NCBI GenBank assembly: GCA_004519485.1
Contig: CP038134.1
Span: 682,001-746,000, forward strand
Source of the DNA: Nannochloropsis oceanica
Taxonomy: Eukaryota; Sar; Eustigmatophyceae; Eustigmatales; Monodopsidaceae
Length of the DNA: 64,000 nt
Reading direction: 5' to 3'
Below are positions 1 through 64,000 of this stretch, one piece after another. Both the position numbers and the translations under genes were made by a program. The first letter of the stretch is position 1, and each line of letters begins with the position of its first letter. The notes below the pieces were generated by a model. It was given only the letters and a program-made list of their open reading frames with translations. It had not been told where the DNA came from and did not search any database.

Positions 1-970
1 GAGCAGCCTTGCGCCAAACGGGAGACGAGAGTGGGAAAGCAAAGCTGTCCCTGGCGAGGAAAGGGAGATGATGACGAGCTTCCTTTCTCAAGGGGGAGGA
101 CATGGTCAGAAATATTGCATATGTGATTTTTCGACTATACATTCATCTTCTCATCCAAATTAAATTTGTGAGTATGCTTCTGTAATTGTCTGCCCCACGG
201 TGAGAATGGAATATCAATAAGAGATGAAGGCGAGCAAGAAGGAGGAGTAGGAGAGGTTTTACAAAAAGGAAGAGGAGGATGTCGAGATGAAAAGAACGCA
301 CACACACGAAGATTATATATATATATATGGAAAGAGAGACTGATGGATTGAGGGAGGAAGGAAGGAAGGTGTAAAGAGCAGAGATGGATTGTAGAGATAG
401 AACTTTCAATGGGGACACAAGCAAATACATTTCGCGGTGAAGAGAGTAGATGACCAAGTACAACAGCAAGACCGCAAGTCACAGAAGGGGAAACGCGCCA
501 CCAGTAGCGGGAGCACGCGGAGGGGAATTCTTTGTTTTCTATTTCGGGGTCTAGGTTCATTGATCGTCTGTCGGGAAGAGAGAAGAAAAGTGTGACGGGG
601 AGGATAGAGGGAGGAAGAAGAAGAGGCCGAGGAAGAGGCAGTGCGCAGTTTGTCAGAGCAGCCACGTAAGGGGTGGCGCCGACTCAAGCACCGATGGTGG
701 TAATAATATTCATCGAAAATAAATCATCATTTTTATTCGTTTGCAGTGCTTCTTCCGTGACGTCTTTGAGAGGCTCTCGGTCTTTGTTTGATGTAAGTAT
801 GATTATTTACATGACGAAAATGTTTACACGTGTTTCCTTTTCTTTCACCTTCCACTTCTCCTTTTCCTCTCTCATACATTCTCAAAATAATTTCTCCGCC
901 TCTTCCGAAATGACCGCCCATTCCTAAACACTCAGCCTCAATGGAGCTGCTGGTGCTGGTGGTGCTGCTG
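1..970. other. No supported gene; AG-rich flank
   Basis: I see open frames on the minus strand here, but they are low-complexity (Ser, Pro and Leu runs), show no domain and overlap one another in several frames. A short (TA)n run lies near 315-330. The stretch from about 670 to 970 is probably the 3' untranslated and downstream region of the SS18/SANT gene that ends at 971. Confidence 0.5.
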
Positions 971-2120
971 CTAACGGCCATTCACACTCGTCGAACGTGG
1001 GGCCGGCGGAGGCATCAGCACAGCAGCCGTGGCAACCGCCTCTGGTGTCAAGGTAGGAGGAAGAGGGGGAGGAAAATGAGGAGGAAGAGGTGCAGCGCCT
1101 CTACCTTGCGGGTGATGCTTCAGGCGATTGCGGACTTGGGTCTTGGATTTGGTGCCTACGTGCTGTGCGATCTTGGTGAAATCTGTTGGAAGCAAGGAGG
1201 GAGGAAAGGAAAAAGGAAAAGGAGGAAGATAGAATTGAAAGTACTATGAGAGGGAGGAAAGGAAAAAAATCACATATTTTTCCTTATGTGAGGTGAAGTG
1301 AAGTGGAGAAACGCAGAAGGACGAGGAATTTTTGGTCTTTGTCTGTCTGCTTCTAAGGCTACGCAACTTACTTGTGGTTTCGTACAGCCGAAGCGCTTCC
1401 AGAAGACGACCTTCCTCCACTGAACTCCAATACGATCCTGACCTGTCCTGTCGCAGCACTGTTGTTTGTTTCCATGAGTAAAGGCAGGGGCCGAGGATGA
1501 GAGGGAGGAGGCTTAGAGTTGGGAATCGAATCCCTTGGAGGGGAGAGAACACATACCGCCAAAGCCTATGACATTAAAAAATAGTTTTTTAAAAGGAGCT
1601 TCAAATACGAGTGCAGAAACCTCCCACCCTCCTTCCCTTCTTCCCCGTCTTCCTGTTCCCCCTTTACTGGCTCCCTGAGGTCCATCCCATCCCGACTTAC
1701 AGCTCTCAATGTGGTCCACATGTTGAGTAGTAGCCAGCATAGGGGGAAGCACAAAAACACCAGAAGCAGCAGTATCAGGATGACCGTAGTATTGTTGTTG
1801 TTGTTGTGGTGGTGGTGGTGGTGGTTGATGGTGCTGCTGTTGATGGTGCTGCTGCTGCAGCGGTTGCGGTTGGAGTAGTATTTGTGGCTGTGGTTGCTGC
1901 TGAAGCGCATTTTGAAAGAGAGATGGGTCGAAACTCATTTGTCCGACTAGAGGAAGATTCTCGGTTTCATTGTTCCCTACTAACTGGACTTTCATGAGCC
2001 CCATTGGCGTCTGTACAAGGGCTGAAGGGCCCGCGGCTGCCCCCCCACCCCCCCCTCCTCGTCCTGGCCCTCGTTCTCCTTTTTGATCTTGCTGCTGCTG
2101 TAGTTGTTGTTGTTGATAGC

Positions 2121-2152
<32 letters not shown>

Positions 2153-3075
2153 TGCTGCTGGAGAAGCTGCTGTTGGTAGACCATCGCTTGGTATTGCTGC
2201 TGGTGCTGCTGCAATATTTGCTGCTGTTGGAGGATATGCTGCTGCATCAGCTCTAGCTGCTGTTGTGGTTGTACCATTCCCCCTCCCCTTCCCCCTTCTC
2301 CACTTCCTTCTCTAACCTGCTGCTGCTGCTGCTGCTGCTGTTGAAGTGGTTGATGTTGTTGCCTCGGCTGCATCGATTGAAATCGCGCGTGCTGAGGCAT
2401 CATCATGAGCTGCTGCTGCAATTGTTGGGGTTGTTGTTGCTGTGACAGAGGTTGATAGATTATCCCCTCCCTCCCGTCTCCCTCTCCACTTCCTCCTCCC
2501 TTTCCACTTCCCTCCCCTCCTCTTTCTCCTCCTTCTTGCTGCGCAGGCACAAGAGCATTGCTTGTCGCAGCCGATAGGTCCCCTGCATTGTTCGGTTGGG
2601 CCTGTATTAATTGCTGCTGCGAAGGAACGGCGAGCGGCTGCGGCTGATTCGAGATTGTTTGCCCGATCCCTTGACCAATTTCAGATGCTGATGTTTCCTT
2701 AACAGTTGCTCTTTTTTGCTTGGGTAATTTCTTCATGGCCAGGTCCCGAAACGACTTATGGTGATACTCTTGACTGTCACATAGCTGAGTCAAGACCAAA
2801 AGGTTTTCCTGGAGCTGCCGTTGGTACTTAGCCGCCCGCACATTCTTGCCCAGACGCTGGCTTTCCGCGATGGCAAGAAGCAAGTCCTCGTTCTGATCTA
2901 GGACGATTGTCATGACGGAGAGCGCCACGGGCTGCCTCTGCTGCAGGACCTGCCGTGGTTGTCGCTGCTTGACCTTCGGTTGCTGCGGTTGCTGCTGCGG
3001 CGGCGGCGACAGAGGCTGTGGTCCTTCTGATGTCGCTGATGCAGCGGATGCTGCAAGGAAAGAGGGAGGCTCCAT
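971..3075 (-). CDS. SS18/GIF-like (SSXT) coactivator with C-terminal MYB/SANT repeat
   Basis: Predicted nuclear transcription coactivator of about 557 residues in three exons: 3075-1701, 1458-1372 and 1182-971, with donors gtaagt and acceptors AACAACAG and TCCAACAG. All joins keep the frame. Residues about 52-102 match the SSXT domain of SS18 and plant GIF/AN3 proteins (DQNEDLLLAIAESQRLGK, then YQRQLQENLLVL). Known members bind chromatin remodellers (SWI/SNF) or GRF factors. Residues about 150-430 are Gln-rich with long poly-Q, as in that family. Exons 2 and 3 encode one MYB/SANT repeat (YWSSVEEGRLLEALRLYE, then TKIAQHVGTKSKTQVRNRL), which known SS18/GIF proteins lack. The tail is Pro-rich. 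An in-frame ATG at 3189 is separated from 3075 by a stop unless an unseen intron intervenes, so I chose 3075. Domain calls are from motif reading; the fusion depends on the two splice joins. Confidence 0.75.
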
Positions 3076-3396
3076 CCTAATAAGAAAAATGTGTCCGGAT
3101 CATCCTGTTGTCGAGTATGGTGGATGTATGAGTGGTGTGAAAGGAACGACGAGTGTCAGTGCCGGTTCTTCGCTCATGACGCCATCCATCTGACCTGCAC
3201 CCCGACATCCCCTCCGACTCAACCAGAAGGGAAAATTCACTTGGACCGCCGAGCATATAACAGTGGTCAGAAGCAACACACTAGCGGAAGAAGATAAGAA
3301 CGAGCCCCTGGACAGTCTTATTAATGTATTCCTTCGGTTTTTCTGTTGTACTTTACTTCTAATATGTACAAATACCCCCCTAATATTTCGCCTTTC

Positions 3397-5172
3397 TTAC
3401 AAAACCCTCGGCCTCCCACCCTCTCCCTCCCCTTCCTGACATAACAGCTGTTGACGCAAATCGTTCGTCCCGGCTTCCATGCGCTGCAGACTTTCCTTCA
3501 AATCCAAGAGCTCCGCTTGGGTAATTTCTTGATACACTCGCGCGTCCTTCACAGCGTTCTGGCTCTTCTCCAGCTTTTTTTGGCATCGCCGCATATCATG
3601 CCGCATCTGCTCCCTTTCCACCTCTGACGCCTTCGCCTCCGCTTTCAATCGGGCCACTGTGGCCTTCACTGTTTCTTGCTCCCGCTCCAGCTGACGAATT
3701 TGAGCACGCAATTCCACCTCGGCACGTGCTTTAGACTCAGCCAACGTATCGATTTCCATGCGGGCTTTCGCCTCGGCTTGGGCTGTTGCTGCGTTTGCTG
3801 CTAACTCAGCCTGTATCTTGGCTGTTGAAAGTGCATCATTCTCGTATCTTAGCTGCTCTTGCCTTATGGAGAGTTCAGCTACGAGTGCTTCCATTTCTTC
3901 CACCCTGCCAAATATACGTTTGGCTCCCTCACTCGCCTGCCGGGCAAGCAACGCCCGCTCTTGCCCCCTCACCTTCTGTCTGAGCTCCTTCTCTAGTTGA
4001 CGAATGTAGATCTTGGCCTTGATGTATTTCCCTCTCAATCCTTCTTCTTCTTCGTGCTGCTGCTGTAGCTGTATCTGGCTGGTTATGGCGGTTGCTCCGG
4101 CTATTGCTGCCTTTTCCTCCTCTTCCCTGATGATAGCCTCTCGTCCTCGTGCCGTGACTTTGCAGAAAGATGAGACGGGCATACGTCCGTTGGAGAGTGT
4201 GGGACAGAATGTAGTGGACACGTCGGTTCCCGTCGCGGTTGCTGCTGCCGCTGGGGAAGTTCTCAAGCTACGCATCCGCTGCGGACTGCTGCTTCTGCTG
4301 TTGTCGTTACTGTTGCTGCTGGTAAGCATATTGTTGTGAGCGGCTATGGCTACCATGTTGTCTTGCAGCCGATTCCGCCTTTGTAGCAGGCGGAGGAGCA
4401 AGAGGGTGGATGCCAACTGGTCTTGCACGTTGCCCAGGGCTGCTAAATCTGCTTGTGTGAAAGGGCTATCTGCTTCGTCTTGGCTCCCTAGAGACCGCTG
4501 CCGCTTTATGATCTGCACCACTCCCAAGACAAGCCCTGCTCGGTCCACAACTCTTGCGACTAGGCATGCGCCCCCCGGTAGCAAGGGCTCCTCTTCTTGC
4601 AGCGCACAGACCAATGCATGCGCAGCCGAGGCCTTCTCAGGATCCTGCTCGTCCTCCTCTCGCCGTGCTTCCACGGGCACCCGCGCCACCTCACGCTGTC
4701 CATCTTCATCGACTAACCAGCTCTGAAGATACACTTTGCCATCGTTTTCCGCCACGGTGTCGAGCAGATAGAGGTGCGCCCGTCGACCGGCTACTGCCTC
4801 CAACACAAGTCTTTCTGCAGCGTTGCACAGTAAGAAGGGGTCGTCGATTACAATCTCCGGGTCAGTAGAGGATGACGAGGCACACTTCGAATTGAAAGCA
4901 TCACCGTTCCCTGCACTGAGCAGGATTTCATTTACGTATGCGTGATATCCCTCCAAGCGCGCAAGCTCATCGACACACTGCTTTAGGTCTGCCTCCCGCT
5001 CATCGAGGCTCTCTTGCAGCACTTTGCAGGTGTCCCGCTCGAATTGCCATAGGGTCGACAGCTCATGCATGTTGTGATTGCGCTGTGGTGATAAGGATGG
5101 CACGGTTGTTTGTGCATGGCGTGGAGTCTCGGCAAAAGGGGGCGAGGCGGCCAACGGCCGTATATCAGGCAT
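3397..5172 (-). CDS. GAF-like domain and coiled-coil protein, function unknown
   Basis: Single-exon protein of 591 residues. Residues about 45-80 form a short predicted coiled coil. Residues about 105-270 look like a GAF-type sensor domain: alternating hydrophobic strands with phrases such as RRAHLYLLD and GLVLGVVQIIKRQ, then a helix with TQADLAALGNVQDQLA. After a Ser/Asn/Thr-rich linker, residues about 370-575 are Ala/Glu/Arg/Gln-rich heptads typical of a long parallel coiled coil. GAF domains usually bind small ligands or mediate dimerisation. I see no catalytic module attached, so the ligand and role cannot be stated. It is transcribed away from the folylpolyglutamate synthase gene, with about 417 bases between the two start codons. 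Confidence 0.7.
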   Translation of the reverse strand: MPDIRPLAASPPFAETPRHAQTTVPSLSPQRNHNMHELSTLWQFERDTCKVLQESLDEREADLKQCVDELARLEGYHAYVNEILLSAGNGDAFNSKCASSSSTDPEIVIDDPFLLCNAAERLVLEAVAGRRAHLYLLDTVAENDGKVYLQSWLVDEDGQREVARVPVEARREEDEQDPEKASAAHALVCALQEEEPLLPGGACLVARVVDRAGLVLGVVQIIKRQRSLGSQDEADSPFTQADLAALGNVQDQLASTLLLLRLLQRRNRLQDNMVAIAAHNNMLTSSNSNDNSRSSSPQRMRSLRTSPAAAATATGTDVSTTFCPTLSNGRMPVSSFCKVTARGREAIIREEEEKAAIAGATAITSQIQLQQQHEEEEGLRGKYIKAKIYIRQLEKELRQKVRGQERALLARQASEGAKRIFGRVEEMEALVAELSIRQEQLRYENDALSTAKIQAELAANAATAQAEAKARMEIDTLAESKARAEVELRAQIRQLEREQETVKATVARLKAEAKASEVEREQMRHDMRRCQKKLEKSQNAVKDARVYQEITQAELLDLKESLQRMEAGTNDLRQQLLCQEGEGEGGRPRVL

Positions 5173-5589
5173 AACGTCCCCGCTGTCGGCGAGTCAGGCT
5201 GATTGCACCCTCTCGGTAGACATGACGTGCTTTGCCAGCCGACCTGGTGGCTTACCCTGTAGACATAAGGGTGGTAATCGGGAAACATGTGAGAGGGGCG
5301 ATGTAGAGAAATGAGAAGAGAAAAAGATAAGGAGTTTTTTTTTTTTTAAGAAAAAAGGGAGGAGCATTGGACGCACACAGATTGAGACTCACACGCCTGT
5401 CACACCAAACCCCGAACATCTCCTTGTACAGAATAAGCCTACGCCTTCCTTGTTGTGCCGGTACTACTGCTGCTTTCTACCGGCCATCTTGTACATCATT
5501 TGCAATAGCCTCCCGCCATACCGGCCCGACCTCCTCCCCCTCCCTTAGTCAAAGTTCCCCTCCCAAATCCAGCTTTTCCTGCGAAAGCC
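5173..5589. promoter_or_regulatory. Shared divergent promoter region
   Basis: This gap separates the start codons of two oppositely transcribed genes, so it must contain both promoters and 5' leaders. It includes a 13-base T run near 5335. I see no convincing TATA box or other named motif. Confidence 0.4.
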
Positions 5590-7062
5590 ATGGCCTCCGC
5601 AAACATGTCGCGGTATGAGACGCTGGTACGGAAGCTGTACCAGGTGAATTTGTACTGCACTGCCAAGTTGGGCCTGGAAAACATTCAGGCGTTGCATCAG
5701 GCCAGTGGCAGCCCTCTGAAGCGGGTGCCAAATATTATCCACGTGGGCGGGACTAACGGCAAAGGGTCGGTGGCTTTCAAGCTGGCCAAGGCCTTGGAGT
5801 ACTCCCACATCCGGACGGGTCTTTTCGTATCCCCACACATTGCCAGCTTTCGGGAGCGCATGCAGGTGGACGGGCAGTTGATCACCGAGGCAGAGGTAGA
5901 GGAGCTTTTGGGAGAGGTGTTGCGAGTCCGCGAAGTTCAAGCAATCCCAGCTACATTTTTTGAAATCACAACTGCACTGGCCTTTAACTTCTTTTCTCGT
6001 CGGCAGCTGGGGGCAGCGGTGATAGAAGTGGGTTTGGGCGGGCGTTTGGACGCGACCAACATTATTCATCCTCGCCTCTCCATCATCACGTCTATTGGCC
6101 TCGAGCACACCAGGATCCTCGGCACCACCATTCAAGCAATAGCACGCGAAAAGGCGGGTATTATCAAGCCCGGTGTGCCTGTCGTTCTGGGCCCACACGT
6201 TCCCCATGACTTGCTGGGCTCCATCGCTGCCGAGCGTAGCGCGCCCGTCCTGCTGGTGCCCAAGGGGCCCTACCCGAATTTTGAAGAGGAAAACACTGCC
6301 ATTGCCCGCACCGCACTCAATCACCTGCGGACGTCCAGCCCGCCCTTGGCCTGGTCACAAGGTGCAGATACCGAGGCAGCTTTGGTGCGAGGCCTGCAGA
6401 GTCGGCCCCCGTGTCGGTTTGAAGAGTTAGAGCGACAGGTGGCCGGCCAAACAGTGCGGGTCGTCCTGGACGTGGGGCACAACCCCCCCGCCCTCCGCCG
6501 GCTCTTCGAACGCCTTCTTTCCCCAACGAAACGAGACATGAAAACGCAAAAGATTAGCGCGTTGACTGAGGCTGAGAAACCGGTGATTCGCCTCGTGCTT
6601 GGGCTATCAGCAGATAAGGACATTACGGAGTGCCTTCAAACAGTCCTCCAGTTCGTTGACCCTTCTCACGTACACATAATCCAAGCCCGCCACCCACGCG
6701 CCGCTGCACCGCAAGCCCTTGTCTCCGCCGCTGCTTCTTTAGGCGCGCCATTGCCGAGGATGAATTATGGGTATGCGAACATCAAAGAAGGGATTGGCGC
6801 TGCTCTCCACGCAGCCGTGAGTGCATATGGGGGTGGGGACCGAGATGAACAAAAGCGACCAGAAACAGTGGTGGTATGTGGGACATTTTTCATCATGGGC
6901 GAGGTCAGAGAAGCGCTGGGTCTTACCGAACCTCATGACTCGGCAGTGATAGCGGAAGTTGCGGGTGCACAGTTTGCGGCGGCGCAAGAACTGTTTGAGA
7001 ATGTGCCTTCATCCCTCCCCCCCCGGTCGTCCTCGTCGTTGTCGACGATCAACGGTGGGTAG
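5590..7062 (+). CDS. FPGS: Folylpolyglutamate synthase / dihydrofolate synthase (Mur ligase family)
   Basis: Single-exon, 490 residues, complete. The enzyme adds glutamates to folates using ATP, which retains folate cofactors in the cell or organelle. Family hallmarks are present in order: the ATP P-loop GGTNGKGSV at about residues 53-61, SPHIASFRERM at about 80-90, VIEVGLGGRLDATN (the Mg-binding region), GLEHTRILG, and REKAGIIKPG. The C-terminal domain has RFEEL and LDVGHNPPAL. It could be FPGS alone or bifunctional with dihydrofolate synthase; sequence motifs do not separate these. The N-terminus (MASANMSRYETLVRKLY) has no obvious transit peptide, so a cytosolic form is the simplest reading. 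The Ser-rich C-terminal end is unremarkable. Confidence 0.93.
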   Translation: MASANMSRYETLVRKLYQVNLYCTAKLGLENIQALHQASGSPLKRVPNIIHVGGTNGKGSVAFKLAKALEYSHIRTGLFVSPHIASFRERMQVDGQLITEAEVEELLGEVLRVREVQAIPATFFEITTALAFNFFSRRQLGAAVIEVGLGGRLDATNIIHPRLSIITSIGLEHTRILGTTIQAIAREKAGIIKPGVPVVLGPHVPHDLLGSIAAERSAPVLLVPKGPYPNFEEENTAIARTALNHLRTSSPPLAWSQGADTEAALVRGLQSRPPCRFEELERQVAGQTVRVVLDVGHNPPALRRLFERLLSPTKRDMKTQKISALTEAEKPVIRLVLGLSADKDITECLQTVLQFVDPSHVHIIQARHPRAAAPQALVSAAASLGAPLPRMNYGYANIKEGIGAALHAAVSAYGGGDRDEQKRPETVVVCGTFFIMGEVREALGLTEPHDSAVIAEVAGAQFAAAQELFENVPSSLPPRSSSSLSTINGG

Positions 7063-7776
7063 GAAATTAAATCGCTTACGTCAGTGAAAAGCGTATCAAT
7101 GCTTTTCCTTTTGTTATTCAGAATGAAATTTGAATCTTGCCTTTTGTAGCTCAGTGTGAGAATGTGTGTGGAAGTGGATGTGTGCGGGTATGGACATGGC
7201 TGGGATGTACAGAATGGCTAAGAACATGAACAGAATCACGTATACCCCAGGAAAAGGTGAGAGTTGATAAACGTGGTAATATAGCAAGGGGGAAATGATA
7301 ATTAAGTAAAACAAGTCCTACTTGTTCGAAACAAAAGTAGTAAGCAGATTGTCACGTCTCCTCCTTATTCCCTTCTTCGCACTTTTTCTTCTTCCATCTT
7401 CCACACAACCCTCCTTCCCTCCTTTCCCGCCTTCACCTCCGCTTGTGAATGAGTGTCTGCCTTTTGTATTTATTATATTCTAATGGCAAAAAGAGAAACA
7501 CAGTACCTTTTCTTTGTATCCTTCCCTCCTTCCCTTCCTCTCCTCGTGTCTTCATCTCCCCTCGTTGGGAACCGCGACGTATTGGTTGGCTCTTCGACCA
7601 CCCGTTTCACTCCTGTTAGTCCCCACTGACCCTGATTCACGCCAGAAAGAGGAGCATTTGGACACACAGACTGCCGGATCCAAAACACACACTTCGCCAT
7701 CCACGGTAACTCACTATCCTGCAGCTTTTTCCGCCTTCTTTGTCCATCCTTGGATGTGTTATACGAGAAGCGACAC
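7063..7776. other. Convergent intergenic region
   Basis: It lies between the 3' ends of the FPGS gene (plus strand) and the plastid EF-G gene (minus strand) and should hold both 3' untranslated regions. Pyrimidine-rich on the plus strand from about 7360 to 7570. No gene seen. Confidence 0.5.
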
Positions 7777-10378
7777 CTACTCCTCGTCGTCATCAACCAC
7801 CTTCTTCCCGTACTTCTTCACCACCTCCTCCTGCACATTCGGCGGAACAACATCATACGCATTCAGCTCCATAGAATAAGACGCGCGTCCCTTGCTCATG
7901 GATCGCAACGACGACACGTACTGGAACATGTTCGCCAAGGGCACCATCGCCTCCACCGTCTTGGCGTTTCCCCTCTCTCCCAGCTCGGCAATCTGTCCAC
8001 GCCTCGAGTTAATGTCGCCAATAACATCCCCCATGTATTCCTCCGGCGTCACCACCTCTACCTTCATCATCGGTTCCATCAACTTTGACCCTGCTTTCCT
8101 CAACCCCTCCCTGGCGGCCGCCCTTCCGGCAATCTCGAAGGCCAGCACTGAGGAGTCCACATCGTGGAAAGCGCCATCCACCAGCGTGGCCTTAAGCCCC
8201 TGCACCGGGAAGCCCGCGAGTACACCATTGCCCATCACGCTCTCCACGCCCTTCAGCACACCGGGAATATACTCCTTCGGAATCGCCCCGCCCTTGATCT
8301 GGGTATCGAACTCAAAGTTCTTCCTCTCCTTCTTCTTCCCATCCGCATCCTCTCCACCGCCGATCTCCTCCTCTGTCATGGGTTCGAAACGGATCTTGAC
8401 ACGAGCAAACTGCCCTGAGCCACCCGTCTGCTTCTTGTGGGTATAGTCAACATCCGCCGCGCGAGTAATTGCCTCCCTGTACGCCACCTGCGGCGCGCCT
8501 ACATTGCATTCCACCTTAAACTCACGCTTCATCCTATCAACAATAATCTCGAGATGCAGTTCCCCCATCCCCTGGATGATACTTTGTCCCGTCTCCTCGT
8601 CACGGGAAAATCGGAAGGATGGGTCCTCGGCCGCCAGGCGCATTAAGGCCATGCCCATCTTCTCGGTATCCGCTTTGGTCTTGGGCTCGACCGCAATACT
8701 TATCACGGGATCTGGGAAGTCCATCTTCTCCAGAATAACGGGATTCTCCTTATCACACAAGGTCTCGCCGGTGATCGTGTCCTTCAGACCAACAATGGCG
8801 ACGATGTCCCCAGCCCGAGCACTCTTCAGCTCTGTGCGGGAGTTAGCATGCATCTCCAACATGCGCCCTACTCGCTCCTGCTTGTTTTTCGGAGAGTTCA
8901 GCACCGAAGAGCCGGCATCGAGCACACCAGAGTAGATACGCGCAAAAGTCAAGGGCCCCACGAAAGGATCATTCATGATCTTGAACGCCAAAGCTGAGAA
9001 AGGCACTTCATCATCAGACGCGCGGGAGGTCGGCTCGCCCGTCAATAAAATACCCTGAATCGGCTCCACCTCAGTGGGGGACGGCATGTAGTCCACCACA
9101 GCGTCAAGCAAGGGCTGAACGCCCTTGTTCTTGAACGCAGAGCCCGTAAGCACAGGGACGAAGTGCTGTTGCAACGACCCCTTACGAATGCATTTCTTGA
9201 GCACCTCAACCGACGGCTCCTTCCCGTCAAGGTACTCCATCAGGACCTCCTCGTCCTCCTCAACTGCCTGCTCCACCATCTTCTCGCGCCACTCCGTCGC
9301 CAATGCCTTGAGGTCGTCGGAGACCTTGCTGCACTCCATGACGGGAGTCACGTCGAACTTGGCGCCCAACTCCTCATCCTGCCAGGTGATCGCCTCCATG
9401 CGCACCAGGTCAATGACACCGAGAAAGTCGGACTCAGCTCCGATGGGTAACTGCAAGACAATGGGGTTAGCGCCCAAGTTTTTACGAATCATATCCACGC
9501 ATCGGTAGAAGTTCGCACCCATGCGGTCCATCTTGTTCACGAAGCACATGCGAGGTACCTTGTACTTGTTCGCCTGTCGCCATACTGTCTCAGACTGGGG
9601 TTCAACCCCTGCCACACCATCAAAAACAGCTACTGCACCGTCCAACACACGCAACGAGCGCTCCACCTCCAAGGTGAAATCGACGTGGCCAGGCGTATCG
9701 ATGATGTTGATGCGATAGTCTTTCCAAAAGCAAGTGGTGGCGGCGGAGGTAATGGTAATCCCACGCTCCTGCTCTTGCTCCATCCAGTCCATCGTCGCTG
9801 CACCCTCGTGCACCTCCCCAATCTTGTAGGATTTGCCGGTGTAATACAGGATGCGCTCTGTGGTGGTGGTCTTCCCCGCATCAATGTGCGCCATAATACC
9901 GATGTTCCTGTAGTCTGCCAGGGGCGTGATACGGCCCTCGGACGCGGTCTTACTGGCCGGCTTGGCTTCAGCGGCCGTGCTCATGAATAGCGCCATCCGT
10001 CTGTGTATGTGGAGTGGTCGTGGATTAAAGGGGTGGATAGGTGAGTATTAGGATGTCAGGCTCAACACGACGACAAGCACTCGTGGGCTGACGACGAGAG
10101 ATATGGAACAAAGCGGAGGTGATTCGTCAGAGGACTGCCATGAAACCCAGATGGAGGCACGGTCAGAGCTAAAGGCATCATAGCACATATAAACGAAAGA
10201 TAGAAATGTGCACGCATCGAGGGATGGAAAGGATAGGCTTGCAAGCTTACCTGGCCACAGGAGAAGGCCCATTGTGCTCTTGGAGGGTGGTGGACCGCAG
10301 GGGCGCCAGTGTGCTGGGCACAAAGGCAGCCACTTGCCCCAATCCTGCGAGCAGGACTGAGCCGGAAAGCAAACGCAT
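7777..10378 (-). CDS. Plastid translation elongation factor G
   Basis: Two exons: 10378-10251 and 10000-7777, with donor gtaagc, acceptor ACATACACAG and an in-frame phase-2 join giving about 783 residues. The factor uses GTP to move tRNA and mRNA through the ribosome. Exon 2 carries the GTPase motifs [15 protein letters not shown] (G1), [10 protein letters not shown] (G2), DTPGHVDF (G3) and NKMDRMGA (G4), then the elongation factor domains II-V; length and sequence are bacterial/organellar in type. Exon 1 encodes a hydrophobic signal followed by QVAAFVPS, the ASAFAP-like junction used for import into secondary plastids, so I assign it to the plastid rather than the mitochondrion. Without exon 1 the product would start at an internal Met and lose this targeting sequence. 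The C-terminus is acidic (VDDDEE). Confidence 0.92.
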
Positions 10379-11369
10379 TTTCACCTCTGTGTTGATGAGG
10401 AGGGGAAATGATAGTCAAAATACTTGAGAAAATGGAGTGCAGTGAGGGGTGGCCTCGTACGTGGAGGCACCAGCCAACTCAAAGATTGCAACTGCTGTTG
10501 AGACACGCGGGCTTGGACCAATGACCATGGAAACGCGCCATCCACCGTGTCCTCTACTAGTATACACTCGTGGTGCACGCATAGTAGATAGTGTGCTAAG
10601 GGATTTTGGAATTCACCCGGACCACCCGGACTCAAGATACACGAGAGTCGTGCTGGCGCTTTCCTGCGTTTCCTGCTGCCTCAGCAAAAGCAAGCAATCA
10701 TCCGCTAGAGCCGATGTGTGGATGAACAGGAAGCGAGTCACCTCGATTTTACCCCCCTGAAAAGGTAATCGAAAAGTGAACAACGCGGGCATTTTAAAAA
10801 AACAATCATGCCTTCTTTAGACTTTATCAGGTTGTTATTGCGTTGTTTCGATGGCTGTACCTTGTGAGTCCTGCTCCGTGCCCTTGGACGCACTCCTACC
10901 CTCCCCACCCATTCGCTTTTATTCGCTTTTCCCTCGTAACTCTCTAAGTGCATCAAACAGAAATTAAAAAGCAAATACAATATTGCCTGCTCAATTCCTG
11001 CTGCAGAAGCTTTTTGTTTCTTTCATACGTCGTTCGAACTTGAGCATGGTCTAATTGAGCCGGATCCGAGGAGGACAGCATAGGGACGGGGAAGAAAAGG
11101 AACGACACATAGACTCGCACAACCACTAACCAATAAATACGGAAAAACCCAGGCACAGACAGCACATTGAGGACTACTGCACAAAAGCCACCACAGATAA
11201 AACACATAAAACACACACGTTCCTATGGACCTTTTTTCACCCCCCTCTCTTTCCTCCAAACTTGACTATCGGAAAAGAGAAACCGCGCACGTATGTATAT
11301 ATGATAAAACTGCTACTCTGACTCAGAAACAAACAGAACACACAGAACAAACATACGGACACACGTCTC
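10379..11369. other. Intergenic, upstream of plastid EF-G
   Basis: This stretch of about 1 kb lies between the 5' end of EF-G and the 3' end of the next minus-strand gene, so it should hold the EF-G promoter and the other gene's 3' untranslated region. Open frames here are short and without domains. No RNA gene seen. Confidence 0.5.
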
Positions 11370-12989
11370 TTAATGTGCCGTGCGGCCCACAGCGCCCTTG
11401 AATGCCTCATCCAACACCTCACACAGTGTCGGGTGGGTATGCACCATCATCGACAGCTCATTCACCGTCGTCTTCGCCGCCATGGCATTCGCGCACTCCT
11501 GAATCAAATCCGCGGCGTGCAACCCAATAATATGCACACCCAACAAATCGCCTGTATCCTTGTTCACTAAAACCTTTGCAATTCCATCCGGCTCCCCCTC
11601 GGCCAGCGCCTTGGAATTGGCACGGAAATGTCCAATGCTTTTCCCTACCTTGAATCCCTCTTTCTCCCCCTTTGCCTTCGCCTGCTCCTCGCTCAATCCC
11701 ACGAATGCTACCTCCGGGTGCGTAAAACACGCAGCCGGCACTGTGTCATGGTCTACGGCATGCTTCCTTCCCTTGATATTCTCCACAGCGCTCACCCCCT
11801 GCGCTGAAGCCGCATGGGCAAGCATCAATTTCCCATTCGCATCCCCAATGCAGTACAAATTCGGAACCACCTCACCCCCCTCGTCGAAGGACTTCGTCAA
11901 TACCCGCATATTCTCATCTACCTGCACAAAACCCCTGAAAGTCTCTACACCAACCTCCCCCAGGCCCAATTCTTTTGTGTTGGGAACTCGGCCTGTAGCC
12001 ACCATGCACGCGTCCACCTCCAGCACCTCCACCAGCTCCTTGGTCTTGGCGTCGATCATCTCAATCCGCACAGGCTTCACACCTGGAACACCTGGGGTCA
12101 CCTTCGACGCGAACACCCCTGTCCTATAGTCAATTGCCCGGGGCTTAATCAGCAACCGCTCAGCCACTCGCGCGATTTCTGGGTCAAAAGTAGGCATGAT
12201 CCTGTCCATGGCCTCGATGAATGTTACCTCCGACCCCAACGCGGTGTAGACATCCGAGAACTCCAATCCAATATATCCCGAGCCGATAATGGCCACGTAT
12301 TCAGGAACACGCTCCAGTTTCAACCCACCGTCGGAAGTAAAAACTGTCTTTTCATCGCACTCGACCCCGGGCGGGACGAAAGGCAAGGAGCCCGGTGCCA
12401 GGATGATGTCCTTTGCCGTGTAGATCTTACCCTCGCCCATCACCTTATGCGGGCCCGCCAGCACACCTTTCGCTTCAATCACATCCACCCCCAAGGCTTT
12501 AAGAGAGTTCTCCAAATTGCCCTTGACCTTATTGGCCAAGTTCGCCGCGTGCCCCGCCACCGAAGCCCGATCGTAGCTTATATCACCTTCGACTGTGATG
12601 CCCAACGCTTTCAGGTGGTGCGCGTCCTTCATTTCACGCACACGCCCCGCCGCCGCCAACAAGGCCTTGGACGGCACGCAACCGCGGTTCACGCACGTCC
12701 CCCCAACATCCTTGCCCGAAAACACAGCTGTCTTCAGCCCCTCCGAGCGGGCATGTAGGGCAGCGCCGTGCCCGCCCACACCACATCCGACAATTATGAG
12801 GTCGTAATCATACTGCTCCCCCATAAAGAGCGCGCCTTGTCGTGTAGAAAGCACGCGAAAACGCGGCGTGGTAGCGGCAGGGGCGGCAGTGCTGCGTCTA
12901 CTCGCTGACATCAGATGGAGTGCTGGCTTGGGTTGGAGGAAGGCGGTGGCCCCCGTGGCGAGCGTTAACAAGGCCAATGACAACCGCAT
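11370..12989 (-). CDS. Plastid dihydrolipoamide dehydrogenase (E3)
   Basis: Flavoprotein of 539 residues that reoxidises dihydrolipoamide with NAD+, serving the plastid pyruvate dehydrogenase complex. I start at the second Met (12989) because it begins a clean signal peptide, [20 protein letters not shown], with the ATAF plastid motif; an upstream in-frame ATG at 13031 adds 14 residues. Seen motifs are the FAD-binding [16 protein letters not shown], the redox disulfide [16 protein letters not shown], the NAD-binding [30 protein letters not shown], and the C-terminal His-Glu active-site region [15 protein letters not shown]. The NNLENSL-like linker and overall order resemble the plastid/cyanobacterial type more than the mitochondrial enzyme. 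Single exon and complete. Confidence 0.93.
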
Positions 12990-13031
12990 CGTGGCTGGAA
13001 TGTGACTGTGATGGTGAAGGAAGGGAAACAT

Positions 13032-13713
13032 GAGATGAAGGTCATAGATCAGTTATAGGTAGCCAAGACGCAAGGGTGGCCTCCGCGTGGGCGAAAGAGC
13101 GAGGCCTGCCTTGTCGACGCACTCACTATGGGGGAGGAGGCTGACTCGGAGGCGAAAGCACCACTCAGCAACCGACACAACGGCACTAAATGTATGAGAC
13201 ACAAACCCATGTACACATGCACAAGTATGCAGCACAAGCAAAATCCGCGTCTACGGATTTGTTGCTACGTTTGATGATGCGTAGGAGGAGGGTGAGCTAG
13301 GCTCGCAGACGAGACGACGACGAGAAGTATGACCGAAGTGGCAAGTTCGTAACGGCCCATGATGCGCCGCAAATATGCCTGTCCTTCATCCTGGGTAGAT
13401 GGGAAATGTGCTTGCGTCGATGGCGATCCATCAAAATCAATGCAAGGGCACATGCTTTGTGCATTCATGCAAGCGAGTGGAGGGCCGGGCCATGTCGTCG
13501 TATGGATCAGGTGTGCGGGGAGTGGATGTTGAAATTGGAGGTCCAAACCCGTCCACGAATCTACCCGACTGCATGTATCGTTTGCACATGATTCATTGTT
13601 TCTTTACTGTGTTCATATGTAATGTTGTCAAAATGTGGTGTAATTTCCACAGATACACGCGTGTATGCTCTCTGTCGCACAAACCCGCTCACTCTACTTA
13701 TCAGTGTACACGC
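13032..13713. other. Intergenic region
   Basis: It lies between the 5' end of the dihydrolipoamide dehydrogenase gene and the 3' end of DCAF1, both on the minus strand. No coding pattern, tRNA or repeat stands out. Confidence 0.45.
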
Positions 13714-16700
13714 TCACCGTCTGCGCCTTCCCCTATGCTCCTCGTCATCCTCCTCGTCATCCTCCTCCCCATTATAATCGCTATCGTCGGCATCGTCTTC
13801 CAAATCGTCGGCCTGCAACAAGGCTGCAAGCGCCGCGTCGCCGTCATCATCGTCATCATCACTGTCCTCCTCCTCGTCATCTCCCTCGCTCCCCGAAGAC
13901 GCTGAGTCCGCCGTGCTCTCCTCCTCCTCTTCCTCCTCCTCATCTTGCTCTCCTTCTTCAGCCTCCTCTCCCTCATCCCCGACCTCAGACGCCTCGCTAC
14001 TCTCCACCTCTGCCTCAAGCGCCGCTAGCGCCGCATCCAAATCACTGTCCTCCTCTTCGTCTTCGTCCTCCAACATCCCCAAATCCATCCCACTACCCTC
14101 CTCTCCATCATCCTCCTCCTCCTCATCATCATCATCCTCATCATCGTCCTCGTCCTCCTCTCCCGCCCAATCGTCATCTTCCTCCTCTGATGAGTGTGCG
14201 TCATCTAAATCGGAATCTGCCTCGTCAGGTCTCCTCCTTCCCACCTCATACAAACGACACACAGCACCATCAGCCAAAAATGGCCCGACTGGTGTCGTAC
14301 TCCCCTCCACAACCGACACATAGAGATCGACATCGTCCAAGGCCAAGTCTAGAACGTGCCGCTCCATTTCTTGCACGTGAATGGTGGCGTAGTCGGCGGC
14401 ATCGAGTACCTGCGGAGGGAGGGAAGGGACGAAAGGAGGGATACGGGAGAAATAGTTATTTGGTTTAGAAGACCCCAAGGCGAAACGCCTCCCAGGCTAA
14501 CCCACACACAAGGGAAGACCTCATGTGCACAAGCCCTTGCCCTGACTCTCTGTCTAAAGCACCTTCCCAACGTACCTGAAAACAAGTTATCTCCCTGGCC
14601 CTTTTCTGATTCGCCCTGAACCCTCCCTCCGCATCGTCGAAACCCCCTGGACGGTACGCATACAACACATCGCCACACGCCGAGAACTTCACCGCGCAGT
14701 GCTCCACCCCCGGCATCATCGTCTTGAGGCTATGCGTCCTCAAGTCCCACACCGTGCCATCCAATAAGACGTCATTCCCGTTCGGGTGGAACGCCCCGAA
14801 ATTCGACCCCCCGTGGCTCAACCGATCAAACCGATGGACCACCATCCTTCCTCCCGCCGCCCTATCATCCCACAAAACCCCATCACACAAGATCAAATGA
14901 TTCTCCGCCGGCGAGAAGCTAATGTTTGGACTCCTTGACCCCGCCACAGAGTCCGGCCCCGCCACATGCGGCACCAACAGCGGCTGCAGCAATGGATCCT
15001 CATCACCCCCTCCCCCTCCCCCCTCCACTCTTCCTCCCCCTCCTGCTGCTCCGCCTCCCCTTCCTCTTCCTCCTTCTCCTCCTCCTCCTCCTCCAGCACC
15101 AGCATCAACACCAATCCCATAACCTAACCCTCCAACAACCCCGCCTCCTCTTTCCCCTTCTCCATCTCCCACCTTCAAGCTCGTTAACAACGTCCCTATC
15201 TCCGCATCATAAATCTGGGCCACGTTCTCATTCGACAATCCCGCAAACCTCATCCCCCCCGAGTCAAACACTCCACCCCTCACCCCCTGCAATTGCAACA
15301 ACGGCGTATTTAAATCTTCCTCATTAGCCGCCCATAGACACGTCTCGGCTCGCAATTGACCATCTAAATCCATCTCACTCGCGGAAGTCAGCAACACAGG
15401 CCGGGCCGCGAAGGGTGAGAAAGCCATGCTTGACACCTTGTACGGGTGGCAGTCCCACGACCGCTCGAGCTCTGAGGTCCAGAGGTTGAACTGCAGGGAA
15501 GAGAGAGGGGTGATGAGTACGTGGCACATGCTTCGGAAGGACAGAATGGACAGACGCAGGCAAACAAACTTCAATGCCATCTCTCCCTCCCTCCTTCCAA
15601 CGCCACCCCTCCCTCTCTCCTTCCCCTCGCTTCCTTCTCCCACCTCCACTCACCAAGTGCACACTCCCATCATCACTCCCCGCCCACAACCTCCCCGGGG
15701 GGCCTTTGGGGAAGACCGAGCATGTCAGCGGCCTTCCACTTTCATCCCTGTATGACCTCCACGGTCGAAACCGGGAAAAAACAAGGGATCTTGTCAGCTT
15801 TTGCCCCTTCCACCCCCCAAATGGAGGGAGAATCTCTCTCTGCAACAACCGACGTGTCACGTTGTGAGCGGCGCCTGCCGTGGATGTGAGCAGGGGCTCA
15901 GGGCATCGATGAGGGAGGGTAAGGGAGAAAGGAGGGAGGACACAAATAGGATTCGGGCATTGCTCGTGCTGGCGTCGGAGGTATTGGACGACAATTTGGT
16001 CTAGGGTGGTGGAATCTATGACAGGAGGGAGGTGGCGATGGCCCTGTGGCTGGTACTGCTGTTGATAAGCTGACGGTCCGCCATGCCCTACAGTGATGGG
16101 AGGGGGGGGAAGCTTGTACATAGAAGGGAAGGGGGAGGGCAGGTCGAGGAGGGAAGGGGTAGGGGTGGGCCAGCCACCGGCTTTGCGGCCTAAGGAGGTG
16201 GGATAGGGGGATGGAGAAGAGCAGCCGCGAGAGGAACGACGAAAATGGAAACCAGCAGGAAATAGGCGGTTCGCTCGTTGAATGGTGTTGCCGTAACTGC
16301 TGGTGGTGGTGGACGTTGGTTGAGCAGTAGTAGAGGCAGAAGTGGTGGCTGCGGTATTTTTCCCTTCACCCCCTGTGTGGGCAGGTGTGCCTCCTATGTT
16401 GTTGTGTATACCACCAGCACCGCCACCTCCTCCGCCCAGGGAAGACCGACGTACCACCGGAGGGAGGGAGACGGGTAGATCGTGAGAGGAAGGGGAGAAA
16501 GAGCCCCCAGTATGGCGGCTCCTAGCACTGACAGCGGCAGGAGAGGTGATATCCGCAAATCCCCGTTTAATGGGACGGGCGGTGGGTGTGTACATTACCA
16601 TAGCTGCTGTAGCTCTTGCTGCTGCTGCTGTAGTTGCTGGTACTTTTGTTGTTGCGGTTGGTGTGGCTGCTGTAGCTCTTGCTACTGCTGCTGCTGCTGC

Positions 16701-19652
16701 TGTTTTTGCTGGCGTTTTGTTGTTGCTGCTCTTGCTCGACGCTGCTGCTGGCGTTCCCATCTCTCCCGTCTTGGCTTTCTTAACCTTCCCAGCAAAAGGC
16801 GTGCCTTCCCCAACAGACACAGGACTCTTCACACCTTTAAGAATACTTTCCTGTGTGCCTTTCAGCGTCCCTTCCTCTTCATCTATACCTCCTACTTTCC
16901 CCCCTCCTTCCTCCTCTTCCTCCGTGGCTGCCGCTGCTATCTTCGCCGCGCACAGTGCAGCGGAAGATGTGGATAAGGACAAGGCCCCCTCATCCACAGA
17001 CGAATCTACAAGCAGCAATTGCTGCTCCTGATTCCCACCGCTGTTGCTTTTGCTATTTCCGTCGACACGCGCAACAGGCTTTCTCAACCCCCCCTCCATT
17101 TCCAACACACGTGCGGTTTGCTGCAGACCCTGGGCCAGCAAATGATCATAAATTAAATGCAATAAATCGGATGGATCATAGGTAATACTGGTTCGGGCGA
17201 CAATCGCGGCTTTTTCCATTTTCCAACTCGCCGGGTCCATAGCATCAGAATGAGAAACTGCCGATGCCGGCCTCCCCGTCATCCTTGCAATGAGCTGCAG
17301 CGCCGCTGAGCGCAACAACGAATAGTGCTCGGTTCCCGCGCGTTCTAAAACGGGGCCTGCGCGGACTACTTCCGACAGAAGTAGGGACACGCGCATTTTT
17401 TCAAGGATTTGGGCGATGGGCGCCTCTTGAGCAAGACCCAGGAGGGCACGAGCCGCCAGCATTCGGACCTCATCTGCTGCTTGGATGCACCGTCGATACC
17501 TCAGCAGGGACACTAGGACTTTGATCCCGTCTTTGGAGCGTAGGTCACGACGAACAGCACGGCGAATCTTCTCTTCTGTGGGATCTAGGAGAGCAGGAAG
17601 AGCAGCAGCCGCAGTTGCAGCGGCAGCGACGCTAGCAGCAGCCTCTGCGGCGGACGCTTCACCTCCTCCTAGCGACGAGGAGGAATAGGAGGGTTCCATG
17701 GCCGAGTCAGATTTAGGTGATTGCTTTGGCAATAGAACCATGCGTGGACAAAGACAATTACAGAGCACCCTCAAAGCCCCTCGCATGACATCAGCGTCTC
17801 GCTGGGCTAGCCCCGAGGCTGCCTCCAACAAGATCTGCATGCCCGTCCGTTGCTGTGGTTGCTCCTGCACCGGCACCAAACACGCCTCTTCAACTGATGC
17901 TGGTAGAAGCGTGGCCATTTCCAAGCAATCTAAGGCATACTTAGCTGTTTCTGCGGCTCCTGCTCTTCCGGTGGCAGAGGAAGCGACTACTCCGAGTAGG
18001 ACAAGAAGCCCACGGTGGTGTAATAAATTCTGAATCGGGGCCCAGTCAGGAGGAAGGACTAAAGCACCCGCTCGAACGCGACCCAGCAATGCCTCCGTTG
18101 CCCCATCATCGACTTCCACAGGTCGGAAGAAGGAGGAAGGGACAGCGGACGACGCTGTCAAATCTTGAGAGTTGAGTCGTGGCCGTTTTCCAGGAAGGGG
18201 GGGGGGGGCATCAGCCTCTGAAGTGGAGGCAAGGATGGCGAGGTGGACTCTGAGGTGGTGTCTGAGGCAGAGGGTGGTGAAGTGGGCGAGCTGACCCCGG
18301 CGTTGGGTGCTGAGGGGGGGGTTAGGGAGGGAAGGGTGGTTATTGCCCAGGGTGGAGGAAGAGGAGGAGCCGGACCGAAGAAGGTTGAGGAGGGAGTAGA
18401 GCCCGCTGCTACAACTGCTGCTGCCGCTGCTGTAACCGTGGTTGTCAGTGGTGGCGTCAAAAGCTTGTAGGACAGGGCGAAAGGCGAGGGCCATGCCAAA
18501 GAAGAGGACGATGGATTTCTGGGCGGCTTCTTGGGGGCAACGGAGAAGGGAGATTGCATAGGAAACCAGCCTATGGAAGGTGGCGGAAGGCAGGCGACAG
18601 ACCTCTTCCATCACATTGGATAATGAGGCGAGCCCGAACAAACACATCGCCAAGGCAGCATGCAGTTGAAAGGCTTGTTCCCCCTCGGAAAGCTCGACGA
18701 GCTTGTCTACCCCTGCGGCGTCTTGAACGAAGCACATGGCGAATTTCTTGTGGGCGAGCAAGCGGGAAGTAAGCTCGATGGCCGCCAGACGACAAGAGGG
18801 ATCAGTCCTTTGCAAACCTTGCAAGACAATCTTTACCCCGTCTTCTTGGAAGAATGGGGCGAGGACTTCCTGGTACTCCCCCATAGCGGTTAGGCAGCTC
18901 AGGCCATATAGCACCGCTCGACGGCTCATTTCTTGTGGGGTCAGTCCTTGGAGGAAGGATGGGAAGGGGCCTTGGGCATCGGCATCGTCAAAGAATTGAG
19001 GGCTGGTGTGAAGGCGTTTGAGCAACGCGGCGGGTACAGGGCTGCGGACGATGTAATCTGCGACGTCGCGGTCGAGGAGAAGGACGGCGAGCAAGCCAGT
19101 CGCAAAGACTAAAAGGGTTTTTTTCGTTGGGTCCATTGCTTCTTCTTCCTCCGCCGAAACCGCTGCCCAAGCTGTGAGACGTTCGAATGCTGATTCTTCT
19201 CGAAGGACGTGGAAGATGGGTGGGGGGGCCTTGTCAGAGTATAAGGGCGCTGAAGCCACAAGGAGACGCGCTGCTGCGGTTTGTGCCGCGGGGTCCTCGG
19301 ACAAAAGCAAGCCCACCATCACCTCTTCTGGGGATTCATCTGTTTCGATTAGTACTGATATTAACGTGCCAACCAAGTGTTCTTGTCTTTGATTCACATA
19401 AGGGAGCCGACCAGGAGCACTGGCATAGTCGGCCTCGGCCACTTCCAAGGACCAGGCCAAGCGGTCTGTCAACGCCACGCATTCCTCCAGCAATGGACGC
19501 GAAGCCGCGAGACCCGTCACGGCCGTAAACGCAGTATAGGCCCTGTACAACTCATAGACGCCCGTGGCAAAGTCCTCCTCTTCTGTGTAGGGCTCGTCGG
19601 GCGCGGGAGGTGGAGGGACTGCGGGAGCCTCAGGAGGGGGGAGGTCTGACAT
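13714..19652 (-). CDS. DCAF1: DCAF1 (VprBP)-like substrate receptor of the CRL4 ubiquitin ligase
   Basis: Very large protein of about 1869 residues in three exons: 19652-15654, 15490-14576 and 14409-13714. All three joins are phase 0 (donors gtgagt and gtacgt; acceptors CCCTGCAG and CTCCGCAG). The order matches animal and plant DCAF1: an armadillo-like helical N-terminal half, a LisH dimerisation motif (LLHLIYDHLLAQGLQQTARVL in part), a disordered Thr/Ala-rich linker, then WD40 blades. The blades include FSRFRPWRSYRDE, then LWTSELERSWDCH and FGAFHPNGNDVLLDGTVWDL with VWDLR, a WDxR-type DDB1-docking box. It ends with CRLYEVGRRR and a long Asp/Glu tail, a DCAF1 signature. Known role: bridging DDB1-CUL4 to substrates in the nucleus. 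The first Met could be 11 residues upstream (19685). The Gly-rich insert inside the propeller is unusual. Confidence 0.9.
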
Positions 19653-19685
19653 GACAACGGCTAACCTTCTGTGATGAACCAGCAC

Positions 19686-20823
19686 GCGGAACGAACAACA
19701 ATCCCTGTCGGCATGGTGTTTGGAATAAAAGGAAGTGAGAAACGACGTGGCGATTTACATGCCGAGCTGTGAAGCCAAGGACATGCACTATCGGATGGGC
19801 ATCTTCGCCCGAAGGAACAATTCCAGCCAAGGCTGCCTCGCAGCATTACCCATTTATTGTCTTACAACCACCGACCATTTGGTCTCTCACTCCTCTTATA
19901 TGCTACGCTAATATACACAGCATTTTGGGGTCCAGCTCTTCTGCCTGCACACCCGCAGGCCTTCGTTATACCACCCCTCAATCGCAACCGACTCACAAAT
20001 GCTTGCACAAGACTAACATGCGTTTGTCTTCAACTGCCGTCGCGTTTGCTCACGCTTATCCCTGATAATGCGAGAAGGACAAGTAGGAGGGAGAAGGAGG
20101 AGGAGGAGGAGGAGGAGGAGGAGGAGGAGGAGGGGCAGGTGACACTCTACAAAGCTTGCAGAAGCAGTCCCGAAACGCTATAATCTGTCATGTGCCACAT
20201 CGAAGAGGAGGAGGCAACGACCGTATCGAGGACGAGGAGGACGAGGACGCGGTTCTCTCCAACTGTCTCGCACAGTCCCGATGCAGGAGCAGGAGCAGGA
20301 CCAGCAGGAAGAGCAAGAGCAGCAGGAGGAGCAGCAGCTGTACACACCTCCGACGGACACAATAAAAACAGTTGCGCGCGCCCGAAAATCAGGAGCGAAA
20401 CCAAATTTATTAAGAATGAGGGAGTGAGAGAAAAAGATAGATGGGCATGCTTTTTTTAAAGCTCCTATTTGGGCCTTTGCCTGGCAGGCACATCTCTTCC
20501 TCCGTCACACTCATTCGTACACACATGCGTATAATTTCTAATCATTTTTTACAAAACCAATCCACAGGCATCTGGGATAGTAGCACGGATCGCGCACTAG
20601 TTTCACAGCCTGCTGGGCAGGCCGAAGGCAGGCGTTCGGTTGCTAAAGATCGGCACCGCTGCCAGTAGAAGGAGGAGCAGGAGCAGGAGCAGGAGCAGGC
20701 GCAGTAGTAGTAGCAGCAGCAGCAGCAGCAGCAGCAGCAGCTTCTTTCCCTTCTTCCCCTCATTCACACCAAGCTTTATTCAAATCAACAGACACACAAA
20801 TTCCACAAAAGCAAGCAACGAGC
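19686..20823. other. Divergent intergenic region with GGA and CAG microsatellites
   Basis: It separates the 5' ends of DCAF1 and the DUF4211 gene. There is a (GGA)n run at about 20092-20134, a hexamer-like GAGCAG stretch near 20285-20335, and a (GCA)n run near 20705-20740. Open frames here are explained by these repeats. No gene is supported. Confidence 0.55.
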
Positions 20824-23086
20824 ATGCCCGCCGCCCGCTATGGACACAATGATGATGATGATGAGGAGGAGGAGGAGGAGGAAGAGGAGGAGGAGGTGAG
20901 GGTGATACGGTCCAAGCATCGCAAGAGCAGCCTCAGCGTAGATGCAGCAGCAGCAGCAGCAGCAGCAGGAGGAGGAGGAGGAGGAAGAGGAGAAGGAGGA
21001 GGCAAGAGTGATGATGTTGGTCAGATAATTGAAGTGGATGACAGCGACGGGGAGGATACCAACAGCGGCGGCGGCGGAGGAGGAATAGACACAGCCAGAG
21101 CAGCAGGAGCAGCAGGGCCAATAATCGAGGATCGGCCTAAGAGGAGGTCGTCTTTCCCTCCTCTATCACCACCACCACCAGCAGGAACACGTTGGCGCAG
21201 TCGTCGAAAGGTGGTGCTCGAGGAGGGAAGAAAGGAGAGGGAGAAGGAGGAGGAACGTGAGAAGCTGGAGCAGGACAGTGGGCTGTTTGATCAAGAGAGC
21301 GAGGAGGAAGAGAAGGAAGGGACATGGAGGAGGCTGTCGGGTCTTTCTGGTAGGCCTGTCCGACGCTTATCTGCTCTGTCCGCGAGTAGTAGGAGGAGAT
21401 CCTCCTCTTTCTTTTTGACCAGGCAGGGGAAGATGTCGGAGGATGAGGAAAGTGCGGATCTGGATGATTTTATTGTACCTGACGATGAGGTCGAAGAGGA
21501 GGAGGAGGACTATGACGATGCGAGTAAGAAGACAAAGAGTAGAAAGACAATTGGGAGGAGGGGGGGGGGGGGGAGGGACAGCTGGACGCGAGGATGATTT
21601 TGTTGCGGCTGAAGATGAGGTGGAGTTTATGGACTCCGAAGAGGAGGAAGAGTTGGTCTCGAGAAGAAAGAAGGAAAGAAAGGAGCGAAGAAGGGGTTTG
21701 ATTATGCGTGAGAAGGAAGGGGAAAAGAAGAAGAAGAAGAAGAAGAAGAAGAAGGACAAAGAGGAGGGTGGGGCAGCCTCATCGGGAACGAAGCGACGTA
21801 AAATTATTCTAGCCAGCGATGACGATGATCATGATGATAATTCTAGCACTAACAGCAGCAGCAGCAGCAGCAGCAGTGTCAGCAGCGAAGAAGAGGAGTC
21901 GAGTGAGGACGAGGGTTTGATGCACATGCGTGTTCATGCTGCCTTTTTAGCGGAGCAAGGCGAGGTGCTGCCATTGTTCATGCAGCGTAAGGCCATGAGT
22001 ACCCGGGACGCTTTTCTTCTTTACCTGGAAATGCTTGCGCGCTCTGTGGCTGATCCCGCCTTTCGCGAAGGGATGAGAAGGAACCCCATGAGTGAGCGTT
22101 ACGGCCGTTTCAGCAACGCCAAGAAGAAGCTAGAGGATCTGATTTGCACCAAGCGCGAGTCGTTGCTTGGGTCCATGCAGTGGAAGTTGCTTTGGGTGGA
22201 GGAACTGAGGGGGAGGCCCCGGTTTGAGTTTTTCGATATCTTGGGAGAGAGACCGGATAGGTGCCAGGTGTGTGGGAGGAGGAGGCATCCGTGTGCGTTT
22301 GAAGTGAGGCTGTCCGGGCCGAGGTATGATAGCATGGCTTTGTGGGAGAGCAGGCGGTGGGAAGAGGCATTGCCCTGTCGCTTGGAGGTCTTTGGGACGC
22401 CGGAGGGGGATGAGGAGGTGAGAGAGGCGGAGGAAGAGGAGGGGAAAGGGGAGGGGGAGGAGGAGGAAGAGGAGGAGGAAGAAGGGAAGCCGATGGAGGG
22501 GAAGGTGGGGGGTTGGTGGCATGCCGGATCGACGTGCAAGTACAAGAGCTTGTGTTATTCATCGATGATTCATTACAAGTATTATTTATTGCGGCGTGTG
22601 GCCAGGAGGTTGAAGGGGTTTGCGGTGACAGGGGCGAGGTCAAGGAGGGTGAAGAGGCGGGAGAGGGAGTTGCTGCAGAGCCCGGTGAAGGCCAGGAAAA
22701 GTCGAAAGACGGGCTTGTATGAGGTGGTGGTGTCGGTGGAGGAGTTGATGGAGGAGGAGGGGTGGGTGGAGGCGGAGTTTGAAAGGTTTGAGAAGTTGTT
22801 GAGTCTGGTGGAGAATCTCATGATGGATGGGGGGGCGGCGACGAGCACCGTGACGACGGCAAGGCAGTTGGCTGGGTTGTGGGAGGAGGATGATGAGAAG
22901 GGAGGAGGAGGGGGGAGAGGACGGGGAGAGGGGGGAGGAGGGCGCGGGGGAAGGAGATATGGAAGTGCGCGGGGGGTTGAGGAGTGGAGCGAGGAGGAAG
23001 AGGGCGAGGAGGAGGAGGAGGAGGAGGAGGAGGGGTTTCGTGCGCCAGCTGTGGAGGGGCGGAGGGGATACAATCCGTTGGTGTAG
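20824..23086 (+). CDS. DUF4211 (CCDC82-like) acidic nuclear protein, frame broken at a G run
   Basis: Two overlapping frames, 20824-21597 and 21443-23086, together look like one protein of roughly 750 residues. The N-terminal part is acidic and Ser/Arg-rich, with DDDDEEEEE tracts and the phrase DLDDFIVPDDE typical just before DUF4211. The second frame holds the conserved domain at about 21900-22600: LYLEMLARSVADPAF, then FFDILGERPDRCQVCGRRR with CxxC, then VRLSGPRYDSMALWE and CKYKSLCYSSMIHYKYYL. The function of DUF4211 is unknown; human CCDC82 has it. The frame change falls in a run of 14 G at 21560-21573. A one-base error there is the simplest explanation; I found no good intron that restores the frame. 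The C-terminus is Gly/Glu-rich. Confidence 0.7.
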
Positions 23087-23796
23087 ATATAGGAAATGTG
23101 CGTTATGCAGCTCTAGGAAGCTTGTTGCAGCGATAGTTGTAGGAATAGCAGCAGCAGGAACAACAGAAGAGAGAGGTGGGAGAGAGGGACATACAGGGAA
23201 GGTTCAGGGGTGAGAAGAGAGGGATGAGAGGTAACGAACAAGACATGAGGAAATCTACCATGTACACCATCATCATTATCATCATCATCATCATCATTTT
23301 CAGCAGCAGCAGCAATAGCAGCAGCAGCAGCAGCAGCACATGGAAAAGTAAAGGTCGACTTGCAGACTCAACGGCCACACAATCATGTGTACTTTTCCCT
23401 CCGCTTATTGGATTTCTGACTTGTTTTTCTTTGTATCCTCATTCCTCCTTTAGTTTGTTTTTAAGTGTTTTTCGTTCTTGGAGACGTATGGAGAAGAATT
23501 GTGCCCGGAGTGCTCATTCCTCAACGTCCTCGCCTTCCCACAATGCCTCCTTCCCTATTTCTCCCTCCACATCTCGTCCTCTCGTTCCCCAACATAAAAG
23601 AACCGAACTCACACTCTCTCTATGCCCTCCTCTCATTATCTCTCACTCTCACGCACATTCACTCCCTCTCGCTCTCTCTCTCTCGGTCCTCCTTCCCCAA
23701 CTCCACGTCCCCCTCCCCTGCCCGGATATACGAGCGCGACGAGCCCCGCCAATATATGAAGGCGAGGAGCCCCCGTGACTGCTGCTCTTCCTCTTA
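23087..23796. other. Convergent intergenic region with trinucleotide repeats
   Basis: It lies between the 3' ends of the DUF4211 gene and the RNPS1-like gene. It has an (ATC)n run at about 23270-23297, a CAG-type run at 23300-23338, and CTCTCT-rich sequence near 23615-23690. No gene seen. Confidence 0.5.
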
Positions 23797-25045
23797 TCAG
23801 CGCGAAGAGCCCCGACTATATGAAGGCGAGGAGCTTCCGCGGCTACTGCTCTTGCTCCTACCCCGTCCTCTTCCACCGCGCGACGAGGCCGACGACGCAG
23901 AAGAGGAGGAGGAGGAGGAGGAACGACTGCTCCGGCTCGACGCCGAGGACGAGTCCGACCGTGATCGGCGCCCAGCCCTCCCACGTCGGGGAGGGGAGCG
24001 AGAGCGAGAAGGAGAAAAACGGCCCCGACGGGTGGGTGGGGACCTAGAACGACGACCTCCAAACCCTCCTCCTCCTCCCGGCCCCCGACGCGGGGGAGAC
24101 CGTCCTCGGAAGTTCTGCTGACGACGATAAGGAGGTTCACGGCTCCGGCCACGACCCTCCCCTCTACGCTCTCCACCTCCAACACCAAAGCGTCCCGACG
24201 GTGAGCGGGAGCGACCGCGGTTTCTATACCCCCCCCCCCCCTCCTCCTCCTCTTCCTCCACCACGAGGCGGCGAACGAGAGCGACCACGCCACCCCTCCC
24301 GTCCTCCAGCACCACCAGCAGGACCTCCCCCATTTCGGTCATACAAATCTCGGTCACGCCCACCGCCACGCGCGGGTGGCGAGCGAGTACGGCTCCGTCC
24401 GCGTGGGGAACGCGAACGTCGTCCGCCTCCCGCTTTGGCACCCATCTCTCTCTCTACTCCTCCATTACCACCGCCGCGACCACCCAACAAAATAAAGTTC
24501 ACTTTTAATACTCTGCCATCTAGCTGACCTCCATCCATGTACAGCTGGGCTTCCTCTGCGTCTTTGCGATGCTCGAATTCCACATAAGCAAACCCTCTTG
24601 ATAAGCCCACCCGTCGGTCCACCACCAATTCCACACGCGACAAATTTCCAAACGTGGAAAAAATCTCTTGCAAGTGCGCATCCGTCACGTTGCGGCTAAG
24701 TCCCGAAACGTGCAGCTTGGCAGGCTCGTCGTCTTCCTCGTCCTCCGACGCAGAGGCGGCAGGGGAGGGAGCTGCCGGACTTGGGGAAGACCGCTGCCGC
24801 TTCCCACTATTTTCCTCCTTCTCCCTCCCTGCCCCTACATCACTGGCAGGCGACCTCGAGCGCGAGCGGGACGGAGATACAGAGTCGTACTGGCGCTTCT
24901 TGCGCTGTTGCTCTTGCGGACGCCGCTTGTCTTCCACCTTGTTTCCACCTGCCGAACGAGAGCGGGAGCTACGCAAAGATGCCGCCCCTGATGAAGAGGC
25001 AACCGATGCTTCCGAGCCCTCCGAGACGGACCGTGAGCGTCCCAT
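23797..25045 (-). CDS. RNPS1: RNPS1-like SR-related splicing factor, frame broken at a C run
   Basis: Nuclear RNA-binding protein. Residues 1-100 are Ser/Arg-rich. One RRM spans about 110-187, with RNP2 LHVSGL and RNP1 RGFAYVEF, and phrases close to RNPS1 (RNVTDAHLQEIFSTFG, and MDGGQLDGRVLKV). RNPS1 joins the exon-junction complex and activates splicing. The tail is rich in RSRSP, RGG and Ser runs. The frame from 25045 ends at 24224. A second minus-strand frame ending at 23797 continues the same SR/RGG composition. The switch coincides with a 13-base C run (24229-24241), so a one-base sequence or assembly error is the likely cause. The start at 25045 opens the SR region cleanly. Its 5' end faces the FMC1-like gene about 345 bases away. 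Confidence 0.78.
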
Positions 25046-25389
25046 GCCCTCTGTCTGTCTTGTCTAGGGTGAAGTTGGGGTAAATAGTGTGAGATTGAAG
25101 GAGCATTGATGAGCGTCCGTAAAAGAAGATGTGCATGATGAAGAAGGCGTGCTCGGAGCAACTGCATGACTTCGCCAGCTCTCACGTACACATCCACGTC
25201 CTTCGGATCAACCACCATACAAGCAAAGAATATGTAGGGGACGCAATTGTGTGTTTGACATCCGCTTTGTAGTGTGGCGATCACAGTGTTTCAATTCGCT
25301 GTGCCCCAATTTATAACCAACCATCTTCTCGCCTCTCCCCTCCCTCGTCCCGTACCCCGCAGGCTCACTGCTCGACTATCGATCGAGCC
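25046..25389. promoter_or_regulatory. Shared divergent promoter region (RNPS1-like / FMC1-like)
   Basis: This is the gap between two head-to-head start codons. No named promoter motif is clear. It includes a pyrimidine-rich block at about 25320-25365 just ahead of the plus-strand start. Confidence 0.4.
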
Positions 25390-26112
25390 ATGCCGCCCAC
25401 GACTTTGCCTCCTGCGACCCTACGCAGCAAATCAGTAAGCTATACCGGTAGTACTGAGGGTCCGTGGCCTACATGATCGATACTTATGCACCACTCTTCC
25501 CACAGTTGCTACGCGACGTCCGGGCCATCCTCAAGAACTTCCAGCAGTGGCCTACGGCTGCCCAGGCGGACAGCCAGTACCAGACATTCATCCGAGAGCA
25601 TGTACGTGTAGGTCGGTGTCGCGGCCGCAATATTATTGAAGGAGACTTAACCATCCTCTACCTTATGGTCATTTAACACTCAGTTTGTGGAGAGCCAAGA
25701 CTCCGCAGACAGCGAGGTGTCGAAGGCGCGCTGCCAACAAGCCAAGGACTACGCCTTAATGCTTAAGAATTTGGACAGGCAAAAGGTACGATAAAAATAA
25801 GAGAGAAACTGAGGGATACAACGCTCGCAGACCACTCACACACATCCCGTCTTGCCTCAAAAGGACATAGCCATGGTGCTGAGTGGCGAACGGGCCCCGC
25901 AACGGGAGCTGGTCAAGATGGCGGCGGCCCGATGTGGTTTGAGTGTGCCGGATGCGCCTTCTCAGGAAGGGATTAGTATGGAAGATGGGTCAAAAAGAGG
26001 ATACACGGCCTTGCGTCAAACATGGCGGCCCGACACCAAGTCGGATATCACAAAGAAATACAGCGGCCGGGTGGAGAAGCGCATAGGGAAAGATGAAGAG
26101 CGCGAGAGGTAG
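25390..26112 (+). CDS. FMC1: FMC1-like LYR-superfamily mitochondrial assembly protein
   Basis: Small protein of about 163 residues in four exons: 25390-25434, 25506-25601, 25684-25785 and 25864-26112. Every junction is phase 0 with gt donors (gtaagc, gtacgt, gtacga) and ag acceptors. The reading LLRDVRAILKNF, then TFIREHF, then QAKDYALMLKNLDRQK is a three-helix LYR-type pattern. The ending MVLSGERAPQ with ARCGLSVPDAP matches the FMC1 family, in which a Gly-containing linker is followed by AxxxGLxLP. FMC1 proteins help assemble mitochondrial ATP synthase F1 (Atp12 partner); the mitochondrial role here is by family. The charged C-terminal extension after the family match (SKRGYTALRQTWRPDTKS onward) is longer than usual. 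The assignment rests on pattern likeness over a short protein, so it is less certain than the exon structure. Confidence 0.68.
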
Positions 26113-26286
26113 TTGGAGGACGGTGAAAAAGAAGAAAAATGAAACCATAGAGAATGCCATGTTGCATGTTGCCTGTTGCCTTTCGCCGGTGTTGGTGTCG
26201 GTTGAGTCAGTTTAAGAAGGGCACATCGTCCTAAAAAATAAATGGGCCGGATAGCAGGTAATTGTGCCACAAAGATTGCAAAAGGT

Positions 26287-26358
26287 TAGCAGCGGTACGT
26301 TTCGATCGTACGGCATTAGGGTTATGGGCCCTACACTCTTCCTCTGAGCTACGCTGCT
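26287..26358 (-). tRNA. Initiator tRNA-Met (CAT), nuclear, intronless
   Basis: A 72-base cloverleaf folds completely. The acceptor AGCAGCG pairs with CGCTGCT, the D stem is GCTC/GAGT, the anticodon stem TAGGG/CCCTA is perfect, and the T stem is GTACG/CGTAC. The anticodon loop CCCATAA gives CAT. Three eukaryotic initiator marks are present: A1:T72 at the acceptor tip, C before the anticodon (position 33), and an ATCGAAA T loop in place of TTC. The discriminator base is A and CCA is not encoded. It is followed on the minus strand by the sequence AACCTTTTGC, which includes a T4 run suited to RNA polymerase III termination. Confidence 0.93.
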
Positions 26359-26885
26359 TGTCGTGCACCTGTTGCGACGTATCTTACATCATATCAAGAA
26401 GAAAGTGAAAAGAAAGGAAAGAAAAGAAAGAAAGAAGAAGGAAAAAGAGGGAGAGCAGCGTGTGGGAGAGAAATCATGCACGGAGTGTAAGAAAATTCAA
26501 TGCAATTGCAGCACTTACGGAGACCGATGATGAACACCCACTTATCGTCTGCGGCTGGTCGTGATGGGTCGCATGAGGAAAACAAACAGGAGGTCCTAGC
26601 ACCAATGCAAAGTCTGCAGAGACTACACATCAACAAAACATGTTGTGACACAATCCTGGACATTGGCCAGGCAACGTACCCTGTATTTGTGGCATATCCT
26701 TGCAGGTGTGAAGCTGCAGTTAGAAGGCTCCAAGCTCGCGTGGCAATTGCGCTGAGATATACGTATCGTTTGATTTTGAAGCTTACTGCCGTTGGGCTCA
26801 ACGTACGCACCTCCATGGGGAGTCCCCTCCAGTCAAATCACCATGCACTTACATAATTATTTTTATAAAGACAGGACAAGTAGGC
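26359..26885. other. Intergenic, purine-rich start
   Basis: It is AAG/GAA-rich from about 26397 to 26455. No coding domain or RNA gene is visible; it should hold the FYVE-ankyrin gene's promoter. Confidence 0.4.
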
Positions 26886-28298
26886 GTGCATATGGCAACC
26901 TCTATACCTATAGCGGGCCGTCAGAGGAGCGCCAACGAGAGAGAGCACTTCGGCTCCAACTCCTCTGCTTCTTCCTCTTCCTGCCGCCCCACCAGCTTCC
27001 CACCTCCGTCTGCACCTCCGGCAGCCCCTACCACGCACCCCTCTGCAGTCAGATCTGTGCCTACTCATCGTCATTCACAGCAGTATCAACTACCGAATAC
27101 CATGCCCCATGTCCGCAGCAATACGCAGACCTTGGGTCAGGTCTTGTCGGCAAGCGGCGCGCGGTTGCAAGCCACCTCCTCTGATCGTGACAAGGTGCGA
27201 ACTACGACGCGAGTCTTAAATTTGGCAAGCCAGTATCTGCAGGTTAAGATGAATACCTTTTCTTCTTTCGACTTGTCCTCGAGCTTATCAATGTTAGACC
27301 CCGGCGGCAGCAAAAACCCCTCCACCTCCTTGTCTGCCTCCTCCTCCTCGGGCAATGGTGCCACCTATGGGACCATCCGACCAGTTCCCCGGCAATACCT
27401 AAATTACCACGTCCGGCAACGCGAAAACGGCGCCTGGCAAGCGACCGTGTCATTAGTACAGCCCTTTGTCCGTGGGCTTTTCACAGACCCACAGGGCATG
27501 CGCCCGGCCTACATCACCATGGGCTTCTATGGGACGGAAGAAGGGGCCCTGGCGGCATGTCGAAACCACGCCCCTCCCGTGTGGGCCGAACCTGTGAAAG
27601 GCTGCGTCTGCTACATGTGTCTAGACGGCAAAAATCTATATAAGTCGCCGTTGCACTGTCGGAATTGCGGGCAATTAGTGTGTCGGAAGTGCTCTAAGTC
27701 CCGTTGGCCTCAGGGCATGCTCCCTTCCACCTACCACAACAATGAGCGTACTGTCCGTATCTGTGACGCCTGCAATCATTTAGCATGGAATTTTCGTCGT
27801 GCCTTGAAGGACGGGGATTGGACAAGGGTGCTTGAACTGTGTGCGAGTGGGAATGTGAACATCTGGACTCCTTTCCTGGTGGAATCGGTGAGGGAGTACC
27901 CGGTGCATTGCGCGGCGGAAGGAGGTAACCTGGAAGTATTACGATGGCTGATCGATGAGCTTGGATGTCCTCTATACGAGACTACGGATGGGGCTGCCCC
28001 ACTCGTGACGCAGAAGGGGGATAGTGTGCTCGGGGTGGCGGCGAGGTATCAAAGGACGGCCATCATGCGGTGGTTGGTGACTGTCAAGGGGTGCAAGACC
28101 TCAGAGATTGTTTGTAGGCAACTGTTGTGGGGAACGATAGACTTTTTGCTGCGGGAAGAGTGTGGCGGTGAAGGGGGGGGAGAAAGGGGGAGGTGTAGTG
28201 CGCGTTGGATGAGCAGTCCGCGTGTGTCATCGCATTCCTATCGATCGCGGCAACAGATTATTGGAGAGGAGGAAAAGAAGGAGGAGGATAGGTTTTGA
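26886..28298 (+). CDS. FYVE-type zinc finger and ankyrin-repeat protein
   Basis: Single-exon protein of 470 residues. The first 150 residues are Ser/Pro-rich and disordered. Residues about 240-300 form a FYVE-like treble-clef zinc site: CYMC, then LHCRNCGQLVCRKC, then RICDAC, giving eight cysteines. The lipid-binding RKHHCR signature of true PI3P-binding FYVE domains is altered to SPLHCRNCG, so membrane binding is uncertain. Residues about 310-430 look like two or three ankyrin-type helices (PVHCAAEGGNLEVLRWLIDE, then VLGVAARYQRTAIMRWLV). Such proteins are common in oomycetes and other stramenopiles and usually act in endosomal traffic or as scaffolds; that role is inferred. The start at 26886 is the first Met in frame; Met103 (MPHVRSN-type internal sites) cannot be excluded. 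Confidence 0.78.
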   Translation: MHMATSIPIAGRQRSANEREHFGSNSSASSSSCRPTSFPPPSAPPAAPTTHPSAVRSVPTHRHSQQYQLPNTMPHVRSNTQTLGQVLSASGARLQATSSDRDKVRTTTRVLNLASQYLQVKMNTFSSFDLSSSLSMLDPGGSKNPSTSLSASSSSGNGATYGTIRPVPRQYLNYHVRQRENGAWQATVSLVQPFVRGLFTDPQGMRPAYITMGFYGTEEGALAACRNHAPPVWAEPVKGCVCYMCLDGKNLYKSPLHCRNCGQLVCRKCSKSRWPQGMLPSTYHNNERTVRICDACNHLAWNFRRALKDGDWTRVLELCASGNVNIWTPFLVESVREYPVHCAAEGGNLEVLRWLIDELGCPLYETTDGAAPLVTQKGDSVLGVAARYQRTAIMRWLVTVKGCKTSEIVCRQLLWGTIDFLLREECGGEGGGERGRCSARWMSSPRVSSHSYRSRQQIIGEEEKKEEDRF

Positions 28299-28413
28299 AA
28301 GAGGGCGAAGGAATAGAGAAGAAGAAGAGGGAGGAAGGGGACGAGTTGTGCCGTCGGAAAGTGTGTCTGCGACCGACCACGATAGCAGCAACGACAAAGT
28401 ACCTGCAGGCGGA

Positions 28414-29086
28414 ATCGCACGACACAGGGGATCTCGATTAGGTTACCGTCTGGGTCGCGGGTCTCGTGGTACATGCTGAGGGAGGGCGGAAGGGAGGGAG
28501 GGAGGGACGTGAGTAGTGCTTTTTTGAGAAGGGTGTGCCACCTCCTCTCTCCTGTCTCCCCCGCCCTTTTCTCCCTTTCTTCTTATTACCTCAAGTCCCA
28601 TGACATCCACATTCCTTGAAGGAACTTGACCATATCAAGCGTTACAAGCACTTGGAGATGGGGGAGGGTTAGAGGGGGGGAGGAAAGGAGGGAAAGAAAA
28701 GAATGCGTACGTGAGAGCTGTCACTGATTGGGTTTTAAAATGACACAACTGAACGCACTGGCATAATCTCGATGCGTACATAGGAGTGAGGGAAAAGGGT
28801 AATGACAACAAGCCAAACAAAGTCATCCCCCATTCATTTTCCCTCCCCTTCCCCCTCTTCCATCTCCGGACCCCCCCGTTTAAAACTACTCACGGGATAT
28901 CGGCAACATGTTCGAGAATAGCACAGTGTACGTCCAGAACTGAATGAATCCGGACAAGGCCGGGTCAGGTAATCTGGCGCCCACCCACAGGTAAGGCATC
29001 TGCCCTCCTCTCCCTACATAGATCCCACCCACCACCGCCGCACACAAACAACACAACACCTGCAATCCAAACACCATCATCTCCCG
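28414..29086 (-). pseudogene. Truncated duplicate of the P4-ATPase flippase gene
   Basis: This segment repeats 34057-34732 almost base for base. Over 28414-29079 I find one substitution (G at 28916, A at 34559). A three-base deletion follows, then seven more shared bases. It carries the end of flippase exon 1 (a membrane segment with [16 protein letters not shown]), intron 1, the small exon 2, intron 2 and the start of exon 3 ([16 protein letters not shown]). The phosphorylation and nucleotide-binding parts are absent, so it cannot encode a pump. The copies lie in the same orientation about 5.6 kb apart, with the amidohydrolase and the rest of the flippase gene between them. The near-identity means a very recent duplication or an assembly artefact. 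Confidence 0.88.
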
Positions 29087-29574
29087 TAAATTGCTGCAGG
29101 AAAGGAATATCCAATTTTTATCAGAATTAAATCAGCAGGATTCATGAAGTCATGAGTGAAAGTTTAATGAAAATGTGATTGCGAATGTAATTTCCGAACA
29201 ACAACTCAACCTCCTGCCCTCCACTGTGGCAGAATCTGCGGTAACTTAAACCACAAATAATTTAAAGCTTTAAATTTTGTGACACTCGTTTACTGTCTAC
29301 CACGCTTAGGTCTGCGCACCTATGGCTTATGAAGCATAAAGGGGATCGGGTTCGGGGTCGGTTGAAGTTTGCCACGTAGTGTTCGGTGCAGCATTATTTT
29401 CTTCCAGAGGCACAACTGGCGACGCACACACGTACACATCACTCTAGAACAATCGGGGTGCGACAGCATACCTAACCACAATGCCCTTGAGGAATCTTTT
29501 ATGGAGCAACTCAAACCAGACTAAACGCATACTCCCCACATAGCCACCACATCAACGACGTCCTCATCCCCAAT
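29087..29574. other. Intergenic, upstream of amidohydrolase
   Basis: AT-richer than its surroundings around 29090-29300. No coding or RNA feature is visible. Confidence 0.45.
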
Positions 29575-30654
29575 ATGCCAACAACACTACCACCGCTCCC
29601 CATTGTGGATCCTCACTTCCACATTTGGGACGCCAACACGCTTCCCAACCCCAACCTCGGTGAGCTGACCATGAAAGCGCTGCCCGTTTACAGCTTCCTG
29701 AATTACGAGCAGGACTGTGGCGTGGGGGTGGCGGGCTCCGTTCACATCGAAGCCGTCGTTGGTCAGGCCAAGGGTGCTGCAAAAGCGTTAGACCCCGTCG
29801 CAGAGACGCGTTTCGTCCTTGAAAAAGTTGGAGCCGAAGGAGTGAAGAACGTCAACATTGTAGCGTTTGTAAAGCTCAGTGCCATGCCCGAAGCACAGGC
29901 CGTCATCGACGCGCACAAACACCTGGCGGCTGAGCGATTCGTTGGCGTGCGGATGATTTTGAATTATTCTTCCGATGACCCGTCTTTGACCTGGCCTCAA
30001 GTGGAGCGCGGCGATTTCCTCACAGGCGGCGTACCATCGTTCAAGGAGGGCTTTGCACTGCTTGCCCCGCGGGGGTTATCCTTCGATTTGCAAGTCAATT
30101 GGTTTCAGCTTCAAGACGCTGCAACATTTTTGCAGGCCTTTCCCGAAACGGTGGTTATTGTTGATCATATGGGTTGCTTGAAATTGGGGGCTGGAGATGA
30201 AGAGGACGCCAAGCGCATTGCTGTGTGGCAAGAGGGTATGAAGGCGTTAGCTGCTTTGCCGAATGTGTACGTGAAGTTGTCGATGTTGGAATACATGCGT
30301 TCAGGGTGGCAGCACAAAGAGACGGGAATAGCGACGGCAGAGGTAATGTCAAGCGAGATCAGTGCCGCTGGGAACGATGTGGAGAAGGAAATAAGCGAGG
30401 GCAGCAGCAGCACCACCAATGCTAATACTGTTGTGAAGGCGCGTGTCCGAGAAGTTATTGAGTGGTTTGGGTCCGAGCGGTGTATGTTCGCGAGTAACTT
30501 CCCAGTGGATAAGTGTCTGTTGGGTGGTGACGCTCAGCCGACCACGCTTGAGGCGTTGGTGCTGGCGCAGCATGCGTTGGTAAGTGACTTGCCGGAGGAG
30601 CAGACACTGCAACTGTTTTCAGAGACGGCCAAGAAGGTATATAAGCTCAAATAG
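29575..30654 (+). CDS. Amidohydrolase-2 family metal-dependent hydrolase
   Basis: Single-exon, 359 residues, complete. It has the TIM-barrel metal motif HFHIWD at about residues 14-19 (VDPHFHIWDANTLPNP), then FVGVRMILNY, QVNWFQLQDAATFLQAFPE, VIVDHMGCLK, VYVKLSMLEYM, and the C-terminal MFASNFPVDK with the barrel-end Asp. The family includes 2-pyrone-4,6-dicarboxylate and L-fucono-lactonases and related decarboxylases. The substrate cannot be read from sequence. No targeting peptide is seen, so it is probably cytosolic. A low-complexity Ser/Asn insert (SEGSSSTTNAN) precedes the last strand. It lies between the two copies of the flippase duplication, on the opposite strand. Confidence 0.85.
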   Translation: MPTTLPPLPIVDPHFHIWDANTLPNPNLGELTMKALPVYSFLNYEQDCGVGVAGSVHIEAVVGQAKGAAKALDPVAETRFVLEKVGAEGVKNVNIVAFVKLSAMPEAQAVIDAHKHLAAERFVGVRMILNYSSDDPSLTWPQVERGDFLTGGVPSFKEGFALLAPRGLSFDLQVNWFQLQDAATFLQAFPETVVIVDHMGCLKLGAGDEEDAKRIAVWQEGMKALAALPNVYVKLSMLEYMRSGWQHKETGIATAEVMSSEISAAGNDVEKEISEGSSSTTNANTVVKARVREVIEWFGSERCMFASNFPVDKCLLGGDAQPTTLEALVLAQHALVSDLPEEQTLQLFSETAKKVYKLK

Positions 30655-31088
30655 GAGGAGAACGCGAAGAAAGCAGGAGTGCATAAAAGGAGGGAAGGGA
30701 AAACGGGGGGAAACAGCAATCAGAAAAAGTTAAAAATAAGCAGGAAAAGATATAAATCGAATCGATCTCAATTTGATGTGTTTTGAAGGTACATATCATA
30801 CATGCCAGGAAAAAATAAGCCCCCAAAAAGAAATAAATGCCGGCCTATTGTGCGTTGACCGTTGTCAACCATGTCATTTAGTGCTATATTTTTATTACCA
30901 TGCAAATCCTGGCAAATCTATCCCATAATGCCTCCCCTCTCACTTGTCATTGCCAATGGTTGCTTTCCTGATTTGTTCATACACACGTATGCATTTCTCC
31001 ACGCACACCTCATTCGGTCACTCTACTCACCTCATTGGGTCATTCGTTTGATGCACTTTCTTTTGTTTCAGATCTAGATGGCAGTGAT
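30655..31088. other. Convergent intergenic region
   Basis: It lies between the 3' ends of the amidohydrolase and flippase genes. Two AATAAA-like sites are visible (AAATAAATG near 30830, AAAATAAGC near 30812), possible polyadenylation signals for the plus-strand gene. Confidence 0.4.
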
Positions 31089-34000
31089 TCAATCGTCCAT
31101 AAGTCGTTCTCCTTCGCGGATGCCTGCTCCAGCGGCATCTCCGCCATCACTGTGCCCCGCTGCTGCTTTCAATACTAGTGCTGGTGCTGGTGCTGGTGCT
31201 GGTGCTGGTGCTGGTGCAGTTCTTGCCCATGTTTGTAGGCCCCAGACTTTTTCGGCTGCCTTGGTCAAACCCACACGCCCTTCCTCCTGTTCCTGTTCCA
31301 CCGGCACCATCACTGCCGCCGCATACCCATTCCCATTACTGATGCTTCGGTTTTCAGTGGCCGCACAATGACCACCCTTGTCTCCTCCAGGATCCTTTTC
31401 AAGCCCAAATTCTGCCAACCGCTCCCGGATCAGCTGGCTCCGCAACGGATGCCACAGGACCGATACCCCCTCCACTGCAAACATGGTCACGAAACACGCC
31501 ATGGTGGCCAACAAATAAACAAACCAAAAGCGACTACTGTCAGGAAATACCAGGAAGGACCCATATATAGAAGGAGCGAGGGCAAGCATAAAATTTAACA
31601 CCGCCCACGCCAGCCACCAGAAGAGTAGAGAAACAATGATGAGAACAGAGATGAGAACCTGCCATTCTAACACTTCAACGGCCAGCCGCAAGGAAACCAC
31701 CGTCAAGAAAGAGAGGAACACAATGGTGCCGAGCTCCCATATGCTCACGCTCTCCGCCGTTGGTAACACGTTGAAATAACCCAAAGCCAACATGGGCAAG
31801 AAGATGATCAAAAGTGCATGTAAAATCGCTTCCAGCATCCATGCCCAAAACACATGGCGATTCAAAAACTTCCGTTCAATCCCGTCTTTGTAAAGGCCCG
31901 GCGACGCTAAAGCTTGCTTCACGGGCACGTCGCGATCAAAGACCCCGAAAGCAATTATGGGAAATGCAGTGAACAACACATTAGCAAGCTGGTAGATGAT
32001 GTCCTGATAGATAGGCTGGCCCGAAAAGAGCGATTCAATACCGAAGAAGAATTGAGGCAGGACCAGCACGGCGGACTTGTAGAAGATGTACTTGACCACT
32101 GGGAGGGAGAAAGAGAGAAGGGGAGGGCATGGAGGGGTCAGCACCGTTACACGCCTTCGTCGGACAAGTCATTGTAAGGAGAGGAAAACAAACCCCCCAA
32201 CACACCGGTTGCGATACGCCGGTAGTTGAACCGACCATGGACGAGGAGCAGATCCCCAAGAAAGCGGAATTGCCCTATAGCGTAATCGCTGTTGTTGACG
32301 GCCTGTTGTCCTTCCAGCCCAAAGATGCCCACGCCCACGTGCGCGGCTTGGAGCATGGGGACGTCGTTGGCGCCATCACCTTGTTCAGATTGAGAGAGGG
32401 TGGACGGAAGGGGATGAACGAGGGGCATGCCAAGACGATGTGATGCTTGAAGTGGTCATGCTGGTGGTAGAAAACGAGAAGGGACGAAATGAGGGAGAAC
32501 TCACGATAAACGTACCTATCGAAAGCGTCTGCACAGAGGGATCAGCCTTTTTAACCATCTCCACAACCAAGGCTTTCTGCCGGGGGGAAACACGTGCACA
32601 CACGATGGAAACACACAAATGACAAAGAGCCAGCATCAGGTCCTGCAGTTCGTATTTCAAGATAGCTGCCAAAGCATACGTATCAACTATCAATGCTCGC
32701 GGAGGCAGTTTTCCCTCTTTCCCTTTCCTTTTTCCTCCGCCGCCTGCTGCTGCTGCGGCGACAGCAGCGGCTGCCTTCGTCTCAGCCTCCACCATGGATC
32801 GCATTTCCTCTTGGATCGGCTCCTTCAAAGGGACCTTCTGCTTATCCAACACCATCTTCCCATCCTCCCCACACAGTCTCAAGAACCTCATCTCTGTCGA
32901 AAGTAGCTGGCAACTATGCCCGATATTTATCGCAGTATCGACCTTATCACCGGTCAGAACCCAAACCTTAATCCCCGCTTGCCTCAAGGCTGAGATCGTC
33001 TCCGGCACACCTTCCTGTAGCTTATCCTCGATCGCCGTAATTCCCATCATCTCCAACTCCCTCTCCAGCTCTTCCATCAGGGCATACCTCTTCGCATCCC
33101 TATCTTTGAAACTTGTCTCTGCCTCATGATACCTCCTGGCCCAATCTTCATACTGCTCCGCGGTCAACTCCGCCTTGGCAAGCAGTAAAGTCCGCAGGCC
33201 ATCATTCACATACTGAGCGATATCAGCATCTATTCCCGCCATTTCGGTGGGGGAATTCAACGTGGAGCTTAATCGACTCTTAATTATGTTATCCGCGCCC
33301 TTACAGAACAAGACAATACTTCCATTCTCCCTCCGCAAGACCACCGAACTTTTCTTCCTATCACTCGTAAACTCCAACACATGCAACACGTTGAAGTCGA
33401 TTGGTTTCCCTTTTACCTTTACCGTGACCTTCCCTGGCTCCCGAGCCGTGAAGAAGAAGCCGTGGTGCTTCGCCGCGTAGACCAAGGCGGTTTCGTCGGG
33501 GCTGGAACCGCTGTAGACCAATCTGTCTTCCGGTCCCTCGGGCATGACATCGTGATTGAGGGCGAGGGCCAGCCAGAAATCGCGGCACTTGTTGTGGTTA
33601 GGATGCATCTGTATTGGTAGGGGAGGGAGAAAGTGAGAGAGGGAGGGTAGAATACGTCGATCTGGAAATGGTTTGCATGCTCTTGAGACCAGCGCCTGGG
33701 AGAGACAACAGCTGCTCTTGAGGATTGAGTCGCACGCCGGGAGCCACGCTCACCACCACCCTCCCGTCCTTCCTCCTTCCTTCCCAAACCCACCTCATCC
33801 TTCATCACAGCCACCAAGGCCGGGTCGATTATATTCACAAACGGTGTCACCGGCTCCTCGGGATCTCGTAACGGCGGTTCGACGATCTCCATGCCATTCC
33901 TCTCACGGAATGCCCGCCCTATCTGCGTCAAACCTAGCCCATAGCTCACCCCACCAATTGTACATTTCGAAAACTCCATTATATTGCAAGTCAATGTGCC

Positions 34001-35692
34001 TGTCTTATCGCTGAACACGTGCTCGATCACTCCTAGTTCTTCGTTTAAGTCGGAGGATCGCACGACACAGGGGATCTCGATTAGGTTACCGTCTGGGTCG
34101 CGGGTCTCGTGGTACATGCTGAGGGAGGGCGGAAGGGAGGGAGGGAGGGACGTGAGTAGTGCTTTTTTGAGAAGGGTGTGCCACCTCCTCTCTCCTGTCT
34201 CCCCCGCCCTTTTCTCCCTTTCTTCTTATTACCTCAAGTCCCATGACATCCACATTCCTTGAAGGAACTTGACCATATCAAGCGTTACAAGCACTTGGAG
34301 ATGGGGGAGGGTTAGAGGGGGGGAGGAAAGGAGGGAAAGAAAAGAATGCGTACGTGAGAGCTGTCACTGATTGGGTTTTAAAATGACACAACTGAACGCA
34401 CTGGCATAATCTCGATGCGTACATAGGAGTGAGGGAAAAGGGTAATGACAACAAGCCAAACAAAGTCATCCCCCATTCATTTTCCCTCCCCTTCCCCCTC
34501 TTCCATCTCCGGACCCCCCCGTTTAAAACTACTCACGGGATATCGGCAACATGTTCGAAAATAGCACAGTGTACGTCCAGAACTGAATGAATCCGGACAA
34601 GGCCGGGTCAGGTAATCTGGCGCCCACCCACAGGTAAGGCATCTGCCCTCCTCTCCCTACATAGATCCCACCCACCACCGCCGCACACAAACAACACAAC
34701 ACCTGCAATCCAAACACCATCACCGTCTCCCGATCCACGAATCGCCGCACACTTCCAATCTTTTGAGTGGCCTCCGCAGTATTCATTTGAATCTTGGTCT
34801 CCTTCCCCGTGTAAACCACCACACCCACCGCCCAATTCGTATTCCGCAACATGCAGCCTCTCAGTAGTATATTGCGTTGCGTCAGAGGCACTTTCCTTTC
34901 CCCCGCCTCCGGACCCAACGTATACAATCCCTCAAAATGCTCCAGATTATTGTTAGGCAGATCACAGACGACTGTAGCGCCGGCGAGCTTGGCGGGGAGG
35001 GGGAGTTGCCGTAGTTCCTGATGGACTTCCTTGGCCTTGAGGTTGGTTTCGCCGTCGAGGTTCGCAGTCATGACAAAGGCGAGTCCGCTGGGCTCGGAGG
35101 ATGCGAGAAGGACTATATCTGCAGGGATGAGCTCGCGATTCTTTATGACCACTACGTCGCCTACTTTGATGTCGCACCACATGGTCGGATGAGGGTGGTG
35201 GAGGTCAAAGTGCTTTTCCTTTAATAGGACGTGGCCCAGGCGATTGTTTTCTGTGGCGTCGGCTTTGTGCCGGTTGAAATCTTCGATGGCATCTTTGACG
35301 GCAGTGACGAAGAGAACGAATGCGAGGGGCAAAGCAGTGGTCGGGACCCCTGAGGTGATGCTCACGGCTTTGATACACTGCAAGATTGAGATGCAAAGGA
35401 AGTAGATGTTGGCCGCTCGACTCATTTGCCGCCGCAGGTTCAGCGGCAAGAAGGAGTAAAGCGTATATATGGAAGTAATAACCTCATTTGTTTGGGTTCC
35501 TGGCCCGGTGTGCGGCGGTCCCGCGCGGTGGGGCTCTTTCTGAAGCTTGGTCTTGTTCTCCTCCTCGTCTCCCACAACGACAACACGATGGACGGGGTCG
35601 GCGGTCGCAGACTCCGTACGCCTAAGACTCAATGCTCGACGCATCGACGCCATACTAGAAAGGAGCCCCGTGCTGCTATCATGAATGCTCAT
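31089..35692 (-). CDS. P4-type ATPase, phospholipid flippase
   Basis: Complete six-exon gene: 35692-34537, 34293-34233, 34118-33794, 33608-32516, 32379-32206 and 32098-31089. All joins are in frame, giving about 1272 residues. It moves phospholipids from the outer to the cytosolic leaflet. Motifs in order: membrane entry [31 protein letters not shown] (the P4 DGET actuator loop); [15 protein letters not shown]; the phosphorylated Asp in [23 protein letters not shown] and LFCKGAD in the nucleotide domain; [33 protein letters not shown]; then [13 protein letters not shown] and the last membrane helices ([18 protein letters not shown]). The C-terminus ends in a hexamer-encoded Ala-Pro repeat (about 31175-31220). 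Exons 1-3 have a near-identical partial copy at 28414. A Fanzor insertion begins about 285 bases upstream of the start. Confidence 0.92.
31170..31220. repeat. TGCTGG hexamer repeat in coding sequence
   Basis: About seven tandem TGCTGG-type units encode the Ala-Pro repeat near the C-terminus of the flippase. It is in frame, so length changes would not break the gene. Confidence 0.8.
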
Positions 35693-35976
35693 TTGGGGCT
35701 CGCTTGCTGCAGTTTAAAAAGCGCAGGGCTGCGGGGCTGTGGATGCGGCGAATATGAGGGACGAATGATGACCGCAGTTTTACCCAGCAAACTTTGAAGG
35801 CAGGCACCTACCACAGAAAGGGAACAGCCCTGGCACCGGCCCTTAAGCCCGTGATGTGTTGGGTGCGAAGAAAAGAGGTCTATAAATGTACCCGGGGTCG
35901 TGTTTATGTCTAATTAGATCAAACACAAAGCAGGAGCACCCCTCCTCGCTGTTGTAGCTCGGTTTTCAGCGAGTAC
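35693..35976. other. Flippase 5' flank
   Basis: The presumed flippase promoter, ending where a Fanzor-bearing insertion begins. No gene seen. Confidence 0.4.
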
Positions 35977-35989
35977 CTAGGGATCGAAG

Positions 35990-37588
35990 CTCGATACCAG
36001 AGCTCTCAGTGATCTGCTGAAGAACGTGGTGCGACGCAGACCCACAGCGATGACCAAGGAGGCATGGAGCGAAGCATGCCCCGATTGGTTGAAGCGACTG
36101 GGAGGGATGGACACCAAAAAGTTTTGCCAGGATGCGGTTTCGGTGAAGGAGATGTGGGACGAGACTTTTCAGGTGGGGAACCTACGAAACCAGCGGGTGT
36201 TTCATAATCGGGTTTCCACGGATGGTGTCTCGGTGTCGGTCTTCTTCCACGTGGCGAAGGAGAGACTGGAGAGGGAGAAAGCGGAGAGGGTCAGAGTGGA
36301 AAAGGAGGACGAGGAGAAGGAGATGTTGGAACGTCAGCAGGGACAGGAAAACCTGCAGCCAGTCAGAGAGCGACGCATTGTCGCGATCGATCCCGGTCGC
36401 GTCAACCTGGTCACGGCGTTGGACTCGCAGACGGGCAAGATCAAGACCTTGACGCGTCGTGCGTACTACGAAAAGGGGCGGATCAACGAGTGCAAGAGAA
36501 AGTTTAGCTCTTGGGAGGACGCACTCGGTGACATCAATGCCGCCTTTTCGAGGACCACGATGAAGTCCTGTTGTCCCGACTTGCGTAGCGCTTACAGGGA
36601 GCTGATCGTACGGCATTACCACCGATTGTGGGATGCCAGGTATGAAAAGAAACGGGCGCGTGCGCATATGGCGGTGTATGCGGGGAAGCAGAAGGTCTTG
36701 GATGATTTTTTTGCGGGCTTGACGGGGCCAGGGCAGGCGAAGCCCATTATCGCGTATGGGGCGGCGATTTTCCCGCACACAGGCAAGGGAGAGGTGAGCG
36801 TTCCGGTGAAGAGGGTGCTCCGGGTGTGCGAAAGGTACTACAGAACAGTGTATGTACCCGAGCACCTGACGACAAAGGTTCACCTCGATTGTGGGCAGCG
36901 CCTGAACCCTATTGCGAGAAGGACAGAAGGAGAAAGAGGAGAAGGAGGAGGTGATGGAGAAGGAGGTGGAGGAGGAGGAGGAGGGGAAGGAGGTGGAGGA
37001 GGCGAAGGGGGTGGAGGAGGGGAAGGAGGTGGAGGCGGAGGAGGAGGCGGAGGAGGGGAAGGGGAGGAGGGGGAAGGGGAGAAGGAGGAGGGGAAGGAGG
37101 AGGAGGGGAAGGAGGAGGAGGGGAAGGAGGGTGGAGGGGAAGGAGGAGGAGGGGAAGGAGGAGGAGGGGAAGGAGGAGGAGGGGAAGCAGGAAGGGGAGG
37201 GGGAGGAAGAAGAGGGAAAAGAACCCGGGCTGCGGAAGCAGCAGCAGCCGCCCAGAGGCGCCTGACCATACAGGTGGCACGTGCTGAAGCACGAGCCCGG
37301 GCAGCTGCAGGAGGAGGAGGAGGAGGAGGGGGAAGGGATAGCAGGATGGATACAGGAGGGGATCCTGGAAGGGTAGGAGTGGGAGGAGTCGGGGCGGCCG
37401 GAGCGGCAACAGGAGGAGGAGGAGAGGGAATGAGAGGAATCCCCACTATACTCTCTTTACCCGGAGAACAGGCAGCACGAGNNNNNNNNNNNNNNNNNNN
37501 NNNNNNNNNNNNNNNNNNNNNNNNNNNNNNNNNNNNNNNNNNNNNNNNNNNNNNNNNNNNNNNNNNNNNNNNNNNNNNNNNGACGGAG

Positions 37589-37628
<40 letters not shown>

Positions 37629-37821
37629 CAGAGGAGGAGGTCATGAGCGGGCCATCCGAGGACTGTATTGGTGTGACACCTGTGAACAGTTCGTGTCCCG
37701 GGACGGCAATGGGGCACGTAACATCCTGCGGGTGTACAGGAGTATGGTCCGTGGAGAAGCTCGTCCCCATGATCTTCGGTTTGGTCAACCGCGGCAGGAC
37801 ATGCGGACACTCTACCTGTAG
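35990..37821 (+). CDS. Fanzor1-type RNA-guided nuclease, 5'-partial, with assembly gap
   Basis: Eukaryotic relative of TnpB; characterised Fanzor proteins cut DNA under guidance of an RNA from the same element. Seen in order: VFHNRVSTDGVSVSVFF (typical before the nuclease core); RuvC-I with the catalytic Asp in IVAIDPGRVNLVTALD; a helical insert ending YEKKRARAHMAVYAGKQK; the AYGAAIFPHTGKGEVSVPVK block before RuvC-II; VPEHLTTKVHLDCGQRLNPI; then, after a long Gly/Glu-rich insert and the gap, GLYWCDTCEQFVSRDGNGA with the RuvC-III Asp, and RNILRVYRSMVRGEARP. The first half of the zinc ribbon reads H-x2-C instead of C-x2-C. The N-terminal third of a usual Fanzor1 is missing at the left edge. Because the 100-N gap has placeholder length, the frame across it cannot be judged. 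Confidence 0.82.
36925..37430 (+). repeat. Gly/Glu-rich GGA low-complexity insert in Fanzor
   Basis: About 500 bases of purine-rich GGAGGA, GGGGAA and GAAGGA units lie between the two halves of the Fanzor zinc ribbon. They encode Gly-rich protein in the Fanzor frame and Glu-rich protein in the next frame. There is an island of less biased sequence (about 37215-37310, with RAEARARAAAG). Confidence 0.8.
37482..37581. other. Assembly gap of 100 N
   Basis: Exactly 100 undetermined bases, a standard placeholder, so the true length is unknown. It lies in the GC-rich repeat zone of the Fanzor gene and is followed by six GACGAG hexamers. Confidence 0.98.
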
Positions 37822-38053
37822 CCTTCCCGCTGACCTCCTCTTTGCTCCTCCTTCCCCCCCTCCTCCTGGCCCTGTGTGGGCCGTCCGGGGACTTTGCCAG
37901 GTCAAAAAACCTGTCAAAGTCGCCAGAAAAACTCGGACGAGAAATAAGGGATGACAACAATTTCTTGTTGGAAGGCTCCCCCTCGTATGCAAGTCCTCGA
38001 AGACGTCAGGTTGCATGCGATAGTTCTAGAGAGATGTAGGAACTCAAAAAGAA
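37822..38053 (+). ncRNA. Candidate Fanzor guide-RNA region (3' tail), copy 1
   Basis: In TnpB and Fanzor systems the guide RNA usually comes from the end of the element downstream of, or overlapping, the nuclease gene. This tail holds GGCCC-TGTGT-GGGCC (37868-37882). It also has a strong hairpin at 37890-37921: GACTTTG and CAGGT on one side, ACCTG and CAAAGTC on the other, with one C/T mismatch. The tail of the second copy (41446-41681) is highly similar, and its outer GACTTTG/CAAAGTC stem is kept while the inner stem is not. The similarity may only reflect recent copying. No transcript evidence is available. Confidence 0.35.
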
Positions 38054-38246
38054 CTAGGGATCGAAGGTAAAAAAAAAATAAAAAAAATAACCATATAACC
38101 TAACACACGTAACGCAACCTTTGGTAGAAAAAAGGTGCAAATGGAAGCCTCCATAGCGGACCGATGTAAAGCAAGGTCTACTTATCCAGAAGAAATAATG
38201 TCGTTATATGTGCTACGTTTGTTTTTGGCACCGTCCCCATTCATCA

Positions 38247-39368
38247 CTAAACCACATAAGTCAACGCCAACTTGGCCATCTCCATCGCCCCCTCCAATGT
38301 CGCATTTCCTCCAATGAAGCCATTGGCATGAACGAAAATACAACCCGGAATCCCACCCACAGCTGCTCCCAAGACCTCGTTTCTTAAACCTCGCCAAGCC
38401 TCGGGCATTGCCAACCGCAGAGCAAACGACCCCACCCTGTCAGGAACAGCATGTATTCTCACCGAGCTGCCCTTGGAGTCGGCATACAAAACGTACAGAA
38501 CCTGTCCCGGCACGCCTGCGTCTAGTTCTAGGTCAAATAAATGGTCTTGCCAAGGACAGTACGTCATCAAATGCAGAATCTTGCCACTCGGATGAACCGT
38601 GAAACGACCCTGAAACCCCTCGGCCACACGCTGCCGAGCCGGCCACCAAGACTTACATAGATATCCAACAAAATTGATAAACTCCGTACTGACCATAGCC
38701 AAGGCGTCGGCAAACCTCTCGTTCAATGCGTTAGCGGAATCGTCTTCATTCCAGGCCGGGTTCAGAGTGGCGACGCGACCGGGCAAGTGCGTCTGGACCG
38801 TATACCGGAGATTGCCCTCCGCGATGTTGATGCCGTTGTCAATCCCATCAATATGCTCCACAAAGTCTAGGTACGTCTTGATGTACAGCTTGTCCAGCAT
38901 CAGGTCCTCTTCTTTCACGCCCTCTTCCGTATTAAAGGTCGCTGCCGCCCCCGAGGAGACCACCATGACCCGGAGCATGTCCCGTCCGAAATGCTTGTAG
39001 ACGAGGCCGGCACTCGACAGCTTGGTCTTAAATTTATCCCCCAACGTATGCTCAAATCCCCGCTGGTGATGATCGAATCGGAGGCCGCTGGCGTCGTACT
39101 CAGCCCCGACGTCCACGACGATTTGACACTGGGCAAGCTTCGTGGGGTCGCGCGTCCTGACCACCACCGACTCTTTGTAGGCGGGCAGGAGACGGAGCAT
39201 GGAGATGGCCAAGACTTCGTCGCAGTGAAATGTACCATCGTGCGTGCCGATGACGGGGCCGGCGGCTGCCAAGGGTATGTCCGAGGCGATTACCGCCTTG
39301 GTATTATTTGACGGCTGGTGCTCGAGGCACGGCTTCTTGGCTGGAGTCGCGCCGGTAGGGTTCGTCAT
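38247..39368 (-). CDS. MYG1: MYG1 family exonuclease
   Basis: Single-exon, 373 residues, complete. MYG1 is a conserved metal-dependent 3'-5' RNA exonuclease of the DHH-like fold, shared between nucleus and mitochondrion in animals. The family signatures are clear: IGTHDGTFHCDEVLAISML near residues 41-59, IVVDVGAEYD, the DHH block RFDHHQRGF, TKLSSAGLVYKHFG, IDGIDNGI with the metal Asp, and a C-terminal half with SKGSSVRIHAVP and CIFVHANGFIGG. Length matches the usual 340-380 residues. The N-terminal 35 residues (TPAKKPCLEHQ and Ala-rich) could serve nuclear or organellar targeting, but no clear presequence is seen. The gene lies intact between two Fanzor insertions; its 3' end is about 180 bases from the right repeat of the first. 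Confidence 0.95.
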   Translation of the reverse strand: MTNPTGATPAKKPCLEHQPSNNTKAVIASDIPLAAAGPVIGTHDGTFHCDEVLAISMLRLLPAYKESVVVRTRDPTKLAQCQIVVDVGAEYDASGLRFDHHQRGFEHTLGDKFKTKLSSAGLVYKHFGRDMLRVMVVSSGAAATFNTEEGVKEEDLMLDKLYIKTYLDFVEHIDGIDNGINIAEGNLRYTVQTHLPGRVATLNPAWNEDDSANALNERFADALAMVSTEFINFVGYLCKSWWPARQRVAEGFQGRFTVHPSGKILHLMTYCPWQDHLFDLELDAGVPGQVLYVLYADSKGSSVRIHAVPDRVGSFALRLAMPEAWRGLRNEVLGAAVGGIPGCIFVHANGFIGGNATLEGAMEMAKLALTYVV

Positions 39369-39801
39369 GGTGGACGGGGCGTAGGGGCTTTATGATGATA
39401 GGATGCTGCAGATTAGGGTCAAAAAATGCTACGTAGGTCAGGCTAGGGAATACGTGTGTGATGGTGGGACGTGGTGGCCTCTCGCCCTTTCGCCGACTTT
39501 CGTTTCTTCATCGTTCGTCATTCGTGCGAGTCGGATGGGGAGGTATGCGCGCAATCCGGTTGTTTGGGACATGTCATCTTTGCCAAAGATTGTTTCAAAA
39601 AACTCTTTTAAGTTGTCATACCTCGCTGCATAATGAAGAGTTGCTGACAAAATGGAGAGAATGCCTTTTTATGTGACCGTTGTATACCTTTTCTTGCACA
39701 CCTATTTGTAAGACAGGCTTTCACGCGCGCACCTGACTTCAAATACTATGCTCACCCAAAAGCGTTATGGGGCAAACAACGACACCCCTATACTGTATGA
39801 T

Positions 39802-39819
39802 CTACCCCTCTTGGGGTAG
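39802..39819 (-). ncRNA. Hairpin just past the Fanzor2 remnant's stop
   Basis: CTACCCC-AAGA-GGGGTAG (minus-strand reading) is a perfect 7-bp stem with a four-base loop, 28 bases after the TAATAA that ends the zinc-ribbon frame. Its place fits a guide-RNA scaffold or element end in a TnpB-like unit, but a terminator-like or chance hairpin is possible. Confidence 0.3.
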
Positions 39820-39847
39820 TGGTCTCTCCTACCGACGAGTGCCTTTA

Positions 39848-41145
39848 TTAGCAAGTGGTTCTTGGCACATCTCGGTCTTCATCATGCCCACAACGTTCAC
39901 ACTTGAAGATTTTGCTGCTCCCTAAACCCTCGTTGACCAGACAGCAAGAGCTGCACGTTATACTCGTGCCATGCTCTTCAGATCCAAGACGACCTTCCAA
40001 CAACTCTCGGCCCTCGTCCTGATACGCTCATTATCTCATTGGTCCTTACCGTCAAAACACTCGCCCCCCCCCACCATCCTCCCCACACCCGATTTCGGAG
40101 CCACGATCACATCAAGAGAAAGACGATCGCCTTGAAATAAAGATCGATCGCTACCAATGTTGCTAGCTCTCGCATTTGCGCGGTACCAAGCCTTGGTAAC
40201 GTCTTAATCTTCCGTCGCAGGATCCTACTCTTTTCTCGATTTCCCCACTTCTCCCCTCGCAACGCTTCTCTCTCGAACGCTGTCATTCTTCCCCCGATGC
40301 CATCGATCTTCTTCTTCATGGCACGCGCCATCATACCAGGAGCGATTTCTCCACATTCCTTCTCCAAATAGCATGCTATGAAAGTGCACACTCCGGGGTC
40401 TAGCGCCCCTACTCGTCCTTTCCCCGACTTCATTACCCCCACCTGCTCTTTCTTTTCAACTTTGTAAGGCATCGAATATACCAATCTCCCAGAACAATAC
40501 TGGATAGAACAGTCTGCGTCAACTACATGCTTGAGGTTCTCGCACATCTTGATACCTTTCTCCATCCCAAATTTATGCCGGGTGAAAAAAAAACGAAGAG
40601 CTCCGTCGAATTTGTGTCCTCGCTTGTCAACACCTTGACACTCTTCTTGAAGCCAAACGAATCACTGGTCATGCGCTTGGACTTGGACTTGATATGCTGA
40701 AGACGGCTTCCCCCTTCCCCTTCCCCTTCCCCTTCCCTTCCCCCTCGCCTTGGGGTTCCTCATGTTGCTGTTCTGCTTCTTTTTTTTGTCCTTCTTATGC
40801 TTCTTGCTCTTCTTGCTCTTGTTGTTTTTCTTGTTGTCACCCTGCCCGCTTTTCTTCTTTCGATTGCACTCTTGAATGCAGTCAACAGGCCATGCACGGC
40901 GTGCGAGCGAATAGCCGAGGGAGTCCCCTTCATTTTCAGCACCTTGGGCCCGTCCTCCTCTCGGGTCCTCTCGGGTAGTCACGACCATTTTCTATATCGG
41001 GAGATCCGGTTTGGCCTTTTTTCCTTGATAAGACGAAGAGCTGAGTTCCAAGTATCCCGGGCCGCCCTCATCCACACATGCATCTTTCTGGCCTGTTCAA
41101 CCGTCGGACGTAGGCAAGTCGTGTCGAGGCGCTAAAAATCTTGGC
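39848..41145 (-). pseudogene. Decayed Fanzor2/TnpB-type nuclease gene
   Basis: Read on the minus strand, pieces of a second, different Fanzor lie in order. The N-terminal RPTVEQARKMHVWMRAARDT with WNSALRLIKEKR lies near 41030-41130. ARRAWPVDCIQECN, the spot where this family has TPxDIR-type residues, lies near 40880-40920 and is followed by a Lys-rich run. A RuvC-I block VGALDPGVCTFIACY with the catalytic Asp and KKKIDGIGGRMTAF is at about 40275-40430. Near 39850-39940 is a zinc ribbon (CSSC, then FKCERCGHDEDRDV) with the RuvC-III Asp. The pieces fall in different frames and the gene is clearly non-functional, broken in several places. It is closer to Fanzor2/TnpB than to the neighbouring Fanzor1 copies. 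It is probably older than them. Confidence 0.75.
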
Positions 41146-41253
41146 TGCGCTTTGTGTTTGTGTGTGGGTTGGGGGGGGTAGGGGGGCAAGAGGAGATCTA
41201 CGTGAAAAAGCTCTTCCTTCTTACTACATCTTCTTGGAGGGGTGCCTCCCTTC

Positions 41254-41694
41254 CTATACGAGCAACATGGGCGGGCCATCCGAGGACTGTATTGGTGTGA
41301 CACATGTGAACAGTTATTATCACGGGACGGCAATGGGGCACGTAACATCCTGCGGGTGTACAGAAATATGGTCCGTGGAGAAGCTCGTCCCCATGATCTT
41401 CGGTTTGGGCAACCGCGGAAAGATATGCGGACACTCTATGTGTAGCGTTCCCGCTGACCTCCTCTTTTCTCCTCCTTCCCCTACTCCTCCTGGCCCTGTG
41501 TGGGCCGTCCGGGGACTTTGCCTGATCGAAAAACCTGTCAAAGTCGCTAGTAAAACTCGGACCAAAATAAGGGATGAATATGCAACAATTTCTTGTTGGA
41601 AGGCTCCCCCTCGTATGTTAGTCCTAGAGGACGCAGGTTGCATGCGATAGTCCTAGAGGGATGTAGGAACGGCGAAAAGAACTATACGAGCAAC
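41254..41694 (+). mobile_element. Second, heavily 5'-truncated Fanzor1 insertion with 13-base direct repeats
   Basis: CTATACGAGCAAC occurs at 41254-41266 and again at 41682-41694. Between them is a copy of only the Fanzor1 C-terminal end and 3' tail. Similarity to the first copy starts right after the left repeat (ATGGGCGGGCCATCC against ATGAGCGGGCCATCC) and stops at GAAAAGAA, directly before the right repeat. It encodes GLYWCDTCEQLLSRDGNGA and RNILRVYRNMVRGEARP up to a stop at 41443-41445; the RuvC-I part is absent, so it is not a working nuclease. It lies at the 5' edge of the decayed Fanzor2 gene on the other strand. Confidence 0.8.
41446..41681 (+). ncRNA. Candidate Fanzor guide-RNA region (3' tail), copy 2
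   Basis: It is homologous to 37822-38053. The GGCCC-TGTGT-GGGCC stem is kept, and the outer arms GACTTTG (41514-41520) and CAAAGTC (41539-41545) still pair. Two AGTCCTAGAGG copies occur near the end, one of them within a GTCCT-AG-AGGAC inverted repeat. Function is inferred only from position. Confidence 0.3.
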
Positions 41695-43867
41695 TACACA
41701 CAACAACACAACCACACAACACACACACATACACACACACACACACACACACTCCTCGTCCGCGTCCTGCTTCAGGTATGAGTCAACCCTTGCCCATGAC
41801 GGCGATTCGATTTTCCTCTTTTCCTTCTCACTCTCGGTCTTCTTGGGCGATCACAGCCTTTCCGACATTTCCTTGCACGATTTACACGACACCATCCGTA
41901 GGCTTTGTTCCATTTGTGGGGTTCGGGCTTGGCCTGCGCGATGTTTTCGCCCTCTTTTTGCGTTGAGCTGACGCGGCAGTAGACATTTCTTAATCCTGTG
42001 CATGTGGATGTATGTATGGGTGGGTGTTGGCGTGGGTATGTGTAACTGTTAGCGAAGCAATGGGCAAGGCAAGTTCGAATGCTACTCCAGGGAAGCGGCA
42101 CATACGCTTTTCCCCCATTTCCCTATTTACTCCTTTGTCCCCCTGGTGCTGTCTCCGCCGCACCGAGGCTTGAAAGCACTTGTATGTATATGAATTTTTG
42201 TGTATTGATTTGTGCGTCGACAGATAAGCTTGGGAGTGTGTCGACATGTGGGCGTGTAAGGGAAGCAGCGGGTTAAAGTTGTTGCGTGCGGGGTCGGAGG
42301 GATGGGATAATCCTATTTCCTATCAGGTCATGCCGGATTAGTTTGTGCGTGTGGTCCAGCGTATGTTTATCGTCTTAAATTAAATTCTAACCGTACAGCC
42401 ATATGTAAGGGCATGACTGAAAATTCACCTGCCCCCAAAAACCAAAAAGAAGGAGAAATGTTCGGAGAGCACGGAGGCTGCCACGGCCTCTCCCAACGGC
42501 CTCGAACGGCCTTCCTTCGGCCTCAACCCCTTTCCCGGCGTTGTTCGGCACGTGCAACTGCCGCTGCGTTCCGGTGTTCGATGACTCAAGACCGGAAACA
42601 GTTGCTCGATGGCGCTATCCCACTTGGGCGACATGAAACCACATGGTTCTTGGTGACTATGTAGCTCCGTCTTTGTTGGTTCGAGGGAAGCAGCGAGCGA
42701 AAACAAGTTTTACGCAAAGAAGGCGGCACATACGCTTTTTCATGCCGAATCCCGGGCCGCGAGTCATCGAACACCAGAACGCAGTTGCAGTTCCACGTGG
42801 CGAATGTTGCCGGGAAGGGAGGAGGCGGATGTTGCATCTTTCACCTCCTCCCAAATTTTTCTTCTTTTTTGTGTGTCTGTATGATATGCGATACACCCCA
42901 CCCTCCGAACCATACGACGTTGTTACTCGTTCTTTGTTTTTCTCATCACTTCTACCCATCCTTCCACACTATCAACACTATACACATGTACACGTTCATA
43001 CTCACGAGTGCCGAAACGTGTACATGCCGCCTCTCAAGGCGTGGCATTTGGCTCGCTGTTCACTGCTCTTTCACTGCCACCACCACCCTCTCCCTCGGCA
43101 GTATCGTCGTCAGCGATAGGGGTGCGACTGATCGTATGCAGGACTACTTTGAAATATGGTGGCCCGACCAATTCCTAGTGTCATGCCACCCAGGAACGTC
43201 AATTATTGCCGCCGGCCGGAAATCGCTCCTCGGCCCCAGCTAGAAGTGAATGGAGACATCAAACGGCTGTAAATTGGTTAGAACGAGAAGAATAGGTGGG
43301 GGGAATGGGAACTAGACTTGGCTTGGCATTTTTGAGAAGGCACAGAAACAGCAGCGATGCAGCGGTAAACCTGGCAGGCCTTGTCCCGACTTTTGTCTGT
43401 TAGCGTGTGCAGAGAGTGGTGAAGGAGGTAGTGTGAATGATAAGAAGACAAAGAAAAAAGCAGAGATGTTCGGCAAGCTGGTAGGCACTGACATATCGAC
43501 TACGATCGGTCGTGAAAAAAAAGAGAAATTTTCAAAGAGATATGAGCAACGCGGAGACCGGGGTGATCAATGACTTTGGTTTCTGATGAAGATAGCTTTT
43601 GTGCTAGGATACGGTGAACGTTTAGCCAGGAAAGGGGAAGTGACCACCCAAAAAGCATGCAAAAGCGAGGTCAAGATACAAATAGGTGTGGAAAATGAAC
43701 CTTGTCAAGTCAAACAAACGTTTATCAAACTTCATTCCATAACACTTGCTTCTACAACCATTTCTGCCTTGATATTTCTAATTATACATAGCAAACATGC
43801 CACCTAGCATTTGACCACTCTCCCACTGCCCTCCACGGTTCCCGCCCTCCCGGCCTCAACCCAGAAC
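41695..43867. other. Accessory stretch without a supported gene
   Basis: It starts with a (CA)n microsatellite at about 41716-41752. Minus-strand frames near 41770-41990 open with MSTAASAQRKKRAKTSRR, which is basic and could be the far N-terminus of the decayed Fanzor2, but no link can be shown. The short phrase CGGCACATACGCTTTT occurs twice (about 42096 and 42725), hinting at a dispersed repeat. No intact gene or RNA is visible in these 2.2 kb. Confidence 0.45.
41716..41752. repeat. (CA)n microsatellite
   Basis: A nearly pure run of CA dinucleotides, interrupted once by a T, lies just outside the right repeat of the second Fanzor1 insertion. Confidence 0.9.
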
Positions 43868-45025
43868 CTACTCTCCCATCCTCTTCCACTTTGTAAAGTC
43901 CATCCCCTCACTGATCGCCAAGCCAATGCACCCAAGCGCTGCACCCTCCGAAGTACTCTCAGCAAAGCCCACATAATACATATAAAAACATCCATCTCTC
44001 ACACTTACACTCGGACAACCCAACGCCTGAGCATCCCACCTCCCTGTCCCTTTCCCAGCCCCGACAAAGACAGGCTTGCCATCTGGGTGCATGTCTTCCC
44101 AATGCATACCATCATCCGAACCATACACAGCAATACAATTACTGTTCTGCGTATTCGCACACTCCGCAAACATCAGTAATTTCTTTCTCCTAACCGGGTC
44201 AGAAATAACACAGCGGGTGGCATGTCCCAAATCGCGTAGCGTGCCGGGAGGCCCTCGGGGTAATTGAAGAGGGCCACGCTTAGTCCATTTCTCACCCTTG
44301 GAGTCGGCGGACGTGGCAAGCCCGATTTCAAATCCGAAGGTTGCTGTATTAAAGGTATGATAAAACATACCGAGCTTTGCACCCGGTAGGACACTGTCTT
44401 TCTCCAGATCCACGACTTGAGGCCAACCGACGAAGAGGGCATCGAACTCACCAGGCGCGCCTTTATCAAGGAGCACACCGGGGGTCCGTGTCCAGCTCAC
44501 ACCGTCGGAGCTTTCGGCCTTACCGATTTTCATGTAGATCCCTCGGGCTTGTCCGTAGGGAGTAGGGCCATACTCGCCGTCGCCACCGAAGTAGTACATG
44601 ACCCATTTCTTCAACTGCGCGTCCCATTGGACGTCTCCGATGCCTACGTGCAGAGAATCGAAGCTATTGCTGCTGCTAGGACCAAATACAGCTCCATCTA
44701 ACAGGAGACCTTTGACCCGCGCGAAATCACGCAAGCCATCCTTGGATTTCGCCAAGCCAATGTGTCCCGAGGGGAGGTTGATCAGGTCGGCGGTTTGGTT
44801 GAAGGCTTTCGATCGGCCATAGTACCACATATTCCAGGTACCGGCCGGCGCTTGCCGCACAATGGGACCCGACACCTTGTAGTCATCCCATGCTCCAGCT
44901 GTGCCGGGTCCCAGAATCTTGCCCACGTTCAGTCCACCGCCAAAGGGGAAGGCGTTGATCTGGCGGTGTTGGAGGAGAGGGATAAGGAGGAGAGGGAGGA
45001 GGAGAAGCGAGGGTGGGCTTTGCAT
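43868..45025 (-). CDS. Beta-propeller protein related to GH43/GH32-type glycosidases, with signal peptide
   Basis: Single-exon, 385 residues. The N-terminus is a strong signal peptide (SLLLLPLLLIPLLQH) ending in INAFPFGGG, so it is secreted or, given the Phe after Ala, sent to the secondary plastid. The rest repeats a five-blade propeller pattern: WNMWYYGRSK, IGDVQWDAQLKKWVMYYFGG, SSDGVSWTRTPG, MFYHTFNT, YGSDDGMHWEDM and CFYMYYVGFAE. Such proteins in plants and algae are annotated as arabinanase/levansucrase/invertase-like. Conserved acidic residues (WDAQ, EFDAL) are present, but I cannot say whether it is an active enzyme or what sugar it acts on. It faces the glycine-cleavage T-protein gene across about 415 bases. 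Confidence 0.8.
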   Translation of the reverse strand: MQSPPSLLLLPLLLIPLLQHRQINAFPFGGGLNVGKILGPGTAGAWDDYKVSGPIVRQAPAGTWNMWYYGRSKAFNQTADLINLPSGHIGLAKSKDGLRDFARVKGLLLDGAVFGPSSSNSFDSLHVGIGDVQWDAQLKKWVMYYFGGDGEYGPTPYGQARGIYMKIGKAESSDGVSWTRTPGVLLDKGAPGEFDALFVGWPQVVDLEKDSVLPGAKLGMFYHTFNTATFGFEIGLATSADSKGEKWTKRGPLQLPRGPPGTLRDLGHATRCVISDPVRRKKLLMFAECANTQNSNCIAVYGSDDGMHWEDMHPDGKPVFVGAGKGTGRWDAQALGCPSVSVRDGCFYMYYVGFAESTSEGAALGCIGLAISEGMDFTKWKRMGE

Positions 45026-45439
45026 GCCGGCGCCACGAAATTTCTGATGCGGGTAGTGGACGATGAAATGGCCGTGCTGCCGGCGTGGCGGTGGCGTTAG
45101 TCGAAATGAAGCTTGGAATGGGGAACGGAAGGACTTGCGAAGAATTAGACGAAGCGGTGTGGGCGATAGACAGCTTGCTGCGTTCTAGTGTCGGAATGGC
45201 GGGGGAAATGAGCGCTATCGGATCATAAATGTCCCTTGAAGGCAATAATTAGGAGGTCGATACTGATGGTGACCAGGACGTAGAGCTAGACGTTCGGGGC
45301 AGAGGAGATTTGGACTTGAAGCAAACAACAGCGATCCATCATCAGTGCACTTGCCAAAGTCGAATCCGGAGGCCCCTTTTCACACGCACTGATACTTCTT
45401 CCACGACGTCCACCACCACAATTACAACCCAGACTAGCC
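45026..45439. promoter_or_regulatory. Shared divergent promoter region
   Basis: It lies between the start codons of the propeller protein (minus) and GCVT (plus). No named motif is identified. Confidence 0.4.
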
Positions 45440-47102
45440 ATGCTTGCATTTGCACGCACTGGTCTGGCTCGTTTAGCGGGTTCCAGTCGACAAAAGCTAG
45501 CCTCTTCTGCCAACGCTCAGCATCGTGCCTTCGGAACCGAGGTAAGTCATGTGGGGGGAAGGAATAGAAGAAAGGGGATGAGCTTGATGATGGCGGCGGT
45601 ATGATTGTGTGGACTTCGTATGTATGTGGTGCGGTATAGGATGAAGCACGCGAGGGGAAGCGCAAGTGGCGGAGGGGAAGCCTATGAAGAAGGCCTGCCT
45701 TTGCAGCTGCACCCCCGAGCACAAGTAGGAAGTCAACAAGGATTTAGCAGGGTGCCACATGAGGGAAGGAAAGCATGATTGCGAGCTCTCACGTAGTGTT
45801 TGTAGGCCAACATGCAGTCGGGCGTGTAAAATCAACCAGGTCGGCGGGGGCGCAAAGACGGGAACGAAGGAAGTTGTGCTCGTCTCCTGTCCTGATACTC
45901 CACTCTCTGACTACACGCTCCCACACTGACGGCTTCCCGTCTCCTCCCCTTTCTCATAGGCTTTAGAGAAGACGGCCCTTTACGACCTGCACCTGGCACA
46001 CAAGGGCAAGATGGTCCCGTTCGCTGGGTACGAGCTCCCAGTCCTCTACGAGGTGCCAGAATGGGGAGGGATTGTGAAAGAGCACCTGCATTGCCGTGCC
46101 AAAGCGTCGGTTTTTGATGTCTCGCACATGGGCCAGATCAAATGGCATGGGAAAGATAGGGTTAAGTTTTTGGAGACGTTGGTGGTGGGCGATGTGGCGG
46201 GATTGGGCGTTGGGGAGGCGAGATTAAGTTTGTTGACCAACATGGAAGGGGGGATCATTGATGATACGATCATTACGAATGCTGGGGACTTCACTTATAT
46301 GATTGTTAATGGCGCAACCAAGACAGGTGATATGAAGCATTTTAACGAGAGGATGAAGAATTTTGGAGGGGATGTGTGTTTTGAGTATTTCCATGAGCAA
46401 CAGCTCCTGGCGCTACAAGGCCCATCGGCGGCTGCTGTCTTGCAAGCCCTCCTCCCCTCGGACCTGGATTTGAAAAAGGTGAATTTTATGACGGGCTTCG
46501 ATACCACTGTGGGAGGGCTGAAGGCGAGGGTGACAAGGTGTGGATATACGGGGGAAGATGGGTTCGAGGTGTCGGTGGGGTGGAAGGATGCCACGGCGTT
46601 GGCGGACTTGTTTTTGAAGAGCCCGGAGGTGAGGTTGTCGGGTTTGGGGGCACGAGATTCCCTGCGGCTGGAATCGGGCTTGTGTTTGTATGGGAATGAT
46701 ATTGACGCCACCACCACCCCGGTGGAGGCGGCGTTGGGCTGGACGATGGGTGGCCCGAAGGGGAGGCGTAGGAAGGAGCAGGGGTTTTTAGGGGCGGAGA
46801 AGTTTCTGACTCCTGAGGGGAAGTTTTTGCCAATCACGAGAAAGAGGGTGGGGTTGGTGGGGTTTAAAGCACCTGCCAGGGCACATACAGAGATTTTTGA
46901 TGTGTCGGGAGGGTCGAAGATTGGGGAGGTGACAAGTGGGACGTTTAGCCCGTCGTTGGGGAAGCCGATTGCGATGGGTTATGTGGCCACGGAACATGCG
47001 AAAGAAGGGACCAAGGTGGCGGTAAAGGTGAGGGGGAAATTGCAGGAGGCGGAGATTACCAAAATGCCGTTTGTGACGCAGCATTATTACAAGGCCACCT
47101 GA
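45440..47102 (+). CDS. GCVT: Mitochondrial aminomethyltransferase, glycine cleavage T protein
   Basis: Two exons, 45440-45541 and 45960-47102 (donor gtaagt, acceptor TCTCATAG, phase 0), about 414 residues. The T protein releases ammonia from the aminomethyl group on H protein and passes the carbon to tetrahydrofolate, a photorespiratory step in algae. Exon 1 encodes an Arg/Ser/Ala-rich amphipathic presequence (MLAFARTGLARLAGSSRQK, then HRAFGTE), as for mitochondrial import. Exon 2 has the family motifs: LHLAHKGKMVPFAGYELPV, FDVSHMGQIKWHG, GGIIDDTIITN, LLALQGPSAAAVL, CGYTGEDGFEVSV, GARDSLRLESGLCLYGNDID and TPVEAALGW, then the C-terminal barrel with GEVTSGTFSPSLGKPIAMGYV. Complete, with the usual length. 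Confidence 0.95.
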
Positions 47103-47617
47103 AAAGAGGTGAAAGACTGGTAGGAGGAAAGGGAGGGGAGGTTGGACGGGGGGCGGGAGGAGGTGAAACAGTTGTGCGACATGGTGTTCATGAGTAGCGC
47201 GTGATGGTGCATAGTGTGTGAGTGTAAGGGATGGCCACGTCAGTACCGAATCCGTATAGAACTTTGGAAAGAAACCCCCAAAATAAAGCTGGAGTCAAGC
47301 TCGATCCGTCATATTTGTACTAGCCATGTTCGCCAGCTCCTCAGGGAGCGACGGCCTCCCTTTGCTTCCTCTACAGAAAGCGCAGACCACAGATATTCTC
47401 ACAAATCGAAGGTGTGCTTCCTCACGTCGTCCTACGAGTAATTCGTACACTCTCTGACACGTGGCTGGCCCGAAGACCGAGTGGTGGATGTTCTCCCTTA
47501 CCGCTGCGCACCGCCATCATCGTGTGGCCGGCAAGTGTTCCTCATCCCGCAGCTCACGCACGACCGATCGCCCAACTCACGATACACAGCGGGTAAAATA
47601 CCTATACATACATAAGC
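47103..47617. other. Intergenic region
   Basis: It lies between the GCVT stop and the GluRS start, both on the plus strand. An AAATAAAGC near 47280 may be a polyadenylation signal. No gene seen. Confidence 0.4.
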
Positions 47618-50242
47618 ATGGTGACAGCGGAATCAATCAGCGCCGCAATCTTGACCAAGGGTAACGAGATCAAGGAGTTGAAAGCCAGCTCTATTTTTTC
47701 CAAGGAGGCCCTGAAGCCGCTCATCGACGAACTTCTGGCTCTCAAGACGGCATTCAAGGAAGCAAACGGCGGGGTGCCTTACGAGAATCCTGCCGACCCG
47801 AACAAGAAGAAGGAGAAGGAACCCAAGCCTCAGCAGCCTGCGGAAAAGACAGGCCCCAGCAAGAAAGACCTTCAAAAAGCGGCAAAGAAGGAGAAGAAGG
47901 CGGCCGCCAAAGCCGAGGCCGCTGCTTCTACCATGACCACCACCGCAAGTAGCAAAACCGGTGGATTGTTGCCGAATCCTACCATGGCGAAACCCACGCT
48001 GGAGGGAGAAACTGTCTTCTTTTCCTTGGACCGTCCGCCGGTCGTGACTTATGCGACCGTACTCCTGACCAAGTCAGCCGTGAAATTTGTGCCCCATCCA
48101 CCCACGCAGTCCGATGGCGCCTCGCTGGAACCGCAGCTCTTTTTGATGGACGGTACATCCTTGTTTGGCGATCTGTCTATCGCTCGCTTCTTGGCAAGAC
48201 GCTCGCCATTGCCGGAGCATCAGGCTTTGATTGGTGGGGGTGCGGCTGGGGGAAACGACGCGTTGCTTGCCTCTGAGGTGGACCAATGGTTGGATTTCGT
48301 GCAGCAGTACCACATGGCCTTGGCCCCCGCGGAGGCGGCGAGTGTCTGTAGCAATTTGAATGCCGTATTGGAGTTGAGGACGTTCTTGGTGGGGTATTCG
48401 ATGACCTTGGCGGATGCGGCCGTGTACGTGTTTTTGCAGGTGAATAAGTTTATGGGGCACGTAGCTGGCTTGCCTCATTTATCACGATGGTTTGATCTAG
48501 TCATGGCCCGGGCTCCCGAGGTAGCAACGGCGCATAACAAGATCCTGGCAATGAGGGGTAAGGTATTGAAGGAGTCCGGGAGGGAGGGAGGGAGGGAGGG
48601 GGCCGGGAAGGTGGCGAAGGGCGGGGAGGGGAATGGGAATTTGGGCGGGGGGGATACAGGATCATGTCCTCCGTTGGAGGGGGCTGTTGTGGGGGAGGTG
48701 GTTACAAGGTTCCCGCCTGAGCCGTCTGGCTTTCTCCATATTGGGCATGCCAAAGCCGTGTTATTGAATGACTTTTACGCAAGGCATTACAAGGGCCGGC
48801 TTATCGTGCGGTTTGACGACACGAATCCGAGCAAGGAGAAGGACGAGTATGAGGACAGCATCGTGCAGGATTTGGCCAGTTTGGGAGTTGTGGGGGACAT
48901 TGTTTCCCATACCTCAGATTATTTTCAATTGCTAGAGGATATGGCACGGAAGTTGGTAGAGGAGGGGAAGGCCTACATGGACAATACCCCCCAGGAGAAG
49001 ATGCAAGAGGAGAGGTTGAATCGGGTGGAGAGCGTGCATCGGAACAATAGCGTGGAGGAAAATTTGAAGAGATTTGAAGCGATGCTGGCAGGGGACAGGG
49101 AGTTTTGTATGAGAGTTAAGATTGATATGACGAGTGTGAATGGAACAATGAGGGACCCGGTGCTGTACCGTGCGAATCCCCAGCCGCATCACAGGACGGG
49201 GACGAAGTTCAGGGCTTATCCGACCTATGATTTTGCGTGTCCGGTCGTGGACAGCCTGGAGGGGGTCACGCATGCGCTGAGGACGACCGAGTACAACGAT
49301 AGGGACGAGCAGTATTATTTCTTGCAGGACTTGATGGGCCTTCGACGGGTGAAGATTCAGAGTTATTCCCGGTTGAATTTCGTGCAGACGGAGCTGAGTA
49401 AACGGAAGTTGACTTGGTTTGTGGAGCAAGGATTGGTGGAGGGGTGGAATGATCCGAGGTTTCCGACGATTCAAGGGGTGATGAGAAGGGGGGTGAGCAT
49501 TGAGGCGTTGCGCGCCTTTATTTTGAGTCAGGGGGCGAGTCGGAGGAATGTCTTGATGGAGTGGGATGCGTTTTGGAGTATCAACAAGAAAGGGTACGAG
49601 CACTCCAGCGCGAGGTATATGGCGGTGTTTGCAGAGAGTTGTGTGCCATTGGAGGTATCGAATGGCCCGAAAGGGGTGGAGGGGATTACAATTCCCTTGC
49701 ATCCGAAAAGACCTGAGTTGGGCTCGAGAGTTCTAAGGCTTGCAAATCGTGTGTTGTTGGAGGGGCAGGATGCAGATGGCTTGGTGGAGGGGGAGGAAAT
49801 AACGTTGTTACGGTGGGGGAATGTTCAGATTGTGTCGGTGGAGAGGGATGCAGGCGGCAAGGTGGTTGGGGCGAAGGCGGAGCATGTGCCTGATGGGGAT
49901 CCTAAGGCGACCAAGTTGAAGTTGACGTGGCTGGCAGATGTGGAGGATAAAGTGCCGGTTGTATTAACCGAGTTTGATTATTTGATCACAAAGAAGAAGC
50001 TGGAGGAGGGGGAGGATTTCAAGATGTTTTTGAATCCGGTGACCAAGGCTGAGTCGATGGGGTGGGGGGACCCGGCATTGCGAAACTTGAAGCAAGGGGA
50101 GGTGGTGCAGTTGGAGCGACGAGGATTTTACATTTGTGATCGGCCATACATGGGGCCGGAGAAGGGGGTAGTGTTGTTTATGGTTCCCGACGGGAGGAGC
50201 AAGGCGATGAGTACGTTAAGTGGGGCGTTGAAGCATGTGTAG
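47618..50242 (+). CDS. Cytosolic glutamyl-tRNA synthetase with WHEP and GST-like domains
   Basis: Single-exon, 874 residues, complete. Charges tRNA-Glu. Residues about 5-55 are a WHEP helix-turn-helix (GNEIKELKASSIFSKEALKP and LALKTAFKEANG), followed by a Lys/Ala/Glu-rich linker, then a GST-like domain at about 130-310 (LEPQLFLMDGTSLFGDLSIARFLAR) that in other eukaryotes docks partner proteins. The class I core starts with RFPPEPSGFLHIGHAKAV (HIGH signature GFLHIGHA), VRFDDTNPSKEKDEYEDSI, FACPVVDSLEGVTHALRTTEY and a KMSKS counterpart in ELSKRKL. The C-terminal anticodon-binding beta barrels follow. The archaeal/eukaryotic type of core separates it from organellar GluRS; confusion with GlnRS is possible in principle, but WHEP plus GST-like architecture favours GluRS. 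A (GGGA)n tract near 48580-48600 sits in the linker. Confidence 0.92.
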   Translation: MVTAESISAAILTKGNEIKELKASSIFSKEALKPLIDELLALKTAFKEANGGVPYENPADPNKKKEKEPKPQQPAEKTGPSKKDLQKAAKKEKKAAAKAEAAASTMTTTASSKTGGLLPNPTMAKPTLEGETVFFSLDRPPVVTYATVLLTKSAVKFVPHPPTQSDGASLEPQLFLMDGTSLFGDLSIARFLARRSPLPEHQALIGGGAAGGNDALLASEVDQWLDFVQQYHMALAPAEAASVCSNLNAVLELRTFLVGYSMTLADAAVYVFLQVNKFMGHVAGLPHLSRWFDLVMARAPEVATAHNKILAMRGKVLKESGREGGREGAGKVAKGGEGNGNLGGGDTGSCPPLEGAVVGEVVTRFPPEPSGFLHIGHAKAVLLNDFYARHYKGRLIVRFDDTNPSKEKDEYEDSIVQDLASLGVVGDIVSHTSDYFQLLEDMARKLVEEGKAYMDNTPQEKMQEERLNRVESVHRNNSVEENLKRFEAMLAGDREFCMRVKIDMTSVNGTMRDPVLYRANPQPHHRTGTKFRAYPTYDFACPVVDSLEGVTHALRTTEYNDRDEQYYFLQDLMGLRRVKIQSYSRLNFVQTELSKRKLTWFVEQGLVEGWNDPRFPTIQGVMRRGVSIEALRAFILSQGASRRNVLMEWDAFWSINKKGYEHSSARYMAVFAESCVPLEVSNGPKGVEGITIPLHPKRPELGSRVLRLANRVLLEGQDADGLVEGEEITLLRWGNVQIVSVERDAGGKVVGAKAEHVPDGDPKATKLKLTWLADVEDKVPVVLTEFDYLITKKKLEEGEDFKMFLNPVTKAESMGWGDPALRNLKQGEVVQLERRGFYICDRPYMGPEKGVVLFMVPDGRSKAMSTLSGALKHV

Positions 50243-52040
50243 GGAGGGAAGTACGGAGGGATGGAGGATCGGGTTCAAAATGGAGATCAGAGATAGGATG
50301 GAGAGAAAGGATTAGTTAAAGAGAAAGGAGAAGTTTTTAAAGTACGCGCACGGGCTTGATGTTTGTGTTGTCGTTTGGTATTTGCTTGATTTTTAATGGC
50401 TCTTCATTTTTGGAGATTTTCTTTCGTTGAATGCTTCACTCAACCAGCCTTTGAATAGAGGGGTGACAGAGGTGATTCCATTTTTTAATCGACAATGTAT
50501 ATTTTCGGGTTGCCTCCTCTATTTTCAAGAGTTTGGTCGCTCCTTGTCCATGCAGATTCAGAAACTTTGATGGATGAGATCCCCTGGGAGCTGGCTCGCT
50601 ATTTTTTGCCTTGACCGCCACCACCACCATTACTTTGGAAACTTTTCCTTCGTCAGCTCTCGCTCCACTTGAATCACATGCAACGTATGCACCTATCAAG
50701 ACATTTGTAATTACACACCACATACGCCATTGCTATGTTTTGTAACTTTCGGCCTGGGGGAGGTCGTTTGAACTGGCAGTTTGGGACTCGTTTATCAACG
50801 AGCTCCCACGCCTGTCCTTGTGACACAGTCAGCGATTACTGCGGTGCCTGAAATGAGTCGGCTATCAACTTTCTACTTCAAAGTCATGCGCACGTGGCCA
50901 AGAGTTTCTGTCGGACCCGTGGTTGCAATTATTTCCATTTTGTCATTTTGTGTTCTGGATTGTTGTGAGAAGTGATTTTGCAACCATAGTCCTCGACGCC
51001 CCTTGCTTCCGAAGGCTCGTCGTCACACACACTCGGTGATCGTAGGCCCTCGGCCTATTCCATCCTCTGCCGGTGCACTAGCAAGCCCGAAACGAGAACC
51101 GACAATCTGCGAGATCCAGACTGTCGATGCGTCGACTTCCCAAGCCATTCCCCTCTCGTCAATGTTCATGCTGGTGGAAACATGGGGCTTGTATTTGTTA
51201 ACGCTTTGGTCTTCTTATCGAAATTGTCGAATGGTCCTTACCCTTTGGAAGACCCCTCGGGGAGGGGTTGCTTCAAGAGAGAGCAACGAGTCGAAAGGCC
51301 AGAGGAGAGTGCACTCGTCGCCTACTCAAGAGTGTCGCTTGCGTTTATTATGGTCTTTGATTATAACTGGGGCCTTTCCTTCCTCGTCGCTTTTGTGCAA
51401 CCACACTCATCCCGTCTGCCATCACAATCACACTTCACAGGCACGGGACTACAGCCTCTTGCGGGATTGGGCGCCTTGCGCGGCCCTGAACGAGTTCCCA
51501 ACTAGTCACCCTCTCGGACGATCATTTGCAAACGAGGGCCTCGCGGCTATCAACTCATCCCTGCAGAATGTGCCGCATGGTACGTGTAAGGGAGGATTGA
51601 CTCAAAGACGTTGAGTTTGGGGAGGGAGGGAATGGACGATTTCAGCAGCTTTTGCCGGCATATGTCCCGCGAAACGACGTCGCGTCGCCGTGTGACTAAC
51701 ACCTCTACCAGTCGGTTATATGTGGTTTGGTCGGGGAGGAAATACAGTGCCTCTCGCCGCAGTACTCTTTTCTTGTCGCGTCGCGTCGCGTCGCGTCGCG
51801 TGCTCACTCAGCCTGCAGGAGACACATATTTTTGCGTGGATATGCGAATCGCCTGCGTTTTCTATCAGTTATGCAACAAGTGAAGTGCACATGCATGAGT
51901 GCGGCGGCGAAGTCCTGACGTCCTCGGTACCATCAGAAATCATGACCTTGTTTAGACCACCCGACCTTCCTTCTGATCCATGCTATTTCACCTCGCACTC
52001 GGTCGGGTCTCTTTCAACGTCTCGATGTCTTATCTCTTCG
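50243..52040. other. Long intergenic stretch without supported gene
   Basis: An open frame at 51003-51614 shows no domain or homology I can recognise, and other frames overlap it. A GTCGC pentamer repeat lies at about 51775-51802. The frame of the next gene is open upstream to 51720, but I read it as 5' leader. Confidence 0.4.
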
Positions 52041-54464
52041 ATGTCTACCCTCCCTCCCCCTCTTCCTTTCTCCCTTCCACAGCAAGGCTCCGGGACGGCG
52101 CCTAACCCGTCGCCCTTCGGGTTCTGGCCCACCATTCAATATCAACAACAAAATCAACACCAACATCAGCAGCAGCATCGAGAGCACTCAACCATCCGGC
52201 AAGCAGCAGCCCGCCGTCGCTACAAGTACGAGACCAAGCTGGGCGAAGGCCATCACGGTGGCATCATGTACAAAGCCCGCTGCGACCGGGGCAAGCTTTG
52301 GGCTATCGAGGTCATCTCGGACCCCGCCAAGGCCACAGCCGCCACCGCCCTCGCGAAGCAATACCATCTCACTCAAGACGAGCCATGGATGCAATCGACC
52401 CCTGCGGGCTCGGCGCCGCAGCAGGCCGCGGGGAAGACAATTGATTTGTGCGTGCCAGAGGAAATGTACATCGACCACAAGGGTGCGTGGTGTATTGTCT
52501 CGAAGCTGCCGAAGGAGTCGATGCGGCAACGGATTATGACTGATGCCTCTTACGGGCTGGAGAGCGTGGTGAATTGGGCGAGGCAATTAGCATCGTCCTT
52601 GGCGGGAGCCCCGAAGCAGGAGAGGGATGTCGTCAGCCTGGACAACGTCTTTCTGGACGACGCGGACTGTGTCTTGGTGGGGAACTACACGCCGTCGGAC
52701 TGTTTCACTCCTTCGACGGTTTCCTCGGAGGAGGAGGATGAAGAGGAAGAGGAGAACGTGGAAATGCGGCAGCTGCAGGAACAGGAGCAGCAACGACAAC
52801 CAGGATATGGGCACCACCGACAACAGCCAAAAGCCCAGAAGCCGAAGCAGCAGCGACAATCAAAGAAGGGAAAAGGTGCCATGGTCTGCATAAAGACGGA
52901 GGAGCCTGACGATCATCAAAAGCCACAGGCTCAGTCAGGGCAACAACAACTACCACGCGTCAAATCTTGGTCTGCCGTCAATAACAGCAGCAAAAGCAGC
53001 AACACATTCCGCGCCGGCACAAAAGAGAAGGCGACAGCCACGGCCATGGCGGCGGCGGAGGCGCTGAGTCGGGAACAGGAGTTGAAGAGGTGGGGTGTAT
53101 TGATGTATCAGGTCGCAACAAAGACGATTCTTCACGGAGATGTGGACACGGCTCGACGGCAGATCTTGCGGAGCGCCCAGGCAGAGATGGAAGGAGAGGG
53201 GTCGTGGACGAACAAAGAGGCGTTGCTTGCTTTATTGCATCGGCAGCTGGGGATCAGTGATGCAGGGAACAATCCTAGCTCGGGAAACAGCGGCGGCAGC
53301 AGCAGCAGTGGCAGTGCTGCTACCATCACACTTGTTGGAGGGAAAGTCGTGCCTGCCGGGGCCTCTCTCGAGTCCCTTGCGAACGCCATTGCCGACGCCG
53401 TGCTAGGGGAAGAAGAGAAAAAGGAAACAAGCTTCGCAACAGCAGCACCATCATCAGCAGCACCAGCAGCACCCATGACGAAGATCCAATCCAGGCCACA
53501 TGAGTTCCGTACAGAGGTTCCAGAGCCGATATCTACCATGTTCCGTTCCTCCCCCTCCTCTGTCTCCGCCGTCGCCCTGCCTGCCCTTGTCCCTTCCTCT
53601 TCTGCCCACCATCTCAAACGCCAACAACCGCAGCAGCAACAACATCAGCAACAACAACCACCGAATGCCGCCGCCACGCGTTCCATCCTCGCTGCCCTCC
53701 AACAAACTCGCGACACCAAAATGCGCCAACGTGCTTTTGTCGCCCTGGGAAAGCTTGGGCCCAAGGCAGCTGTGCCCGAGCTGGTTCTGGCGTTAATGCC
53801 CATACTCGAGAAGGATGCTGATCCCGTTTCCCGTCGTCTGGCGGCGTGGACCCTGGGAAGTATGGGTAATGGAAGCCCGGAGAAGGTAGCTCAAGCTGCG
53901 ATGCCCCTGATACGTGCCTTGGGGGATAAGGAGGCGGCGGTACGAGCAGCTGCTGCGTGGGCGCTAGGACACCTAGGGAAGGTGTGTGAAGAGAGGGGGG
54001 CGGTGGCTACGCTGTTGCATCGGTCAGTGAAGGATGCCGACCCTCAGGTGAGGGAAATGGCGTTGAAAAGCATAACCAGGTTGAGGAGGGTTACGGGGAA
54101 AAGGAGAAGGAATGGAAGGGAGGAAGAGTGTTCGGATGAAGGGAAGGACGGGGCTGCAAAAGATACAGAGTTGACATCAGGCGGGAGACCGAAGGCGTAT
54201 GCGAAACGGAGGCCGTTTTGCTTGGCAAGCGCGACCCTATCGATGGAGATGGCAAGTATTGGCGAAGGAAGGGGAGGGATGAGGGGGCTGATGCGGCCGT
54301 CGCCCACTGTGGTGGACGTTCATCAGTTTAGCTTTGGCCCCCGGAATTGTAGCATCAACAGCAGCCTAGGCACGAGACCGGAGGCAGGGGAGTGCGGCAG
54401 CCGGAGCAACAGTGTGGGTGTCAAAATCGAACCATCAATGATGCCGCAAGCCCAATACCTCTAA
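52041..54464 (+). CDS. Pseudokinase-like protein with C-terminal HEAT repeats
   Basis: About 807 residues from the Met at 52041; the frame is open upstream to 51720, but that part has no protein character. Residues about 62-220 resemble a kinase N-lobe and catalytic loop with the key residues changed: a Gly-rich loop LGEGHHGGIMYKA (67-79), LWAIEVI where active kinases have AxK (Glu at 90), ERDVVSLDNVFLDD for the HRD loop, and GNY where DFG is expected. After a long Gln-rich acidic insert (about 235-335), LKRWGVLMYQVATKTI looks like helix F. Residues about 545-690 hold several HEAT repeats (RAFVALGKLGPKAAVPELV, RRLAAWTLGSMG, VRAAAAWALGHLGK). A pseudokinase-HEAT order recalls SCYL proteins, but likeness is only architectural. 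Role unknown; probably a scaffold. Confidence 0.68.
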   Translation: MSTLPPPLPFSLPQQGSGTAPNPSPFGFWPTIQYQQQNQHQHQQQHREHSTIRQAAARRRYKYETKLGEGHHGGIMYKARCDRGKLWAIEVISDPAKATAATALAKQYHLTQDEPWMQSTPAGSAPQQAAGKTIDLCVPEEMYIDHKGAWCIVSKLPKESMRQRIMTDASYGLESVVNWARQLASSLAGAPKQERDVVSLDNVFLDDADCVLVGNYTPSDCFTPSTVSSEEEDEEEEENVEMRQLQEQEQQRQPGYGHHRQQPKAQKPKQQRQSKKGKGAMVCIKTEEPDDHQKPQAQSGQQQLPRVKSWSAVNNSSKSSNTFRAGTKEKATATAMAAAEALSREQELKRWGVLMYQVATKTILHGDVDTARRQILRSAQAEMEGEGSWTNKEALLALLHRQLGISDAGNNPSSGNSGGSSSSGSAATITLVGGKVVPAGASLESLANAIADAVLGEEEKKETSFATAAPSSAAPAAPMTKIQSRPHEFRTEVPEPISTMFRSSPSSVSAVALPALVPSSSAHHLKRQQPQQQQHQQQQPPNAAATRSILAALQQTRDTKMRQRAFVALGKLGPKAAVPELVLALMPILEKDADPVSRRLAAWTLGSMGNGSPEKVAQAAMPLIRALGDKEAAVRAAAAWALGHLGKVCEERGAVATLLHRSVKDADPQVREMALKSITRLRRVTGKRRRNGREEECSDEGKDGAAKDTELTSGGRPKAYAKRRPFCLASATLSMEMASIGEGRGGMRGLMRPSPTVVDVHQFSFGPRNCSINSSLGTRPEAGECGSRSNSVGVKIEPSMMPQAQYL

Positions 54465-55197
54465 ATTCGGGTCCCGTTTGTCCTTTCCTCCCTTTCTCTT
54501 TCGAACGTAGAAGAGCTCTGAGTTTGTTGTGACACTTTGCTACTTATCGAGAGGGGAAAATGCGGAGATTGATTGAGAGGGGACACCGCAGGAAAAGCCA
54601 AAAAGGGAGGGATGATGGTTGAACAAGCACAAGCACACGCATGTACTTACAAAAAGGGGACACACATACAAACTCTATGAGTGGCGTCTCAATAGAATCG
54701 GTAGGGTGACGTTTCGTACGGACTGTTTAGGGATCGGTCCGCTTGCATGTTATCATGTCATTTCAATTTGGAAGTATGAGTGCGAAGGAGAGATGGAGTG
54801 AGAGAAAGAGGGAGAAAAATGAAGATGCGATGATCACTATCGAAAGGAAGGAGGTCCAGACGATAGGGAGGTGGAAGTCAAGATGTAGAGAAGGCATGTG
54901 TACGTAGTAGTTTCAACGCGCTGAGGTGTGAGTGCAGACCCTGGAAATAGAGAAGGACAATAATCGGAACCGAATCAAATTTTGATGAAGTGTGAGATGA
55001 TGACGAGGAGTAAAAATCCCGAGCAATGAATCAAATAACACCATTAAGCCTGCCCTTGGATGATTCAAACACCCCGCCCTCATGCTTGCTCGTAGAGCGT
55101 TTCTTTCTTTCTCCTCCACTTCTACTGATATGTACCTACCTGCACACTCCTACCTTCACACTCTTATACTACCTCCCTCCAAACGTCCCTCCATCCC
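54465..55197. other. Convergent intergenic region
   Basis: It lies between the 3' ends of the pseudokinase-HEAT and UBXN7-like genes. No gene or RNA is visible. Confidence 0.45.
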
Positions 55198-56934
55198 TCA
55201 AGGCAACAACACCATCACCAATGACGAATTTTGCAGCTTCGCCTCTCCCAAAGTCTTCCCATCCCCCATCTCCTTCTCCAAGGACAACTTGGGCGGATAC
55301 ATCGTGACTAAGTCAAATTTCCTAAGCCCTCCCTTCCTCCTTTCCATGCCTTCCATCTCCCCATTCTCTTTCACAAGCTCCTCGTGTGCATATTTATACA
55401 GAGCAGCCACGGGATTATCGACGAGGAAACGGCGGGTGAGAGTTTTCCCTTGTGGTAAACGAAACCTCACCCGTGTCACACCTTCTCCTCCCACCGCCGG
55501 CTCTGGCTCGAGACCATAGGACAGGTAAGGAGAAAAAGGGAGGAAGGAAGGTACTGATGCAGTCGTTGCTGTCGCTGCTGTTGTTCCTGTTGTTGGTGTT
55601 ACTGTTGTTGATGTCGTGTCCACAAAATCGTCCTCGTCGTCGTCCAGAACATCATATACAGGGGGAGCCTTGCCTTCCATTCCTCCCTCATTCCCACCTT
55701 CTCCCATCTTCTCCACGGGCGGTGAGAAGAGCACCTTGTCATCATCCTCACCGTCATCCTCGCCCTCGTTCTCGTCCTCATCACTATCATCCAACTCGAC
55801 AATCTCATGATTTCGTCCTCCTGCCCTCCCTCCCTCCTTTCCTCCTCCTCCCTCCGAGGGCTCCGCATCCTTCATAGATGCCGCCAACGCCAATGCAAGC
55901 TGTTCGTCCTCCGACCGATCATACTCACTCTGGGTAGAATGACGTGCTGGGGGAGGACGGGGTGGAGGAAGCACGGACGTGTGGTCGTCCAAGGAGTAGG
56001 TTGACGTAATTTCGGTCAATTTATCTGCAAGCTGGTGGGGAGGGAGGGCACCAGTATGCCACCACATCAGCCGTTGGGTCCGAGGATCGAGCACACCTAT
56101 ATGAGGTAGATGGCCCGCGCTTTGATTGTTGTTGTTGTTGTTGTTGCGGCTGCTGCCGTCGTCCTCGAGATGATACCGAGCAAGGTAGGACATAGCCTCC
56201 GGAAGCCCTGCACTCATTTGCCAAAAAATGAAACCTTCTAGAATCATGGCATGAACCAGCTCGTCCGCCCACACATCCCGGTTGAGCATATGCGACTCAA
56301 ATATATCCTCTCTCTGAATGTTCACCAACAACCATTTCTTTTTCTCCTTGGCCGTGGCCCGGGCATCGGCAAAACTACCATGAAACAACAATTGCAATGG
56401 AGGTTGAAACAGCTTGCTTATGCCCTCACCTCCACCCGCTACATCCCATGGATTCCCACCCCGACCGAAAGCGCCTCTTGCCTCCGCACCAAAATGCCGA
56501 AAAGGGTTGACAGGGAGATAGCCCACTCCTCCCCCGCCTCCACCTCCTCCTCCACCTCCTCCTCCTCCTCCTCCCATCAAAGGGCTGACAGCTAGAAGCC
56601 GCTGCTTTTTGACTTGATCCGCCTTCCGCACAGGGTTGCCATCCTCATCCACCTCATATTCCTCCTCGTCGCGATACCTGCTATCTCCCTTTCCTTGAGC
56701 GGCCGCAGAGATTGCAGCGGCGTCAGGAGCAGCATCCGCAATAGAAGTATCACCGCTAGTAGAAGACAGGGGAGCACCGCCTCCACCATCCCCGCTCTCT
56801 AGATAGAGTTCGATGGCCTGTTCCACGTCATTATTTGTCGCATCAAGGAAGCGTTGGGCAACTTGGGGGTCAATGCCGTCCCCGATGACAGCCAGGAAGG
56901 ACCGGAGACGGCTGCCGTCGTCTTGGGCGGCCAT
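55198..56934 (-). CDS. UBXN7: UBXN7/Ubx5-like p97 (Cdc48) adaptor: UBA-UAS-UIM-UBX
   Basis: Single-exon, 578 residues, with the full architecture of UBXN7. UBA at about 5-46 (VIGDGIDPQVAQRFLDATNN, EQAIELYLESG). UAS thioredoxin-like domain at about 165-310 (PPLQLLFHGSFADARATAKE, KKKWLLVNIQREDIFESHML, DVWADELV, PHIGVLDPRTQRLMWWHTG). A ubiquitin-interacting helix EDEQLALALAASMKDAE near 345-360. A C-terminal UBX domain at about 490-578 (VRFRLPQGKTLTRRFLVDNP, YPPKLSLEKEMGDGKTL). Such adaptors link ubiquitylated substrates and cullin ligases to the unfoldase p97. It is a natural functional partner for the DCAF1/CRL4 receptor in this window, although the genes are not linked in expression. Poly-Gly (about 120-135), poly-Asn and acidic runs lie between domains. 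Complete. Confidence 0.92.
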   Translation of the reverse strand: MAAQDDGSRLRSFLAVIGDGIDPQVAQRFLDATNNDVEQAIELYLESGDGGGGAPLSSTSGDTSIADAAPDAAAISAAAQGKGDSRYRDEEEYEVDEDGNPVRKADQVKKQRLLAVSPLMGGGGGGGGGGGGGGGGVGYLPVNPFRHFGAEARGAFGRGGNPWDVAGGGEGISKLFQPPLQLLFHGSFADARATAKEKKKWLLVNIQREDIFESHMLNRDVWADELVHAMILEGFIFWQMSAGLPEAMSYLARYHLEDDGSSRNNNNNNNQSAGHLPHIGVLDPRTQRLMWWHTGALPPHQLADKLTEITSTYSLDDHTSVLPPPRPPPARHSTQSEYDRSEDEQLALALAASMKDAEPSEGGGGKEGGRAGGRNHEIVELDDSDEDENEGEDDGEDDDKVLFSPPVEKMGEGGNEGGMEGKAPPVYDVLDDDEDDFVDTTSTTVTPTTGTTAATATTASVPSFLPFSPYLSYGLEPEPAVGGEGVTRVRFRLPQGKTLTRRFLVDNPVAALYKYAHEELVKENGEMEGMERRKGGLRKFDLVTMYPPKLSLEKEMGDGKTLGEAKLQNSSLVMVLLP

Positions 56935-57304
56935 AGTGGGAGGGGGTGGTGTACGCCAAGGGTACTGTGGGCGCTGGATGTGAAAGGAGCAGTCGTCGAT
57001 GCTGCAGCTTGTGTACTTGTTGATTTAAGTGACCCTGTACTAGTGGAAGGCCGGAGCATAAACACGTGATGAATTCTTCATCTAGAGTGTGTTGGCGAGT
57101 GAGACTATCTGAAACTCTTAATCCATGCTATACGTGCAGCATCCTTGAGGCCACCCTCAGAGTACATCGAATGTGCTATATCTGGTGCTGGAGACAAAGC
57201 TAGACCGATGAATGCCAGGGGGTGGATGCAAAAATGTCTTTCTTTCCAACCCGTCCACCCACCAATCCCTCGATTATCCGCACCAAAACTCTCAGACAGG
57301 AGCG
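56935..57304. promoter_or_regulatory. Shared divergent promoter region (UBXN7-like / ankyrin protein)
   Basis: Head-to-head start codons are 370 bases apart. No specific motif is recognised. Confidence 0.4.
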
Positions 57305-58021
57305 ATGGTAGTGGCCTCGCTCGACCGCAACATTTGGATCTGCGCTTCTGGTAAGTTGAATTGTAATTATTATCTTGTCATGGTCTCATCCACCACCAGT
57401 CCCTCGTCCCACCACCTCCTAGACCTCCCCACTCACCCCGCCCTCCCTAAACGCCAATCCTCCCAAATCCCACCAGACGGAGATCTGGCCGGCGTCCAAG
57501 AATTCCTAGAGGAAGGTGGCATGGATGTGAATGCGGCGGATGAATTTGGATACACGTGCTTGCATGCCGCGGCGTCGTACGGGCATGTGGGCTTGGTTCA
57601 GTTCCTTATTGGGCGAGGTGGGAACGTTGCCTTGCGTGACCCGGACGGGGACACGCCCTTGCATGTGTGCGAGGAAGTAGACGTGGCCCAGGTTCTGGTT
57701 GAAAATGGTGCAGATCCACAATCTCAGAACATGGAGGGGAAGCGGCCACATGACATTGCGTTGGAAGATGGGCATTTGCCGTTGGGAAATTACTTGCGGG
57801 GGTTGTGTGGCTTGCCGCCCTTGACGGCAGCCCAGGCGCAGGCAGCCATGGCGGCGCTGGAGTCGCAGGATAATGGAGAGCAAGGGGAGGATCAGGAGGT
57901 GCATCAGATGGGATTACAAGATCTGCAGGCTTTTGTGGAAGGGCAGGAAGAGGAGCAGGAGGAGGATGATGTGGAGAGGGGGAAGGAGAGTGGGATGGAG
58001 GAGAATAAAATGGCAGAGTGA
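57305..58021 (+). CDS. Small ankyrin-repeat protein
   Basis: Two exons, 57305-57350 and 57477-58021 (donor gtaagt, acceptor TCCCACCAG, phase 1 join giving Asp), about 196 residues. The join links MVVASLDRNIWICAS to DGDLAGVQEFLEEGG and produces a clean first ankyrin helix pair. Then come two to three repeats: GYTCLHAAASYGHVGLVQFL, DGDTPLHVCEEVDVAQVLVE and GADPQSQNMEGKRPHDIALE. The C-terminal 70 residues are Gln/Glu-rich and acidic. It resembles yeast YCR051W-type small ankyrin proteins of unknown function. The intron could be skipped in translation, since the frame stays open from 57212 through it, but the spliced form fits the repeat better. Confidence 0.78.
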   Translation: MVVASLDRNIWICASGKLNCNYYLVMVSSTTSPSSHHLLDLPTHPALPKRQSSQIPPDGDLAGVQEFLEEGGMDVNAADEFGYTCLHAAASYGHVGLVQFLIGRGGNVALRDPDGDTPLHVCEEVDVAQVLVENGADPQSQNMEGKRPHDIALEDGHLPLGNYLRGLCGLPPLTAAQAQAAMAALESQDNGEQGEDQEVHQMGLQDLQAFVEGQEEEQEEDDVERGKESGMEENKMAE

Positions 58022-59017
58022 GAGGGAAGGACTCGAGAAATAAATAGCGGGAGAGAGAGAGAGGGGGGGGGGGGATAGAGAGAGAGAGAGACTATATGAT
58101 CTTGGGGTTCAAAAATAAGGAAAAGTGTTTAATGGTACGCTCGTGATAGAAAGCACGTGATAGACTGACTAAGGTATCGATGAGAGATTTAGCCCCGAAG
58201 GGAGCGGATCAGTCAAACCTGAGTGCCTCAGAGATCACAGATTAAAGAAGCGGAATGCTTTTACCGAGGAAAAAGGCGAAAAAGCTGCACAGTTGATGAG
58301 AAGAAAGCAATAGAAAGTACTCCTTTCGCTCAAGTTCCCTTTGTCTGAGTATTATACCCGGAGGACTACAGCTATGTCACTTCTCTTTGTTCTTGCATCA
58401 GTCTTTATTTCCAGATTCTTTCATTGCCCCTTTCAAAGACCTAACATCGGAAAGGGATTCGACGAGATGCATTATCAGTTTGCATCAATGTCTCAGCAAA
58501 GGTACATCATGCGCCCGCTCGTGTCGTGAGCCCTCGGCCTCCACCAAAATTGGATCGAGGATCGGAGTCGCCGCTATCGTGCAAATTCCACGCACCCACA
58601 TCACAGCGTACGCCACACATACCACCGCCTTGTTTTTCTTTTATATACACATCATTTACCGGGACAACAGCGGAAGGAGGAGCAGCAGGTACAGTAGAGC
58701 AGGGTATCAATGTGCTAGCAGCACCCGCCCTTCTTATGATGACGTTGGCATGTCGAACCTCGTCAGCCCGAAAGCTAGTACAAGGACCAAGCAATAGCAC
58801 ACCTGCCGGCATCCCTGTAGTCGTCGCATACATGCATTATTAAGCGCTGATTAATGAGATGCACGCACCTGCACATGCTTCACCGTGGCCTGGAGCGCTT
58901 ATGAAGCACAGAAGCATAGAAGCTCGCATTCGACCACTGCACAACACCCGCACTTCACTCCCCCCTTTCCCAACATTCACTCCAATCTCTCGATGCACAG
59001 AACACCTCCGTTCAATC
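58022..59017. other. Intergenic with GA microsatellite
   Basis: A GAGAGA / poly-G / GAGAGA tract occupies about 58050-58092. No gene or RNA is supported in the remaining 0.9 kb. Confidence 0.5.
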
Positions 59018-60426
59018 ATGGCCCCCATCGGAAATAAACCTACGCATAAAGGCAAGGCAGTGCTGGCGGGTGGGCTCTCTGGTGCCTTTGAAATTTGCTG
59101 GTACGTGTAGAGAGACCACTAGTGGGATGGGTAGGGTGTGTGTGCCCACCGTTGCGGCAAGGCCTTCTTTCTCTAATGATGCTCCTTCCCCTCTTTACCA
59201 ACAAAGCACCTTCCCGACGGAGTATGTTAAGACGACGCAACAATTATCTTCCAAGTCCATGTCGGTCAAGCAAGTCATCTCCAATACCATGGCCGAAAGC
59301 GGAGTCCTTGGGTTCTATCGCGGCCTCTCCTCCATGCTGTACTTCGCCGCCCCGAAGGCCGCTATTCGGTTTAGTGCCTTCGAATTTTTCTCCAGTTGTT
59401 TGACGGATGCAGACGGAGGGGATAAATTTGGTCTGGGCCAGGCGAAGGGCTTTTTGGCTGGTTTAGGCGCGGGAACGATGGAGGCGATTTTTGTGACGAC
59501 ACCTCAGGAGACGATCAAGATAAAGTTGATTCACGACCAGGTTAGTCATTGTCCTACTCTGTTCTAGATATGAGAGGAAAGTGTGATCAGTGTGAATATG
59601 TATATTCTGCACACTATGCTGAAAGTCACCTCGTCATAATTTTGCAGCTCTTCTTCCTGCTGACTTTGACTTTGCCAATGTATACTTTTTCACGTTTCTA
59701 CCTCACCCTCTCTCTCGCTACCTCTGTAGTTCCGCGGTACCAACAAGTACAACGGCTTCTTCCATGGAGTGAAGACTATTGTTGCCGACGAAAAGATCTC
59801 TGGCGTTTACCGTGGCCTGCTCCCCACCATAATGAAGGTAAATAAGGATAAAAAGTGGGGGGGGGGGGGGGGGGGGAAGAAGGGAGGGAAGATAGGGGGT
59901 TGTGTCTACTCATACGTGTCCATAGACTTGGCTCCTACTATCTATCTTGGTCTGCAGTAGATATGAGTGGACTTGTCGACTCTTTGTCTCATCGTCAATT
60001 TCCCTTCTCATCACGGATCCCTTCTTGCCTCCCCGCCTCCCTCCCCTTCCTTGTAAGGTGTCCACCGCCCAAGCCACACGCTTCGGCATCTTCACCGTCA
60101 TCAAAGATTACGTCAAGCTCGACACCCCAATCAAAAGCGCTGCTGCCGGTGCCACGGCTGGTGGTATTTCTGTCCTGGCCTTCCAGGGGATTGACGTTGT
60201 CAAGAGTCGGATGCAGGGATTGGAAGCGGCCAAGTACACGAGCACGTTGGACTGTGTGGGGCAGATAATGAAGAACGAGGGCATCGCAGGGTTTTACAAG
60301 GGGGTGGGCCCGAGATTGACTCGAGTGTGCTTGGAAGTGGGGATAACCATGAGCTTGTATGGGGAGATTGTGAAGTTCTTGGACAGCATCTGGGACACCA
60401 CGCCGAAGGTACCCATGCCGCACTAG
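59018..60426 (+). CDS. SLC25A1: Mitochondrial citrate (tricarboxylate) carrier, SLC25A1 type
   Basis: Four exons, 59018-59100, 59207-59540, 59730-59837 and 60058-60426, all in frame, about 297 residues. It is a six-helix inner-membrane carrier exchanging citrate for malate, exporting acetyl units for cytosolic lipid synthesis. Three tandem carrier repeats are seen. Citrate-carrier phrases include FEICCTFPTEYVKTTQQL, GVLGFYRGLSSMLYFAAPKAA, GLGAGTMEAIFVTTPQETIK, IKLIHDQ, YNGFFHGVKTIVADE and GIDVVKSRMQGLEAAKYTS, then GIAGFYKGVGPRLTRVCLEVG. The repeat signatures PTEYVKT, PQETIKI and GIDVVKS correspond to PxDxxK/R; the third lacks Pro. Intron 3 contains a G run of about 18 bases (59857-59875). Complete. 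Confidence 0.93.
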
Positions 60427-61030
60427 AGCTAGGAGGGAGGAAGGGGGGGAGGAAGGAAGGAAGATGGCGTCCTGCGTGTATTTAGTGATTTTAAAGGGGG
60501 GAAGAGGTTTGTGCGAGGACGCGTGGAAGGAGGGAGTGAGGGAGGGGGAAAGAGGTAATGGAGGGCGTAAGCCGACCACATTTTTGACGCTGATGATATA
60601 GGAGGTGCTGATGTTGTCCCTTGACGGCTGTCCTGTGTGCGTTAACGTGTGTGAGAGAGCGAGCGATGGGCCGGGAGAGAAAGGGAGACTGGGCGTACCA
60701 TAAATCTCACAGGAGGAAGTGGATACGAAATCATTGAGAAAGGGGGAGGGGGGTTAAAGCCGGAAGGTTAGAGAGGAGAGGGGGGTCGCGGAGAGCAGAG
60801 GTGCATCATGGCGAGGTGTTGAGATCCATCTACCTATCGATTGAGCCTCCAATAAAAGTTCCATGCGTTTTGATTGCCCCGCAGCAGTGTGTCTCGGTGC
60901 GGAGGGGAGGGTTCATCCCATCCAACCGTTTCCTCGTGGTTCATGTTGTTCCTTTTTTGTTTGGATCTCCTAGGCCTTCACTTCAGACTCGGGTGCTTTT
61001 CATCCCTTTCTTATCTTATCTCCTCTCTTC
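60427..61030. other. Convergent intergenic region
   Basis: It lies between the 3' ends of the citrate carrier and EPSP synthase genes. It is G-rich on the plus strand to about 60800. No gene seen. Confidence 0.45.
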
Positions 61031-62706
61031 CTACTTACTCATAACCGCCAACCGTTCAAAGTAATCCGGAAACGTCTTCCTAACGCACTTGGGGTCGTTT
61101 ATCACCACGGGGACTCCTCCACAGGCGGCGAGGGAAAAGCACATGGCCATGCGGTGGTCGTCATAGGTATCGATAGCCACGTTGGCATTCAACTGCTTGA
61201 GTGGATGGACGATGCAGAAGTCCCGGCCCTCCTCGACAGTGGCGCCGAGTTTGGTGAGCTCTGTGACGATGGCCCTCATGCGCTCCGTTTCCTTAACGCG
61301 CCAGTTGTAGACATTTCTGGGGTTGGGGAAAGGAGCGAGGGAGGGAGAAGGAGAAAGAGAGATGAAAGAGGGAAGGAACAGGGAAAAGGGAAAACTTAGG
61401 ATCTTCGACAGTGTCGCCCACATAATAATCCCTTTCCTTCCTCCTTCCCCCCCTCCATGTACCTGATCGCCGTCGGTCCGTCTGCAAACAGCGCCACGAT
61501 TGCCAACGTCATGGCCGCATCCGGGATGGCTCCGCAGTCCACATCAATCCCCTTAAGCACCACACCAGGTTTCCTCGAAACTGTGATCGAGTTCGGGGTC
61601 CAGTCAACCTGCGCGCCCATCATCCCCAGCACCGTGGCAAAATACACGTCGCCCTGCACACTCTCGCTCCCACACCCCTTCACGGTCACTGTCCCCCCAG
61701 CTATTGCAGCGCCTGCCAGGAAATAAGATGCCGAGGATGCGTCGCCTTCTGTGAATATCTGACCTGGTGAACGGTAGGTTTGCCCGGCACGAATAGTAAA
61801 AGTGCGGTCATTGTCGTTCTCCACATGGACCCCAAAGCGTTGCATCAATTTGATAGTCATATGCACATAAGGGGCAGAAACCAGCTCATCAGAGATTATG
61901 ATCGTGATATCTCCCTTGGCGAGCGGCGCAGCCATGAGGAGGGCTGAAAGGTACTGGCTTGAGATCTTGCCTGAAATACGCATGCTTCCACCAGGGAGGC
62001 CTTTAGCCTTGATTTTGACGGGCGGACAACCAGTGTCGGAACAGGTCACGTCGACCCCAAGTTGTTTTAAACCATCGGTCAAGTCGGAAATGGGGCGTTC
62101 GCGCATACGCGGGGTCCCGTCGAGGCTAAATTCTCCTTGGCCAGCGCAGAGGGCGGCAGTTAAGGGACGCATGGCCGTGCCGGCATTGCCGAGAAAGAGA
62201 TCTACAGGGGAGGTGGTATCGAAGGGCGCCCCGCGGCCGGGGACGGTCCATTGGTTATCGCCGGTGTTCTCGAGATTAATTCCTAATGTGGTGAGGGCTT
62301 GAAGCATGTACTCGATGTCTTCGCTTTGGAGCAGGTTGTCGACAACAGTGGTGCCTTGGCTCAGCGCTGCGAGGAGAAGGATGCGGTTGCTGATGGACTT
62401 GCTGCCGGGGAGCTCAATTTCTCCCTCGAAAGTCTTTATGGGTTGCAAGGTCATCTGCTCCATCCTCTCGTTAGTGGTCCCTCCTGCAGCTGCGAGGGGT
62501 TGTGGTAGATGTATCCTTGAGGTGGTAGTGATAGTTGTAGTTAAGCCGCCCCAAGGAGGGGAGGAGGGGAGGATGGGTAGGACGAAAGAAAGGGTAGTCG
62601 TGGGCAAGGCAGCAGCAAGTAGTACTATAGTGAGAGTGACTGGGAGAGGGTATGGTTTACTGTGTGCGTTCTGCCGGCTGGCGGAGCTAGTGGTGATGCG
62701 CCTCAT
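61031..62706 (-). CDS. Plastid EPSP synthase (shikimate pathway), monofunctional
   Basis: Two exons, 62706-61463 and 61316-61031 (phase-2 join giving Arg), about 509 residues. The enzyme joins shikimate-3-phosphate and phosphoenolpyruvate to make EPSP for aromatic amino acids. The N-terminus has a signal-like segment ([15 protein letters not shown]) and LSFVLP, a plastid import junction, then a transit-like Thr/Ser/Pro stretch. Catalytic motifs: [71 protein letters not shown] and [15 protein letters not shown], with [13 protein letters not shown] and, in exon 2, [13 protein letters not shown] and [17 protein letters not shown]. The [10 protein letters not shown] sequence is the common class I, glyphosate-sensitive type. 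A free plastid enzyme differs from the fused AROM form of fungi and some other stramenopiles. Confidence 0.95.
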
Positions 62707-63265
62707 TATCGTACGGCGGTGGGGGGTTAGGACGTAGGGGGAGGCAGGAGGCTAAGCTCGCTGCGGATGGACGCGGTTTGTGCAGCACCAGGGGTGTCGT
62801 GACAACGACGAAAGGTATTGGCGTGGCCTCTTGCGTGTGCCTGTCATGTGGAGGGTTCATTGGATGAGTGAGAATCGCGCTGGGCTTGAGGTTTAAGTGA
62901 AGTGTTGCATGCTGCCGTTGCTCCGAGGAGTCCTATGCGTATGGACACAGTTTGATGCAGGCAACCCTCCTCGATATTACGATTATCTTACTTCCTATCA
63001 CTGTACAGACAAGAGCAGCAATAAGACTGTCACCGTATCCAAGCCCTGAGATGGTTGACAGGCTGCGAGATCATGTTCTTTTGGCGTCGTCCTCAGTCCG
63101 CCACTGAGCGACCTCCCTCCTCTTCCTCTCGCCCTCCTCCCCCTTCTTTCTACCTTCCAGTCCGCATCCCATTGGAAGCCACTTCCACGCCCAGCACTTA
63201 TCTCCATCTGCAATTCCACCTCTCACGCATATTTACAGCACCCGCCCAATCCTAACCACTCAACG
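62707..63265. promoter_or_regulatory. Divergent promoter region (EPSP synthase / NAA10)
   Basis: 560 bases lie between head-to-head start codons, with no recognisable motif. A short frame at 63055-63255 is low-complexity and is not called. Confidence 0.4.
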
Positions 63266-63915
63266 ATGGTCTGCATCCGGCAGGCTAAAGCAGAGGACCT
63301 GCTGCAGATTCAGGCCGCCAACCTCTGGTGCTTGCCCGAGAACTACCAAATGAAGTACTATTTCTACCATATCCTGTCCTGGCCCCAACTACTGTACGTG
63401 GCCGAAGATCACCGTCGGCGCATCGTGGGCTATGTTCTCGCCAAGATGTATGTATGGACGAGAGAGAGGTGATGAGGGAGATGGGAGACGCTACTCGCCG
63501 GCTTACCCAATACACACGCGCTAATGTATGTCGTTCACTTTCTGTGGACATGACACCTAGGGAAGAGGATGCCGCCGTGCCGCATGGGCACATTACCTCG
63601 TTGGCCGTGTTACGAACGCATAGGAAGTGCGGCATTGCCACAAAATTGATGCAAGCGTCGCGTAAGTCAAGGAAAGAGGGAGAGAGAGAAAAAGGGAGGG
63701 AGACAGTGCAGGCAAGGATGCCTCATTTTTTGACATTCGTGAATCTACATATTCATGTTTTCTCACGTACATATGCGTCTTGTAACACAGAACGCTGCAT
63801 GTTGGAGACCTTCGACGCCCAGTACGTGTCACTGCACGTGCGCAAGAGCAACCGGGCCGCCATCCACCTCTACACCCGGACGCTAGGCTACGAGTACGTG
63901 ATGTTTGGATTATAG
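63266..63915 (+). CDS. NAA10: NAA10, catalytic subunit of the NatA N-terminal acetyltransferase; 3' end probably beyond window
   Basis: Exons 63266-63447, 63561-63661 and 63791 onward. The joins give KMEED and QASQRCMLETF, both as expected for NAA10. NatA acetylates N-termini after Met removal, working with NAA15 at the ribosome. Very strong matches: [53 protein letters not shown] and [17 protein letters not shown]. The acetyl-CoA loop normally reading RRLGLA is RKCGIA here, close to the Q/RxxGxG/A pattern. The third exon can run to a stop at 63913-63915 (ending YVMFGL), but family members continue with EPKYYADGEDAY. A good donor, GA|gtacgt, occurs at 63893/63894, so the real end is likely in an exon past the window. 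Confidence 0.9.
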
Positions 63916-64000
63916 GGAGGAAGCGGGTGTGAGGGAGTGGCGCGGGAGGGAGGAAATAGGGTACATGGTTATTCGTTAGGCAGTGCGTGAGTTTGTGATG

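Follow-up and report, generated by a model that had tools for sequence, protein, structure and literature searches.

The window analysed here, 64,000 nucleotides of contig CP038134.1 of Nannochloropsis oceanica, contains near 41 kb a 415-bp Fanzor1-like fragment on the plus strand (41267..41681), delimited by homology and a genome search. An identical 13-base sequence, CTATACGAGCAAC, abuts each of its ends, as read from the sequence (41254..41266 and 41682..41694, both on the plus strand; 13/13 bases). Reading the DNA by hand showed that the fragment codes for ...GLYWCDTCEQLLSRDGNGARNILRVYRNM...LYV* alone, a leftover coding part running to the stop codon (41269..41445, plus strand) with the second zinc knuckle (WCDTC) and RuvC-III (SRDGNGARN). 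This is followed by a conserved 236-bp 3' tail (41446..41681, plus strand), defined by tail alignment and fold prediction, which has a predicted fold and ends in ...GATGTAGGAACGGCGAAAAGAA. A first-pass annotation had described a fragment with the C-terminal zinc/RuvC-III part and 3' tail alone inside a 13-base repeat, and this was confirmed to the base. An exact 13-base repeat at both breaks in homology is far beyond what chance could plausibly give.

A longer 5'-truncated Fanzor1-like copy of 2064 bp lies upstream on the same strand (35990..38053), carrying a RuvC-I-like VAIDPGRVNL, a GGA-rich linker and the zinc/RuvC-III end. Sequence comparison placed its own target-site repeat, CTAGGGATCGAAG, at 35977..35989 and 38054..38066 on the plus strand. 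The 3' ends of the 41-kb and 38-kb copies both read ...AAAAGAA, both repeats open with CTA, and the left ends differ by 1649 bp; these coordinates agree with the same 3' end, different CTA-initial 13-base targets and left-end gap of about 1.65 kb first reported. A run of 100 Ns is found inside the longer copy (window 37482-37581). Between the two copies lies a decayed third TnpB/Fanzor-like gene of a different kind (window 39862-40661, minus strand), with a RuvC-I-like GRVGALDPGVCTF and a zinc ribbon CSSC...CERCGHDEDRDV; its match to IS607_TnpB (E 0.006) is below cut-off.

Both copies are on the same strand and 3.2 kb apart, as might be seen had the 38-kb copy been duplicated or gene-converted locally. 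When 1500 bp to either side were checked for shared sequence beyond the repeats, nothing similar turned up at E 0.01. Identity of the 41-kb copy is 93.5% to a copy elsewhere (L011), against 90.4% to its 38-kb neighbour. Since the flanking sequences show no relationship and relatives that match the 41-kb copy better sit on other contigs, the two insertions are independent, as the first-pass annotation had proposed. Together with the different 13-bp repeats, these results rule out local duplication, to which we give next to no chance.

The genome searched comprises 29.26 Mb in 32 contigs. Two genome searches, each giving at least 41 places (the best 40 scored of 205 and of 193 candidates), were pooled with a search for a 22-base end pattern (38 places) to give at least 71 distinct Fanzor 3' ends genome-wide. 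An alignment of 42 ends was obtained from 46 rows, one being a duplicate and three being dropped because over 25 bases were missing at the end of the match (two reach a locus edge, the third is a diverged copy); the sequences of C9, L070 and L069 were examined beside these 42. In the C9 copy the common body reaches back 4.1 kb from the 3' end; it consists of a leader with strong predicted hairpins, a Fanzor1-like gene and a 230-bp 3' tail. Within the gene, a long GGA-rich stretch separates the two zinc knuckles. This GGA-repeat stretch (Gly/Glu/Arg-rich) differs in size from copy to copy, and in the C9 copy (L042) and at window 36920-37620 it contains the recurring segment ILSLPGEQAARALATI.... 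We read the 41-kb feature as one 5'-truncated member of this multi-copy Fanzor1-like mobile family.

Motifs and weak best matches, none passing its cut-off, are the basis for putatively assigning the protein to Fanzor1/TnpB. For the 53-amino-acid C-terminal end, taken from the equivalent piece of a sister copy, the best match is of the TnpB kind in all three libraries, at weak E values of 0.03-0.34: NCBIfam IS607_TnpB (E 0.03) and guided_TnpB (0.1), Pfam Cas12f1-like_TNB (E 0.1) and PDB TnpB-like L79 (0.34), all below cut-offs. We take VAIDPGRVNLVTAL and IIAYGAGIF to resemble the RuvC-I and RuvC-II motifs; the RuvC-I/RuvC-II part gave no TnpB profile match, and an AlphaFold model of the window Fanzor piece was unusable (pLDDT 38). 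Selection was examined over 930 bp of the gene in seven copies, two with a stop and two with small alignment gaps, with relatedness treated by the split into shared and private variants alone. Variants shared by at least two copies were synonymous in 20 cases and not in 19, where 26% were expected to be synonymous (p = 0.0006), while private variants included 22 synonymous changes and 39 others (37 amino-acid changes and two stops; p = 0.05). Pairwise dN/dS among the five stop-free copies was 0.24-0.49. The pattern of substitutions suggests that the protein was under purifying selection in the spreading lineages.

Most copies share the usual end ...CAAAAAGAA. CTA directly follows 23 of the 27 ends that match the 22-base pattern with at most one mismatch (the rest being CGA twice, GTA once and one missing from the junction listing), and 30 of 33 pattern matches overall. 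It also follows 35 of 39 sampled ends, which were chosen by motif, with six of the 42 aligned copies excluded from the count as having no motif; the other four are followed by CTT (2), GTA and TTA. Against a CTA background of 0.7% in the window, the suspected CTA preference is strong. Five of the six aligned copies without the usual 3' end stop at or just after GATGTA(G), and L017 stops slightly further on. Short additions are present right before AGAACTA in L057, L068, L015, L063 and L065. These additions and the imprecise 3' ends are as expected from priming slippage. A paired 3' hairpin, TAGTTCT...AGAACTA, was considered as a target guide and rejected, since its variants show no compensating changes by eye. 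Both sides were changed in just 1 of 47 pairs in the 3' tail, the copies being too alike to show covariation.

The repeat test asked for matches that begin directly at the 3' junction. Such a match, eight bases or longer, was found in 9 of 37 tested copies, and eight controls in which the right-hand sequence was moved by 5-50 bp gave 7, 5, 3, 5, 1, 5, 3 and 2 of 37 (mean 3.9), so the excess is modest. Five of these nine matches sit directly against the element's left end, with lengths of 13 bp (41 kb), 13 bp (38 kb), 10 bp (L046), 9 bp (L063) and 8 bp (L012); the left ends of L063 and L012 fall in the GGA-rich stretch and were judged by eye. In all five the left repeat, which lies outside the truncated element, is CTA-initial too. 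L028 has a 13-bp repeat with 408 bp of filler inside it, and the matches in L019, L015 and L023, 0.4-1.2 kb from element homology, are probably chance. Repeats starting one to three bases later, without the full CTA, gave four matches in 36 copies, each lying 1.7-3 kb upstream, and repeats excluding CTA were rejected with no case at any element left end. The repeat is absent from ten copies whose left end could be read by eye (L009, L014, L016, L053, L054, L055, L062, L066, L068 and L070). Repeats are variable in length and often undetectable, and most tested copies are without one, which rules out a constant 13-bp repeat. The equal repeat length of the two window copies, pointed out in the first-pass annotation, is a coincidence and no trait of the family.

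Three classes of left end occur: copies may be truncated, at many different points, deleted internally or extended by 5' additions. In L011, L018, L028 and L058 the 5' part is joined to the 3' end across an internal deletion. The internal-deletion joins read by eye (C9, L027/L022, L028, L054, L057 and L058) show microhomology and not GT-AG, and splice-type deletions were rejected, with none among these joins. The 5' additions comprise at least five kinds, A to E. The type E leader is the L028 filler and matches C19:679066-679413 (97% over 349 bp), a segment just upstream of a same-sense ATG with the frame open across the 27 codons seen, as judged by eye. The final 80 bp of the filler are also found at C23:407258, on the same strand and 2.1 kb upstream of a 3' end at C23:405184; a plasmid match to the C19 leader was not found, which is uninformative. 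The type A leader is present in L010, L022, a C7 copy and a C14 match that lies upstream of a known 3' end by about 2 kb. Its match in the host, C15:874188-874364, extends to about 874520, and from there the host sequence runs on without Fanzor. Matches on C7 and C1, considered as host donors of the type A and type B leaders, turned out to be further Fanzor copies, and no host donor was found for type B. Neither donor locus (C19, C15) holds a Fanzor copy at the break, and splicing, RNA template switching or a lost insertion would each explain a donor without the element. The C15 fusion breaks splice-donor-like between CAG and GTAAAC, which is only suggestive because the C19 fusion has no splice-donor sequence.

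Several other arrangements were observed around individual copies. Tail-to-tail, near-identical pairs lie 18 bp apart in L064 (C11:849500-851400) and 7 bp apart in L069 (C15:405300-405700), and the arms of the L069 pair have private changes in common by eye. L010 (C11:732000-740900) contains repeated fold-back duplications within a single copy, the switch points falling at short inverted repeats. The sequence CTAACTAGC follows both L027 (C2:858390) and L028 (C21:550997), and a 59-bp stretch downstream of L027 reappears in inverted form immediately within the left repeat of L028.

The 3'-anchored copying pattern holds, and at a probability of about 0.5 we favour RNA-templated, target-primed insertion over rolling circle as its cause. 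A Fanzor transcript ending in the conserved tail ...AAAAAGAA would be copied into the genome from its 3' end, with the nicked target strand, 3' end ...TAG (CTA on the opposite strand), as the primer. Early stops or template jumps would produce the truncations, internal deletions and attached host leaders, and a second nick at a variable 8-13 bp off would produce the repeats. The features of a target-primed retroposon are present, namely a fixed 3' end (imprecise in 6/42), 5' truncation and, in a minority, variable repeats; priming, a polymerase and passage through RNA are inferred. Target-primed RNA copying best explains the CTA primer, the slippage-like additions, the imprecise ends and the host-leader chimeras. 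Its weak link is the enzyme. An RVT_1 domain search of the genome gave two matches, both below cut-off, decayed and Ty3-like by eye, with no LINE-type or working reverse transcriptase among them; there is no poly(A) tail and no evident intron. The microhomology joins, the C19 fusion and the many tested copies in which no repeat is detected also weigh against this reading. The paper on the N. oceanica CCMP1779 genome gives LINE as two pieces totalling 659 bp, and 17 retrotransposons, none intact. The retroposition reading of the first-pass annotation stands for the 3'-anchored copies, variable 5' ends and CTA and falls for equal repeat length, and the pattern alone does not prove its RNA intermediate.

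Since the RVT_1 search showed no working reverse transcriptase and there is a precedent in Chlamydomonas, rolling circle is a serious rival. A non-autonomous Helitron2-like element would start at its 3' end, leave a truncation where it stopped early and captured sequence where it overran, and give variable repeats. This was proposed for CRe-1/2/3, the Fanzor1 elements of Chlamydomonas reinhardtii, which were assigned to Helitron2 and show the same signature: 5' truncation, internal deletions, intact 3' ends, and repeats of 7-19 bp that occur chiefly in the truncated copies (Bao and Jurka 2013, PMC3627910). Truncation and repeats are thus no proof of an RNA intermediate. CRe-1/2/3 also have extra non-Fanzor sequence inside the 5' repeat (PMC3627910), an arrangement like that of L028, and the CCMP1779 paper names Helitrons as the most abundant recognisable transposons. 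Nineteen PIF1-type helicase matches were obtained, six on C17 and four on C18, with stops in 4/19; these are candidate helicases whose Helitron membership is putative, and host helicases will be among them. PIF1-type clusters, some members with stops, occupy C17:631880-664281 and C18:823959-837049, the latter reaching the contig end. Helitron_like_N (PF14214) gave zero matches in a search without a positive control. No inverted repeat was found linking the two ends of L010 (the longest match has 8 bp, against a mean of 6.5 and a maximum of 10 in shuffles), the target is CTA and not TTTT, and the 3' ends are imprecise. On this balance, rolling circle appears possible and rather unlikely.

Break repair would need no reverse transcriptase: a TAG-ended strand would anneal by microhomology at the donor 3' end, and synthesis would proceed with template switches. 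The microhomology joins, the L010 fold-backs, the L064 and L069 pairs and the repeat-less copies would all fit, but the common 3' start and three-base target preference go unexplained unless a product of the element marks the donor end, and we regard this explanation as improbable. More doubtful still is that the Fanzor RNP itself serves as a retroposition machine, in which the 3' tail would be both guide scaffold and priming template, the nuclease would nick before CTA, and a host polymerase, with telomerase or polymerase theta as conceivable candidates, would copy the RNA. If true, this would be an RNA-guided-nuclease retroposon spreading without a LINE, and would account for a selected Fanzor gene and 3'-anchored copies in a genome where reverse transcriptases are nearly absent.

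What service Fanzor provides to its transposon is an unsettled question. In this family there is a sign that purifying selection acted on the protein over successive copying rounds, even as individual copies decayed. The copies bear a signature usually taken to mean reverse transcription, yet the RVT_1 search shows no working reverse transcriptase. The alternatives are a partner still missing from the picture or a contribution of Fanzor RNPs to copying RNA or DNA into CTA sites. N. oceanica is transformable according to the title of PMC3499364, so the mechanism is testable.

The family is already known. LINE-dependent SINEs and retrogenes are likewise 3'-anchored and 5'-truncated, with variable repeats and host-leader chimeras. 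Unlike these, the N. oceanica family has no LINE found in the RVT_1 search and no poly(A), and carries an RNA-guided nuclease gene with signs of selection. It resembles CRe-1/2/3 in its Fanzor1 gene, truncated 5' and intact 3' ends, internal deletions, variable repeats and extra 5' sequence, whereas CRe-1/2/3 have ends in common with Helitrons, insert after TTTT and contain 5-10 exons (PMC3627910), against a CTA motif, no inverted ends on L010 and no evident intron here. PMC3627910 counts one Fanzor1 family for N. oceanica, in a passage that describes neither copy structure nor target site, and this is possibly the present one. The Mucor MCi-2 Fanzor has a nearly identical 3' region joined to several 5' regions, with 11-12 bp repeats and the fixed start ATAATT (PMC3627910); in contrast, the fixed motif of the N. 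oceanica family is CTA, and its copies are 5'-truncated to many lengths.
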